A stretch of 47,023 nt of DNA from Lachnospiraceae bacterium (GTDB lineage: Bacteria > Bacillota > Clostridia > Lachnospirales > Lachnospiraceae). The notes beneath the pieces were generated by a model that worked only from the letters and a program-made list of their open reading frames with translations, had not been told where the DNA came from and ran no database searches. Below are positions 1-47,023 of the stretch, in pieces (the first letter of the stretch is position 1; each line of letters opens with the position of its first letter). Position numbers and translations under genes: made by a program. The stretch covers positions 1-47,023 of the forward strand of contig JAAUZD010000051.1 of NCBI GenBank assembly GCA_014804785.1, given 5' to 3'.

Positions 1-106
1 AACTGGCATTTTCGGACAGGCGATGCCCGGACAAAGCTGAGCTCTTTGTACCCTACATTTACTACTGCCTCTTAGGGAGGTGGTAGTAAATCTAAATATC
101 AACATG
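1..106. other. Sequence replacing the rest of agrB, with an inverted repeat
   Basis: This stretch follows the point where AgrB similarity stops and does not read as AgrB in any frame. It contains an inverted repeat with 14-base arms (58-71 and 77-90), pairing fully if one G-U pair is allowed. It may be the end of an inserted element or rearranged DNA. The window edge prevents a firmer statement. Confidence 0.3.
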
Positions 107-196
107 TCAGTACACTAGTCCGAAACGGTAAATTTCTTCATCTTCGCGCTCAATTATGTTTAATTTAATCAACTGACTTAATATCCTGTCTGTCAT
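107..196 (-). pseudogene. agrB: Truncated AgrB-like peptidase, N-terminus only
   Basis: A 29-codon ORF starts at 196 behind a GGAG ribosome site and stops at 107. Its product (beginning MTDRILSQLI and ending in EDEEIYRFGLVY) looks like the first part of AgrB, the membrane endopeptidase that trims and cyclises AgrD. AgrB proteins normally have about 190-220 residues with several membrane segments and a conserved His/Cys pair; none of that follows here in any frame. The ORF lies 25 bases after the agrD stop in the same orientation, the expected agrDB arrangement. I infer that agrB is broken by an insertion or deletion just before the window edge. The identification rests on a short N-terminal pattern and on context. 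Confidence 0.5.
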
Positions 197-221
197 GGCG
201 CCTTCTCCTTCACCCAGCCTG

Positions 222-368
222 CTATTTTTTCTTTTTGAGATTTTTTACTTTTTGCGGTATAACGGGTTGATAGAAAAAACAAAAACAAGCTGAGTCAGCT
301 TCATGCTTGGCTGTCTGATAAGCAGACCTTGCAATATTCTCTAATACGATTTTTTTTATAGATTTCAT
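222..368 (-). CDS. agrD: AgrD-like cyclic lactone autoinducer peptide precursor
   Basis: A 48-codon ORF has a strong AGGAGGTG ribosome site seven bases before its ATG. The product has the three AgrD parts: an amphipathic N-terminal leader (MKSIKKIVLENIARSAYQ), a core containing Cys residues (SACFCFFYQPV) and a charged C-terminal tail ending in KKKK. The YQP.IP.K pattern after the core is typical of clostridial AgrD peptides. In the Agr pathway AgrB cleaves the tail and closes a thiolactone through a core Cys; the exported peptide is sensed by an AgrC-type kinase. The kinase and response regulator lie just upstream on the same strand and the agrB remnant just downstream. Which Cys (28 or 30) closes the ring cannot be told from sequence. 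Confidence 0.75.
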   Translation of the reverse strand: MKSIKKIVLENIARSAYQTAKHEADSACFCFFYQPVIPQKVKNLKKKK

Positions 369-469
369 CGATAGGCACCTCCTTTTTCTAATTTTTTAAT
401 ATCCTATCAAAAAAGGAAAATTTTTCAATGTAGTTTGCATATTCCACCAAATTTATGTATTAAACAACA

Positions 470-520
470 AAAAGTCAAGACAATAGTTCCTTTTTAACGG
501 AACTTTCGTTCTGACTTTTT
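470..520 (-). terminator. Stem-loop between the kinase gene and agrD
   Basis: The outer arms AAAAAGTCA and TGACTTTTT (470-478 and 512-520) pair, with an inner AGTTCC/GGAACT stem. On the minus strand the 3' arm ends in a T-rich run. It could be a terminator or attenuator that lowers agrD expression relative to the two-component genes. Confidence 0.45.
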
Positions 521-540
521 ATCGATTTTTCTATAGCTGT

Positions 541-1866
541 TTATGGATGACTAAACATTATTTCTACAAAGAAAATATGTTCTTCTACTGTGAACTGAAT
601 ATGACCATTATAGTCCCTTAATACATTTTCTACATTTTCCAAACCAATACCATGATATTTCCCCTTATCTGATAAGGGTCTTCCTTTGTTATCACATTTA
701 ATCTTTTTATCAAAACTATTAGTCAATTGTATATATACAAATTGGTTAAAAGGATAAATCTTCAAACTAATTTGCTTTTCATCGGTTTTCGCACACGCCT
801 CTATTGCATTGTCCAAAACGTTGCCAAATAGTGTCGTAATATCAATCGGTTTCATAAAATCAATGTCAACATTTTGAATATCAAGCTGAAAATGGATTGA
901 ATTTTTTTCACAATATCCTGCCTTATCGGTAAGAATCGTATTTAAAATCACATTATTACAATATTTCCTCATCAACAAGGGTGATATCATATCCTCAAAT
1001 GAATTTACATAGTCTTGTAATTCCTGTAGTTCCCCATATTGCTTCAATCCTTCCATAACCCGCATATGTTTTCTTAAATCATGCATTACCCCCATTACTG
1101 TCTTATTGCTTTCAATCTGTCTGATATAATAGTCATAGTTGCTCTTTGCCTGCTGTTCATACAAGGCAAGTTTATACCTAAGTTCTTTATTTTCAGCAAC
1201 TGCATCCATCACATAAAACAGGTACAGATTAATCAGTATCACAAAAACCATGTCTATCATTAGGAATATATAATCTTTGCTACTGAAATCAAATTTGAAA
1301 AAAAACAATATCTCTCCAATATTAATCAATACACAGGACGTGACCGCAACGTAAATCGTATACTGCCCCACCGATATCTTTCTCGTCTTTTCACTAATGA
1401 ACAGCCGTTTTAAAATCAGGTAGTACAAAAAAATAGTAGATGCTGCTCCCCCTATATTATTAGCAAAGGAAAGCATTGTTTCGCTTGGAGCCAAATGAGC
1501 AATCTGAATCCATGCCCACACAAATGCTCCTCCAATCGCTTCACAAATCGAACAAGAAAATACAAAAGCAACGTTTGTAAAATAATATTTGATTTTGTTT
1601 TCACCTTCATCAAAATAAAAACATTGGCTTATTAACAAAATAAACATTATCCAAAAGCTGATATTGCTTAACGCATTATTTAAAAGATAGATTCCCACGT
1701 TTGCCAGACAGCCTACTATTTTTATTCCTACGTAAATGGATTTTGAACGATATACGCGTAAATATTTATTATCAAAAAACCGATACACAATCAAGACAGA
1801 AACCACGCAAGATACCAGCTTTCCTGTCAGTTCAAATAATTGACCATCAATAAAGTTAATGCCCAT
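541..1866 (-). CDS. AgrC-like GHKL-domain sensor histidine kinase
   Basis: The 441-residue product has an N-terminal half with about six to seven hydrophobic membrane segments (roughly residues 10-225), a short coiled linker, a phospho-acceptor box MHDLRKHM and a C-terminal GHKL ATPase domain with the N box LFGNVLDNAIEA and the G box GIGLENVENVL. This is the AgrC/ComD-type architecture of kinases that sense peptide autoinducers. The start at 1866 was chosen because GGAGG lies five bases upstream; the longer frame from 1881 lacks a ribosome site. It overlaps the regulator gene by 11 bases, so the two are translationally coupled. The adjacent AgrD-like peptide is the probable ligand precursor, although maturation would need an AgrB from elsewhere. 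Confidence 0.85.
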   Translation of the reverse strand: MGINFIDGQLFELTGKLVSCVVSVLIVYRFFDNKYLRVYRSKSIYVGIKIVGCLANVGIYLLNNALSNISFWIMFILLISQCFYFDEGENKIKYYFTNVAFVFSCSICEAIGGAFVWAWIQIAHLAPSETMLSFANNIGGAASTIFLYYLILKRLFISEKTRKISVGQYTIYVAVTSCVLINIGEILFFFKFDFSSKDYIFLMIDMVFVILINLYLFYVMDAVAENKELRYKLALYEQQAKSNYDYYIRQIESNKTVMGVMHDLRKHMRVMEGLKQYGELQELQDYVNSFEDMISPLLMRKYCNNVILNTILTDKAGYCEKNSIHFQLDIQNVDIDFMKPIDITTLFGNVLDNAIEACAKTDEKQISLKIYPFNQFVYIQLTNSFDKKIKCDNKGRPLSDKGKYHGIGLENVENVLRDYNGHIQFTVEEHIFFVEIMFSHP

Positions 1867-2602
1867 TGTATCCTCCATCACCTATTGATTTTCTAGCAAG
1901 CAGAATCAGCCGATGCTTTATGGCAGACATCCTTTTTTGCGCCAGATATACCCGTGCACCATTTTTCATAATCAACATTTGCCCTGATATGCTGTCCACA
2001 TGGTATAAATTCACCACAAAACTTTGATGCGACATTGCAAAACCATATTTCTCCATTCTTTTTGCCATTTCGCTAATCGTTTCCTTACATACAAAGGACC
2101 CGTCCTTAGTCACCGCTCTCACCTGACGATTAACATATTCAAAATAATAAACATCCATCGCATGCAGATAAATAACCTTGTTACCACTCGAAACAAAAGA
2201 AATAATATTCCTGCTCTCTGTGTGATTTGATTTAATCTGCCTGATTGCACCAGACAGCATATCAAAAAATTCTTCTTCCACAATCGGTTTAATCAAATAT
2301 CCAAAAGAATGCACTTTATTCAATGCTACCGCCATATTATGAGATATATTGGTAGTATACACTATCAGTATATCGTTTTTAATATTTTTAATTTCCATCC
2401 CTATTTGTATTCCGTCTTTTCTGTTCATCATAATATCAAGAAATAGAATATCCGGAATAAAATCACTATCAACAAGTTGTTCCCCTGACTCAAATTGTCT
2501 CGTGCAAAAATCTTCTTTTGCTCCTGCCGCATATTTTTGAATCATTCCATCCAGTTTCTGCCTATCGTCTCTATCATCATCACAAATAGCAATTTTTATC
2601 AT
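1856..2602 (-). CDS. LytTR-family response regulator (AgrA-like)
   Basis: The product has 248 residues. Residues 1-120 form a receiver domain, with the acidic pocket IAICDDD, the phosphorylated Asp in DILFLDIMMNRKDG and the conserved Lys in GYLIKP. Residues about 140-240 form a LytTR DNA-binding domain (IIYLH...YFEYVNRQV, MAKRMEKYGFAMSHQSFVVNL). LytTR regulators bind short direct repeats upstream of their targets and pair with GHKL kinases. The gene is first in an operon with the kinase and is preceded by an AGAGGGA ribosome site. The target genes are not evident; a probable one is the agrDB pair itself. Confidence 0.88.
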   Translation of the reverse strand: MIKIAICDDDRDDRQKLDGMIQKYAAGAKEDFCTRQFESGEQLVDSDFIPDILFLDIMMNRKDGIQIGMEIKNIKNDILIVYTTNISHNMAVALNKVHSFGYLIKPIVEEEFFDMLSGAIRQIKSNHTESRNIISFVSSGNKVIYLHAMDVYYFEYVNRQVRAVTKDGSFVCKETISEMAKRMEKYGFAMSHQSFVVNLYHVDSISGQMLIMKNGARVYLAQKRMSAIKHRLILLARKSIGDGGYNGH

Positions 2603-2832
2603 CTGTTATCCCTCTTCCATTATTTGGTAATGTTATTATGGGATAATTTTGACTATTTTTCAATATCATATTTGAAAGTAATCATTATGAAAATACACGT
2701 CTGTTGTGCATTACATAGCAATCACTATTTATAAATCATACATTGTTATTTAACAAATAGCAATAGCTTTTTGATACATAATTTTTATTTTCTTACGTAT
2801 AGACTAAAATAGATACTAAGGAGAATTTCCAA

Positions 2833-3081
2833 ATGGACACTATGAATTACAACTTTGATCACTCAGATAAGTACATTGAGATAGGCTACAACATCGCCTA
2901 TTATAGAAAACATGCAAAACTGACACAGGAACAGTTAGCTGAAATGCTCGGCATCAGCCGTTCTCATATCAGTGCCATTGAAGCGCCTAATATCGTGCGC
3001 AAGGTTTCAATGGATCTGCTGTTCAATATCGCTGCGGCTCTCGATATTGAAGTTTATAAACTCTTAATATTTACTCGCTAA
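2833..3081 (+). CDS. Small XRE-family HTH regulator
   Basis: The 82-residue protein is almost entirely a Cro/CI-type helix-turn-helix domain (GYNIAYYRKHAKLTQEQLAE, then LGISRSHISAIE, then VSMDLLFNIAAALDI). An AAGGAGA ribosome site sits eight bases upstream. It is divergent from the agr-type operon with a 230-bp AT-rich gap between them, so it may regulate that operon or itself, although no operator was recognised. Single-domain proteins of this kind are common in Firmicutes and the target cannot be deduced. Confidence 0.8.
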   Translation: MDTMNYNFDHSDKYIEIGYNIAYYRKHAKLTQEQLAEMLGISRSHISAIEAPNIVRKVSMDLLFNIAAALDIEVYKLLIFTR

Positions 3082-3286
3082 TCGTGTTACAGTCTCATCC
3101 TACTCTCCAGCCTGCTATTTTGAACGATTAACAGTAAATTTATTTACATCACCATTATACCACCGCATTTTATTTTGTCAATTAATATTTTATTTTTTGT
3201 TTCTTCATGCACATAGTGCGCATTTCCCAGCGAATTTGGTTTTATAATGCCAAACGCCGACATGCTTTTCCATTCGGTTTATTGAA

Positions 3287-3332
3287 AAATCCCCTTTTGC
3301 CAGATGTTTCTTTCTCTGACAAAAGGGGATTT
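3287..3332 (-). terminator. Terminator of nrdR
   Basis: A perfect 13-bp stem (AAATCCCCTTTTG with its complement) encloses a 20-base loop. On the minus strand the 3' arm continues into GATTTTTC. It lies just after the nrdR stop and is a good Rho-independent terminator. The 3082-3377 gap holds nothing else that I can identify. Confidence 0.75.
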
Positions 3333-3377
3333 CATTTTCATCCCAAATCTGCTGCATGCTCCCTATCGCATTGTCTT

Positions 3378-3827
3378 TTATTCCAGAACCTTCTTCAGTT
3401 CATCCATAAAGGTATTGATATCTTTAAATTCTCTGTACACAGAAGCAAATCGAACATATGCAACTGCCTCTAAATCCTTTAACTTATTCATCACAAGTTC
3501 ACCGATTATACGGCTGGGAATTTCCTTCTCTTCTTTATTGAAGATTTCGGTCTCCACATCATCCACCAGCTTCTTAATCTGGTTGGCGCTGATGGGCCTT
3601 TTATGACAGGCACGCAGTACACCTGCTTCAATCTTCGACCTGTCGTAGGTCTCCCTGTTGTCATCTTTCTTAATGACGATTAAGGGAATGGTTTCCACCT
3701 TTTCATAAGTAGTAAATCTCTTGTCGCATTCATCACAGACTCTGCGGCGTCTTATGGAATTATTATCCTCCGCCGGTCTTGAATCAATCACTCTGGTATT
3801 TTCGTGGCCGCAAAACGGACATTTCAT
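3378..3827 (-). CDS. nrdR: Transcriptional repressor NrdR
   Basis: NrdR represses ribonucleotide reductase genes in response to the ATP/dATP balance. The 149-residue protein matches the family's usual length. It has an N-terminal zinc ribbon ([17 protein letters not shown], with Cys3, Cys6, Cys31 and Cys34) and an ATP-cone domain from about residue 45 to 135 ([21 protein letters not shown]...). It is the only gene between two terminators, with its own promoter. Its position downstream of sigG is common in clostridia; here the toxin-antitoxin-chaperone operon has come between them. Confidence 0.95.
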
Positions 3828-3886
3828 ATGCTCTCCCCCGCTGGTTGAAAAATTTGATAGCTGTACATTATTTTGATAACAATACC

Positions 3887-3915
3887 ATTATATTCCGACC
3901 TGCGAATTATGTCAA
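3887..3915 (-). promoter_or_regulatory. Consensus sigma-A promoter of nrdR
   Basis: On the minus strand a perfect -35 TTGACA (3910-3915) and a perfect -10 TATAAT (3887-3892) are separated by 17 bases. It reads into nrdR about 60 bases downstream. This is seen directly; only its activity is inferred. Confidence 0.8.
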
Positions 3916-3941
3916 CTAATTTATGGAAACCAAGTAACAAT

Positions 3942-3966
3942 AAAAGACACCATTAAGGTGCCTTTT
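3942..3966 (-). terminator. Terminator of the toxin-antitoxin-chaperone operon
   Basis: Arms AAAAGACACC (3942-3951) and GGTGCCTTTT (3957-3966) pair with one mismatch, which is a G-U pair in one of the two transcripts. On the minus strand the 3' arm ends in TTTTATTG. It lies 14 bases after the chaperone gene and closes the operon. Confidence 0.65.
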
Positions 3967-3979
3967 CATTATTCAATAA

Positions 3980-4372
3980 CTACTCTGCAAAATTTACAAA
4001 AGGTAAGTTAAGCGGCTTCACCCCTGCCTGCATGGTTAATGTCGCTACAATTGGTCTAATGTAAGACAATAAAACCGCGCCCCCATTGACTTTCAACATT
4101 TTTTCTGGATTTTCTATTTTTTCATTCCATTTGAAGTTAGCAGAAATAACTCCGCTGAAAAAAATTGAATTCAACAGCAAATCCCCATCCTCATCATCTA
4201 ATTTACCTATCACTAAGTTTAATTTAGCAACAGCTTCATTATGCTCTGAATCTATTTCACTTTGAATCTCTATACTGATTGGTAAATTATCAGAATCAAT
4301 CGTTGCAGGATTCATTCTGAAATCTATTCTCTCAATATGTGGATTTGAAAATTGAAAACTACTTTTTTGCAT
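3980..4372 (-). CDS. SecB-like chaperone of a toxin-antitoxin-chaperone system
   Basis: The 130-residue product has the features of the SecB fold: an N-terminal FQFSNPHIERIDFR strand, alternating beta segments (ISIEIQSEID, AVAKLNLVIG, SGVISANFKW), and a C-terminal stretch with the SecB-like signature AVLLSYIRPIVATLTMQAG followed by LNLPFVNFAE. E. coli SecB ends similarly with proline-rich NL.P.NF. Gram-positive bacteria normally lack the export SecB, and solitary SecB-like genes there are known mainly in TAC modules, where the chaperone stabilises a labile antitoxin. The gene starts nine bases after the presumed antitoxin stop and is last in the operon. I infer an antitoxin-dedicated chaperone (CmdC-like). 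Assignment to SecB is fairly secure; the specific role rests on context. Confidence 0.72.
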   Translation of the reverse strand: MQKSSFQFSNPHIERIDFRMNPATIDSDNLPISIEIQSEIDSEHNEAVAKLNLVIGKLDDEDGDLLLNSIFFSGVISANFKWNEKIENPEKMLKVNGGAVLLSYIRPIVATLTMQAGVKPLNLPFVNFAE

Positions 4373-4381
4373 AAGTGCTCC

Positions 4382-4723
4382 TTAAGCTGCAATACTAATC
4401 ATATTATTATCAGGTATTGATGATTCCACTTTTCTACAGCGTTCATCCTTATTTACATTTACAAAACACAACTCGTCCAAATAATTTAAAGAATAATTAA
4501 TATATTCATCAACTTCAAAATTAACAGACATGTCTAACTGCATCATTCCTGAATATATCGTCTTTTCACTAACAGCTATATTGCATGTATCATGCATAAT
4601 ATCGTATATGGAGAAATCCGCATTCATTTCGTCTCCATTATATAAGGGGTATCCATCCTTTTCAACTATATCAATCCCATGTTTCTTACACACTTCCAAC
4701 ATTTCATTTTCATCAAACAACAT
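4382..4723 (-). CDS. Putative antitoxin of a toxin-antitoxin-chaperone operon
   Basis: This 113-residue acidic protein has no domain that I recognise and no visible HTH. It lies six bases after the ART-like toxin gene and nine before the SecB-like gene, which is the antitoxin slot in the toxin-antitoxin-chaperone order. In known TAC systems the antitoxin carries a C-terminal chaperone-addiction segment bound by the SecB-like partner. Here the last 20 or so residues (KVESSIPDNNMISIAA) are short, uncharged and partly hydrophobic, compatible with such a segment. The role is inferred from position and partners only. Confidence 0.55.
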   Translation of the reverse strand: MLFDENEMLEVCKKHGIDIVEKDGYPLYNGDEMNADFSIYDIMHDTCNIAVSEKTIYSGMMQLDMSVNFEVDEYINYSLNYLDELCFVNVNKDERCRKVESSIPDNNMISIAA

Positions 4724-4729
4724 TTAAAA

Positions 4730-5272
4730 TCACTCCTTTACAGATACAATCGAAATGCAATTCGGTTCTTTGACACATATTTGCCTTCTTTTTAAAGTAC
4801 CTTCTTTGAAACCTGCTACATTAAAAAAATCATGTTCAAATGTAAATGATAGTATACTAATATTCTGTTTAGAACAGTAAATGTCACAAAAAAATTTTTT
4901 CCTTTGATTATTTCCTTTAAAAGCAGGTTTTTTGCCAGTTGCCTTTGCCATTTCCTTTAGATATTGCTTTGAAAAAAGAGAAAATTTCTCCATTTCCTTT
5001 TTACAATCCAAATCAAGATATTTTGACCTATCACATTTTAATTCGCACACAAAAATGCATCTTGGTATTATACCATTATCTTTCTTCCACCATTGCGCAT
5101 TTCTAATGTCGTCCCAAAAATACACACCCTCACCAAGCCAGTCATCTTCGTCATGGCTTAATTTAAATCCCTTTTCTATAATATCATCTTTGTAAACATT
5201 CAACGTTGCGTGATATCCTATTTCAGTATATTCATTTTGAGGTTCGTAAATTAAGGAAAAATCCTCTGACAT
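4730..5272 (-). CDS. ADP-ribosyltransferase-like toxin
   Basis: The 180-residue product begins at the ATG at 5272, which has an AAGGA site upstream; a TTG at 5287 would add five residues. It shows a PARP/ART-like pattern: GYHAT (His21), then GF at residues 35-36, then DDWLGEGVYFWDD (Tyr51), and near the end the QICVKEPNCI strand. A His, a Tyr and a C-terminal acidic or Gln position form the catalytic set in H-Y-E-type ADP-ribosyltransferases. It heads a three-gene operon whose last member is SecB-like. CmdTAC of E. coli has the same order and an ART toxin that modifies mRNA during phage infection. The fold call is by motif only; substrate and toxicity are inferred. Confidence 0.6.
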   Translation of the reverse strand: MSEDFSLIYEPQNEYTEIGYHATLNVYKDDIIEKGFKLSHDEDDWLGEGVYFWDDIRNAQWWKKDNGIIPRCIFVCELKCDRSKYLDLDCKKEMEKFSLFSKQYLKEMAKATGKKPAFKGNNQRKKFFCDIYCSKQNISILSFTFEHDFFNVAGFKEGTLKRRQICVKEPNCISIVSVKE

Positions 5273-5408
5273 GTTTATATCCTTCAAGCATTAATTTATG
5301 ACGAATTATTGCATCTGCAACTGATAAAATTCTGTGAAGATATGCGCTTATTATTTAGTAGTTTAACCCCAAAATCCAAAAAATGCAAGTAAATTTTAAT
5401 TTACATTT

Positions 5409-6188
5409 TTACGCTGTCAGATAATTCTTCATCGCCCGCAATGCATTCTTTTCAAGCCTTGACACCTGTGCCTGGGAAATTCCAATCATATCGGCTACCT
5501 CCATCTGTGTCTTTCCCTCAAAAAAACGGAGGCTGATAATTTCCCGCTCCCGCTCTCCAAGCCGTTTCATTGCCTCGCTTAGAGAAAGATGCTCTACCCA
5601 GTTTTCCTCCTTGTTTTTCTTATCGCTGATTTGGTCCATCACATACAATGCATCGCCGCCGTCCGTAAAAATCGGTTCGTACAGGCTCATGGGATTCTGA
5701 ATCGCATCCAGCGCATACACAATGTCTTCCTTGGATATGCCGATTTCTGCAGCAATCTCATTGATGGTGGGCTCCTTCATATTCTGTTTAATCAGGTTTT
5801 CTTTGGCATAAATTGCTTTGTATGCCGTATCCTTTAGGGATCTGCTCACACGTATGGTGTTGTTGTCACGGAGAAACCTCCTGATCTCTCCGATGATCAT
5901 GGGTACCGCATAAGTGCTGAATTTCACATTTAACGTTGAATCAAAGTTATCTATCGCTTTAATCAATCCAATACATCCAATCTGAAACAGGTCGTCCACA
6001 TTTTCATTACTGGACGAAAAGCGTTTGATTACGCTTAGGACAAGACGAAGATTCCCTTCAATGTATTTCTCTCTTGCCTCCCTGTCCCCCGATTCTATCT
6101 GTTCAAATAGCTTTTCTTTCTCATCTGCCTTCAAAAGGGGAAGCTTTGCTGTATTCACCCCGCATATCTCAACTTTTCCCTGGGCCAT
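5409..6188 (-). CDS. sigG: RNA polymerase sporulation sigma factor SigG
   Basis: This is the late forespore sigma factor. The 259-residue protein has sigma-70 region 2 (DLFQIGCIGLIKAIDNFD, KFSTYAVPMIIGEIRRFLRD), region 3 (NEIAAEIGISKEDIVYAL) and region 4 (LGEREREIISLRFFEGKTQ, then VADMIGISQAQVSRLEK). The N-terminus MAQGKVEICGVNTAKLPLL is the SigG/SigF-type anti-sigma contact segment and matches SigG. The start is preceded by CAGGAGG. It lies in the order spoIIGA, sigE, (ylmC-like), sigG, as in other clostridia. No convincing SigF/SigG promoter was found by eye in the 160-bp leader. Confidence 0.95.
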   Translation of the reverse strand: MAQGKVEICGVNTAKLPLLKADEKEKLFEQIESGDREAREKYIEGNLRLVLSVIKRFSSSNENVDDLFQIGCIGLIKAIDNFDSTLNVKFSTYAVPMIIGEIRRFLRDNNTIRVSRSLKDTAYKAIYAKENLIKQNMKEPTINEIAAEIGISKEDIVYALDAIQNPMSLYEPIFTDGGDALYVMDQISDKKNKEENWVEHLSLSEAMKRLGEREREIISLRFFEGKTQMEVADMIGISQAQVSRLEKNALRAMKNYLTA

Positions 6189-6351
6189 GTTCTATTTTCC
6201 TCCTGCTTCATTTCCAAATTCTGTCTCATTTAAGACAAATATTTGTAATAAAAATCATTCACAAATTGGCAGGAAAATATTCATCATTTTAGAACCCTTT
6301 TTTAATCCTTACATAAAATAATATATACAGAGAAAAAGAAAGGTTACGGAT

Positions 6352-6585
6352 ATGCTCTTTTCTGAATTGAAATGTAAAGATGTAATCAATATGCGGGACT
6401 GTAAAAAACTGGGAAGAATTTCCGATTTGGAATTTGATAAGTGCAGCGGACAGATATGCAAGGTCTTTATCCCAACCGGCAACAAGTTCTTCAATCTGCT
6501 CTGCAGTGAACCAGACATCTGCATTCCCTATAAAGATATTAAGCAGATTGGTCCCGATATCATCATCGTGGATATCCGCTGTTAA
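6352..6585 (+). CDS. YlmC/YmxH-family sporulation protein (PRC-barrel)
   Basis: The 77-residue product (MLFSELKCKDVINMRDCKKLG, then ISDLEFDKCSGQICKVFIPTG, then CIPYKDIKQIGPDIIIVDI) matches the PRC-barrel-like YlmC/YmxH family found in spore formers. Its biochemical function is not established. It lies between sigE and sigG but on the opposite strand, with a GAAAGG ribosome site, and shares a bidirectional terminator with sigE. The position beside sporulation sigma factors supports the assignment. Confidence 0.8.
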   Translation: MLFSELKCKDVINMRDCKKLGRISDLEFDKCSGQICKVFIPTGNKFFNLLCSEPDICIPYKDIKQIGPDIIIVDIRC

Positions 6586-6588
6586 AAA

Positions 6589-6623
6589 GAGCTGGCTCCG
6601 CGGCCAGCTCCTGCATTTTTTTT
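6589..6623. terminator. Bidirectional terminator between ylmC-like gene and sigE
   Basis: A perfect 8-bp stem, GAGCTGGC (6589-6596) with GCCAGCTC (6603-6610), is flanked by AAAAA on the left and a run of eight T on the right. It can terminate both the plus-strand ylmC-like gene and the minus-strand sigE transcript. Confidence 0.8.
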
Positions 6624-6640
6624 AATTACGTGATATCTGC

Positions 6641-7384
6641 TCAATAGCTTTCCCTGAGCAGCTCCTTCTTCAGCCTTTTCATAATCTTTTTTTCCAGTCT
6701 GGAAATATAAGATTGGGAAATTCCAAGAAGCTCCGCCACTTCTTTCTGGGTCATCTCCTGTCCGTCCGGTGTTCCAAGCCCAAAACGCAGGTTGATGATG
6801 GTCTTTTCTCTTTCTGTCAGTTTATCAATCGCCTTTAGAAGCAGCTTACATTCTACTTCATTTTCAATATCCCTGTATATGACGTCTTCATCTGTGCCAA
6901 GAATGTCGGAAAGGAGCAGCTCGTTCCCATCCCAATCCACATTTAAGGGTTCGTCAATAGAGACCTCCAGCTTTGTCTTGTTATTTCTGCGCAAGTACAT
7001 CAATATTTCATTTTCGATACATCTTGACGCATAAGTGGCAAGCTTGATATTTTTTTCCGGGTTAAATGTGTTGATGGACTTAATCAGTCCAATGGTACCT
7101 ATGGATATCAGATCCTCCACCCCCACCCCTGTATTATCAAATTTCTTTGCAATATAAACCACCAGCCGCAGGTTATGTTCTATCAGGATGGACTTTGCCT
7201 CATCCTCATATTCTGTCCCCAGATCACTGATGACGGCACTTTCCTTTTCACTCTCAAGCGGCGGCGGCAACACCTCTGAACCTCCTATGTAATGTACATC
7301 TCCCTGTCTAGTCAATAAAAAATTAGGCTCCCTCCGGTAAAGCTTGAACTGAAATTTACCCGGGATCGCTACCTTAAAAACCAT
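6641..7384 (-). CDS. sigE: RNA polymerase sporulation sigma factor SigE precursor
   Basis: This is the early mother-cell sigma factor, made as an inactive precursor. From the ATG at 7384 (AAGGAGG eight bases upstream) the product has 247 residues; the frame to 7408 lacks a ribosome site. The pro-region ([18 protein letters not shown]) is followed by the [15 protein letters not shown] segment around the known processing region, then region 2 ([36 protein letters not shown]) and region 4 ([32 protein letters not shown]). SpoIIGA, encoded immediately upstream, is the processing protease. The two genes form the spoIIG operon. Confidence 0.96.
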
Positions 7385-7411
7385 TCTTAACTTCCTCCTT
7401 AAACTCAATCT

Positions 7412-8221
7412 CTATATCGATAATTCCGGCGGCAATATCATCTGATAGCTGCCTTTTCTGGACACCTTTCCTTTAAAAACTGCAATAATTACTTTTTCAA
7501 ACTGTTTTCTTCCCATACTTCCACTTATTTCCATGGTATCTATTTCATATCCCTCCAGCATACCGCTGTCCTTTCCAATGCTGTGATAAGGAATGACCTT
7601 ATATTTTTCTGGTTTCATCCATCGTCTTAAATTTCTCCACTCATCTGCATCCAGTATTGCCACCGGCTTTTGGCTGACAGGTTCCACCAGACCGTTTCCG
7701 GTATCAATCAGCGCATCAATCGTCAGAGTGCCCTCATCCCCCGGAATGCTGACCTGACAAAAATGATTCTCCTGTCTCTTCCGATATATGGCAATCAGCT
7801 TCTTGCCAATCATAAAACCGACAAAACCGATTCCAGCAACCACTGATGCGCAGTCGCCATGTTCCGCAAGCCATCTGTTTTTACCCTTAAGAAAGATTAT
7901 GAACCCTCCCATTAAGAAAGATAATATATAGAGAGTTCCTAAAACCCGGAGCAGTTCTTTAAGACCTTTTGTCCTGCATGTAATCTTTATCATCAGCATT
8001 CCTACAGGAATCATCCCAAACAGTACCTTCAGCATATATGATATCCCCGGCAGACACAGGATGATGCAATACCCCGCTGCACCTGCGGCGCTTCCTGCAA
8101 AAATTCTTGGATACGTGGCAGTTTTTCCAAGTACCTTCACAGTAAGTGTGAGCAGGTATAAGTCCATGACCAGATTTAATAAAAATATGCTGTCAATATA
8201 AATGGTACCTTGTAATTGCAC
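7412..8221 (-). CDS. spoIIGA: Sigma-E processing peptidase SpoIIGA
   Basis: SpoIIGA is a septum-located aspartic protease that cleaves pro-SigE after a signal from the forespore. The N-terminal half carries about five membrane segments (YIDSIFLLNLVMDLYLLTLT and following). The cytoplasmic half has the aspartic protease motif ALIDTGNGL with the conserved Asp-Thr-Gly. The frame opens at 8242, but the GTG at 8221, with GGAGGTGAAGG upstream, gives the usual N-terminus (QLQGTIYIDS), so I prefer it (269 residues). It is followed after 27 bases by sigE. Confidence 0.9.
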   Translation of the reverse strand: MQLQGTIYIDSIFLLNLVMDLYLLTLTVKVLGKTATYPRIFAGSAAGAAGYCIILCLPGISYMLKVLFGMIPVGMLMIKITCRTKGLKELLRVLGTLYILSFLMGGFIIFLKGKNRWLAEHGDCASVVAGIGFVGFMIGKKLIAIYRKRQENHFCQVSIPGDEGTLTIDALIDTGNGLVEPVSQKPVAILDADEWRNLRRWMKPEKYKVIPYHSIGKDSGMLEGYEIDTMEISGSMGRKQFEKVIIAVFKGKVSRKGSYQMILPPELSI

Positions 8222-8259
8222 TTTGCAATCCTTCACCTCCATTTCTTATGTACTTGTTC

Positions 8260-8292
8260 ATTATAAACATTAACGTCTTCATAATTTGTCAA
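8260..8292 (-). promoter_or_regulatory. spoIIG-type promoter with 21-bp spacer and Spo0A-like boxes
   Basis: On the minus strand a perfect -35 TTGACA (8287-8292) and a perfect -10 TATAAT (8260-8265) are separated by 21 bases instead of 17. The B. subtilis spoIIG promoter likewise has consensus hexamers with an abnormally long spacer, and needs Spo0A. A Spo0A-box-like TGTCAAA (8287-8293, plus strand) overlaps the -35. A second one, TGTCGCA on the minus strand (8330-8336), lies near -80. Each has one mismatch to TGTCGAA. Confidence 0.7.
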
Positions 8293-8382
8293 AACGTTGT
8301 CCTTTAAGGGGGGTCATTCATCGCGGTATTGCGACATGGATTGCGGCTCAAAAGCGGGGGATAGGGGTTGTGAGCAGCAGAA

Positions 8383-8647
8383 GGGGCGTGTATTTATGGC
8401 GCGGGCCGGATAAAAAATCTGCTTCGGACCTTATGGAAGGTGGTTAGAAGAATAAGTATCCCTTTGAATCACCCAGCAATCGTCGGACAGGACGTCCGAC
8501 GAAGGCGTAACTTGGTCCATGGGTGGACCAAATACGCCGCTTGCGTCACTCTTGACACACCTACCAAGGGATACTCTATTCTTCTTACCACCGCACATAG
8601 GTCCGAAGCAGATTTTTTATCCGGCCCGCGCCATAAATACACGCCCC
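8383..8647 (+). repeat. Giant hairpin element, copy 1
   Basis: Arms at 8383-8430 and 8600-8647 are perfect 48-bp inverted repeats. Inside lie a second stem (8456-8464 with 8566-8574) and a core with two nested hairpins: GTCGGAC-AGGAC-GTCCGAC, and GGCGTA followed by TTGGTCC pairing with GGACCAA then TACGCC. The core is shared with two other copies in this window while the arms are not. Outside 8383/8647 the complementarity fades gradually. It fills the gap between the spoIIGA promoter and the end of the aminopeptidase gene. Whether it acts as RNA or DNA is unknown. Confidence 0.85.
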
Positions 8648-8705
8648 ATCTGCCAGCCGCCCCATACCACGCCCACATCCAGAACCACCGCGACGCCCTA
8701 CCGCG

Positions 8706-9980
8706 TTACTTCTCACAAAACCCCTTAAGCACCCGCACCAGATACTCCACATCTGCGCTTCCTGCCGTCTCCACCGCAGAATGCATAGCAAGCTGCGCCA
8801 GTCCAATATCCACAGTCGGCACAGACACCTGCCCCGCCGAAATATTCCCCAACGTAGAACCTCCGGCGATATCCGAACGATTATGATAATCCTGATAAGG
8901 CACGCCAGCTTCCCTGCACAAAGATTTCATAACCGCCTCCGAATACCCATCAGTAGTATACTTCTGCCCTCCATGATGCTTAATCACAATCCCCCCATTT
9001 AACACCGGTCTGTTTCCCGGGTCCGCCTTTTCCGTATGATTTGGGTGAAGAGCATGGGCATTATCAGCAGAAATCATAAAGCTGTCCGCCAAAAGCCTTA
9101 AGTAGTCGCTTCCGGTTTTTCCAAGGCTTTCCCCTATCCTTTCCATGGTGTCTTTCAGAAATGTGGAAGCTGCTCCCTGCCTAGTATGGCTCCCCACCTC
9201 TTCATTATTGAAAATGACGCACATTGTACAATAATCCTTCGGGTTCACCCCTATGACTGCCTCCATGGAAGCATAAACACATTCCAGATCATCCAGTCTC
9301 GGCGCAATCATCATCTCCCCGCAAGCTCCGGCAATTCTTCCCTTTTCCCTGACATATAAAAACAGATCATCACCAAGTATCTCATCCGCCTGTACCCCGG
9401 CAAGCGCTGCCAGCTTTTCTGTTAAACTGCCCTTTGTCCGGCAGCTTCCCATAAGAGGAAGTAAATCTGTCTGGGGATTGAACTCCATCCCCTTATTGGC
9501 ATCTCGATTCATGTGGATCGCAAGGCTGGGAATGACCAGCAGATCCTCATCCACATTCACATTCACCTCTTTCAGACCATCTTCACTGCTAATTACTACC
9601 CTTCCTGCCACCGAAAGACACCGGTCAAACCATGTGGAGTAAATCGCCCCGCCATACCCTTCTGTATTCAGCTTAAGATATTGATCCTCCACCGTCATTT
9701 CAGGATTGGTCTTAAGCTGAAAGGAGGGAGAATCACTGTGGGATGCTATCATATGAAAGCCCCTTAACTCCCCTTCCGGAACTCTGAATGCAATCAGAGA
9801 AGATCCGCCGCGTTTCACATAATAACTTCCTCCGCTCAAGATTTCCCATGCATCTCTTTCCCTAAGCTCCTTAAATCCATTTTCCTTAAACTGTCTCTCC
9901 ACATTACCGATTACATGATAACAACTCACACCTTTGTCAATAAACGCAAGACATTTTTCTGCCCATTCCAAATTCATCAT
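8706..9980 (-). CDS. M18-family aminopeptidase
   Basis: This is a cytosolic dinuclear-zinc aminopeptidase of the aspartyl-aminopeptidase family (M18), 424 residues, near the usual 430. Visible motifs are the first metal-binding HSDSP, the DRCLSVAGRVV segment, the metal site DDLECVYA, the catalytic NNEEVGSHTRQGA and the C-terminal PTVDIGLAQLAMHSAVE with a metal-binding His. It releases acidic or neutral N-terminal residues from peptides. It is transcribed toward spoIIGA, but giant hairpin copy 1 and the spoIIG promoter separate them, so co-transcription is unlikely. The stop lies only about 60 bases past the hairpin arm. Confidence 0.92.
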   Translation of the reverse strand: MMNLEWAEKCLAFIDKGVSCYHVIGNVERQFKENGFKELRERDAWEILSGGSYYVKRGGSSLIAFRVPEGELRGFHMIASHSDSPSFQLKTNPEMTVEDQYLKLNTEGYGGAIYSTWFDRCLSVAGRVVISSEDGLKEVNVNVDEDLLVIPSLAIHMNRDANKGMEFNPQTDLLPLMGSCRTKGSLTEKLAALAGVQADEILGDDLFLYVREKGRIAGACGEMMIAPRLDDLECVYASMEAVIGVNPKDYCTMCVIFNNEEVGSHTRQGAASTFLKDTMERIGESLGKTGSDYLRLLADSFMISADNAHALHPNHTEKADPGNRPVLNGGIVIKHHGGQKYTTDGYSEAVMKSLCREAGVPYQDYHNRSDIAGGSTLGNISAGQVSVPTVDIGLAQLAMHSAVETAGSADVEYLVRVLKGFCEK

Positions 9981-10078
9981 CTTTTCCCTTTCCTATAACA
10001 TCTTAATTTTTTCACCAAAAAACTTCCGGCGGTATTCGCTGGAAGTTTCCATGCTAATCGCACTGACAGTATATTTTG

Positions 10079-10270
10079 TTACAGCTTTAATTTCTCTGCA
10101 ATCCCCTCATTGCCTCTGATAGAAGCCCGTAAACGGTTATTTTTCTCATCACTTCTACGAAGTTCTTCCATATCAATCTCAAAATCATCGCTTCCATCTA
10201 TTTGAGGAATCGGAAATGTTATCATTCCCAAATCGTCTAACGTAAAGAGTGACGTCTTTTTTGCATCCAT
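10079..10270 (-). CDS. Small hypothetical protein
   Basis: This 63-residue acidic protein has no domain that I recognise; residues 14-35 (DLGMITFPIPQIDGSDDFEI) could be a short structured part. A strong AGGAGG ribosome site lies seven bases before the ATG. It begins nine bases after the stop of another small ORF, so the two are probably co-transcribed. Base composition is AT-richer than the neighbouring aminopeptidase and ftsZ genes, which suggests acquired DNA. A toxin-antitoxin-like or regulatory pair is possible but unsupported. Confidence 0.45.
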   Translation of the reverse strand: MDAKKTSLFTLDDLGMITFPIPQIDGSDDFEIDMEELRRSDEKNNRLRASIRGNEGIAEKLKL

Positions 10271-10279
10271 AAAAGCCTC

Positions 10280-10474
10280 CTAACTATAGAACAGACCCAC
10301 TTCGCTACACCTAACCAAAAAGGTTAATGCTGCTCTGTACCTTTCTACCACTGAATTACTTATATTATATTCATCAGCACATTCTTTAATCAATCTGACA
10401 GCAGCTTGTCTGTCAAACTTTTTATCCTTTTGAATATAGTGAACCGTTCCCTGATTAGAAACCACCACCAACAT
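10280..10474 (-). CDS. Small hypothetical protein
   Basis: The 64-residue product (MLVVVSNQGTVHYIQKDKKF, then AVRLIKECADEYNISNSVVERYRAALTFLVRC) is mainly helical after a short N-terminal strand. It matches no family that I recognise. The ribosome site is weak. It precedes the 63-residue ORF by nine bases on the same strand. The two may be a functional pair inserted between ftsZ and the aminopeptidase gene. Confidence 0.4.
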   Translation of the reverse strand: MLVVVSNQGTVHYIQKDKKFDRQAAVRLIKECADEYNISNSVVERYRAALTFLVRCSEVGLFYS

Positions 10475-10491
10475 CTTTACTCTAGTATAAA

Positions 10492-10644
10492 CTAATAAAA
10501 AATGTAAATCAACAAGCGAAAAGGTTTTTGTTCCGGTGTAAATCCCTTATACTCAATATGTGGTACTTTTTCAATGGCAATATCTGTAATTTCTATTTTT
10601 TTGTCTCGCTTCTTTGCCTGCCTCAGTTTGTCTTTTTCACACAT
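10492..10644 (-). CDS. Short lysine-rich hypothetical ORF, possibly a gene remnant
   Basis: The frame opens at 10692 inside the ftsZ terminator, so a start at the internal ATG at 10644 is more plausible (about 50 residues: MCEKDKLRQAKKRDKKIEIT, then IEKVPHIEYKGFTPEQKPF). The last residues turn hydrophobic and aromatic (LLIYIFY), as often happens when a frame runs out of its real coding part. It could be the truncated start of a longer gene. No function is assigned. Confidence 0.25.
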   Translation of the reverse strand: MCEKDKLRQAKKRDKKIEITDIAIEKVPHIEYKGFTPEQKPFRLLIYIFY

Positions 10645-10684
10645 CATCCAATATCTCCAATCATTGAACCTATTTTGCACAAAA

Positions 10685-10710
10685 GGCTGCACACCTTCCG
10701 GTATACAGCC
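10685..10710 (-). terminator. Terminator of ftsZ
   Basis: On the minus strand an 11-bp stem (GGCTGTATACC with GGTGTGCAGCC, two G-U pairs) and a GGAA loop are followed by TTTTGTG. It lies 35 bases after the ftsZ stop and ends the leftward dcw transcription. Confidence 0.75.
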
Positions 10711-10745
10711 TTTGAATTTCTTATAAAAAATATTCCTATATGTTC

Positions 10746-11948
10746 TTATCTCTTCTGCAGAAAATCCGGTATCTTAAGCGGCTTATCCGCAACATTGCTC
10801 CTAATATCTCCTGGGCTGTTGATTCCGGGAACCGGTCTTCTGGGTGCCTGTCCGCCATTCGGAGCGGAATGTCCTGGAATAGCATTCACACCATCAGATG
10901 TGCCAGTTCCGCGCAGGGAAACGTTAGGTGTAACAGGTTTCATATATTTACCGGAAAATGTGCTGTAAGGTGACAGCGGTTTATTGGTAGGCAGAGTCTC
11001 ATCCTCAAGTCCTGTAGCAATGACGGTGATTCTGCAGCTGTCGCCCTTGGTCTCGTCATACATAGCGCCAAAGATAATGTTGACATCATCGCCTGCCAGT
11101 TCCTGAACATAGCTTGCCGCATCAGAGGCATCTGCAAGTGTAATATCACCCGATACATTGATGATAACATGTGTCGCCCCGGAAATCGTTGTTTCAAGAA
11201 GGGGACTCTCAACTGCCATTTTAACAGCTTCGCTTGCCTTGTCATCGCCTTTTCCTTCACCAATACCGATATGGGCAATTCCCTTATCCTTCATAACCGT
11301 CTGGACATCTGCAAAATCAAGATTGATGACTGCCGGAACGTTGATCAGATCCGTGATACCCTGAACTGCCTGCTGGAGCACTTCATCCGCTTTCTTAAGA
11401 GCATCCGGCATGGTTGTCCTTCTGTCCACGATTTCAAGTAATTTATCATTAGGAATCACGATTAAGGTATCTACATTATCTTTAATCTTCTCAATACCGC
11501 TTATTGCATTGACCATACGGGCTTTTGCTTCAAAACGGAAAGGCTTTGTCACAACGCCTACCGTAAGAATTCCCATATCTTTTGCCAGCTTGGCAACAAC
11601 AGGTGCCGCACCGGTTCCGGTACCGCCTCCCATACCGCAGGTCACGAACACCATATCCGCTCCCTTAAGAGCAGCTGCGATTTCTTCACTGCTCTCCTCA
11701 GCTGCTTTCTCACCAATTTCCGGCTTCGCTCCTGCACCTAATCCTTTGGTCAGTTTTTCACCAATCTGAAGCAGCTTCGGTGCCCTACATAGCTGCAATG
11801 CCTGTTTATCTGTATTAATACCGATAAATTCAACTCCGGTAATGCTTTCGTCTACCATTCTATTGACAGCATTATTACCTGCGCCTCCTACACCGATTAC
11901 TATAATCTTGGCAGCAGATTCAGCATCGTTTGTCTTAATTTCCAGCAA
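10746..11948 (-). CDS. ftsZ: Cell division protein FtsZ
   Basis: FtsZ is the tubulin-like GTPase that forms the division ring. The product has the N-terminal GTP-binding motif [15 protein letters not shown], the tubulin signature [13 protein letters not shown], the T7 loop region [11 protein letters not shown] and a C-terminal tail [13 protein letters not shown], the conserved FtsA/SepF-binding peptide. The start is placed at the TTG at 11948: AAGGAGG lies eight bases upstream, and it gives the family-typical N-terminus [11 protein letters not shown]. The upstream ATGs lack a suitable ribosome site. The protein then has 400 residues. It is last in the dcw cluster and a terminator follows. Confidence 0.96.
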
Positions 11949-12070
11949 GGGTATGTCCTCCTTCATCATTCCCGCAACGAACTGCACACATTATATGCCA
12001 GTTTATTGAACTCTTATAGACTATCATATAATTTTTTCTTTGAATTATCAACCACAAATTTTAGTTTTTT

Positions 12071-12916
12071 TTAGTTTTTCATTTCATCTCCCATCACTTT
12101 GTCCGGCTCAAAAGATGTTTTTTTCGTTTCTTCGGTATAATTTTCCATATGAAGGGTCCCTTTTTCCCCTAAAAGACTGGGAATCATATATTGTAGCTTC
12201 ATAATTTTCTCATCCAGATTTTCCCCTGTTCCTAATGCTGCCTTCACCTCTTCAAAATACAGTGTCAACGTTCCGTCACTGCCAAAATAGATCCGGTCTA
12301 CCGAAAGGTTGTACTTATTCACGAGCTGTGTAATGTTTAAAATGGATGTAAAGATTGCCGGATCCTCAACCGGCAGCGGCTCATACACAATTACATGATC
12401 GAATTTGAGCCCAGTCACCATAGGAACCCCATCCGTCTTTTCAAGAGAACTCTCCACCACAATACCGTCCTTGTCAAAATACATATAACGTTCCAGATAT
12501 TCCACATAGCCTGCCAGCGCTTTCTCATAAACCTCTATTTTAATAGTGTGGGGATCTATGACGGAAACATCCATTTTCTCTATAAAAGGAACATTTTCTA
12601 TCCCCTTGTCCTTATACATCAAAGATAAAAGAAGGGAATTATTCCCATAATGCCCTTCCATTACCATACTCATGATTTCTTCATTCGTATAGTGAACGTT
12701 TCCCTCTACATATACCGTAGTGACCGTATAATTCGTTATAATATAGGAAAAGCCAGCCGCCAGAATCACAAAAACGGCTGCCAGTATACCGCCAATGCCC
12801 AGCAGGCTCTTGTGCCCTCTTATATACTCACCCAGACTGACTTTTTCCTTTGTTTTTACTGGCACTGTATTTACTTTTTTAACCTGTTTCTTTTTTTTGG
12901 TTTTCTTTTTTGCCAT
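12071..12916 (-). CDS. ftsQ: Cell division protein FtsQ/DivIB
   Basis: The 281-residue bitopic membrane protein has a lysine-rich cytoplasmic N-terminus (MAKKKTKKKKQVKK), one membrane span at about residues 38-62, then a POTRA domain (VTTVYVEGNVHYTNEEIMSM) and the beta domain (VPFIEKMDVSVIDPHTIKIEV, VPMVTGLKFD). It joins FtsL and DivIC/FtsB in the divisome complex that controls septal peptidoglycan synthesis. It lies between murA and ftsZ in the dcw order, 33 bases after murA. Confidence 0.9.
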   Translation of the reverse strand: MAKKKTKKKKQVKKVNTVPVKTKEKVSLGEYIRGHKSLLGIGGILAAVFVILAAGFSYIITNYTVTTVYVEGNVHYTNEEIMSMVMEGHYGNNSLLLSLMYKDKGIENVPFIEKMDVSVIDPHTIKIEVYEKALAGYVEYLERYMYFDKDGIVVESSLEKTDGVPMVTGLKFDHVIVYEPLPVEDPAIFTSILNITQLVNKYNLSVDRIYFGSDGTLTLYFEEVKAALGTGENLDEKIMKLQYMIPSLLGEKGTLHMENYTEETKKTSFEPDKVMGDEMKN

Positions 12917-12949
12917 GTAAATCTTCCATTCTTACTCAGAGCGCTGATT

Positions 12950-14203
12950 TTACCCGATATAAATATTTGCGCCAAGGTTCTGATAATCCCTGCAGATATC
13001 TTCATATCCCCGTTCAATGAAATGACGGTTCTTTACAATTGTTTCTCCAACTGCCATAACCCCTGCAATCACAAGGGCAGCTCCCCCCCGCAATTCCTCT
13101 GCGGTCACTTCACATCCCAGAAGACTATCCACTCCTGTGATCACTGCCTGACGCTTTCCTTTCATTTCAATGTGCGCCCCCATTGTTTTAAGCGGCTCCA
13201 CAATATGGAATCGGTTTTCAAAAATTGTTTCCTCTATGACGCTGACTCCCCTTGCAGTTGCCAGCACAGCCATCAGCGGAGACTGCATATCTGTGGGAAA
13301 GCCGGGATAGATTTCTGTTTTCAGATAAGGGATTGCCTTCCTGTCTTCATCTGCGATTACATTCAGCCCTTCCCTGAAAATGTGTATCTGCGCCCCTATT
13401 TCTTCCGCTGTCTTCAACATGCTTCGCATCTGTGCCACAGGAGCATCCTCCAGAAAAATATGACCTCCGGCGCCAAGCACGCTCATCAGATAAGTTCCTG
13501 CCACAATACGGTCTGCCGGTATGCGGAAACGGATTCCATGGAGCCTATGACCTCCCTGAATGATTAACACCGAACCGCCAATCCCTTCAATGACTGCCCC
13601 TGCTTCCCGCAGGAACTCGCACAATGTGACGATTTCCGGCTCCATGGCAGCGTTCTGGAGTACGGTCACCCCTTTTGCCATGACAGAGGCAAGGATCACA
13701 TTTTCCGTAGCGCCTACACTGGAGATTGGCAGCCGGATCACCGCGCCTTCCAATTCCTTTACTCTTGCTGTGAAGCAGCCTTCTTTCTCATATATGGAAA
13801 CTCCCATTCTGCGCAGCGCATTTAAGTGCAGATCGATTGGTCTCTCCCCTATCACGCATCCGCCGGGATAAGCCATTGTCACCTCACCCATTCTGGCAAG
13901 CATGGCTCCTAAGAGCGTAATGGATGAGCGCATACCCGTAACATTTTCACCCGACATCGTATCTTCCGACAGATTTCTCGCATCAATCATAAGCGTATGC
14001 TCTGTCCTGCTTATCCTGCATCCTATGCCTGCCAGCAGTTCCTGCATATGATGTACATCCGAAATACAGGGACAATTCTCTATAATGCAGACGTCCTCTA
14101 TCAAAAGAGCGGCTGCCATCACCGGCAGCACAGCATTTTTGGAACCTTGTATTTTTGTTTCTCCAAAAAGAGCATTTCCTCCTCTAATATGAATAGCATC
14201 CAA
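12950..14203 (-). CDS. murA: UDP-N-acetylglucosamine 1-carboxyvinyltransferase (MurA)
   Basis: MurA transfers enolpyruvate from PEP to UDP-GlcNAc, the first committed step of peptidoglycan synthesis. The 417-residue protein shows the two-fold EPT repeat, the N-terminal IQGSKNAVLPVMAAALL substrate motif, the catalytic Cys in GGCVIGERPIDLHL (the Cys targeted by fosfomycin) and the C-terminal GGAALVIAGVMA. It sits between ftsW and ftsQ. The slot where many clusters carry murG (after ftsW) holds no murG here. Confidence 0.95.
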   Translation of the reverse strand: MDAIHIRGGNALFGETKIQGSKNAVLPVMAAALLIEDVCIIENCPCISDVHHMQELLAGIGCRISRTEHTLMIDARNLSEDTMSGENVTGMRSSITLLGAMLARMGEVTMAYPGGCVIGERPIDLHLNALRRMGVSIYEKEGCFTARVKELEGAVIRLPISSVGATENVILASVMAKGVTVLQNAAMEPEIVTLCEFLREAGAVIEGIGGSVLIIQGGHRLHGIRFRIPADRIVAGTYLMSVLGAGGHIFLEDAPVAQMRSMLKTAEEIGAQIHIFREGLNVIADEDRKAIPYLKTEIYPGFPTDMQSPLMAVLATARGVSVIEETIFENRFHIVEPLKTMGAHIEMKGKRQAVITGVDSLLGCEVTAEELRGGAALVIAGVMAVGETIVKNRHFIERGYEDICRDYQNLGANIYIG

Positions 14204-14280
14204 ATTCTCACCTTCTGCCTTCCGGTTTAAAAGTTCGACCTATTCTACTATATGTATGCTCTCTTGGAATGCATCTTGTA

Positions 14281-15456
14281 CTATAAATCTTTTAACCGTA
14301 TTCCTCTGCCTACACTTAAGACAATTCCTATTTCTATCAGCAAAAAGAGAACGGAAGATCCTCCATAACTGATAAACGGAAGGGAAATACCTGTATTGGG
14401 AATCGTATTCGTTACAACCGCTACATTCAAAATAACCTGTATCGCAATATGCCCCATGACCCCCACCACTAAAAGAGCGCCGAACAGATCCGGTGCATTG
14501 TTGGCAATTACCATAAACCGCCATATCAAAAGGATAAATAAGAGCAAAATGGAGATTGCTCCAAACAGTCCCAGTTCTTCGCAAATGATGGAAAAAATCA
14601 TATCATTCTGAGCCTCCGGCAGAAATCCCAGTTTCTGCATACTCTGCCCAAGTCCTTTTCCCAGAATTCCCCCTGAACCTATGGCATACAGCGCCTGCAG
14701 CGTCTGGAAACCCTTGCTGCTGGCATATGCCTCCGGATCCAGCCACGCCAAGATACGGCCACCTCGCACACCAAGACTGCCGGAATCTGCCAGGTTCACA
14801 ATTACAACCACCGCCAATACACACACCGCTATACCCGCCAATCCCAGCAGGATAAATCGTTTATAGTCCGGACTTGAAACAAAAAGCATCAGCGCTGCGA
14901 TTCCAAAAATGATGATGGCGGAACTCATATTTTCTGTGACCTTCCACACCAGAAGACATATCGGCATAGGTATCATCAATACGATAAAAAATCCTTTCCC
15001 GGTTCTGATATTCCGCCCAATCCGGCAGATCAGACTTGCAAGGAATAAAATCATTCCCAGCTTTGCAATCTCTGCAGGCTGGATAGACATACCTGCTATC
15101 CGCAGCCAGCGCTTAGCGCCGTTGACTTCATAACCAAAAGGAATGATCAAAAGAATCATTATAATGGACACCACATATCCTAATGCCGCAAAATGCTCCC
15201 AAAAATGATAGGGAATATTTGCAACCACAATCATAGCTGCCATACCGAGAATCGTGGACAAAAGCTGCTTTTTCAGGAAAAGCGCCGGATCTCCCTGCTG
15301 GCTTCCGTCATAGGAACTAGTGGAATACAGCATTACCAGACCAAAAGCAAGCAAAAACAGCACAATGAACAACAGGGTATAGTCAAAAAAAGACTCCTGC
15401 TGTCCTCTGTTCCGCCTTCTTAGATTGTTTCCGTATCTTCTTTCTGCCAAAACCAC
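14281..15456 (-). CDS. ftsW: SEDS-family peptidoglycan polymerase FtsW/SpoVE
   Basis: The 391-residue polytopic protein has about ten membrane segments and the SEDS signatures: the ALVMLYSTSSYDG-type first helix end (here GLVMLYSTSSYDG), PAEIAKLGMILFLA, and GISLPFISYGGSSVL near the C-terminus. SEDS proteins polymerise lipid II together with a class B PBP. The start is the GTG at 15456, overlapping the murD stop (TAGTG), with GGAG just upstream. FtsW (vegetative) or SpoVE (sporulation) cannot be separated by sequence alone. As the only SEDS gene in this cluster, it could serve both FtsI and SpoVD. Confidence 0.93.
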   Translation of the reverse strand: MVLAERRYGNNLRRRNRGQQESFFDYTLLFIVLFLLAFGLVMLYSTSSYDGSQQGDPALFLKKQLLSTILGMAAMIVVANIPYHFWEHFAALGYVVSIIMILLIIPFGYEVNGAKRWLRIAGMSIQPAEIAKLGMILFLASLICRIGRNIRTGKGFFIVLMIPMPICLLVWKVTENMSSAIIIFGIAALMLFVSSPDYKRFILLGLAGIAVCVLAVVVIVNLADSGSLGVRGGRILAWLDPEAYASSKGFQTLQALYAIGSGGILGKGLGQSMQKLGFLPEAQNDMIFSIICEELGLFGAISILLLFILLIWRFMVIANNAPDLFGALLVVGVMGHIAIQVILNVAVVTNTIPNTGISLPFISYGGSSVLFLLIEIGIVLSVGRGIRLKDL

Positions 15457-16832
15457 TAAACTCCAATCTTTTTAACCAACTCTTTAAACATCTTCCCCCG
15501 CACCTCATAATTCGGGAACATTCCCCAGCTTGCACATGCCGGAGACAGGAGTACCGCATCACCAGGCTCAGCCCATTTTTCGCAGAGCGCAAAAGCCTCC
15601 TCGAAAGTGTCAGCCAGAAGGATGTTCGGGACACCATGGGCTTTCGCGCAGGCAGCAATCTTTTCCCTTGTCTGACCAATCAGTACAAGCGCCTTCACTT
15701 TTCCGTCAAAAGCCTCTATCCATTCGTCGTACTCGTTCTGCTTATCATAACCGCCTCCAATCAATACCGTAGGTCGGTCCATTGCACGTATTCCCTGGAT
15801 TGCCGCATCCGGGTTCGTTCCCTTTGAGTCATTATAATAATCCACTCCGTTTTTGGTGGCAACAAACTCGATTCTATGTTCTACTGCCTTAAATGCATGT
15901 ATTGTCTTAAGGATGATATCCATAGGTACATGCATAGCATGGCAGATGGCAATGGCAGCCATCACATTTTCCACATTGCACATTCCCACGAGATTCATAT
16001 CATGGATATTCATCAGTCTTTGCACTTTTCTTCCTTTTCCGGTAAGTTCTTCTGCCATACAGATTTCCTCTCCCTCAAGATAAACCCCCGTTTCAAGTTC
16101 TCTTTTGGAGGAAAAGAAAATAACCTTTGCCGGGCATCTGTCGCCAAAATCCCTTGTGTATAAATCCTCATAGTTCAAAACACAGGTATCTTCTCCCGTC
16201 TGGTATCTCGTAATCGCCTCTTTGGTCTTTACATAGCATTCCATTGTATGGTGACGGTTTAAGTGATCCGGCGTGATGTTTAAGATTGCAGATACCGCTG
16301 GTCTAAAGGTGTGAATCGTTTCCAACTGAAAACTGCTGATTTCTGCAACTGTCACGGTCCCATCTTTTGTTTCCTGTGCAATTTCCGTGTATGGATTTCC
16401 GATATTTCCCACCACATAGACAGAAGGATAATATGCCTCCATGATCTGTCCCACTAAAGTAGTGGTCGTTGTTTTTCCATTGGTTCCCGTGATTGCCACA
16501 ACACTTCCCTTGGCATAGGCGTAAGCCAGCTCTATTTCTCCCCAGATGGGTATTTCCATCGCCTTGTACTCTTCAAGCATAGGTGCGTCAACCGGCACAC
16601 CGGGGCTGATTACTACCAGCGCGATTTCCCTTTTTATCTCCTCCGGAACGCTTCCAAGCAGAATCATAAGTGACTGTATCTCCCCAACCTTCTGCCTGAT
16701 TTCTTCTTCATTTTGCTTGTCATTGCTGTCGAACAGCACCGGATATGCTCCTAGGTTCCCTAAAAGGCGTGCAGCCCCGATTCCGCTTTTGCCGCTTCCT
16801 ACCACCAGAACCCTTTTACCCTGTATTTCCAT
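15456..16832 (-). CDS. murD: UDP-N-acetylmuramoylalanine-D-glutamate ligase (MurD)
   Basis: MurD adds D-glutamate to UDP-MurNAc-L-Ala. The product from the ATG at 16832 has 458 residues, typical length. It has an N-terminal Rossmann-like UDP domain (MEIQGKRVLVVGSGKSGIGA), the P-loop AITGTNGKTTTTTLVGQ, the Mg-binding and carbamylated-Lys region (NITPDHLNRHHTM), and the C-terminal domain motifs YYNDSKGTNPDAAIQGI and LLSPACASWGMFPNYEVRG. The frame open to 16946 overlaps mraY and is not the start. It sits directly after mraY. Confidence 0.95.
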   Translation of the reverse strand: MEIQGKRVLVVGSGKSGIGAARLLGNLGAYPVLFDSNDKQNEEEIRQKVGEIQSLMILLGSVPEEIKREIALVVISPGVPVDAPMLEEYKAMEIPIWGEIELAYAYAKGSVVAITGTNGKTTTTTLVGQIMEAYYPSVYVVGNIGNPYTEIAQETKDGTVTVAEISSFQLETIHTFRPAVSAILNITPDHLNRHHTMECYVKTKEAITRYQTGEDTCVLNYEDLYTRDFGDRCPAKVIFFSSKRELETGVYLEGEEICMAEELTGKGRKVQRLMNIHDMNLVGMCNVENVMAAIAICHAMHVPMDIILKTIHAFKAVEHRIEFVATKNGVDYYNDSKGTNPDAAIQGIRAMDRPTVLIGGGYDKQNEYDEWIEAFDGKVKALVLIGQTREKIAACAKAHGVPNILLADTFEEAFALCEKWAEPGDAVLLSPACASWGMFPNYEVRGKMFKELVKKIGV

Positions 16833-16854
16833 AATAAATCTCCTTGTCAGACCT

Positions 16855-17823
16855 TTATATTCCCAGCACGGCGAGAAGGCAGAGCATTGCAGTAATGATT
16901 GAAAAGACTGCCACCACCTTCGTCTCCTTCCATCCGCACAGTTCAAAGTGATGATGGAGCGGCGCCATTTTAAATATTCTTTTTCCTCCGCTTATCTTAT
17001 AGTAAACCACCTGTATGATAACTGACAGGACTTCAACTACATAAATAAAACCAACAATAGGCAGATACAAGGGCATATGCATCATGTACGCACAGGCAGC
17101 AACAAATCCACCCAACGCCAGCGACCCGGTATCTCCCATGAACACGCTTGCCGGATGCACATTGAACAGAAGAAAGCCTAAAAGAGCGCCTGTCACTGCA
17201 CAGGTAATCGGCGCAATTCCTGCCTCTGTCCCAACAGCTGCCACCGTAAAAAAGGTTGCCACCATTACCGTCACACTGCTTGCAAGACCATCCAATCCAT
17301 CCGTGAAATTTGTGCCATTGACTGTGCCGATTACCACCAGAAACAAAAGCGGAATATTCAGCCAGCCGAAATCCACAAAATATCCCTTCATGAAAGGAAT
17401 ACGCATGGTCAGCGACACATCCGTTGCATGAAGCAGATAATAAGCAAATATCCCGGTCACTACGAGCTGCAAAAGCATCTTCTGCCAGGGCTTAAGCCCC
17501 ATGGAGCGCCGAAGCACTACCTTGATGTAGTCGTCCAGAAATCCAATCAGTCCAAAACCTAACGTCAGGAACAGAACCGGCGTGATCTTTGGATATTCCT
17601 TTACATATAGCACGGATGTAACTGCCACACTGACCATAATCAGGATGCCCCCCATTGTGGGCGTTCCTGTTTTTTTTAAATGTGTACTTGGACCGTCATC
17701 TCTCACTGTCTGCGCTGCCTTCAATCTCTTAAGCAAAGGGATGATGAAGGGGCCAAGTACCGCACTTAATGCAAATGAAATCAGTATGGGCATAATGATA
17801 AAACTGCCTGCCATTGCCTGCAC
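16855..17823 (-). CDS. mraY: Phospho-N-acetylmuramoyl-pentapeptide transferase (MraY)
   Basis: MraY attaches phospho-MurNAc-pentapeptide to undecaprenyl phosphate, making lipid I at the membrane. The 322-residue polytopic protein has KKTGTPTMGGILIM, FLDDYIKVV with the catalytic Asp pair, NGTNFTDGLDGLASS, the VFMGDTGSLALGG motif and the C-terminal MAPLHHHFEL signature. It starts three bases after the SpoVD stop, so it depends on transcription through the C-terminal spoVD fragment. A start a few codons in (at the Met before AGSF) is equally possible. Confidence 0.96.
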   Translation of the reverse strand: MQAMAGSFIIMPILISFALSAVLGPFIIPLLKRLKAAQTVRDDGPSTHLKKTGTPTMGGILIMVSVAVTSVLYVKEYPKITPVLFLTLGFGLIGFLDDYIKVVLRRSMGLKPWQKMLLQLVVTGIFAYYLLHATDVSLTMRIPFMKGYFVDFGWLNIPLLFLVVIGTVNGTNFTDGLDGLASSVTVMVATFFTVAAVGTEAGIAPITCAVTGALLGFLLFNVHPASVFMGDTGSLALGGFVAACAYMMHMPLYLPIVGFIYVVEVLSVIIQVVYYKISGGKRIFKMAPLHHHFELCGWKETKVVAVFSIITAMLCLLAVLGI

Positions 17824-17826
17824 CTC

Positions 17827-18472
17827 TCAATTATAATCCATTTTTCCCAAATAAGGAAGAATATTTTCAAAAAGCTGCCTTACCACCGGTGCCGCCACCT
17901 GTCCGCCATAGTAAACCCCCTGCGGATTATGAATGATGACAAGTGCAATCACCTGAGGATCATCTGCCGGTGCAAAGCCTACAAAAGAAGCAATATACCT
18001 TCCGCTTCCTCTGGGAAGCGTCTGGCTGGTTGCCGTCTTTCCTCCCACTCTTGCACCCTCTACGTATCCGTTCTTCCCAGAGCCGTTTTCCACCACCTGC
18101 TCCAGCATCATCCGCATGGTGGCAGAGGTTTCCTCTGATACAATATGCTCTTTTACCGGATAGGAGAACCTTTCAATTTCAGTTCCGTCTCTGTTGGAGG
18201 TCATAACGGCAAGATGCGGCGTGATTCTGTTTCCCCCATTTACGATGGAAGACGCTGTGGTGATAAGCTGTATGGGCGTAATTTGAAAAGATTGACCAAA
18301 AGATACGGTTGCCAGTTCCACAGCTTTCATATCTTCCATTTTATGCATGATGGTTCCCGCTTCCCCCGGCAGATCCACACCGGTTTTGCTTAAAAGGCCG
18401 AACTGGGTAAAATAATGATAATAATTTTCCACTCCCAGCCGGAGGCCCACCGTAATAAATACCGGGTTACAG
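17827..18472 (-). pseudogene. spoVD: SpoVD C-terminal portion (interrupted gene, 3' part)
   Basis: From the junction the frame reads (I)NTCNPVFITVGLRLG, then the rest of a class B transpeptidase domain: TGVDLPGEAGTI, ATVSFGQSFQITPIQLI, the third active-site box as GGKTATSQTLPRG (KTA instead of the usual KTG), and FVGFAPADDPQVIALVII. About 211 residues lie beyond the junction. The same frame continues upstream to 18603 only by overlapping the recombinase 3' end, with no SpoVD similarity there. Joined to the 24200-25294 part in frame it completes SpoVD, the mother-cell PBP for spore cortex. It is called a pseudogene only for the unexcised form. Confidence 0.9.
18463..18472. other. Candidate att core, recombinase side
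   Basis: The sequence CGGGTTACAG is identical to 24200-24209. It lies 42 bases from the recombinase stop codon and within the SpoVD codons for T/S-C-N-P. Flanking bases remain similar for several positions (…GTGTTTATG against …CTGTTCATG). Serine recombinases need only a 2-bp crossover inside imperfectly matching arms, so the exact exchange point cannot be fixed. Confidence 0.75.
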
Positions 18473-18514
18473 GTGTTTATGAAACTATCAAGAAGCGCTT
18501 TAATATACGTTTCC

Positions 18515-20089
18515 CTAACACCTTCCTTGATAAATAACCTCCTTCCGGCACTCCCTTTCCAGCTCAAAAGAAATGAAAAGTCTGCCGTCTTTATGTACCT
18601 CAATCTGATAAATCTGCTTTAAAAATGTTTTTGTCTCTGCCTTACCAATCAGATTTTCTTTCAAGATCGCTGTTTTGATATCTTCCATTCGCGCCTCATA
18701 ATTATTATATTGCAGATGATTTTGCTTTATGCCGCTTATTTTGCTCTCAATCATCCTGCATCTGTCTGCTATATCGGCGCTGTATTTTTCATAATCCAGA
18801 TCATTAATCACACCGCTTAACAGCTTTTCTACCAGAGTATCTTTTCTGGACAGTAGTTTTTTATGCTCTTTTTCAAGCTTTTTCAATTCCCTTTTCCCGT
18901 TTTGCGATTCCAGTGCCTTTCCCATGATATGCATTATGTCCGTAAGCAGTTGTTCCTCCCCGCAAAGGGGTTCATAATCATTCTTAAGGGCATCCCCTAC
19001 ACAGGCAAGAAGCTTTTCTTCCGAAAGGTTAATGTTATCGCATCCCCTTCCATGCGCCTTTCCCCCTGCCCTGCCATTTTCCAGAAAAGTGGCGCATTTC
19101 CATACCACTTTTCTTCCCTTTCCGGAGGCATAGCTGGTTCTGTAATAATATCTCCCGCACTCCGCACACTTTAATTTCCTGGTCAACGCGTATTTTCCAC
19201 CATATTTCTTTTCACAGGAATTGATTCCATTCCGGCAGTTTACAGCTCTTTTTTTCATGACAGTAATCACTTCCTCCTGATATTCCCTGGAAACAATCGG
19301 CGGCAGTGCATTCTCCATAGTGATCCATTCCTTCTCGGGCACCTCCTCATACCTTTTCATGTCAAAATTGTAAGTCTTCCTATTTAATATCATGGTTCCG
19401 TGAGCTCTAGGCGTATACAGCATTTTCCGCCATTGGACCTCTGATATTTTCTGTCCCCGTCTTCCTCTGGCTCCCAGTTCATACAAGGTGTTGCTTATGG
19501 TATAAAAACCTTTTCCCTCCTTTGCCAGCGCAAACGCAGTTCTATAATACTCCGCCTCCTCTTCATTGATCTCATAACTGTCCTTCCCCACCTTATTCCA
19601 TCCAAACATATCGCAGGTGATATTGCACCCGCTCCTTTTTTCCTGCCTTCTTTTATGGGCATTTTTAATTTTCTTTGACAATTCTCTGCTAAAATCCTCT
19701 GCCAATATTGCTTTGATACCGGAAATCAGATTATCATCAGGAGTATAAAATTTTCCTTCTATATATATATATAATTTCAATCTGTTCTCTGTAAGTCTGC
19801 TTAAGAAAAAGTACCAGTCTTTTGCCGAGCGCGTAAGTCTGTCAATGGATTTGATCATAACGATGTCAAATCTGTCTTTTTCCATGTCCTCCAGCAGCCT
19901 TTGATATTCTCCGCGTTTGTATGCCACTGTTCCGGTCTGGGACTCAATATACTGTTCCGCAATCCTCCATCCTTTTCTCTCCGCTATCTCCCTACTCTCA
20001 AAAGCCTGGGTTGCAAGCGCATTCATCTGACTTTCCTCCTCCGTGCTGCATCTGTTATAAATTCCCACTCTTTCCAACTTCTTCTCCAT
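18515..20089 (-). CDS. Large serine recombinase (SpoIVCA/TnpX type)
   Basis: The product is a 524-residue site-specific recombinase. The N-terminal resolvase domain carries the catalytic Ser15 in YNRCSTEEE, followed by GTVAYKRGEYQRLLEDM, FDIVMIKSIDRLTRSAKD and the SRELSKKIKNAHKRR linker. Next come a recombinase domain (residues about 160-270), a zinc ribbon (LKCAECGRYYYR, later KCATF and RGCDNI) and a coiled coil (KRELKKLEKEHKKLLSRKD). The ATG at 20089 fits the family start; a GTG at 20122 is an alternative, and neither has a good ribosome site, so coupling to the overlapping upstream ORF is likely. It reads toward the att core, like spoIVCA at the end of skin. I infer it excises the element. 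Confidence 0.92.
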   Translation of the reverse strand: MEKKLERVGIYNRCSTEEESQMNALATQAFESREIAERKGWRIAEQYIESQTGTVAYKRGEYQRLLEDMEKDRFDIVMIKSIDRLTRSAKDWYFFLSRLTENRLKLYIYIEGKFYTPDDNLISGIKAILAEDFSRELSKKIKNAHKRRQEKRSGCNITCDMFGWNKVGKDSYEINEEEAEYYRTAFALAKEGKGFYTISNTLYELGARGRRGQKISEVQWRKMLYTPRAHGTMILNRKTYNFDMKRYEEVPEKEWITMENALPPIVSREYQEEVITVMKKRAVNCRNGINSCEKKYGGKYALTRKLKCAECGRYYYRTSYASGKGRKVVWKCATFLENGRAGGKAHGRGCDNINLSEEKLLACVGDALKNDYEPLCGEEQLLTDIMHIMGKALESQNGKRELKKLEKEHKKLLSRKDTLVEKLLSGVINDLDYEKYSADIADRCRMIESKISGIKQNHLQYNNYEARMEDIKTAILKENLIGKAETKTFLKQIYQIEVHKDGRLFISFELERECRKEVIYQGRC

Positions 20090-20234
20090 TCCGAAATGAC
20101 ACAAATCCCTGCATCTCCTCACGTGCTATGATGATCTTCACAGTGTTTTCCTCTGCGCTGCTGATCAATCCTCTTTCTGCCAGCAATTCTGAAATATGAA
20201 CCAACATCTGCTTTCTCATTTCACTTTTTTCCAT
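20055..20234 (-). CDS. Small ORF overlapping the recombinase start
   Basis: A 59-codon ORF begins with ATG at 20234, preceded by AAAGGA, and ends inside the recombinase gene with a 35-base overlap in another frame. The product (MEKSEMRKQMLVHISELLAE, then RGLISSAEENTVKIII) is a short helical protein like the SHOCT-like small proteins often encoded beside serine recombinases. Such partners are candidates for recombination directionality factors. The frame, ribosome site and tight overlap support a real gene; the role is inferred. Confidence 0.6.
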   Translation of the reverse strand: MEKSEMRKQMLVHISELLAERGLISSAEENTVKIIIAREEMQGFVSFRNGEEVGKSGNL

Positions 20235-20331
20235 TATGCCGATTCCTTTAAAGTTTTACTTTAATATATTCTTTACGTGTCCAATTATTAAAAATATATT
20301 ACAAAAATACCTGCCAATACCTCGAAATCCA

Positions 20332-20360
20332 TTGACTTTAGTGCTTTAAACTTGTATAAT
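20332..20360 (+). promoter_or_regulatory. Near-consensus sigma-A promoter of the ABC transporter
   Basis: TTGACT (20332-20337) and TATAAT (20355-20360) are separated by exactly 17 bases, about 50 bases before the substrate-binding protein start. This predicts strong vegetative expression of the transporter, independent of sporulation. Confidence 0.8.
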
Positions 20361-20410
20361 CTGATACGCAGTGATTTATTTCATTGTAATATTTTATGGG
20401 AGGAACCATT

Positions 20411-21463
20411 ATGAAAAAAGCACTTGTATTACTTTTAACCGTAGCTATGGTCAGCGGTCTTGTTGCTTGCGGAAGCACTGATTCAACAACGCAGGAAGCA
20501 TCAACCTCTGAAAGCAGCACGGAAACTACAACAGAAACAGATTCCGCTGACAGCGGAGAAATTGAAAATGTGGAGACAGACGGCACTGTATACACAGTAG
20601 GTATCTGCCAGCTTGTACAGCATGAAGCATTAGATGCCGCTACACAGGGCTTTATGGATGCCTTGACAGAAGAATTAGGCGATCAGGTTACCTTTGATGT
20701 GCAGAATGCGCAGGGTGATTCCAATACCTGTTCCACTATCATCAACAGCTTTGTTTCCAGCAATACAGATTTGATTCTTGCCAACGCCACTCCTGCTCTG
20801 CAGGCTGCTGCAGCTGGAACAAATGAGATTCCGATTCTCGGAACTTCCGTTACAGAATACGGCGTAGCCCTTGATATCGACAACTTTAACGGTATTGTAG
20901 GCGGCAACATCTCCGGTACATCTGATCTTGCTCCTCTTGACGGTCAGGCTGATATGCTTGCAGAATTGTTCCCTGATGCAAAAACAGTTGGTCTGCTTTA
21001 TTGTTCTGCTGAGGCAAATTCCCAGTATCAGGTAGACACCATTAAAGCATTTCTGGAAGAGAAAGGCTACAGCTGTGAATATTACTCTTTCTCAGACTCC
21101 AATGATATTTCTGCCGTAACAACGAACGCTACTGCTTCTGTTGATGTTATCTACATTCCTACAGACAACACTGCTGCTTCTAACGCAGAACTGATTAACA
21201 ACATTTGTCTTCCTGCTGGTATTCCAATCGTTGCAGGTGAAGAAGGAATCTGTGCAGGATGCGGTGTCGCTACTTTATCTATCAGCTACTACGATATCGG
21301 TGTTGCTACCGGTAAGATGGCTGCAAAGATTCTTGCTGAGGGCGCTGACATCTCCACGATGCCCATTGAATATGCACCTACCTTCACTAAGAAATACAAT
21401 GCAGCAAACTGCGAAGCATTAAATGTCACCATTCCCGATGATTATGTGGCAATCGAAGAGTAA
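20411..21463 (+). CDS. ABC transporter substrate-binding lipoprotein (TrpX/DUF534 family)
   Basis: The product is 350 residues from the ATG at 20411 (GGGAGG upstream). A signal peptide (MKKALVLLLTVAMVSG) ends in the lipobox LVAC, then a Ser/Thr/Glu-rich linker, then a periplasmic-binding fold of the PF04392 type (YTVGICQLVQHEALDAATQG, the start of the domain; PTDNTAASNAELINNICLPAGIP; GVATLSISYYDIGVATGKMA). Members of this family work with a permease and ATPase like those that follow; TrpX of streptococci is linked to tryptophan import. The actual ligand is unknown here. It is cargo of the spoVD-interrupting element. Confidence 0.88.
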   Translation: MKKALVLLLTVAMVSGLVACGSTDSTTQEASTSESSTETTTETDSADSGEIENVETDGTVYTVGICQLVQHEALDAATQGFMDALTEELGDQVTFDVQNAQGDSNTCSTIINSFVSSNTDLILANATPALQAAAAGTNEIPILGTSVTEYGVALDIDNFNGIVGGNISGTSDLAPLDGQADMLAELFPDAKTVGLLYCSAEANSQYQVDTIKAFLEEKGYSCEYYSFSDSNDISAVTTNATASVDVIYIPTDNTAASNAELINNICLPAGIPIVAGEEGICAGCGVATLSISYYDIGVATGKMAAKILAEGADISTMPIEYAPTFTKKYNAANCEALNVTIPDDYVAIEE

Positions 21464-21554
21464 TCAGCAATGACCAACATGGCTACTGCATGCGGTCTAC
21501 AAGCCGGATGACTGCATCTTCTGCAGGCAGATGGGCTTATTGATTTAAACCTTG

Positions 21555-21588
21555 CAGCGGGAGAATATATTCTCTCGCTGTTTTTTTT
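21555..21588 (+). terminator. Attenuator/terminator between binding protein and permease
   Basis: The stem CAGCGGGAGAA (21555-21565) with TTCTCTCGCTG (21570-21580, one G-U pair) is followed by eight T. It is a strong intrinsic terminator 90 bases after the binding-protein stop and 15 before the permease start. Partial read-through would give more binding protein than membrane components. Confidence 0.8.
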
Positions 21589-21603
21589 AAATGGAGGGTA
21601 ATC

Positions 21604-22536
21604 ATGAATATCTTATACTTACTGAATTCCATGCCGGGAACCATAGCACAGGGACTTATATGGGGAATCACGGCTATTGGTATTTACATCACCTACCGGA
21701 TTCTTGACTTTGCCGATCTGACCGTTGACGGTTCCTTATGCACCGGCGGCGCTGTCTGCATCGTAATGATGACTTCCGGTCAGAATGTTTTTGTATCCAT
21801 GCTCGTAGCTACCTTAGCGGGTATGCTTGCCGGACTGGTAACCGGACTTTTTCATACTTTTATGGGTATTCCTGCCATTTTGTCTGGCATTTTAACACAA
21901 TTAGGTCTTTATTCCGTAAATCTGAAAATTATGGGAAAGGCGAATCAGGCAATTAACGTCGATAAATACAACCTTTTGGTTTGTTCAAGATATATCAAAG
22001 GAGTGGTCTTCTACAAAAACACTATTTTTGTAGTCGCCATCTGCACACTTATATTAGTAGCTCTTCTTTACTGGTTTTTCGGCACAGAACTTGGATGTGC
22101 GCTCCGTGCAACCGGATGTAATGGTAACATGTCCCGTGCACAGGGAATCAACACAAATTTTTCCAAGGTATTGGGTCTGATGATCTCAAACGGTCTTGTA
22201 GGATTATCCGGCGCTCTGCTTGCACAGTATCAGGGATTTGCCGATGTCAATATGGGGCGCGGTGCAATTGTAATCGGACTTGCCGCAGTCATCATAGGCG
22301 AAGCCGTTTTCGGACGTCTCTTCCATAACTTTGCACTCAAATTAATCAGTGTTGTCCTAGGCTCTATCCTTTACTATGTTGTTCTCCAGACAGTCGTATG
22401 GATGGGTATTGTGGATACTGACAATTTGAAGTTATTGACTGCACTTATCGTTGCCGTTTTTCTTGCTATTCCCTACTGGAAAGGCAAATACTTCAGCAAA
22501 GCTACTGTAAAGAAGGGAGGAGACACCAATGCTTGA
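21604..22536 (+). CDS. ABC transporter permease (TrpY-like)
   Basis: The 310-residue polytopic protein has about eight to nine membrane segments (GLIWGITAIGIYITYRIL, DLTVDGSLCTGGAVCIV, and others) and belongs to the branched-chain amino acid/TrpY-type permease family. The motif ALRATGCNGNMSRAQGINTN is the ATPase-contact loop. GGAGGG lies before the ATG. It overlaps the ATPase gene by 8 bases. It forms the membrane channel for the preceding lipoprotein. Confidence 0.9.
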   Translation: MNILYLLNSMPGTIAQGLIWGITAIGIYITYRILDFADLTVDGSLCTGGAVCIVMMTSGQNVFVSMLVATLAGMLAGLVTGLFHTFMGIPAILSGILTQLGLYSVNLKIMGKANQAINVDKYNLLVCSRYIKGVVFYKNTIFVVAICTLILVALLYWFFGTELGCALRATGCNGNMSRAQGINTNFSKVLGLMISNGLVGLSGALLAQYQGFADVNMGRGAIVIGLAAVIIGEAVFGRLFHNFALKLISVVLGSILYYVVLQTVVWMGIVDTDNLKLLTALIVAVFLAIPYWKGKYFSKATVKKGGDTNA

Positions 22537-23323
22537 AATCAAGAATGTCACTAAAGTATTTAATCCCGGAACGGTAAATGAAAAACTGGCTCTGGACAAT
22601 TTTTCCCTTACTCTTGAGGACGGCGATTTTGTCACTGTCATCGGTGGAAATGGCGCAGGCAAATCAACCATGATGAATGCCATTGCAGGCACATGGACCG
22701 TGGATGCCGGTCAGATTCTGATTGACAACATTGATGTCACAAAGCTGCCCGAACATAAACGCGCTAAATTCCTGGGACGCGTTTTCCAGGATCCCATGAC
22801 TGGAACTGCAGCAACCATGGGAATTGAGGAAAATCTCGCACTGGCGAAACGCCGCGGTCACTTCCGTTTCCTAACACCGGGCATTACCAAAAAAGAACGG
22901 GAAGAGTACAGGGAACTGTTAAAAATATTAGATTTAGGTCTGGAAACCCGCCTTACCTCCAAGGTAGGTCTATTATCCGGCGGACAACGTCAGGCGCTGA
23001 CCCTGCTCATGGCGACCCTCCAAAAGCCCAAACTGCTCCTCTTAGATGAGCATACAGCTGCCCTTGATCCCAAGACTGCCGCAAAGGTTTTAGAGACCAC
23101 GGAGTACATTGTAAGCAAAGATCACTTGACGACCCTTATGATTACACATAACATGAAGGATGCGATTGTTCACGGGAACCGGCTGATTATGCTGATGGAT
23201 GGGAAGATCATTCTGGATATTAGAGGAGAAGAAAAGAAAAAGCTGACGGTCAATGAACTCCTGCAGAAGTTTGAGGCGGCAAGCGGGGAGGAATTTACTA
23301 ACGATCAGGCGATTCTTGGATAA
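22529..23323 (+). CDS. ABC transporter ATP-binding protein (TrpZ-like)
   Basis: The 264-residue ATPase has Walker A GGNGAGKSTMMN, Q-loop region RVFQDPMTGTAA, signature LLSGGQRQALTLL, Walker B LLLLDEHTAALDP and the switch His in LMITHNMKDAI. The start overlaps the permease gene, so they are translationally coupled. It is the last gene of the transporter; giant hairpin copy 2 begins about 50 bases downstream and could end the transcript. Confidence 0.93.
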   Translation: MLEIKNVTKVFNPGTVNEKLALDNFSLTLEDGDFVTVIGGNGAGKSTMMNAIAGTWTVDAGQILIDNIDVTKLPEHKRAKFLGRVFQDPMTGTAATMGIEENLALAKRRGHFRFLTPGITKKEREEYRELLKILDLGLETRLTSKVGLLSGGQRQALTLLMATLQKPKLLLLDEHTAALDPKTAAKVLETTEYIVSKDHLTTLMITHNMKDAIVHGNRLIMLMDGKIILDIRGEEKKKLTVNELLQKFEAASGEEFTNDQAILG

Positions 23324-23373
23324 CGAACAGGTTATTCCCTGGGTGGTAGGTAGTTGAGTGGGTAATTGAAAGA

Positions 23374-23684
23374 GAATGAAGGGATGTGACGGGAGCCTTT
23401 TGGGGATTCGGCATCCGGCTGGACAAAGAAAAATACTCCGGACCTATGTCCGGCAGTAAGAAGGGCTAGGCATCTCTTGTATAGGTGCATCTATGTTGAC
23501 GCAAACGGCGTATTGGTCCATCCATGGACCAAATTACGCCTTCAGCGGACGTCCTGTCCGCTGATTGCTGGGTATCGAAGAGATGCCAAGTCCTTCTAAC
23601 TGCCTTCCATAAGGTTCCGGAGTATTTTTCTTTGTCCAGCCGGATGCCGAATCCCCAAAAGGCTCCCGTCACATCCCTTCATTC
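23374..23684 (-). repeat. Giant hairpin element, copy 2
   Basis: Arms at 23374-23442 and 23616-23684 are perfect 69-bp inverted repeats with no mismatch. The inner stem (GGCATCTCTT with AAGAGATGCC read on the minus strand) and the core match copies 1 and 3 in reverse orientation. Compensatory changes include AGCGGAC/GTCCGCT, where copy 1 has GTCGGAC/GTCCGAC. It lies between convergent genes inside the spoVD-interrupting element. The region 23685-23836 between copies 2 and 3 shows nothing that I can identify. Confidence 0.85.
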
Positions 23685-23836
23685 CCCCCAACGCTTTGGT
23701 ACTCCTGACATTTTCTTTTTTAGTTCTTTATTGTCTTTTATCTTCTCAATAGTGAATTCTCACCAAAAAATCATTACCAAAAATTATACAAGGCTTTACA
23801 TTAGCATATTCCTTTAAGAGTGGGAAGAACGTAGCT

Positions 23837-24173
23837 GGCAAATGGAAGCAGTGTGGTGTGCGGATTTTGGGGCTGGGAGTGCGGCGCTGGGGACCGACGG
23901 TGCAAAAAACTCCCCAGAACCTTATGGGAAGTGGTTAGAAGGATTTGACAGCCCTTTGGGTACACAGCAATCGGCGGACAGGACGTCCGACGAAGGCGTA
24001 ATTTGACCCATGGATGGGTCAATACGCCGTTTGCGTCCGGCGCCAGTCCCCAAACAAGGGCTGTCTAATCCTTCTTACCACTGTACATAGGTTCTGGGGA
24101 GTTTTTTGCACCGTCAGCCCCCAGCGCCGCACTCCCAGCCCAAAATCCGCACATCACACTGCTTCCATTTGCC
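23837..24173 (+). repeat. Giant hairpin element, copy 3
   Basis: Arms of 85 and 84 bases (23837-23921, 24090-24173) pair with one single-base gap and a few mismatches. The inner stem is GACAGCCCTT with AAGGGCTGTC. The core hairpin has TTGACCC/GGGTCAA where copies 1 and 2 have TTGGTCC/GGACCAA, a double compensatory change. Orientation is as in copy 1. It ends about 27 bases before the att core, just beyond the broken spoVD reading frame. Confidence 0.82.
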
Positions 24174-24199
24174 CTCTCCCCTCTCCGTTCCATAAACAT

Positions 24200-24209
24200 C
24201 GGGTTACAG
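24200..24209. other. Candidate att core, spoVD 5' side
   Basis: CGGGTTACAG is identical to 18463-18472 and falls on the SpoVD codons for S-C-N-P. Past this point the frame loses all SpoVD similarity and runs into hairpin copy 3. Confidence 0.75.
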
Positions 24210-25294
24210 CTGTTCATGGTTGCCTGCACAAAATTCTCTGCCCCATGCCCCGCTATTTTATGACATCGTATTTTTCTATCCTCCACCATAATATACCCCG
24301 GACAGCTGAACTGATCTTCCGTGGTGACCACACCTCCCTCCAGTCCGGCTGCCGCTGTGACAATTTTGAACGTGGATCCCGGCTCATAGGTATCACTGAT
24401 ACATCCGTTTCTCCACATTCCGTTTAATAGCTCCTGCTTTTTTTCTTCTGTGAGCCCTGCAGTGTCTATCTCCTCCGTCAAGGTATAAGGCTCATTCAGA
24501 TTAAATTCCGGCACATCTACCATTGCCATAATTTCTCCGTTTTGCGGATTCATGACAATAATCGATACCCTATCCGCCTGTTTGGTCTCCATAACCTGTT
24601 TTGCAAGCTGGGTGGCATAGCTTTGGATGTTCATATCCAGACTGGTATACAGATCATTGCCTGCAATGGGTTCAACCCTTTCCTCCCCTGCCGCATCAAG
24701 CTCAACCCCTTTGGCGTCTGTAACTGTGAGAATCATGCCGTCTTCACCCTTTAAATACTCTTCGTATTTGACTTCCAGACCGATAATACCCTGATTATCC
24801 CCTCCTGTGAAGCCCAGAACCTTTGATGCCAGAGAGTCATAGGGATAATAACGCTTGTAATCTTCATCTACCTTGACTCCTTCCAGATTATAGGCGCGGA
24901 TGGCATCTCCAATTTCTTTATCCACATTGCTCTTAATCTTTTCAATCGATGAATACTTTTCAACCCGCTTTCGCACATATTCCTCTGAAAGGTCCAATTC
25001 CCTGCAAAGGACTTCTACAATTTGATCGGGATCTTTAATCTGATTGTGTATGACAGAAATCGTGCAGACGGTCTTATTGTCAGCTATAACGGTTCCGTTT
25101 ACGTCCAGTATCCTTCCCCTGGCCGCTTTGATACTTCTTTCTCTTTCGTGAAGTTCCTTTGCCTTTTCCATATAATAATCTGACTGAAACACCATCAGAT
25201 ATACCAGTCTTCCTGCAAGGACCCCAAAAATCATAATACATGCAAAAAATATTGTAACAATCTTTTTTCTGTTATAGGTTTTGTTTTTAATCAT
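24200..25294 (-). pseudogene. spoVD: SpoVD N-terminal portion (interrupted gene, 5' part)
   Basis: The first 365 residues of a class B penicillin-binding protein: an N-terminal membrane anchor (residues about 10-33), the dimerisation domain (RGRILDVNGTVIADN, YYPYDSLASKVLGFTGGDNQG), and the start of the transpeptidase domain with the active-site STFK at about residue 307 (TYEPGSTFKIVTAAAG) and the SxN motif as S-C-N at 362. After N-P the frame enters the element and adds 44 unrelated residues to 24065. The missing 211 residues are at 17827-18472. SpoVD makes spore cortex peptidoglycan and is needed only in sporulating cells, so interruption is tolerable in vegetative growth. Confidence 0.92.
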
Positions 25295-25297
25295 AAA

Positions 25298-25347
25298 AAC
25301 CTCATAGAAAAGGTATTATTACAATCTATTACCTATTCTATGAGGTT
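25298..25347 (-). promoter_or_regulatory. Hairpin over the spoVD ribosome site
   Basis: Arms at 25298-25315 and 25330-25347 pair almost completely (one mismatch). On the minus strand the 3' arm contains the GAGG ribosome site of spoVD and is followed by TTTTT running into the ATG at 25294. It may act as a terminator after ftsI, or mask spoVD translation, keeping the vegetative and sporulation genes apart. Confidence 0.65.
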
Positions 25348-25365
25348 ATTCTTTTAAGATGCTCT

Positions 25366-27591
25366 TTATTCTTCCGCTGCCTGTGAAGGGGAAGGCTCTG
25401 CGCTGTCCTCTGCCCCGCCGGCGCTTTCTCCTAAATCGTAACTTCCGCCAAAGACATAGCCGGTTTCCGGATCCACATAAGCTCCGGTATTAGGGTCTAC
25501 TGCGTAGCCGGTAGCCGGATCAATCGGGAAGTTTTTCCACACTGCTTCTTTGGGAGCCTCTTCTTCCCCAGTGCCCTCAGGATTTTCTCCGCCGGATTCC
25601 CCTTCCGGCGAATCGCCTTCTTCTCCTTCCGTTTCTTCCATAACAGGGGGAGTCATGATTTCAATCTGCAATTCTTCAAGTTCTTCAATTTCCTTCTCTG
25701 AGAGTTCTTCTGTCATAAAGATTCCCTTATAAGGGAGCACTTCTGTGAGAATGCTTTTTACGATTCTGGTGGCAAATTTCGCATCATCCATAATGCTTCC
25801 CGGAACATTAGGTCTGTCTACCACCACATAGATAGCAATCTGTGGATCATCTATCGGTGCATATCCCATGAAAGAAACTACATATTCATTATTTCCGCGG
25901 GGCAGGGTTTCGGCAGTTCCCGTTTTTCCGCCGATTAGATATCCGGCAGGTCTTGCAGTCTTTCCTGTTCCGTTTTCTCCTAATACCACCAGATTACACA
26001 TTTCACGCACCTTAGCCGAAGTGCTCTCGGAAATCGTCTGCTTTAAGATTCTCGGTTCTATATTCTGTACCGTGGCCCCCGATGGGCTTACAATTTTACT
26101 GACCAGATGGGGTTCATAATAGTATCCGCCGTTTATCAGCGAACAAAATCCGCTTATCATCTGAATCATAGTGGCGTTGTATCCCTGTCCAAAGCTATTC
26201 GTCGCAAGGTCCGTCAGCCCCATGTTGTCTTTGTTATAAACCACCTTTACCGTCTTCGCCTCACCTGCCAGATCAATGTTGGTCTTAAGTCCGATATTGA
26301 AAGTATGTTGGAAATCAATAAATGTACCCACACCTGTCGCCATGGCAATATACATCATGTTGACATTGCAGGACCGCTCCACCCCCTCTGCAACCGACAA
26401 ATATCCATCGCCATACCTATTATGACAGCTGATATCGTGATCACCCACATGCAGCTTTCCTTCACAATTATATTTTTCATCTCCAGTGATGCTTCCACTT
26501 TCTATTCCCGCTGCTACGGTAAAAGGCTTTGAAACAGACCCGGGCTCATAAGTATCGCTGATGCAGAAATTTTTCCACAGTGCATTCAAATGCCTGTAGA
26601 ACACTTCATTATCTTCCTCTATTGTCTTCAAATTTTCTGCATTAATATATTCCCCGGTTCTCTTTCCCTGTTCATCTATAATAGGCATTCCAATAAGTAC
26701 ATCCGTGTTTCTGGTATCGTTCAGATCATAGGACGGATAACTTGCCATCGCCAGAATCTTGCCGGTGTTTACTTCCATAATGATACAGCCTGTATTCAAA
26801 GCGCCGTAGCCTTCATGCGCATTGTCTCTATACTGCTCATCAAATTTTTTCAAGTATTTTTCCACAATACTTTGTATATTAATATCAATCGTTGATACAA
26901 TGCTGTTGCCATCCTCAGCTGGAATCGTAGTTCTCTGCAGATTGGAATCATCATTGAGATATCCATACTCCCTGCCGGGTATTCCCGACAAAATATCATT
27001 ATAATACTCTTCCAGCCCATAGGATCCCACATTATCGCCGGTAGTAAACCCTATCACATCACAGGCAAGAGTATTTCCCGGATAAGTTCTCTTATACTCC
27101 TCTTCAAACCAGATTCCTTTGATTAAAGAATCCTCCGCATTCTGCATTTCCAGAAAACCTTCAATCTGCTCATATTCCAGACGTCTCGCAAGCACACGAT
27201 AGCGGGAAGTATCCTTATTCGCCGCTATGTAAGTTCGTACATCAGAAATATCAATCCCAAGCTGGCTTCGCAATGCCTCAAGAGTAGGTTCCAGATATTC
27301 TTCCTTCTCGGATACTGCCACTGCATCCAGTATCACATTATAAACCTTTTCGCTTGTCGCCAGAATGCTTCCATTGGAATCATAAATTGTGCCTCTCTTA
27401 GCAGGAAGCGTTGTGCTATCGTATCTTTGTTGTGAAAGAACCTGTTTTTTGTAACGCTCGCCGTTATCTCTTGTAATGGCAAACAACCGGTAGGACAATC
27501 CCACAAAAGCCAGCAGTACCAATAAAAAAAGTACCACCAGCTTCTTTTGCATCTTAATTGTGAATTTACTGTATTTCCTTTTGCTATCCAA
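25366..27591 (-). CDS. ftsI: Class B penicillin-binding protein FtsI/PBP2B-like
   Basis: The 741-residue division transpeptidase has one N-terminal membrane span (LVVLFLLVLLAFVGLSYRLF), a pedestal domain (LPAKRGTIYDSNGSILATS), and a transpeptidase domain with SxxK as SVSK (YEPGSVSKPFT), SxN as SCN (VERSCNVNMMY) and KTG in GGKTGTAETLPRG. The last 100 residues are Glu/Gly/Pro-rich with short D-P-x-T-G-Y/A repeats (DPATGYAVDPNTGAYVDP), an extension of unknown role that makes it longer than most FtsI. It cross-links septal peptidoglycan with FtsW. It directly follows ftsL. Confidence 0.92.
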   Translation of the reverse strand: MDSKRKYSKFTIKMQKKLVVLFLLVLLAFVGLSYRLFAITRDNGERYKKQVLSQQRYDSTTLPAKRGTIYDSNGSILATSEKVYNVILDAVAVSEKEEYLEPTLEALRSQLGIDISDVRTYIAANKDTSRYRVLARRLEYEQIEGFLEMQNAEDSLIKGIWFEEEYKRTYPGNTLACDVIGFTTGDNVGSYGLEEYYNDILSGIPGREYGYLNDDSNLQRTTIPAEDGNSIVSTIDINIQSIVEKYLKKFDEQYRDNAHEGYGALNTGCIIMEVNTGKILAMASYPSYDLNDTRNTDVLIGMPIIDEQGKRTGEYINAENLKTIEEDNEVFYRHLNALWKNFCISDTYEPGSVSKPFTVAAGIESGSITGDEKYNCEGKLHVGDHDISCHNRYGDGYLSVAEGVERSCNVNMMYIAMATGVGTFIDFQHTFNIGLKTNIDLAGEAKTVKVVYNKDNMGLTDLATNSFGQGYNATMIQMISGFCSLINGGYYYEPHLVSKIVSPSGATVQNIEPRILKQTISESTSAKVREMCNLVVLGENGTGKTARPAGYLIGGKTGTAETLPRGNNEYVVSFMGYAPIDDPQIAIYVVVDRPNVPGSIMDDAKFATRIVKSILTEVLPYKGIFMTEELSEKEIEELEELQIEIMTPPVMEETEGEEGDSPEGESGGENPEGTGEEEAPKEAVWKNFPIDPATGYAVDPNTGAYVDPETGYVFGGSYDLGESAGGAEDSAEPSPSQAAEE

Positions 27592-27603
27592 AATTACACC
27601 GCC

Positions 27604-28080
27604 CTAATCTGGAATATCTCCAGTCTGTCTTACGTAATCGCTTCCTTCACCATTGAAGATGATAATCTGCCCTTCTTTCGCATAACTCATACCAAGCTCT
27701 TGAATGGCAACCCGCTTCACCTCTTCCAGATCAATATTACTCGTGATTCTACTATAATTTTCATCATTATCACGCTTTAACTCATTGAGCTGGCTTTCCA
27801 ACGCCGCAATATGCTTGATGCTGTTGGTAATATCTGACTGCAAGGTTAAATACCATGTAAGAATGAAACCTGCTGCCACCATAGCTACTGCCATAGAAAG
27901 CACGGAACCAATATTCATATGCCGTGCACGCTCCCGGTTCTTACGGGTTCTGGTACTTACCTTCCTTAATGGTTCGTTCGTCCGCTCAGGCACTGCCTGC
28001 AGCCTTCTGGCAGTATTTCCCTGCACATAAACTCCATTCCTATATGCAGCTTTTCTCCTCTCTCTCTCGTCTACTGCCAT
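27604..28080 (-). CDS. ftsL: Cell division protein FtsL
   Basis: The 158-residue bitopic protein has a long basic cytoplasmic N-terminus, one membrane span at about residues 58-78 (SMAVAMVAAGFILTWYLTLQ) and an extracellular coiled coil (ITNSIKHIAALESQLNELKRD) followed by the ELGMSYAKEGQIIIF segment typical of FtsL/DivIC. It forms the FtsQ-FtsL-FtsB complex that activates FtsW/FtsI. Its position between rsmH and ftsI is diagnostic. Confidence 0.88.
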   Translation of the reverse strand: MAVDERERRKAAYRNGVYVQGNTARRLQAVPERTNEPLRKVSTRTRKNRERARHMNIGSVLSMAVAMVAAGFILTWYLTLQSDITNSIKHIAALESQLNELKRDNDENYSRITSNIDLEEVKRVAIQELGMSYAKEGQIIIFNGEGSDYVRQTGDIPD

Positions 28081-28101
28081 TCCTTTTAATCTCCTTACTT
28101 T

Positions 28102-29037
28102 TTATGCCTTTTCAAATATTCTTAGTTTTGCACTTTTCGACCTGGGATTTTCTTCCCGCTCTTCTTCACCCGGCAAAATCGGTTTTCCTGTTATGACCTT
28201 CCCCTGACTTACTTTTCCACACACACATACTGGAAATGAAGATGGGCATGTGCAGGGATTTGCCGCTTGTTTAAAAGCTGTCTTCACGATTCGGTCTTCC
28301 AACGAATGAAAAGTGATGATACACAGCCTTCCTCCCGGATTTAACAAATCAATCAATTCATCCAGGGATTCCTTAAGTACTTCCAGTTCCTTGTTACATT
28401 CAATTCTTATTGCCTGAAAAGTGCGTTTAGATGGATGTCCCCCTTCTGCACGCATCTTTGCTGGAATAGACGCCCTTATGATTTCATTCAGCTCACCAGT
28501 CGTTTCTATAGGTTTCTTTTCTCTTGAAAGCACAATATGTTTTGCTATATTTTTTGCAAATTTCTCCTCACCGTAGTCCTTGATGACACGGAACAATTCC
28601 ATCTCGCCATAGTGATTGATGATATCCTTGGCTGTAAGAGACTGGCTCATATCCATCCTCATATCAAGAGGTGTATCAAACCGATAGGAAAATCCTCTCT
28701 CCTGGGTGTCCAGCTGGTAGGAGGATACGCCCAGATCCAGCATCATTCCATCTATGCCGGTAATACCAAGCGATGCAAGGACTGCTTTGGTATTTCGATA
28801 ATTACTCCTTATTATGGAAATCTTGTCCCCAAATTCCGAAAGCCGTTTACCCGCAGCCTCAATCGCCGCTTCATCCTGATCGATTCCAATCAGCCTTCCG
28901 CCCTTTCCAAGTCTTGCGGCAATCTCCCAAGAATGCCCCCCGCCGCCCAGCGTTCCGTCCACATAGATTCCTTCGGGTTTTATATTCAATCCTTCGATCG
29001 TTTCCTCAAGCAATACGGATGTGTGCTTAAAAGCCAT
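28102..29037 (-). CDS. rsmH: 16S rRNA (cytosine(1402)-N(4))-methyltransferase RsmH
   Basis: RsmH methylates C1402 in the ribosomal decoding centre using SAM. The 311-residue product begins [17 protein letters not shown] at 29037, behind AAAGGAG; the open frame to 29067 overlaps mraZ. Motifs are the SAM-binding [11 protein letters not shown], the [19 protein letters not shown] block, [17 protein letters not shown] and the C-terminal [13 protein letters not shown] with [15 protein letters not shown]. It is the second gene of the dcw operon. Confidence 0.96.
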
Positions 29038-29050
29038 TGCTGCTCCTTTG

Positions 29051-29488
29051 TCAAATGCCAATTCCAAGTTCTATCATATGCTTGGAGATTTCCTCCATAT
29101 CCTGATAGGTCACAGTTCCTTTCCATCTGTCTTTACTCCAGATTTCAACTCTGCTTCCCACGCCGACAAGCACTGTATCTTTGGTAATTCCGGCAAATTC
29201 ACGGAGCACTGCCGGCAACAGGATTCTTCCCTGCTTGTCCACTTCCACACTAGCTGCACCGGCAAGAAAGAACCGGGTAAATTGTCTTGCCTCTTTATCT
29301 ATCATTGGTAATCCACGTAATTTTTCTTCAAAAGCCTGCCATTCGGGCTGGTCGAACACAAACAGACAGCCATCCATTCCCTTTGTCACCACAAATTCAT
29401 CGCCCAATACTTCGCGGAACTTGGAAGGAATGATCAGTCTGCCCTTAGCATCTATTGTATGGTTGTATTCTCCCATAAACATATGCAT
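29051..29488 (-). CDS. mraZ: Transcriptional regulator MraZ
   Basis: MraZ is the AbrB-like DNA-binding protein that opens most dcw clusters and represses its own operon. The 145-residue protein has two copies of the MraZ fold: [22 protein letters not shown] and [21 protein letters not shown], each with the D-x-K/Q-G-R signature. The start may be at 29488 or two codons in. A helically phased array of its likely operators lies 90-150 bases upstream. Confidence 0.95.
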
Positions 29489-29579
29489 TCACCCGTTCCA
29501 GGCATCCGCCATGATTTTCCTGCGGATAGCTGCTCCTGCCTTTGTCTCTTAAAATGGTCTGCCACGGAAAGAACGGGAT

Positions 29580-29634
29580 CACTTTACCACTTTCACCCAC
29601 TTTTAGAACACTATCTACCACTTTCCACCACTTT
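29580..29634 (-). promoter_or_regulatory. MraZ operator array
   Basis: On the minus strand AAAGTG occurs five times (29629-29634, 29619-29624, 29598-29603, 29588-29593, 29580-29585) with a weaker ATAGTG at 29609-29614. The spacing is 10-11 bases for all but the last copy. MraZ binds AAAGTG/TGGG-type repeats at this period. The array directly follows the promoter -10, so binding would block transcription of the dcw operon. Confidence 0.8.
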
Positions 29635-29641
29635 AAGATAC

Positions 29642-29670
29642 ATTCTACCTCAATTTAGTAATGAAAGCAA
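29642..29670 (-). promoter_or_regulatory. Promoter of the dcw operon (PmraZ)
   Basis: On the minus strand -35 TTGCTT (29665-29670) and -10 TAGAAT (29642-29647) are 17 bases apart, immediately upstream of the MraZ repeats. Sigma-A type, each hexamer with one or two mismatches. Confidence 0.7.
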
Positions 29671-29671
29671 G

Positions 29672-29706
29672 AAAAAAAATACGCGCTGCAATCCCCTGCA
29701 GCGCGC
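29672..29706 (-). terminator. Terminator of the ychF-lgt transcript
   Basis: The GC-rich stem (GCGCTGCA with TGCAGCGC around a six-base loop, 29682-29705) is followed on the minus strand by TATTTTTTTTC. It ends the lgt transcript just before the dcw promoter. Confidence 0.75.
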
Positions 29707-29741
29707 ATAAATACTGGATTTTTCGTTTTTTTTAGCAGTCA

Positions 29742-29789
29742 TCCCCACATCTAGTGCGTAAAAGAAAAGCACAACACTAAATGTGGGGA
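29742..29789. repeat. Inverted repeat with 15-base arms downstream of lgt
   Basis: TCCCCACATCTAGTG and CACTAAATGTGGGGA pair with one mismatch around an 18-base loop. Neither side has a clear U-tract. It lies between lgt and its terminator; it may protect the transcript end or be a remnant of a small repeat. The function is unknown. Confidence 0.5.
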
Positions 29790-29824
29790 TATACCATCTT
29801 AAAAAAATTTTAAATTTTTTAATT

Positions 29825-30682
29825 TTATTTTTCTTTTTTCATCCGAATCCGTACAACAACATCACAGATAACCGATCCTACAAACAATATAATAGCAAGC
29901 ATCTGAGAAACAGGAAGGGATGTTCCCGGAATCAGGAGCTGATCGGTTCTGATTCCCTCAATCCATGCCCTTCCAAGACCATATCCGCCCAGATAGAGCA
30001 AGGCAATTTCTCCTTCAAATTTCTTATGCTTCCAATAAATCAACAAAATAACCAATATAAACAGGTTCCAGAGGCTTTCATAAAGGAAGGTGGGATGTAC
30101 CTGAATATAATTCACGCCCTCCATAATGTGTGCCGCAATAGACTCGGAAATATCGCTGCTTCTGACCGCCGCAATTGGAAGCCGCATCGCCAGAAGATTA
30201 TCTGTATATTCTCCAAATACTTCTCTATTGGTAAAGTTGCCCCATCTTCCGATTGCCTGTCCTAAAATCAGTCCCACCACACCCGTATCTGCCATCCGCA
30301 ACGCATTCTGCTTTTTGATTTTTGCATAGACAAATAAGGTGGTAAAAGCGGCAATCACCCCGCCGTAGATAGCAAGTCCTCCCTGCCTGATATTGAAAAT
30401 CGAAAGCAGATTATTCTTATATTGATCCCAGGCAAACACCACATAATAAATTCTTGCCCCAATAATGGAAAAAAAAACCGCATAAATTGAAAAATCCCAA
30501 TACAGATCCGGATCCTGCCCTGTTTTTCCGGCAACCTTTGCGGCTATCAGTATTCCAAGCAGAACACCAATCCCGATAATCACGCCATAAAGGGCGATTT
30601 CAAAGCCAAATACCGAAAAACTCTTAGGTACATTTCTCAGATAGATTCCCAGATTAGGAAAATCAATATCCATTATATCCAT
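29825..30682 (-). CDS. lgt: Prolipoprotein diacylglyceryl transferase (Lgt)
   Basis: Lgt attaches diacylglycerol to the lipobox cysteine of prolipoproteins at the membrane. The protein has about seven membrane segments and the family signature GQAIGRWGNFTNREVFG, with the HPTFLYESLWNL and GGLAIYGGVIAA motifs. The ATG at 30682 with AGGTGAT upstream is preferred over the frame start at 30691. It follows ychF by 14 bases, so the two form an operon. The ABC binding lipoprotein in this window would be a substrate. Confidence 0.95.
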   Translation of the reverse strand: MDIMDIDFPNLGIYLRNVPKSFSVFGFEIALYGVIIGIGVLLGILIAAKVAGKTGQDPDLYWDFSIYAVFFSIIGARIYYVVFAWDQYKNNLLSIFNIRQGGLAIYGGVIAAFTTLFVYAKIKKQNALRMADTGVVGLILGQAIGRWGNFTNREVFGEYTDNLLAMRLPIAAVRSSDISESIAAHIMEGVNYIQVHPTFLYESLWNLFILVILLIYWKHKKFEGEIALLYLGGYGLGRAWIEGIRTDQLLIPGTSLPVSQMLAIILFVGSVICDVVVRIRMKKEK

Positions 30683-30696
30683 TTCTATCACCTATG

Positions 30697-31794
30697 TCAT
30701 ACATTAAAACGGAACAAAATCACATCTCCGTCTTTCACAACATAATCCTTTCCTTCCATACCCACAAGTCCTTTTTCTCTGGCTGCCGCCAAAGAGCCTT
30801 GCTCCAGCAGATCCTTATAGTTTACTACCTCTGCCTTGATAAAACCCCTTTCAAAATCGGTATGTATTTTTCCCGCAGCCTGGGGCGCCTTAGTGCCAAG
30901 CTTGATGGTCCAAGCTCTGGTCTCATCCTCTCCGGCAGTTAAGAAGCTATGCAGTCCAAGCAGACGATAACTTGCCTTGATCAGCTTTTCAAGCCCTGAC
31001 TCCTCAAGACCTAAATCTTCCAGGAACATTTCCTTTTCTTCCTCGTCAAGTTCGGAAATCTCCTGCTCAATCTGGGCACAGATAACAAATACCTCACTGC
31101 CATTTTCAGAAGCAAACTCCCGAACAGCTTTTACTCCCTCATTTTGTGCCCCGTCATTAGACAAATCGTCCTCTCCTACATTGGCTGCAAAAATAACCGG
31201 CTTATACGTTAATAGGTTATAGGAATTTAATAAAAGAAGTTCGTCTTCATCCTCTGTCACATAGCTCCTTGCAAGTTTTCCCTCTTCCAAATGAGCTTTC
31301 AGTGATTCCAAAAGTGCTGCTTCCTTGGCAAGAGACTTGTCCATCCTTGCCGCCTTACCCGTTTTGGCAATTCTTCTCTCAAGAATCTCAATATCTGAAA
31401 AAATCAACTCCAGATTAATGGTTTCAATATCACGCAGAGGATCTATGGTTCCATCCACATGCACCACATTGGTGTCCTCAAAGCAGCGCACCACATGTAC
31501 CACCGCATCCACTTCTCTGATATTACTCAAAAACTGGTTGCCAAGTCCTTCTCCTTTGGACGCTCCTTTCACCAACCCTGCAATATCCACAAACTCAATT
31601 ACAGCCGGTGTTACCTTTTTGGAGTGATACATATCTCCAAGAAGCTTTAATCTCTCATCTGGAACAGCCACCACCCCTACATTGGGATCGATGGTACAAA
31701 AAGGATAATTGGCAGATTCCGCGCCAGCCTTTGTCAACGAATTAAACAATGTACTCTTTCCGACATTCGGCAGTCCTACGATTCCTAGTTTCAT
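30697..31794 (-). CDS. ychF: Redox-regulated ATPase/GTPase YchF (OLA1 family)
   Basis: The 365-residue Obg-related P-loop protein has G1 [12 protein letters not shown], the G3 motif [17 protein letters not shown], the NVGEDD (N-x-x-E) position that replaces NKxD and favours ATP, and a C-terminal TGS domain ([38 protein letters not shown]). It binds ribosomes. AAGGAGG lies before the start. The integrase gene next to it ends 88 bases upstream of this start. Confidence 0.96.
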
Positions 31795-31858
31795 TTCTAT
31801 TTATATCCTCCTTAAAAACCTTGATTTTACTGGGTTTTCGCCTTTCAAGGCTTTGGTT

Positions 31859-31882
31859 ACGTACCAATTTACGTACCAATTT
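31859..31882. repeat. Tandem 12-bp repeat at the integrase 3' end
   Basis: ACGTACCAATTT occurs twice head to tail, directly after the integrase stop. Short repeats of this kind at the int-proximal end of Tn916-like elements are candidate integrase arm-binding sites. No second copy was seen elsewhere in the window, so the other end of the element is not placed. Confidence 0.55.
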
Positions 31883-33013
31883 TTAAACTACCTTGAGAGA
31901 GGCTGCAATTTTTTCAATTTCCTTATGTTTTTCATCTTCTGTCGTGTGAACATACAGATTCATTGTTATACCAATATTAGAATGTCCAAGTATCGTCTGC
32001 AATGTCTTCGGCTTCATACCGCCCTCGATACATCTGGTAGCAAATGTATGGCGCAATACATGCATTGAAAACCTTGGAATTCCTATCTTGTCACACTGTT
32101 TAAATAACATGGTATCATACGTGCTGTTTTTGACCGGCGTTCCTTTTCTGCACAGGAAAACATATTCTGACCATTCCATTGGAATTACTTTAACCTCAAG
32201 ATTCTTCTGCTTTTGCCTCCGCAGCATATCTATTGCTTCATCTGTCAATGGAATCGACCGATACCCCGATTTACTCTTAGGCTCCCCAACTCTCCATTCT
32301 CCGGTAGAATGGCGATATTCCATAGAGCGGCTGATTGTCAGGGTTCGGTTATCAAAATCGATATCCGACCATTTCAAGCCCACAAGTTCTCCTGTCCTAA
32401 GCCCTGTCTGCAGCAAAAATTTATATTGGTACTCGTATGTATTTCCTACGATTCCTTTTACAAACCTTTTCTGCTGCTCTAAAGTCAGCGCTTCCTTCTT
32501 CTGTGTAGGCTTTCCAATATCAGATTTTACCATTCCATTACAGGGATTTTTCATGATCACATCATTTTGATACGCATAATCAAGCATATTAAACAATGTT
32601 ATCCTTGCCTGATAAATAGTTGATGTACGATATCCTTCGTCAGCCATCCGATTCATGATCATCTGACATTGAATCGGTTTTACTTCTGACAGGGTCAGTT
32701 TCCCAATCACAGGATCAATGTTGTGCTCATAACGCTCTGTATAATTCCTTACCGTATTCAAGCGTACCGTCCGCTTCTTCATGCTGATCCAATAGTCAAA
32801 CCATGCCTTTACTGTCATTTCTGCCGGGAAATTCAGATTGCTATGCTCGTCCTGATACTGTGAATCTGCCAGCCACTGTCTGCACTCTTGCAATTTATGG
32901 AATAATTTCTGTTTCCGTTGTCCATGTTTGGTGGTAAATCTGCCAACATAGAACCCGTCAGATCTTTGGCTTATTCCAACGCCAAGTTCCTTTCCTTTTA
33001 AGTCTTTTCCCAT
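31883..33013 (-). CDS. Tyrosine site-specific integrase (Tn916 type)
   Basis: The 376-residue integrase starts at the ATG at 33013 with AAAGGAG upstream. It has an N-terminal arm-binding domain (GVGISQRSDGFYVGRFTTK), a core-binding domain (MTVKAWFDYWISMKK, LTLSEVKPIQCQMIMNRM) and a catalytic domain with Arg in QTGLRTGELVGLKWSD, H-x-x-R in HVLRHTFATRC, and the nucleophile Tyr in LGHSNIGITMNLYVH. The excisionase gene is upstream on the same strand. Its position by ychF suggests integration into the ychF leader. Confidence 0.93.
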   Translation of the reverse strand: MGKDLKGKELGVGISQRSDGFYVGRFTTKHGQRKQKLFHKLQECRQWLADSQYQDEHSNLNFPAEMTVKAWFDYWISMKKRTVRLNTVRNYTERYEHNIDPVIGKLTLSEVKPIQCQMIMNRMADEGYRTSTIYQARITLFNMLDYAYQNDVIMKNPCNGMVKSDIGKPTQKKEALTLEQQKRFVKGIVGNTYEYQYKFLLQTGLRTGELVGLKWSDIDFDNRTLTISRSMEYRHSTGEWRVGEPKSKSGYRSIPLTDEAIDMLRRQKQKNLEVKVIPMEWSEYVFLCRKGTPVKNSTYDTMLFKQCDKIGIPRFSMHVLRHTFATRCIEGGMKPKTLQTILGHSNIGITMNLYVHTTEDEKHKEIEKIAASLKVV

Positions 33014-33102
33014 AGTAAAAGCTCCTTTCAAAAAAGAGCCTTAACACCTATGTCAGTATAGCATATCAAGGCTCAAAAGTAAATTGCAGGATTTTTATAG
33101 TT

Positions 33103-33312
33103 TTATATTTCCAATGTACAGCTTAGGAAATGTTCAAATTCTCTACGTTTTACAAGTTTCTTTTTCCCCACATACAGTACAAAGCTGCAACTTGGCATCT
33201 TTAATAATTCTTCAATCCGATTGATTCCGATGTTTGAATATTCCGCTGCTTCCTTGATCGTTAAATTGGTTTTCTCCCAAATTGGTACTTTATCTATATC
33301 ATCATTACTCAT
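33103..33312 (-). CDS. xis: Excisionase (Xis), Tn916 type
   Basis: The 69-residue protein has a winged-helix excisionase core (PIWEKTNLTIKEAAEYSNIG, then INRIEELLKM, then FVLYVGKKKLVKRREFEHFL), the Tn916 Xis pattern. It lies 89 bases before the integrase start, the usual xis-int order. It directs the integrase toward excision. Confidence 0.88.
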   Translation of the reverse strand: MSNDDIDKVPIWEKTNLTIKEAAEYSNIGINRIEELLKMPSCSFVLYVGKKKLVKRREFEHFLSCTLEI

Positions 33313-33348
33313 ATTTTCAGCTATCCCCCTTTCCGACTGCTCTCTATA

Positions 33349-34269
33349 TTATCTGATCACCTTCCTGCTATAAACAAGGAACCGTCCGTTTTTCCCAAAA
33401 ACACGCCTGTCACAAGTGGCAAGTGTGATAATACTGGTGGGAGCATGGTCAGGCTCTTCATAATACAATGCCCTTCCCTGTAGCTGCTCCATCCATGCGT
33501 TGTAGCTTTCCATATCAGCATGGTTCCTTATACGGAAATCCCATTCTTCCAGATCGTCTATGCTGTATTTGACCACTGCCATTACCTGATATTCAGTAGC
33601 ATTTCCATAGGCATCTGTGAAATAGATGGTCTGGTTTTCCTTAAAATAGTCTTCCTTTTCATAATCCAGCAAAGTGGAAAACATAGCGTCGGAACCTGTG
33701 CCCATGTTGTGACCATAGATGACACGGTTGAAATCCCATACCTGTGTGTCCTTATCCATGAATGGGCATCCGGCACTGCTATTATCCCCTGTAAAATCAT
33801 GAGAGAGATAAAAAGCGTTATCATCCGTCCCTACTACAGGGAAATTTATTAAAGTATTGGGGATACAGAGCCAGCCTTTGATATCCTTATTTTCATTGCA
33901 TAATTTATCCCAATCGTAGGCTTCCAGTCCCTTCTCCCTCATTTCTGCCTCGTATTCCTGCCTGTACCGTTCCGCTTCCGCTTCCATTTCTGAAAAAAGC
34001 TCCTGTAACTCTTCCGCTGCTTCCTGCTGAGATTTTTCTCTTTCTTCTTCTAAAATAATGTCAAGCTGTGCATAGGCATCTGCTATTGCCTGATATTTTT
34101 CAAGCTGTTTTACCGCCTTGTACCGGAAGATCCCCATGCCAGTCATACAGACAAGGGCAAGTGAAATGCCAACTATGATCCGTACTGTGAGCCTCTGCCT
34201 TTTCCTTTCCGGCAGGTCAGGGAAAAATTTCTCCCCAAGACAGCTAATAAAATCTTTTATTTTCTCCAT
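33349..34269 (-). CDS. srtB: Class B sortase
   Basis: The 306-residue membrane-anchored transpeptidase starts at the ATG at 34269 (AAAGGA upstream). It has one N-terminal span (VRIIVGISLALVCMTGMGIF), an unusually long Glu-rich coiled coil (about residues 55-115) and a sortase B domain with the catalytic His in VIYGHNMG, Cys in TLATCDRR and Arg in GKNGRFLVYSR. Class B sortases anchor proteins to peptidoglycan or build pili. It lies next to a single large surface protein with a C-terminal sorting-like signal, its probable substrate. Confidence 0.9.
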   Translation of the reverse strand: MEKIKDFISCLGEKFFPDLPERKRQRLTVRIIVGISLALVCMTGMGIFRYKAVKQLEKYQAIADAYAQLDIILEEEREKSQQEAAEELQELFSEMEAEAERYRQEYEAEMREKGLEAYDWDKLCNENKDIKGWLCIPNTLINFPVVGTDDNAFYLSHDFTGDNSSAGCPFMDKDTQVWDFNRVIYGHNMGTGSDAMFSTLLDYEKEDYFKENQTIYFTDAYGNATEYQVMAVVKYSIDDLEEWDFRIRNHADMESYNAWMEQLQGRALYYEEPDHAPTSIITLATCDRRVFGKNGRFLVYSRKVIR

Positions 34270-34352
34270 GCGTGTCCTTTCTTCTATGTATAAACAGAGA
34301 CAGATATCAGCACTTTCTAAGAAACTGATATCTGCCACCATATTTTTTAAAA

Positions 34353-34374
34353 GGCAGGAACAAAAGCCCCTGCC
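34353..34374 (-). terminator. Terminator between surface protein and sortase genes
   Basis: GGCAGG and CCTGCC pair across a 10-base loop, followed on the minus strand by TTTTAAAAAA. A second palindrome (GATATCAG with CTGATATC) lies at about 34304-34333. They probably limit read-through from the surface protein gene to the sortase gene. Confidence 0.6.
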
Positions 34375-34441
34375 GCATTCTATACTGTGAATATCACAAT
34401 TTTTTACTCCCTGCCTGCCAGTTCATCAAAACACACACCCA

Positions 34442-37400
34442 CTACAGGCAGCTTTTCCCTTCCTTCTTCCCTTCAAGCACTGATGCAGCAGCAAGCACAA
34501 CGCCGCACAGCCCAAGGGCAGCAAGAAGATAAAAGGGTGACGCATGGCCAGTCTGGATGACTGATCCCTTTCCTTTTCCTGCATTTCCGTTCCCTCCTTC
34601 CGTTCTGGTATCTGTATCTTTATCTGAAGGACTGCCTGCTGAATTGTCAGAGACAGTGCCGCTTGTATTCTGATTTTTGTCCGAAGTGTTTTTATTATCC
34701 TTATCGTTGGTGTTTTCTGTATTATTATCCTGATCTTCCTTTTCCCATCTTGCATAGAGGCTGATGCTCCTGCCGGGCTTATAAGTTTCTCCTTCCGTTC
34801 CAATAAATACCTGTCTGTCCGTATACCATCCTTTAAAAATATAACCTTCACGCTCTGCGCCGGGAAGCTTCACGCTGCCGCCTATTACTACTTTGACGGA
34901 TGCATTCTTGGTCTTGCCACCATTGGCATCATATTTGATAGTGTAAGTATTTAAAGTTTCACCGGAATTATCGCCATCTTCTATATTGTCATTGCCTGTA
35001 CTGTTTTCATCTCCTGTATTTCCGCTGTTTCCTTTCGACTTTTCCCACTTTGCGTAGAAATCTGTGTCTCTTGTAATGCGGTATGTATCATGGTATGCCC
35101 CTGCAAACTGTGTCAGGTTATCATCCAGATACCAGCCTGTGAAATCATATCCTTCACGCTCCGGCATGGGAAGGTAGAGGCTTCCATCCTTGATAATGGT
35201 AAGCTCTTTTACTTTAATTGTTCCTTTTCCTGCATGGAAAGTCACCTTGCATGTTTCGGGATCAGCGTCATTATCAGTATCTTTATCCGCTTCTTTTTCC
35301 CAGAGCGCATAGGCTGTCATATCCTTAACTGCTTTCATTTCACTGCCAGGGATTCCAAGAAGGATTCCATCTTCTTTTTCTGTATACCAGCCAAGGAAAC
35401 TGTAACCTTCCTTTTCTGTCTTAGGTAAGCGGATAATATCACCCTTTGCTGCTTTAATGGGATTTACTGATTTCCCACCATCTGCATCAAAAGTGATGGT
35501 AACTTTTACTGCTTCCTTTTTCTCAAAATGTGCCTTTAAAGTAATATCTCCCTGTACGATAAATTCCTCTCCTGCCTGTCCGATACAGATGTTATCATCG
35601 GAAGCTAAGAACCAGCCAAGAAACTCATATCCTGTCTTGCTACAAGACGGAAGAAGAATCGAACTGTCTTTCTCTGCGTCAATACTCTTTCTTACGGTAT
35701 CGCCACCGTCAGCGTCAAAAGTAACGGTACAGATGACCGTCTGCTCTTCTTTCTTTTCATAACGTGCTTTCAATGTGGCATCAGCAGAAACTGTGTATTT
35801 CTCCCCTGCTTTCCCTACACAGGTATTGCCATCATACCAGCCGATAAATTCATATCCGTCCTTGGTACAATTCGGAAGGGTAACGGTATCTCCTGCTTTT
35901 GCAATAATACTTCCACCTTCCATCTTTCCACCATCTGCATCAAAAGTAATCGTACAGGTGGCAGTTTCCTTTTTCTCATAATGCGCTTTCAGGGTAACAT
36001 CATCAGAGACAGTGTATTCTTCCCCAGCCTGTCCAACACAGGTATCTCCATCATACCAGCCGGTAAATTCATAACCTTCCTTGGTGCAATTAGGAAGCGT
36101 GATCGTATCGCCAACTTTGGCAGTAACATCTCCACCTTCCATCTTTCCACCGTCTGCGTCAAATGAAATTGTTGCGTCTGTCTTTTCCCATGCGGCATAA
36201 TAAGAGGTATCTTTCTGAGGTGCATAATGCTTCTCCCCTGCATTTCCTGCAAATACTGTCAGTGCCTCATCTTCATACCATCCTTTAAAGCTGTAGCCTT
36301 TTCTGGAAGCGTCAGGGAATGCGATATTTGCTCCGGGGATAACCTGTGCGCTGTCTGTTCTCCCCTCACCGTCATTATAGATATAAGTGAGGGTAACAGG
36401 CTCTTTTGCTTCCCATTTCGCATAAAGGTAAAGGTTGTCTGTAAGGTTGATCTCCTGCCCCGGTGCATAATCAGTCCCCGTTCCGTCAGGCTCTGTGTTC
36501 CAACCCACAAAGTTATAGCCGAACCTTACAATATTCCCCAGAAGTGGGAAAAGGGCTTCCTGATCCATGATGGTCACTGTGTCCTCACTGGTATACTTAT
36601 TCGGATCGGAACACATGTCGCTCGCTCCATCAGGGTTATTATTGACATCATAGGTAATAAAATAGGTCTTGGGTACTTCTGCAAGATAGAGGTTTTCCCC
36701 TCTTTTTTCTGTGCAGTAATTCGGGCAGTGCCATGGGAACTGCTCCGGGCTTGCATCCTTGTGGTACAGTGTGCCATCGATCAGCACCCTGCCCGGCTTG
36801 ATACTGTCATATCCGCCAAGCACAAAGGTGGAATCGCTTTCAAAATCTTCATCTAAAAGAATGGATGCACCTGTATTGTAAAAATAGTGGATATCACAGG
36901 GTTCATATCCTACGGAAAGGTTATCTTCCATGACAATCTTCCCTGACAGGATAATGCCTGTTTCATTCATGTAACAGATCGTGCCACCTGCATGGATCTT
37001 TTCCTGTGAGCGGTTTCCGGTGAACGTACAGTTATGGATGACAAGCGGCAGGGTTCCTTCCCCACTGGAAGTCTGGACTGCGCTTCCCCTTCCTGCCACA
37101 TTCCCGGTAAAGGTACTTCCGGATATCTCCGCCTTATGTCCGGTTGCAGTACAGATACCGCCGCCATCGTATGCAGAATAATTCCCTTCGATTAGGCTGT
37201 CTGTGACTGCCAGAGGGGCTGTGCTGGAAATACCGCCGCCCGATGAACTGGCTGCATTCCCTGTAATGGCCATGCCGGAGAGTTCTGCCTCTCCCCAAAA
37301 GTCCATGCCACCGCCCCATGTTGCATGACAGTTCTTGACTGTGCCAGATGTAGCTGACACATGGGAATCTGTTTCTGACTGGATGCCGCCACCGCCGCCG

Positions 37401-38290
37401 GACGTATAGCAGTTCTGGATCAGGCCGCCATCCATGGTAAAGCCGGCATTTTTCTTGATGTGTACTGCCCCGGCTGTATGGAGCGGTCTGCCGCTGCCAT
37501 TGCTTTCATACCTGTCAGTGTTGTAATTGTTCTGAAGGACAGTCCCGCTTTCCATTGTATAAGCGCCATCAACATATATAAGGGGACTGTTCCAGACTTT
37601 GCCGGAATTATTGAAATCATCATCCAGTACCGCACCGCCATCAAAAATGATATCCTGTGTAGTAAGGCTGCCTTTTACTGCAAGCAGGACGGTATCAGTA
37701 TTCATACCATAGCTTTTTCCTGCAAAATCATCTTCCCTGCTGATGGTCACAGGGTTTCCTGCATCCTCGCTTTTCAGTATAATGTTATCAGCAGTAACTT
37801 CAAGTGTCGCTGATACCCTGCAATCCCTAAGGACAGTGATCGTGTCGCCTGCCTGTGCATTTGCAAAGGCTTCTTCCAGTTTCTCATAGCTGGTATCGCC
37901 AATCCTTGCCTCATAAGTAACGGTAATATCCTGTTCCTGCACGGGCTTCCAATGTGCATGTAACCGCAGGCTCCTTTCCGGTGTGTACTCACTCCCGGCT
38001 ACGCCTATCGTCATTTCTATAGTCCTTCCATCCTCTTCAAAAATATCCACCCATCCATGAAGATAATGTCCTTCATACACTGCATCCGGCAGGATGATAC
38101 TTTCCCCCTTGGGTACGGTGACGCCCTCTGTCTCACAGGTTCCCTCATAGGCTTCAAACCTGACAGTGTAGGTTTCTTCCTCTTCCGCCGCCTTCACAGG
38201 CAGGGGAACGCTTCCCAGTACCCCTGCGCCAATGGTTGATACCATGGCGGCAAATAGGAGAAGTTTTGAAAATATTCGTTTTCTTCCCAT
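34442..38290 (-). CDS. Large cell-surface protein with beta-helix and InlB B-repeats
   Basis: The 1282-residue protein has a signal peptide (ending near VPLPVKAAE), one N-terminal InlB/Flg_new-like repeat (to about residue 115), a right-handed beta-helix region with IIFDGGA..., GGGIQSE, GGGISSTA and GGGICTA turns (about 130-520), then eight tandem InlB B-repeats (about 540-1180), most with F-D-A-D-G-G starts and G-Y-x-F-x-G-W-Y centres. A Asn/Asp/Ser-rich stalk follows. The C-terminus has SVIQTGH, a hydrophobic span and KKEGK, a wall-sorting signal with a non-LPXTG motif. It is probably a substrate of the adjacent sortase B. An adhesin role is inferred. Confidence 0.88.
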   Translation of the reverse strand: MGRKRIFSKLLLFAAMVSTIGAGVLGSVPLPVKAAEEEETYTVRFEAYEGTCETEGVTVPKGESIILPDAVYEGHYLHGWVDIFEEDGRTIEMTIGVAGSEYTPERSLRLHAHWKPVQEQDITVTYEARIGDTSYEKLEEAFANAQAGDTITVLRDCRVSATLEVTADNIILKSEDAGNPVTISREDDFAGKSYGMNTDTVLLAVKGSLTTQDIIFDGGAVLDDDFNNSGKVWNSPLIYVDGAYTMESGTVLQNNYNTDRYESNGSGRPLHTAGAVHIKKNAGFTMDGGLIQNCYTSGGGGGIQSETDSHVSATSGTVKNCHATWGGGMDFWGEAELSGMAITGNAASSSGGGISSTAPLAVTDSLIEGNYSAYDGGGICTATGHKAEISGSTFTGNVAGRGSAVQTSSGEGTLPLVIHNCTFTGNRSQEKIHAGGTICYMNETGIILSGKIVMEDNLSVGYEPCDIHYFYNTGASILLDEDFESDSTFVLGGYDSIKPGRVLIDGTLYHKDASPEQFPWHCPNYCTEKRGENLYLAEVPKTYFITYDVNNNPDGASDMCSDPNKYTSEDTVTIMDQEALFPLLGNIVRFGYNFVGWNTEPDGTGTDYAPGQEINLTDNLYLYAKWEAKEPVTLTYIYNDGEGRTDSAQVIPGANIAFPDASRKGYSFKGWYEDEALTVFAGNAGEKHYAPQKDTSYYAAWEKTDATISFDADGGKMEGGDVTAKVGDTITLPNCTKEGYEFTGWYDGDTCVGQAGEEYTVSDDVTLKAHYEKKETATCTITFDADGGKMEGGSIIAKAGDTVTLPNCTKDGYEFIGWYDGNTCVGKAGEKYTVSADATLKARYEKKEEQTVICTVTFDADGGDTVRKSIDAEKDSSILLPSCSKTGYEFLGWFLASDDNICIGQAGEEFIVQGDITLKAHFEKKEAVKVTITFDADGGKSVNPIKAAKGDIIRLPKTEKEGYSFLGWYTEKEDGILLGIPGSEMKAVKDMTAYALWEKEADKDTDNDADPETCKVTFHAGKGTIKVKELTIIKDGSLYLPMPEREGYDFTGWYLDDNLTQFAGAYHDTYRITRDTDFYAKWEKSKGNSGNTGDENSTGNDNIEDGDNSGETLNTYTIKYDANGGKTKNASVKVVIGGSVKLPGAEREGYIFKGWYTDRQVFIGTEGETYKPGRSISLYARWEKEDQDNNTENTNDKDNKNTSDKNQNTSGTVSDNSAGSPSDKDTDTRTEGGNGNAGKGKGSVIQTGHASPFYLLAALGLCGVVLAAASVLEGKKEGKSCL

Positions 38291-39064
38291 ACTTTTTTCC
38301 TTTCTTTTTTATTCTGATTTCTGTGGGAATGCAGACTGCTTCTTACCCTCAAGGCTGCTGCCCCACATAGTTTCAGGGGCAAAGCCCCTGTGCTTACAAA
38401 TGATTTTTCCTATCACCTCCTTCCCAACCAGCCCATGAAAATGCATAAGCCGTTTTTCTTTTATACATTTTCATGGAATGGCTGCTTTTTTTGCAGTTTT
38501 TAGAAACACTTATTTCTTTTTCCATGGCAATATTTTATAAAAATGCCAGTACCCATACGGGATTTTCATTTGCCCAGCCCCCTACTGGCAGGGAGTATGC
38601 AGGGCGGGATGGCTAAACCTCTTCATAGTCCGCAATGTGGAACGCTTCCTTCCCCACATCCGTCCTCCGGCGTGCTGTTCCGGCTGCCCTCACCGGGCAG
38701 AAGTATCATTATGGCTTCCCTTAGGACTTCCTGCCATGGGAAGCCCCACACCGGATGCCGCTCCCTGCCTTCCTTCTCCTGTTACGGTCCTTCGTTTTAC
38801 CCCCATAGGGCAGGCATATCATGGCGAAGCTGGTTGTCCGGTGCAACTTATTCAAGGAAAAACCTTTCAAAGCCGCTGCATACTGGTATTCAGTTGTCAA
38901 GTTTCCTACATTCAGGCGGAAAGCCTGTATTTATGATAAAAGATTACCTGAGATTTTTTTACTCATAAAAGTGGGTATTTTCGCCAATCCTTACCCATCT
39001 TTGTGGGTATCAATCTATCTGTCTTCAAATTCTGCAATGTTATGACAAAAATATGCATAATAAA
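38291..39064 (-). other. Long non-coding leader with multiple stem-loops
   Basis: No convincing gene lies here; the ORFs on both strands have no family features. On the minus strand several hairpins occur in a row within about 38560-38860: GGCTTCCC with GGGAAGCC, CTGCCC-GGTGA-GGGCAG, CCGG-(9)-CCGG and ATGTGG with CCACAT. Farther on is a 14-bp stem (CCATGAAAATG...CATTTTCATGG, 38433-38476). The GC content is higher than its surroundings. It precedes the surface protein gene on the same strand and could be a structured leader or an independent RNA. Confidence 0.45.
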
Positions 39065-39099
39065 AGACACCCAAAGCTTTCATGCTTCTTTGGATGTCT
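39065..39099 (-). terminator. Terminator of the 119-residue XRE gene
   Basis: AGACACCCAAAG and CTTTGGATGTCT (one non-Watson-Crick pair) form a stem. On the minus strand it is followed by TTTTATTATG. It lies about 100 bases after the stop of the HTH gene. Confidence 0.65.
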
Positions 39100-39197
39100 C
39101 TCACAATTTAATATTTTTTCGCCTGTCCCCACCAAGCGGATATACAGTTATAAATACAAAATCAATCATCTTCTGCGCTATGTGAACCATCATCATT

Positions 39198-39557
39198 TCA
39201 ATCCAGGAACTCATCCCTATACCTGAATATGGACTCAACCACCGCTATTGCAAACTTAACCTCACCCACCGTCTTATCCCTGACCAGCAGGTATGCCGCT
39301 TCCTGCCAATCCCTGTACTGTTCATCCCTCTCTTTCATATCCATAAGGACATCAAGGGAAACCCCAAGGACAGATGCTATCCTGATCAGCGTTTCAAGCC
39401 TCGACCCGCTCTGCCCTGTCTCTACTTTCTGGATCACCGTCAGAGAAAGCTCCGTTTCTTCTGCAAGCTTCTCCTGCGTCAGTCCCTTTTCCATCCGTAT
39501 CCTCCTGACATTTCCTCCAATCCTGTCATAGTATGTTCCGCATGAAAAACGCTCCAT
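39198..39557 (-). CDS. XRE-family transcriptional regulator
   Basis: The 119-residue protein has an N-terminal Cro/CI HTH (IGGNVRRIRMEKGLTQEKLAE, then ELSLTVIQKVETG, then LETLIRIASVLGVSLDVLMDM) and a short helical C-terminal part (residues 72-119). It is the first regulator upstream of the surface protein operon and has its own terminator. Target genes are not visible; control of the mobile element or the surface protein is possible. Confidence 0.82.
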   Translation of the reverse strand: MERFSCGTYYDRIGGNVRRIRMEKGLTQEKLAEETELSLTVIQKVETGQSGSRLETLIRIASVLGVSLDVLMDMKERDEQYRDWQEAAYLLVRDKTVGEVKFAIAVVESIFRYRDEFLD

Positions 39558-39660
39558 CTGTTTTAGATTCCCCCAAAAATAAGTTTATAGCTGTTTTTCC
39601 AGACTCTCACCTCCCCTTTCTCCGACATATGTTTTCATACTTCCTCATGTACTGTTACAT

Positions 39661-39697
39661 AAAAATAGCGGCAGTCATATCACTGGAATCTGCCACT
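39661..39697 (-). terminator. Terminator of the second HTH gene
   Basis: AGTGGCAG pairs with CTGCCGCT (one G-U) over a 16-base loop, followed on the minus strand by ATTTTTATG. It lies 30 bases past the stop of the HTH gene. Confidence 0.55.
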
Positions 39698-39728
39698 TAT
39701 CACAAACCTTAAGTTTAAACGCCTGACT

Positions 39729-39980
39729 TTATTTATTTTTCGCACTCAGGCAATATTTTTCACCAACATCGCTTTCATTTCTGATGTGTACAACCACATC
39801 CTCTACGGAACAGGAAAACACATCACAGATATAATCGATAGATGACAGGTTCATATTTTTGTTGTGCTTCAAACGATGGATGAACGCTTTATTAAAGCCA
39901 TAGTCAACTTCAAGGCTGTATGTGGATATCTTTCTTTCGTTCATCATCCGCCAAAACGGTTCATATGTCATCATAGGCAT
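39729..39980 (-). CDS. Small HTH (Cro/CI-like) regulator
   Basis: The frame opens at 40049, but the HTH begins at the internal MTYEPFWRMMNERKISTYSLE, so I place the start near 39980 (about 83 residues). The fold reads as helix, turn, recognition helix (VDYGFNKAFIHRLKHNKNMNL), then SSIDYICDVFSCSVEDVV, the pattern of single-domain XRE proteins. It is separate from the other HTH gene by its own terminator. Its target is unknown. Confidence 0.65.
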   Translation of the reverse strand: MPMMTYEPFWRMMNERKISTYSLEVDYGFNKAFIHRLKHNKNMNLSSIDYICDVFSCSVEDVVVHIRNESDVGEKYCLSAKNK

Positions 39981-40115
39981 CATACCTGCATCTCCAGTAT
40001 ATAAAATAGGTAAATCATTTGCTATCCTGCATATCTGTAGGATATTCATATATGAAAATGCCGTATCTGCACATCATAAAAACAAAATACTATATCCGAC
40101 AGTCCCTTCTTCATT

Positions 40116-40307
40116 TCAAATTTGATCTATCTGGCTATTATTCCATAGCATTCTTCTAACTATAATCCTTAGTTTCCGGACCTTTTTATATCTACACACT
40201 ACAGCTCCTGAAAATTCGGTATTCCTTGACTTGTAAACAGTAATCTTGTCTACGAGCACCTTCTTATATAAAACAGCTTCAATCCAGAATTTGTAATGTA
40301 GAGACAT
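40116..40307 (-). pseudogene. Possible remnant of a recombinase C-terminus
   Basis: A 63-codon frame contains VLVDKITVYKSRNTEFSGAV, which resembles the last strands of large serine recombinases (…LIDKIEVY…). There is no N-terminal or catalytic part in the 290-bp gap around it. It may be a relic of an earlier insertion beside the restriction operon, or a chance ORF. Otherwise I see nothing in 40050-40336. Confidence 0.25.
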
Positions 40308-40336
40308 AATTTAGGCCGGGACTAAGGTTAAATACA

Positions 40337-43294
40337 CTATATCAACGAAGAAATCTCCGGAATAAGTACATTTTTAAACTCATCTATCATCAATTTTCTG
40401 AATTTGAATTTTGGTAGCGCATCTTCATTTTCTTCCTTATAAGTCGCATAATCTGCACTATCTTTCAATTTGTTTTCATTTGCAAGTTCACCGTCCCTGA
40501 AATGATACGCCTCATACTTTACATCTTCAAAACCCAGATACCATTTTTCAGCGTATTTTCTAATTTCCTTATCAATAGCAGCATAACGCATCTGATTGAT
40601 AATAACAGAAATATCCTGTCCCAGAAATCTTTCTTTGTCCTTTTCGATCTCATCCACAACCTGTGCAAGCAGTGCGCTCAGCTTGGGATTATCACTTGCA
40701 AACTCTGCTAAGATCTCCTTAAGAGCTCTTATCCTAGTTTCAAATTCGGCCTCGTCATAATCATTTTGTGACTGATCCAAGAACTCCACAACTCCCCGCA
40801 GTAATTCTACAATATACTCGAAATCAATCCTCAGCTTGCTGTAAGCCACCAAATCATAATCATCCCACACAGGCTCTTCATCAGTGTCCGGATTATCATC
40901 TGGCTTTTTCAGTTCTTCCATTACATTCTTATACATCGCCGCATAATTTTCGTATTCATCCTCGGAAAAGCCGAACTCATCCAATACATGCGGTTCATAA
41001 ACAGAAAATGATTTCAAGTGTGCAAAATCGTGATCCAATGCCCTGAAAAGATTCACAAACGCCTTTTTCTGTTTTCGTGACAGACCAGCTATATCTTCCG
41101 GTGTCTGCGCCAAATTACGGATTGTTTTAAGGGATATGGAAAAAGATGCTATCACATCATCCCAATCCTCTGCAATGGGATTGCCATCACCTCCACGCGA
41201 ATATAGCTTAAGTGCACTATTAATTGCATTTTTATACTCTTTTGGAGCCTGAAATGTCACAATCTGCCCGTACTGTTTCGCATAATCAAAAAGCCTGTTG
41301 GTACGGGAAAATGCCTGAATGATATTCTGCGGAGCCATGGGCTGTCTGTCAATGAACAATGTAGACAGACATGGGGCATCAAACCCGGTTAAAAGCCGGT
41401 CAACCACGATTACCAAATCCAGCTGCTGGCTTCGATCTAGATACTTTTTCTCTTTTCTTGCCAAACGTTCATTGAGATTGCTATTATAGGCATTTATGGC
41501 ATCTATCTGATAACTGCTGCCAAACATTTCATGATAATCTTTTAGCGCTTCTTTCATTTTATCCTGATTGGCAACGGAGGCTTCTTCATTTTCCGACAGA
41601 GAATAGGTTATAGCAAACTTAGGAAAATCAGGCAGCGCCTTATGTACGGTATCACAAATTTTCAGTTCATCCTTCCCTTCCTTTACCTTCTTCAGCATAT
41701 CGTAATATTTCTGTGCCCTTTCAATTGAGCTGGTCGTTAAGATTGCCTCATAGGTTCTGCCTTTATCATTGTTCATGCCAAATTTGTCATAGGACTGATT
41801 CAAAATGACATTCAGAACTTTCCGCATATGTTCTTCGGTCTCATATATCTTTTTTGCCTCGTCATCACTTAAATCTTTCGCTCCAAGATTTTCAACCATA
41901 AACCCTAAGACCGCCTCATCATGGATGGCCTCTTTGATGGTATAACTGTGTAGGCACTCCCCATACAACTGTTCTGTAGTCTGCGGTAAATCGCCCTTCT
42001 GTTCATAACGGTTTTCCTCAAAAATAGGCGTTCCCGTAAAGCCATACCATAACGAATTGGTGAAAAATTTCTCAAGCTCTCTTTTGGTTTGAGGCGTTAC
42101 AGCCCTGTGGCATTCATCAACAACAAAAGCAACCTTTAATGATTTGATTTTATCATACTGTTTCGTTCCTTCCTTTAGACGGCGGTTCACCATAATCTGC
42201 ATTTTCTGACGGGTAGTCACTATCATCTGGCGGTTGTCATCCGACATCTTTTTTATAAGAGAATCAACATAATCCGTATCATCCACATCAATCGTATCAT
42301 TCTCCGCATAGGACTGAAAAGCCATTTTCGTCTGCATATCAAGGTCTTTCCTGTCGATGAGGAATACCGTTTTTTCAATTGCCGGAATGTCCATCAGAAG
42401 ATTCCTTGTGGCTTTATAAGAGGTCATCGTCTTCCCAGAACCTGTCGTATGCCAGATAAATCCTGATTTTCCCCTCTTCGACGCTGCCCGCATTGCCTCA
42501 ATCGCATGAATCTGGTATGGACGCAATATCAGAAGCTTCCTTTTATCGTTATCAAGAACTGTATATCTGGTAATCATCTCATGCGCTTCGGGTATTTTAA
42601 GAACTGCCCTGGCAAACTCAATATAATCGCAGACAGGCTGGTTTTCCTCATCCAGCCACCCTGTAATGAATTTTCTATTTAATTCCGTATCCCTTGCAGC
42701 AGAAAAATACTTGGTGTCTACAGCATTGCTTACAACAAACATCTGCACATTGGAAAAAATACCGTGGAACTTACCCTCCGCGATATATTTTTTAATCTGG
42801 CGGTAGGCATCCATATAGGAATGCTCTTTGCTCTTAAGTTCAATATGGATTAGAGGAATGCCATTAATAAGGAGCGTTACATCAAAACGCCTGTCCCTGT
42901 CATCCTCCACATCTTCTGACTTAAAAGCCTGATATTGATTGATAACCTCGTACACGCTTGATCCACCAGCCACATGCTCATTATTCATTACTACAAGATG
43001 TAATGTTTCATTCCCACGCTGGACATGGACATACACCCTGCCATTTTCTCCTAACAGCCATTTTCCGGCATCATAAAATGAAGCATGGGATAAATCATTC
43101 TTAATCTTTGCAAACTCGGAATCACTGAGAGGAATATCGCCCAGTTTTGCTTTATTATTCTGTTCCAGAATGTATTTAAAATTATTCCATAGCTGGTCCT
43201 CTGTTCTGATATCAGGTCTGTAAGTCCATTGAGACTCATCACAGCAAAGCTGGTCTATCAATCTCTTTTCCATTACGGATTCTAATTCTGCCAT
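40337..43294 (-). CDS. hsdR: Type I restriction enzyme R subunit (HsdR)
   Basis: The 985-residue motor and nuclease subunit has an N-terminal PD-(D/E)xK nuclease (FDVTLLINGIPLIHIELKSKEHS), an SF2 helicase with Walker A HTTGSGKTMTSYKA, the DEAH-like box VVDECHRAV, motif III GFTGTPIFEEN and motif VI IQAFSRTNRLFDYAK, and a helical C-terminal domain that contacts M and S. It translocates DNA and cuts foreign sites. It starts three bases after hsdS, forming the M-S-R operon, with all catalytic motifs intact. Confidence 0.95.
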   Translation of the reverse strand: MAELESVMEKRLIDQLCCDESQWTYRPDIRTEDQLWNNFKYILEQNNKAKLGDIPLSDSEFAKIKNDLSHASFYDAGKWLLGENGRVYVHVQRGNETLHLVVMNNEHVAGGSSVYEVINQYQAFKSEDVEDDRDRRFDVTLLINGIPLIHIELKSKEHSYMDAYRQIKKYIAEGKFHGIFSNVQMFVVSNAVDTKYFSAARDTELNRKFITGWLDEENQPVCDYIEFARAVLKIPEAHEMITRYTVLDNDKRKLLILRPYQIHAIEAMRAASKRGKSGFIWHTTGSGKTMTSYKATRNLLMDIPAIEKTVFLIDRKDLDMQTKMAFQSYAENDTIDVDDTDYVDSLIKKMSDDNRQMIVTTRQKMQIMVNRRLKEGTKQYDKIKSLKVAFVVDECHRAVTPQTKRELEKFFTNSLWYGFTGTPIFEENRYEQKGDLPQTTEQLYGECLHSYTIKEAIHDEAVLGFMVENLGAKDLSDDEAKKIYETEEHMRKVLNVILNQSYDKFGMNNDKGRTYEAILTTSSIERAQKYYDMLKKVKEGKDELKICDTVHKALPDFPKFAITYSLSENEEASVANQDKMKEALKDYHEMFGSSYQIDAINAYNSNLNERLARKEKKYLDRSQQLDLVIVVDRLLTGFDAPCLSTLFIDRQPMAPQNIIQAFSRTNRLFDYAKQYGQIVTFQAPKEYKNAINSALKLYSRGGDGNPIAEDWDDVIASFSISLKTIRNLAQTPEDIAGLSRKQKKAFVNLFRALDHDFAHLKSFSVYEPHVLDEFGFSEDEYENYAAMYKNVMEELKKPDDNPDTDEEPVWDDYDLVAYSKLRIDFEYIVELLRGVVEFLDQSQNDYDEAEFETRIRALKEILAEFASDNPKLSALLAQVVDEIEKDKERFLGQDISVIINQMRYAAIDKEIRKYAEKWYLGFEDVKYEAYHFRDGELANENKLKDSADYATYKEENEDALPKFKFRKLMIDEFKNVLIPEISSLI

Positions 43295-43297
43295 AAG

Positions 43298-44539
43298 CTA
43301 TCCTTTCTGTGGAAACATATTTTGTAGCATAAACTTCTTTACTTCTTTTAATTCATCACACTTACGTTGGTGAAGGATGATGAGGTTATCAAGCATCTTA
43401 AAATATCTACCAATACTTTTTTGTTCATCTATATCTTGTGGCACCATTAGTGTTGTTTCAAAAAAGTCCGAAGGGGTAATATTAAGCAATCCGTGATTTC
43501 TTGCCCCCTCTGCCGCAATAGCCTGTACACCCTTGTGCCACAAGTCAGTGTCATAATATGTAACGATATAATCAGAGTCTATTTTGCTTTCATCAACAAT
43601 GCGAAACACAATGTAAAGTGTTGATAATACGCCTTTCTCATATCGATCAAGACGTTTCACTGCTCCCCAAGGAGCATCACTTGAAGTGCTTTTGTTATAC
43701 GCAAACTCTCCATTTCGTACAAGGTAATATCCACTTACATCCTTACTTGCAACTCTCTTATCAAAAAATTCATTTTGGTCAATTAAGCCATATTGTGCAG
43801 AAATCGTTAATGGCAACTCAGATTCCAAATCTTGATTCTTTCGTGTGACTCGCTCTGCTATTTCAACCAACTTACACTGTTCCCAATCGTCAGTAAATCC
43901 TGCAAATCGAATCTCGGGAATTTTCTTACTATTTTGGGGAAACATTTTTTGCAACATATATTTCTTCAGTTCTTTTGTCTCATCACATTTATACTGATGA
44001 AGGGTGATGAGGCGATCGAGGTTGTCTAACGATATTGCAATATTCTTCTGCTCAGCAACAGATGGCATAAGCATTTGACATTCGCATAGCTTGTCATAAT
44101 AAAAGTACAAACGCACACTGCCTTCTTGAAGGCGCTCTATCCATTTAGGAAATTCATCTGATTTAAACCAGTGCCAAAGGAATCTATCATAAACATAATC
44201 GGCTGTTTGAAAAACTTCATAGAGTGAGCTGACTATCACGTTTTCTGTACCTTCATAGTATCCGATAGAGCCCACATTTATTCTGGCAGGGTTATATGCA
44301 AATGAATTTGGAGTAACGATATTGTATGCTTTTCTATCAGTATCTTTCATATACCCAAAGTCATCATGAGCTTCATTTTGAGGAATAAAACCATGTTCAT
44401 TTGTAATTGCATAAGGCTCTAAATCTAAGTCCTCTTTATTACGTTTTCCAGAAGCCCAAGTAAAATCAGAGAACTGACGCCGTTCCCAATCATCCGTGAA
44501 TCCCCTAAATCTTATATTCGGTATATTTGCCATGATCAC
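43298..44539 (-). CDS. hsdS: Type I restriction specificity subunit (HsdS)
   Basis: The 413-residue S subunit has two target-recognition domains. Each begins with the same unit (IPNIRFRGFTDDWERRQFSD and IPEIRFAGFTDDWEQCKLVE) and ends with a conserved spacer helix (RLITLHQYKCDETKELKKYML and NLIILHQRKCDELKEVKKFML), then MFPQ. The duplicated helices set the half-site spacing. The start overlaps the hsdM stop by four bases. At DNA level the two spacer copies (43318-43385, 43943-44010) are direct repeats that could recombine and swap domains. Confidence 0.95.
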   Translation of the reverse strand: MIMANIPNIRFRGFTDDWERRQFSDFTWASGKRNKEDLDLEPYAITNEHGFIPQNEAHDDFGYMKDTDRKAYNIVTPNSFAYNPARINVGSIGYYEGTENVIVSSLYEVFQTADYVYDRFLWHWFKSDEFPKWIERLQEGSVRLYFYYDKLCECQMLMPSVAEQKNIAISLDNLDRLITLHQYKCDETKELKKYMLQKMFPQNSKKIPEIRFAGFTDDWEQCKLVEIAERVTRKNQDLESELPLTISAQYGLIDQNEFFDKRVASKDVSGYYLVRNGEFAYNKSTSSDAPWGAVKRLDRYEKGVLSTLYIVFRIVDESKIDSDYIVTYYDTDLWHKGVQAIAAEGARNHGLLNITPSDFFETTLMVPQDIDEQKSIGRYFKMLDNLIILHQRKCDELKEVKKFMLQNMFPQKG

Positions 44540-46131
44540 GCCTCCTTGAGAACATTAATAAATTCTTCAACAGCATCCTTCGTTTCAGTATTTGCAAAGG
44601 TTAATTCTCCAAGCATTTCAAGCAAGGCATCATTTCCAGCTTTGATGGCTCTGCTTGTTTCCCTTATAGACTCGGAGAGCTGTCTAAGATCCACTTCCGG
44701 TTCTTCTACGCTGGTATCTACATATCTGGGAATATTCAAATTATAATCATTAGCTTTGATATCCTCGAAAGATGCAAGATAAGCCATTTTATCAACAGTT
44801 TTTCTGTCGCTATACAACTCCAACACTTTGTCGATATGTTCCTCCTGCATGACATTTTGCTTCTTTTCTTTCTCATACAGCCCGGACGCATCAATGAACA
44901 ATACATCACGCCCTTCCCTGTGCTTTTTCAATACTACAATGCAGGTTGGGATAGAGGTATTATAAAACATATTTGACGGAAGCCCAATAACAGCATAGAT
45001 TGATCCATTCTGGATGAGTATCTCCCTAATTGCACCTTCTGCCGCTCCCCTGAATAAAACACCATGGGGAAGGACAATAGCCATCGTGCCCGTTTGCTTT
45101 AAATGATAAAACCCATGTAATAAAAATGCATAATCTGCTTTAGACTTAGGTGCAAGTTTACCCCCATAATCCATAAACCGCTCATCCTGTTTGAATCCCT
45201 CTGCGGCAGACCAGTTAGCCGAATAGGGTGGATTCATCGTTACCACATCAAATTCTGTTTCTTCATCTGTCGGCCAGTCGGCATCAAGAGTATCTCCATT
45301 ACGCAAGTGCTGGTTTTCAGGCAGTACTCCGTGCAAAAACATATTCATGCGCGCCAGATTATAGGTTGATGGCATGAGCTCCTGTCCATAATATTTGATG
45401 TAATCAGGCTCTTTTGAATAATTTCTGCAGCTAAGCATCAACGAGCCAGACCCCATACATGGATCATATACCTGCAATCCCTTTTTTCCTTCCTGTCCGG
45501 ATATGGCAATCCTGCAAAGAATCTGCGCAGGACCATGCGGTGTATAAAATTCTCCAGCCTTTTTTCCTGTTTCAGATGCAAACTGACCGATCAGATACTC
45601 ATATGCGTTACCAAGGACATCTCCTTCGGTATGGATAATGTCCACACCATCCAATACTTTGATGACCTCCGCAATTGTGGCACTCTGCTTCTGGTCACCA
45701 GTGCCAAGCCGATTCGAATATAGATCCACATCTGCAAACAGGCCGTTAAACAATTCATCTGATTCCTCTATACGGTTAAATGCCGCCTGTAGTTTTTCTC
45801 TGTTAAATGAATTATTTTTAGCCGCTTTTAACATGCTTATATATGTCATGTCAGGAGCAAGTGTATAATGCATTGATCCCTTTATCTCGTCCAACAATTC
45901 TTCTGCATCTTCTGATTTCATTGCATCTTCATACACACTCTGCGCTTCTTCAAGGCTCTCCGGATTTTCATCCTTAATGAGGTCATACACCTTCGCCAAA
46001 TAGGAATCAGATAAATATTTATAAAAAACCAATCCTAATAGATATGTCTTGTACTCGTTCGCATCCATTTTTCCCCTGAGTACATCTGCACCGCTCCATA
46101 GTACCTGTAATAAGTCTTTTCCTTCGGCCAT
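44536..46131 (-). CDS. hsdM: Type I restriction modification methyltransferase (HsdM)
   Basis: The 531-residue N6-adenine methyltransferase has an N-terminal helical domain (LLQVLWSGADVLRGKMDANEY), the SAM-binding motif I YDPCMGSGSLML, GQELMPSTYNLARMNMFLHG, catalytic motif IV VTMNPPYSANW and C-terminal helices that bind the S subunit. It methylates host sites to protect them from HsdR. It is first in the operon, with GATGGAGG before the ATG. Confidence 0.96.
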   Translation of the reverse strand: MAEGKDLLQVLWSGADVLRGKMDANEYKTYLLGLVFYKYLSDSYLAKVYDLIKDENPESLEEAQSVYEDAMKSEDAEELLDEIKGSMHYTLAPDMTYISMLKAAKNNSFNREKLQAAFNRIEESDELFNGLFADVDLYSNRLGTGDQKQSATIAEVIKVLDGVDIIHTEGDVLGNAYEYLIGQFASETGKKAGEFYTPHGPAQILCRIAISGQEGKKGLQVYDPCMGSGSLMLSCRNYSKEPDYIKYYGQELMPSTYNLARMNMFLHGVLPENQHLRNGDTLDADWPTDEETEFDVVTMNPPYSANWSAAEGFKQDERFMDYGGKLAPKSKADYAFLLHGFYHLKQTGTMAIVLPHGVLFRGAAEGAIREILIQNGSIYAVIGLPSNMFYNTSIPTCIVVLKKHREGRDVLFIDASGLYEKEKKQNVMQEEHIDKVLELYSDRKTVDKMAYLASFEDIKANDYNLNIPRYVDTSVEEPEVDLRQLSESIRETSRAIKAGNDALLEMLGELTFANTETKDAVEEFINVLKEA

Positions 46132-46190
46132 AACTAATTTACCTCCATCTTACGTATTAAAGTCATCGTGAATTTTCTTATAGTATCTGC

Positions 46191-46700
46191 CTACTTTATC
46201 ATTAAATCATTTTGTATAATTGACTGCCTGTATATATCACCTTTTATCCTTTGTTTTTCTATATCCGGCAGAAAAATTTTTAATTCTCCAATTGTTTTTA
46301 TATTCAGTTTCTTAACACTCAAGGTTGTTCCCTGATGGTACATCTCTATCTGTTGCCCAAAGCTTTTTCCTTCGTTAAACTGATAGCAAAAATACCAGGG
46401 ATAGATTTTTCTAGTATCAAAATCACATCTTAGAAAAGAACCAATCAGGGTCTACATCTTCAATTTGCTTCTCTAGCAAAATATTCAACGATGCAATTTC
46501 AGCTATACTTTTGCAGTTCTTATATTCCTTTATGTGTTTTTATAGTTAACTAAGAAAAATTCCTTCTCAGAAAGGGAATACTTATCTGAAGCCATTACCT
46601 CTTCAACTATCTTTTTATGGCCTTCTTCAATTACCGCATCGATTCCTTTGGGCTGTAAAATCATTCGAACAATTTCTGCTATGTTTTTTGTTCCTCTATT
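46191..46700 (-). pseudogene. Broken gene fragments including an S-subunit-like tail
   Basis: On the minus strand a frame ending at 46191 reads LIGSFLRCDFDTRKIYPWYF, then QGTTLSVKKLNIKTIGELKIFLPDIEKQ, the pattern of the end of a type I target-recognition domain. Its 5' side is closed by a stop just upstream. Other frames upstream contain KGIDAVIEEGHKKIVEEVMAS and SLSEKEFFLVNYKN, then KSIAEIASLNILLEKQIEDVDPDW, apparently parts of one or two decayed genes joined by frameshifts. No intact ORF covers 46132-46770. Confidence 0.45.
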
Positions 46701-46770
46701 GTTTTTTTACAACTTCAGATGTACCTTTTGCATTTGTACACATAATTGTTCCCCTATCGACACTAGCAAT

Positions 46771-47023
46771 TTAAATAATATTATTTTCTCTCAAAAACTT
46801 TTCCACGTTCTCAAACTTTTTATTCTTATATGGAATTTCCAAAAGTGTTATTCCATGCTCTACTGCATATTTTCGCTTGCGCTCATCATTTTTCCTCTGT
46901 ATCCCAAACTGTACTTCACCACCGAACTCTTCCACAGGTTTATAATGTTGTTCGCCTTGGCATTCAATTAAGCACTTTATTGTTCCATCTTCATTCAAAA
47001 CAGAGAAATCATACTTAAGCAGA
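46771..47023 (-). CDS. Partial PD-(D/E)xK/Vsr-like nuclease-fold protein, C-terminal end
   Basis: The frame is open from the window edge (47023) to the stop at 46771, so the N-terminus lies outside; the nominal start inside is only a TTG. The visible 83 residues read LLKYDFSVLNEDG, CLIECQGEQHYKPVEEFGGE, QRKNDERKRKYAVEHGITLL and EIPYKN, typical of Vsr/EDxHD-type endonuclease-fold domains in which Asp, Glu and Gln/His coordinate the metal. It may be part of a longer helicase or defence protein. Confidence 0.55.
   Translation of the reverse strand, partial: LLKYDFSVLNEDGTIKCLIECQGEQHYKPVEEFGGEVQFGIQRKNDERKRKYAVEHGITLLEIPYKNKKFENVEKFLRENNII

Follow-up and report, generated by a model that had tools for sequence, protein, structure and literature searches.

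Self-removing elements are known in several spore genes. The skin element in sigK of C. difficile has 19 genes, and the gene of its large serine recombinase (LSR) adjoins the 3′ half of sigK. As described there, sigma E controls excision, which takes place in the mother cell by way of a directionality factor; the LSR is constitutive and sigma-E control falls on the directionality factor only (PMC5025042). The gin element in gerE of Bacillus cereus is of non-phage type, with a 9 bp core, and the gene is rejoined in sporulation. Its published description gives a length of 28.6 kb, 31 genes and three recombinases, among them the LSR GirC, which is accompanied by the 42-aa directionality factor GirX, and places it in some strains of B. 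cereus and B. toyonensis (PMC5595907). Other intervening elements in sporulation genes are SP-beta in spsM (PMC4191935), and vfbin in spoVFB and yin in yabG (PMC10747680).

Here we consider an element in spoVD, which as far as we could find is a new target: the initial annotation of this DNA knew of no described case in this gene, and the literature searched gave none of a split spoVD. Like gin, the element is non-phage, lies in a sporulation gene, has a short core and encodes an LSR; its small ORF may correspond to GirX. Unlike gin as described, it is 5.7 kb long with one LSR, occupies another gene, carries metabolic cargo and has relatives across the Lachnospiraceae. As in C. difficile skin, the LSR gene adjoins the 3′ part of the interrupted gene; the element differs in that this gene is spoVD rather than sigK, and in that the small ORF and the LSR seem to be under one shared sigma-E-like promoter candidate. 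SP-beta, vfbin and yin likewise intervene in sporulation genes, but other ones, and are described as prophages or prophage-like. With spoVD, a structural cortex gene enters the small set of sporulation genes known to be split.

The split gene and its parts

The window, that is, the whole stretch of 47,023 nucleotides analysed, contains the following features.

17827..18465, minus strand: spoVD 3′ part (C half), 212 codons plus stop; TIGR02214 249 bits
18455..18481, minus strand: attR; shared core 18472-18463, probable crossover AA at 18468-18467
18515..20122, minus strand: LSR with Resolvase, Recombinase and Zn-ribbon domains; 535 aa from GTG
20055..20234, minus strand: small ORF of 59 aa overlapping the LSR start; candidate recombination directionality factor
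20263..20290, minus strand: candidate promoter of sigma-E type, TAATAATTGGACACGTAAAGAATATATT, lying 56 nt upstream of the small ORF
20396..21463, plus strand: cargo, ABC substrate-binding lipoprotein, TrpX-like; 230 bits, under the cut-off of 390
21604..22536, plus strand: cargo, ABC permease (BPD_transp_2)
22529..23323, plus strand: cargo, ABC ATPase
23374..24184, no strand: two long hairpin repeats with TwoAYGGAY RNAs (23445-23611, minus; 23923-24089, plus); genome-wide repeat
24192..24218, minus strand: attL; shared core 24209-24200, probable crossover AA at 24205-24204
24203..25294, minus strand: spoVD 5′ part (N half), 364 codons; TIGR02214 323 bits; stops within the S-C-N active-site motif
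25366..27591, minus strand: class B PBP, intact, in tandem upstream of spoVD; host context

The element interrupts the reading frame of spoVD. The initial annotation had placed the halves of one SpoVD 5,737 bp apart on the same strand, with a recombinase gene ending 42 bases from a break point, and the coordinates bear this out (minus strand; LSR end at 18515). On the TIGR02214 SpoVD profile the N-half ORF covers positions 2-351 and the C-half ORF 338-559. SpoVD of intact relatives scores 552-571 bits, also under the NCBI cut-off of 688, so a score below the cut-off is normal in these bacteria. The join yields the uninterrupted 576-residue protein that had been predicted, its sole stop terminal, containing NSCNPVFITVGLRLG. 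An identical 10-mer, CTGTAACCCG on the minus strand, is present at both ends (24209-24200 and 18472-18463), and the wider end repeat has 85% identity across 27 nt.

The LSR start common to relatives is probably the ATG at 20089. Mutated catalytic residues had been named as a point that would speak against the proposal; alignment with TP901-1 integrase indicates that the catalytic region is conserved. The small ORF had no match in Pfam or PHROGs. The cargo is an ABC transporter operon, and across elements the cargo is mostly ordinary operons, metabolic or signalling. Among PHROGs, the five ORFs of the window that were scanned matched an integrase, an ABC transporter and otherwise weakly, with no phage structural gene. 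At the limits applied, searches of plasmids (best identity 32.8%), phages (39.7%) and viral contigs (35%) gave no member of the LSR clade. A phage origin was therefore rejected. That the cargo is mostly metabolic or signalling operons and not phage genes bears on why intervening elements persist. The hairpin repeats were considered as element ends and set aside since their sequence recurs across the genome (53 match rows, both strands); they probably lie outside the switch. A tRNA as insertion target was likewise dismissed, the window having none.

Recurrence of the split

Among 52 public loci with a related LSR, all 37 at 45% identity or above adjoin a spoVD C half, as against 0/15 with a more distant LSR. 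A quick tree places the 38 spoVD-associated LSRs in a single clade (SH-aLRT 100). The scan of genome contigs sought two short peptide patterns only, and spoVD elements with other LSRs would escape it. The same break in many genomes makes the split more than chance. At each of the 27 deduplicated loci for which both ends are available, a join at the common AA gives back NSCNPVF, within the active-site motif; in 16 of them the unexcised half has Lys in place of the motif Asn, and joining returns Asn. The AA of the Asn codon is the sole part that falls within the shared run at every locus. The 10-bp identity noted at the break points stands; the crossover itself is probably at this AA rather than across the whole 10-mer.

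Of 37 genomes of the window's genus, spoVD is split in 17, intact in 18 and unmatched in two. A comparison with relatives having an uninterrupted gene had been proposed, and in all 18 intact genomes spoVD runs on unbroken in the same register. Within the genus, an LSR with 50% identity or more occurs in 16/17 split genomes vs. 0/18 intact ones. Since split and intact sister species, named strains included, occur in one genus, the cost, benefit and timing of the split are directly testable. The carriers include the strains Parablautia muri D42-62 and P. intestinalis D8-82. Such splits are heritable through many gut bacterial species, beyond scattered strains.

A second intact spoVD elsewhere in the genome had been named as evidence against the proposal. 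None was found in the window genome, which is 99.5% complete; of the split genomes searched, 19/19 showed none (several are incomplete assemblies, two of about 60%), and the same search detected the intact gene in 3/3 intact genomes. The upstream 741-aa PBP (386 bits) was considered as a spare spoVD and rejected: each of the 19 split and three intact genomes searched has a counterpart, which makes it the neighbouring PBP. It should be noted that carriers can appear spoVD-deficient in genome tables and yet may sporulate.

More widely, a search with the SpoVD halves gave a match in 267 of 396 family genomes. Among the matches listed, a short open frame occurred only in G000, G264 and G122; the list covers part of the matches, and we therefore claim no family-wide frequency. 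As to spread beyond the family, a draw across the class gave a single match at 1e-120, the window's own genome (1/391).

Proposed excision, its control and descent

We consider it highly probable that this is a skin-like element in spoVD, mostly vertically inherited and excised in the mother cell. The repeated occupancy of the site, the joins in frame, the purifying selection, the co-descent and the sigma-E-like site all favor the sporulation-intervening element that the initial annotation had proposed. We infer from the sequences both excision and its timing and cell, with a directionality factor and sigma E taking part. In the growing cell, spoVD would be split and silent while the cell keeps and uses the cargo genes. 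Once the mother cell sporulates, a promoter of sigma-E type would turn on the small ORF (the directionality factor) and the LSR, which would recombine attL with attR at the AA. The element would depart as a circle and spoVD would be rejoined in frame, its S-C-N motif restored, allowing cortex peptidoglycan to be made. The forespore chromosome would retain the element and so transmit it to progeny. The supposition that SpoVD is needed only in the mother cell need not hold in every species, since SpoVD of C. difficile is described as acting also in polar division (PMC12713402).

The small ORF, the candidate directionality factor, precedes the LSR in 34/38 elements, some counterparts being weak. 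It is missing from L069, whose LSR is full-length, and from L075, L081 and L083, whose LSRs are truncated. Over 29 of the 38 loci, the sigma-E-like site before this ORF has a mean score of 10.03 vs. 8.25 expected, by what we take to be the sigma-E consensus and with kinship ignored. The ORF starts were hand-picked, some at internal Met codons; L056, L063, L069, L075, L081, L083, L092, L128 and L136, with no start assigned, were omitted. The site exceeds its own shuffle mean in 27 of the 29 elements (L057 and L134 fall below) and reaches p ≤ 0.05 singly in 15, the window having p = 0.10. An earlier, wider scan, over 38 upstream regions, had shown a smaller excess (10.09 vs. 9.11).

The element might instead excise and restore spoVD constitutively, stochastically or in connection with transfer, rather than in the mother cell only. 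We regard this as unlikely. It would suit three relatives of the same LSR clade (L059, L065 and L071) that carry conjugation or mobilization genes, a coupling protein or relaxase, and in this resemble ICEs or IMEs with a serine recombinase. It would also suit precise loss during evolution, which is probable because, in one sub-clade, five intact genomes also lack the cargo gene trpX. Against it stand the sigma-E-like site in most elements, the window element, whose ORFs include no relaxase, conjugation or transfer gene, and long co-inheritance with the host in the genus, which also sets the element apart from ICEs and IMEs. Over 16 loci in the genus, the LSR and host trees have 10 of 13 splits in common (shuffled mean 0.41, maximum 4). 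Descent is not purely vertical: the LSR of L133 is foreign in the LSR tree, and divergence is lower in the element than in spoVD for L123-L125 (trpX dS 0.09 vs. 0.55), L060-L063 (LSR dS 0.49 vs. 1.56) and L081-L083 (LSR dS 0.42 vs. 0.87).

Beyond mother-cell excision of a vertically inherited element, we lean mildly toward a broader view, in which a Lachnospiraceae LSR lineage is dedicated to the spoVD active-site codon. The gene would then offer a stable place to host operons (transporters, glycerol and sugar genes, a chaperone) that stay with growing cells and spores and are shed from each mother cell as spoVD is rebuilt. Some lineages may be reduced to an LSR without the Zn-ribbon/coiled-coil region or the directionality factor, perhaps an excision-only enzyme. 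On this broader view, SpoVD would be confined to the time after sigma-E activation.

Selection on the split gene

LSR elements often insert in genes, and one could suppose that a mobile element merely inactivated spoVD in a host that no longer forms normal spores. This is very improbable given that purifying selection acts on both spoVD halves, the LSR and the cargo, and is undiminished on the halves across the genus's split species. For the C half, median dN/dS is 0.038 in split and 0.053 in intact genomes; for the N half it is 0.030 and 0.040, with dS saturated in many pairs (usable, 45/136). The LSR, at 0.06-0.17 in those 10 of 11 pairs that had computable dS, is still under selection. The halves available at split loci have no internal stop except in L071, where it lies at the extreme C-terminus, about three residues short of the usual end. 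SpoIVA and a SigK-like gene are retained as well.

That the halves act together as two polypeptides without DNA excision is scarcely credible: the N half has an ordinary gene start and 12/38 C halves are preceded by an in-frame ATG, but in 20/38 the open frame ahead of the break lacks a start codon, and the break cuts the active-site motif and often leaves the Lys described above.

The best SigK-like gene of the window genome, for its part, appears unsplit.

An intervening element in spoVD

The spoVD element is of the sporulation gene-intervening kind, in a gene for which no earlier natural case was found. Its anatomy, recurrence, selection and descent are documented here; that it excises, at what time and with which factor are predictions drawn from them. 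Split sporulation genes have been enumerated as sigK, spsM, spoVFB and gerE, to which the yin study adds yabG (PMC10747680). No report of a naturally split spoVD was found in the full-text literature searched, which leaves out bioRxiv and most subscription papers. ICEBs1 in B. subtilis spoVD is described as a laboratory secondary insertion with undetectable excision (PMC3715440).

The split proposed in the initial annotation is borne out on a second reading of the window (bases 1-47023 of contig C51; genome 3.97 Mb, 99.5% complete). The 10-mer CTGTAACCCG is common to both break points, and the proposed in-frame join holds: it gives 576 residues with a single, terminal stop.

Features of the window
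25294 to Asn codon 24205-24203, minus strand: spoVD frame up to the break
18468 onward, minus strand: remainder of spoVD
between the breaks: large serine recombinase (LSR), 59-aa ORF that overlaps the LSR start, TrpX-like substrate-binding protein, permease, ATPase, two hairpin repeats
23923-24089, plus strand: TwoAYGGAY RNA (RF01731; 104-114 bits for all three)
23445-23611, minus strand: TwoAYGGAY RNA
8432-8599, plus strand: TwoAYGGAY RNA

The N-half ORF matches TIGR02214 at positions 2-351 (323 bits) and the C-half ORF at 338-559 (249 bits). Three intact relatives score 552-571 bits, so SpoVD here normally falls below the NCBI cut-off of 688. A predicted stable hairpin at 25295-25360, present at the equivalent place in relatives, covers the likely ribosome-binding site of spoVD. 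Of the 14 genus loci folded, split and intact, 12 have a predicted energy no higher than -22 kcal/mol; the hairpin may regulate spoVD translation.

A second intact spoVD would have counted against the proposed element, as the initial annotation recognized. Full-length SpoVD was found in none of the 19 split genomes searched (17 of the genus, G122 and G064; completeness is 61% in G064 and 59% in G404). All 19 have an upstream PBP (372-416 bits), the N half and the C half, and full-length SpoVD was recovered at 559-571 bits in 3/3 intact controls. Stops flagged in some halves reflect profile matches running beyond the break or gene end; none was found when the analysis was bounded to the halves. 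The window genome encodes SpoIVA, which scores above its cut-off, and its best SigK-like gene does not appear to be split.

Recurrence and selection

The N half was found in 35 of the 37 genus genomes, 17 split and 18 intact, and in all 18 intact genomes the gene is contiguous in the same register. In two split genomes the C half is on a separate contig, adjoining the LSR in G423 and at the contig edge in G420. LSRs with 50% identity or more occur in 16/17 split genomes (none found in G420) and 0/18 intact ones, five of which have LSRs of 32-43% identity. Selection acts on both halves: median dN/dS is 0.030 in split (45/136 pairs usable) and 0.040 in intact genomes (37/153) for the N half, and 0.038 (104/105) and 0.053 (144/153) for the C half. 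Of 11 close pairs compared for the LSR, 10 give 0.06-0.17 and one is saturated.

Across the family, 25 of 397 genomes have LSR matches at E <= 1e-60. The four that are at least 49% identical (window, G264, G064 and G122) all lie in spoVD; the C half is absent from the examined flank of the other 21. A GTDB contig scan restricted to two peptide patterns yielded 52 loci. The spoVD C half adjoins the LSR in 37/37 loci of at least 45% identity (N half also present in 26, missing from the available locus sequence in 11) and in 0/15 of those at 41% or less. A quick tree places all 38 spoVD LSRs in a single clade (SH-aLRT 100), separate from 15 others. Several near-clade outsiders (L074, L076, L079, L080, L084, L085, L088, L090) lie close to a similar ABC permease gene, which suggests another preferred site.

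The recombination site

The joins read NSCNPVF in all 27 deduplicated loci with both ends. In each, attL and attR agree at the Asn codon's AA, at one preceding G and at one following C; the shared run is reduced to AA in four (L056, L062, L066, L136). From this sequence comparison, the crossover would be the AA of the Asn codon. As the site is the Asn codon of NSCNPVF, the break interrupts the transpeptidase S-x-N motif. The N half has Lys at the break codon in 16/27 loci, and Asn is regained when the halves are joined.

Descent, gain and loss

Among genus pairs, LSR and spoVD dS are of the same order. Over 16 genus-type loci, 10 of 13 splits are common to the host tree and the LSR tree, whereas shuffling the labels 500 times gave 0.41 on average and never more than 4; within the genus the element has therefore mostly passed down with its host. 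L133 was omitted as a visible exception; including it gives a distance correlation of 0.47 (Mantel p 0.004). L133 (= L070) combines a genus-type host gene and TrpX-like cargo with an LSR of another sub-clade (50% identity), an apparent replacement of the recombinase in place. Outside the genus, two pairs have an LSR dS under that of spoVD (L060-L063, 0.49 vs 1.56; L081-L083, 0.42 vs 0.87), and trpX dS of L123-L125 is far under it (0.09 vs 0.55); some exchange therefore happened.

The SpoVD tree needs five split/intact changes, at least three forced by starred branches. One sub-clade (support 90/64 overall, inner forks stronger) holds five intact and two split genomes. At 1e-40, trpX was not found in the five intact ones (G401, G422, G424, G429 and G431, the last 59% complete). 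Clean loss of element and cargo is the simplest account there, transfer being a possible alternative. Across the 18 intact genus genomes, trpX is elsewhere in 10 and absent in 8; the spoVD element may thus either have captured the TrpX operon or released it.

The small ORF and sigma E

A small ORF lies directly 5' of the LSR or overlaps it in 34/38 elements, several matches being weak and L132 and L134 being judged by position and ORF only. Neither Pfam nor PHROGs gave a match for it. Small ORFs also occur upstream of some of the near-clade outsiders. Among the spoVD elements, L069, L075, L081 and L083 lack the small ORF. In the last three, the LSR adjoining the C half is truncated to 284-289 aa (L075, 9992-10846; L081, 3215-4084; L083, 10001-10864) and lacks the C-terminal region; the Zn-ribbon is absent in L075 and L083, the two scanned. 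Between the L081 and L083 LSRs dN/dS is 0.058, indicating purifying selection. In phiC31 the zinc-domain region is where the directionality factor binds (PMC5814800), so the joint loss would fit the small ORF as a candidate directionality factor. GirX, the directionality factor of the gin element, has 42 aa (PMC5595907).

A two-block motif recurs 5' of the small ORF/LSR. Scored against an assumed sigma-E consensus in 29 of 38 loci, the mean best score is 10.03 vs 8.25 for shuffled sequences (Wilcoxon 5e-8, ignoring the kinship of these related loci). The score exceeds its own shuffle mean in 27/29 loci, with p <= 0.05 in 15/29; for the window's site alone, p = 0.10. In the window genome CATACATT, 5' of spoIVA, resembles the -10 of the same assumed consensus.

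B. subtilis spoVD is itself named among sigma-E-controlled cortex genes (PMC517825). If, as we infer, excision awaits sigma E, the polar-division role of C. difficile SpoVD (PMC12713402) raises the question of how split species cope before then; the neighbouring PBP may cover that need.

Cargo, size and repeats

The TrpX-like ABC gene is carried by 16/17 genus elements (in G420 the contig ends and the gene was not found) and by L057 and L075 from outside the genus.

Other cargo of spoVD elements (some names assigned by eye)
L055, L061: sugar ABC operon and regulators
L058/L039, L083: glycerol kinase and glp genes
L066: Hsp70 and chemotaxis receptor
L073: sodium:solute symporter
L064: CHASE2 cyclase
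L060: BlaR1-type peptidase gene
L065, L071: relaxase
L059: coupling protein
L056: proteins without Pfam match
L067: little other cargo

Elements with both ends measure about 3.4-8.7 kb. At eight loci (L055, L059, L060, L061, L064, L065, L071, L083) the N half is not within 10 kb 5' of the LSR, so elements there are larger or incomplete. In L052 an IS110-like transposase (6332-7543; named by eye) is inserted between the cargo permease and ATPase genes. Two of the three TwoAYGGAY RNAs sit in the element's long hairpins; in the genome, counting both strands, there are 53 match rows to the 811-bp hairpin block, which is therefore a dispersed repeat.
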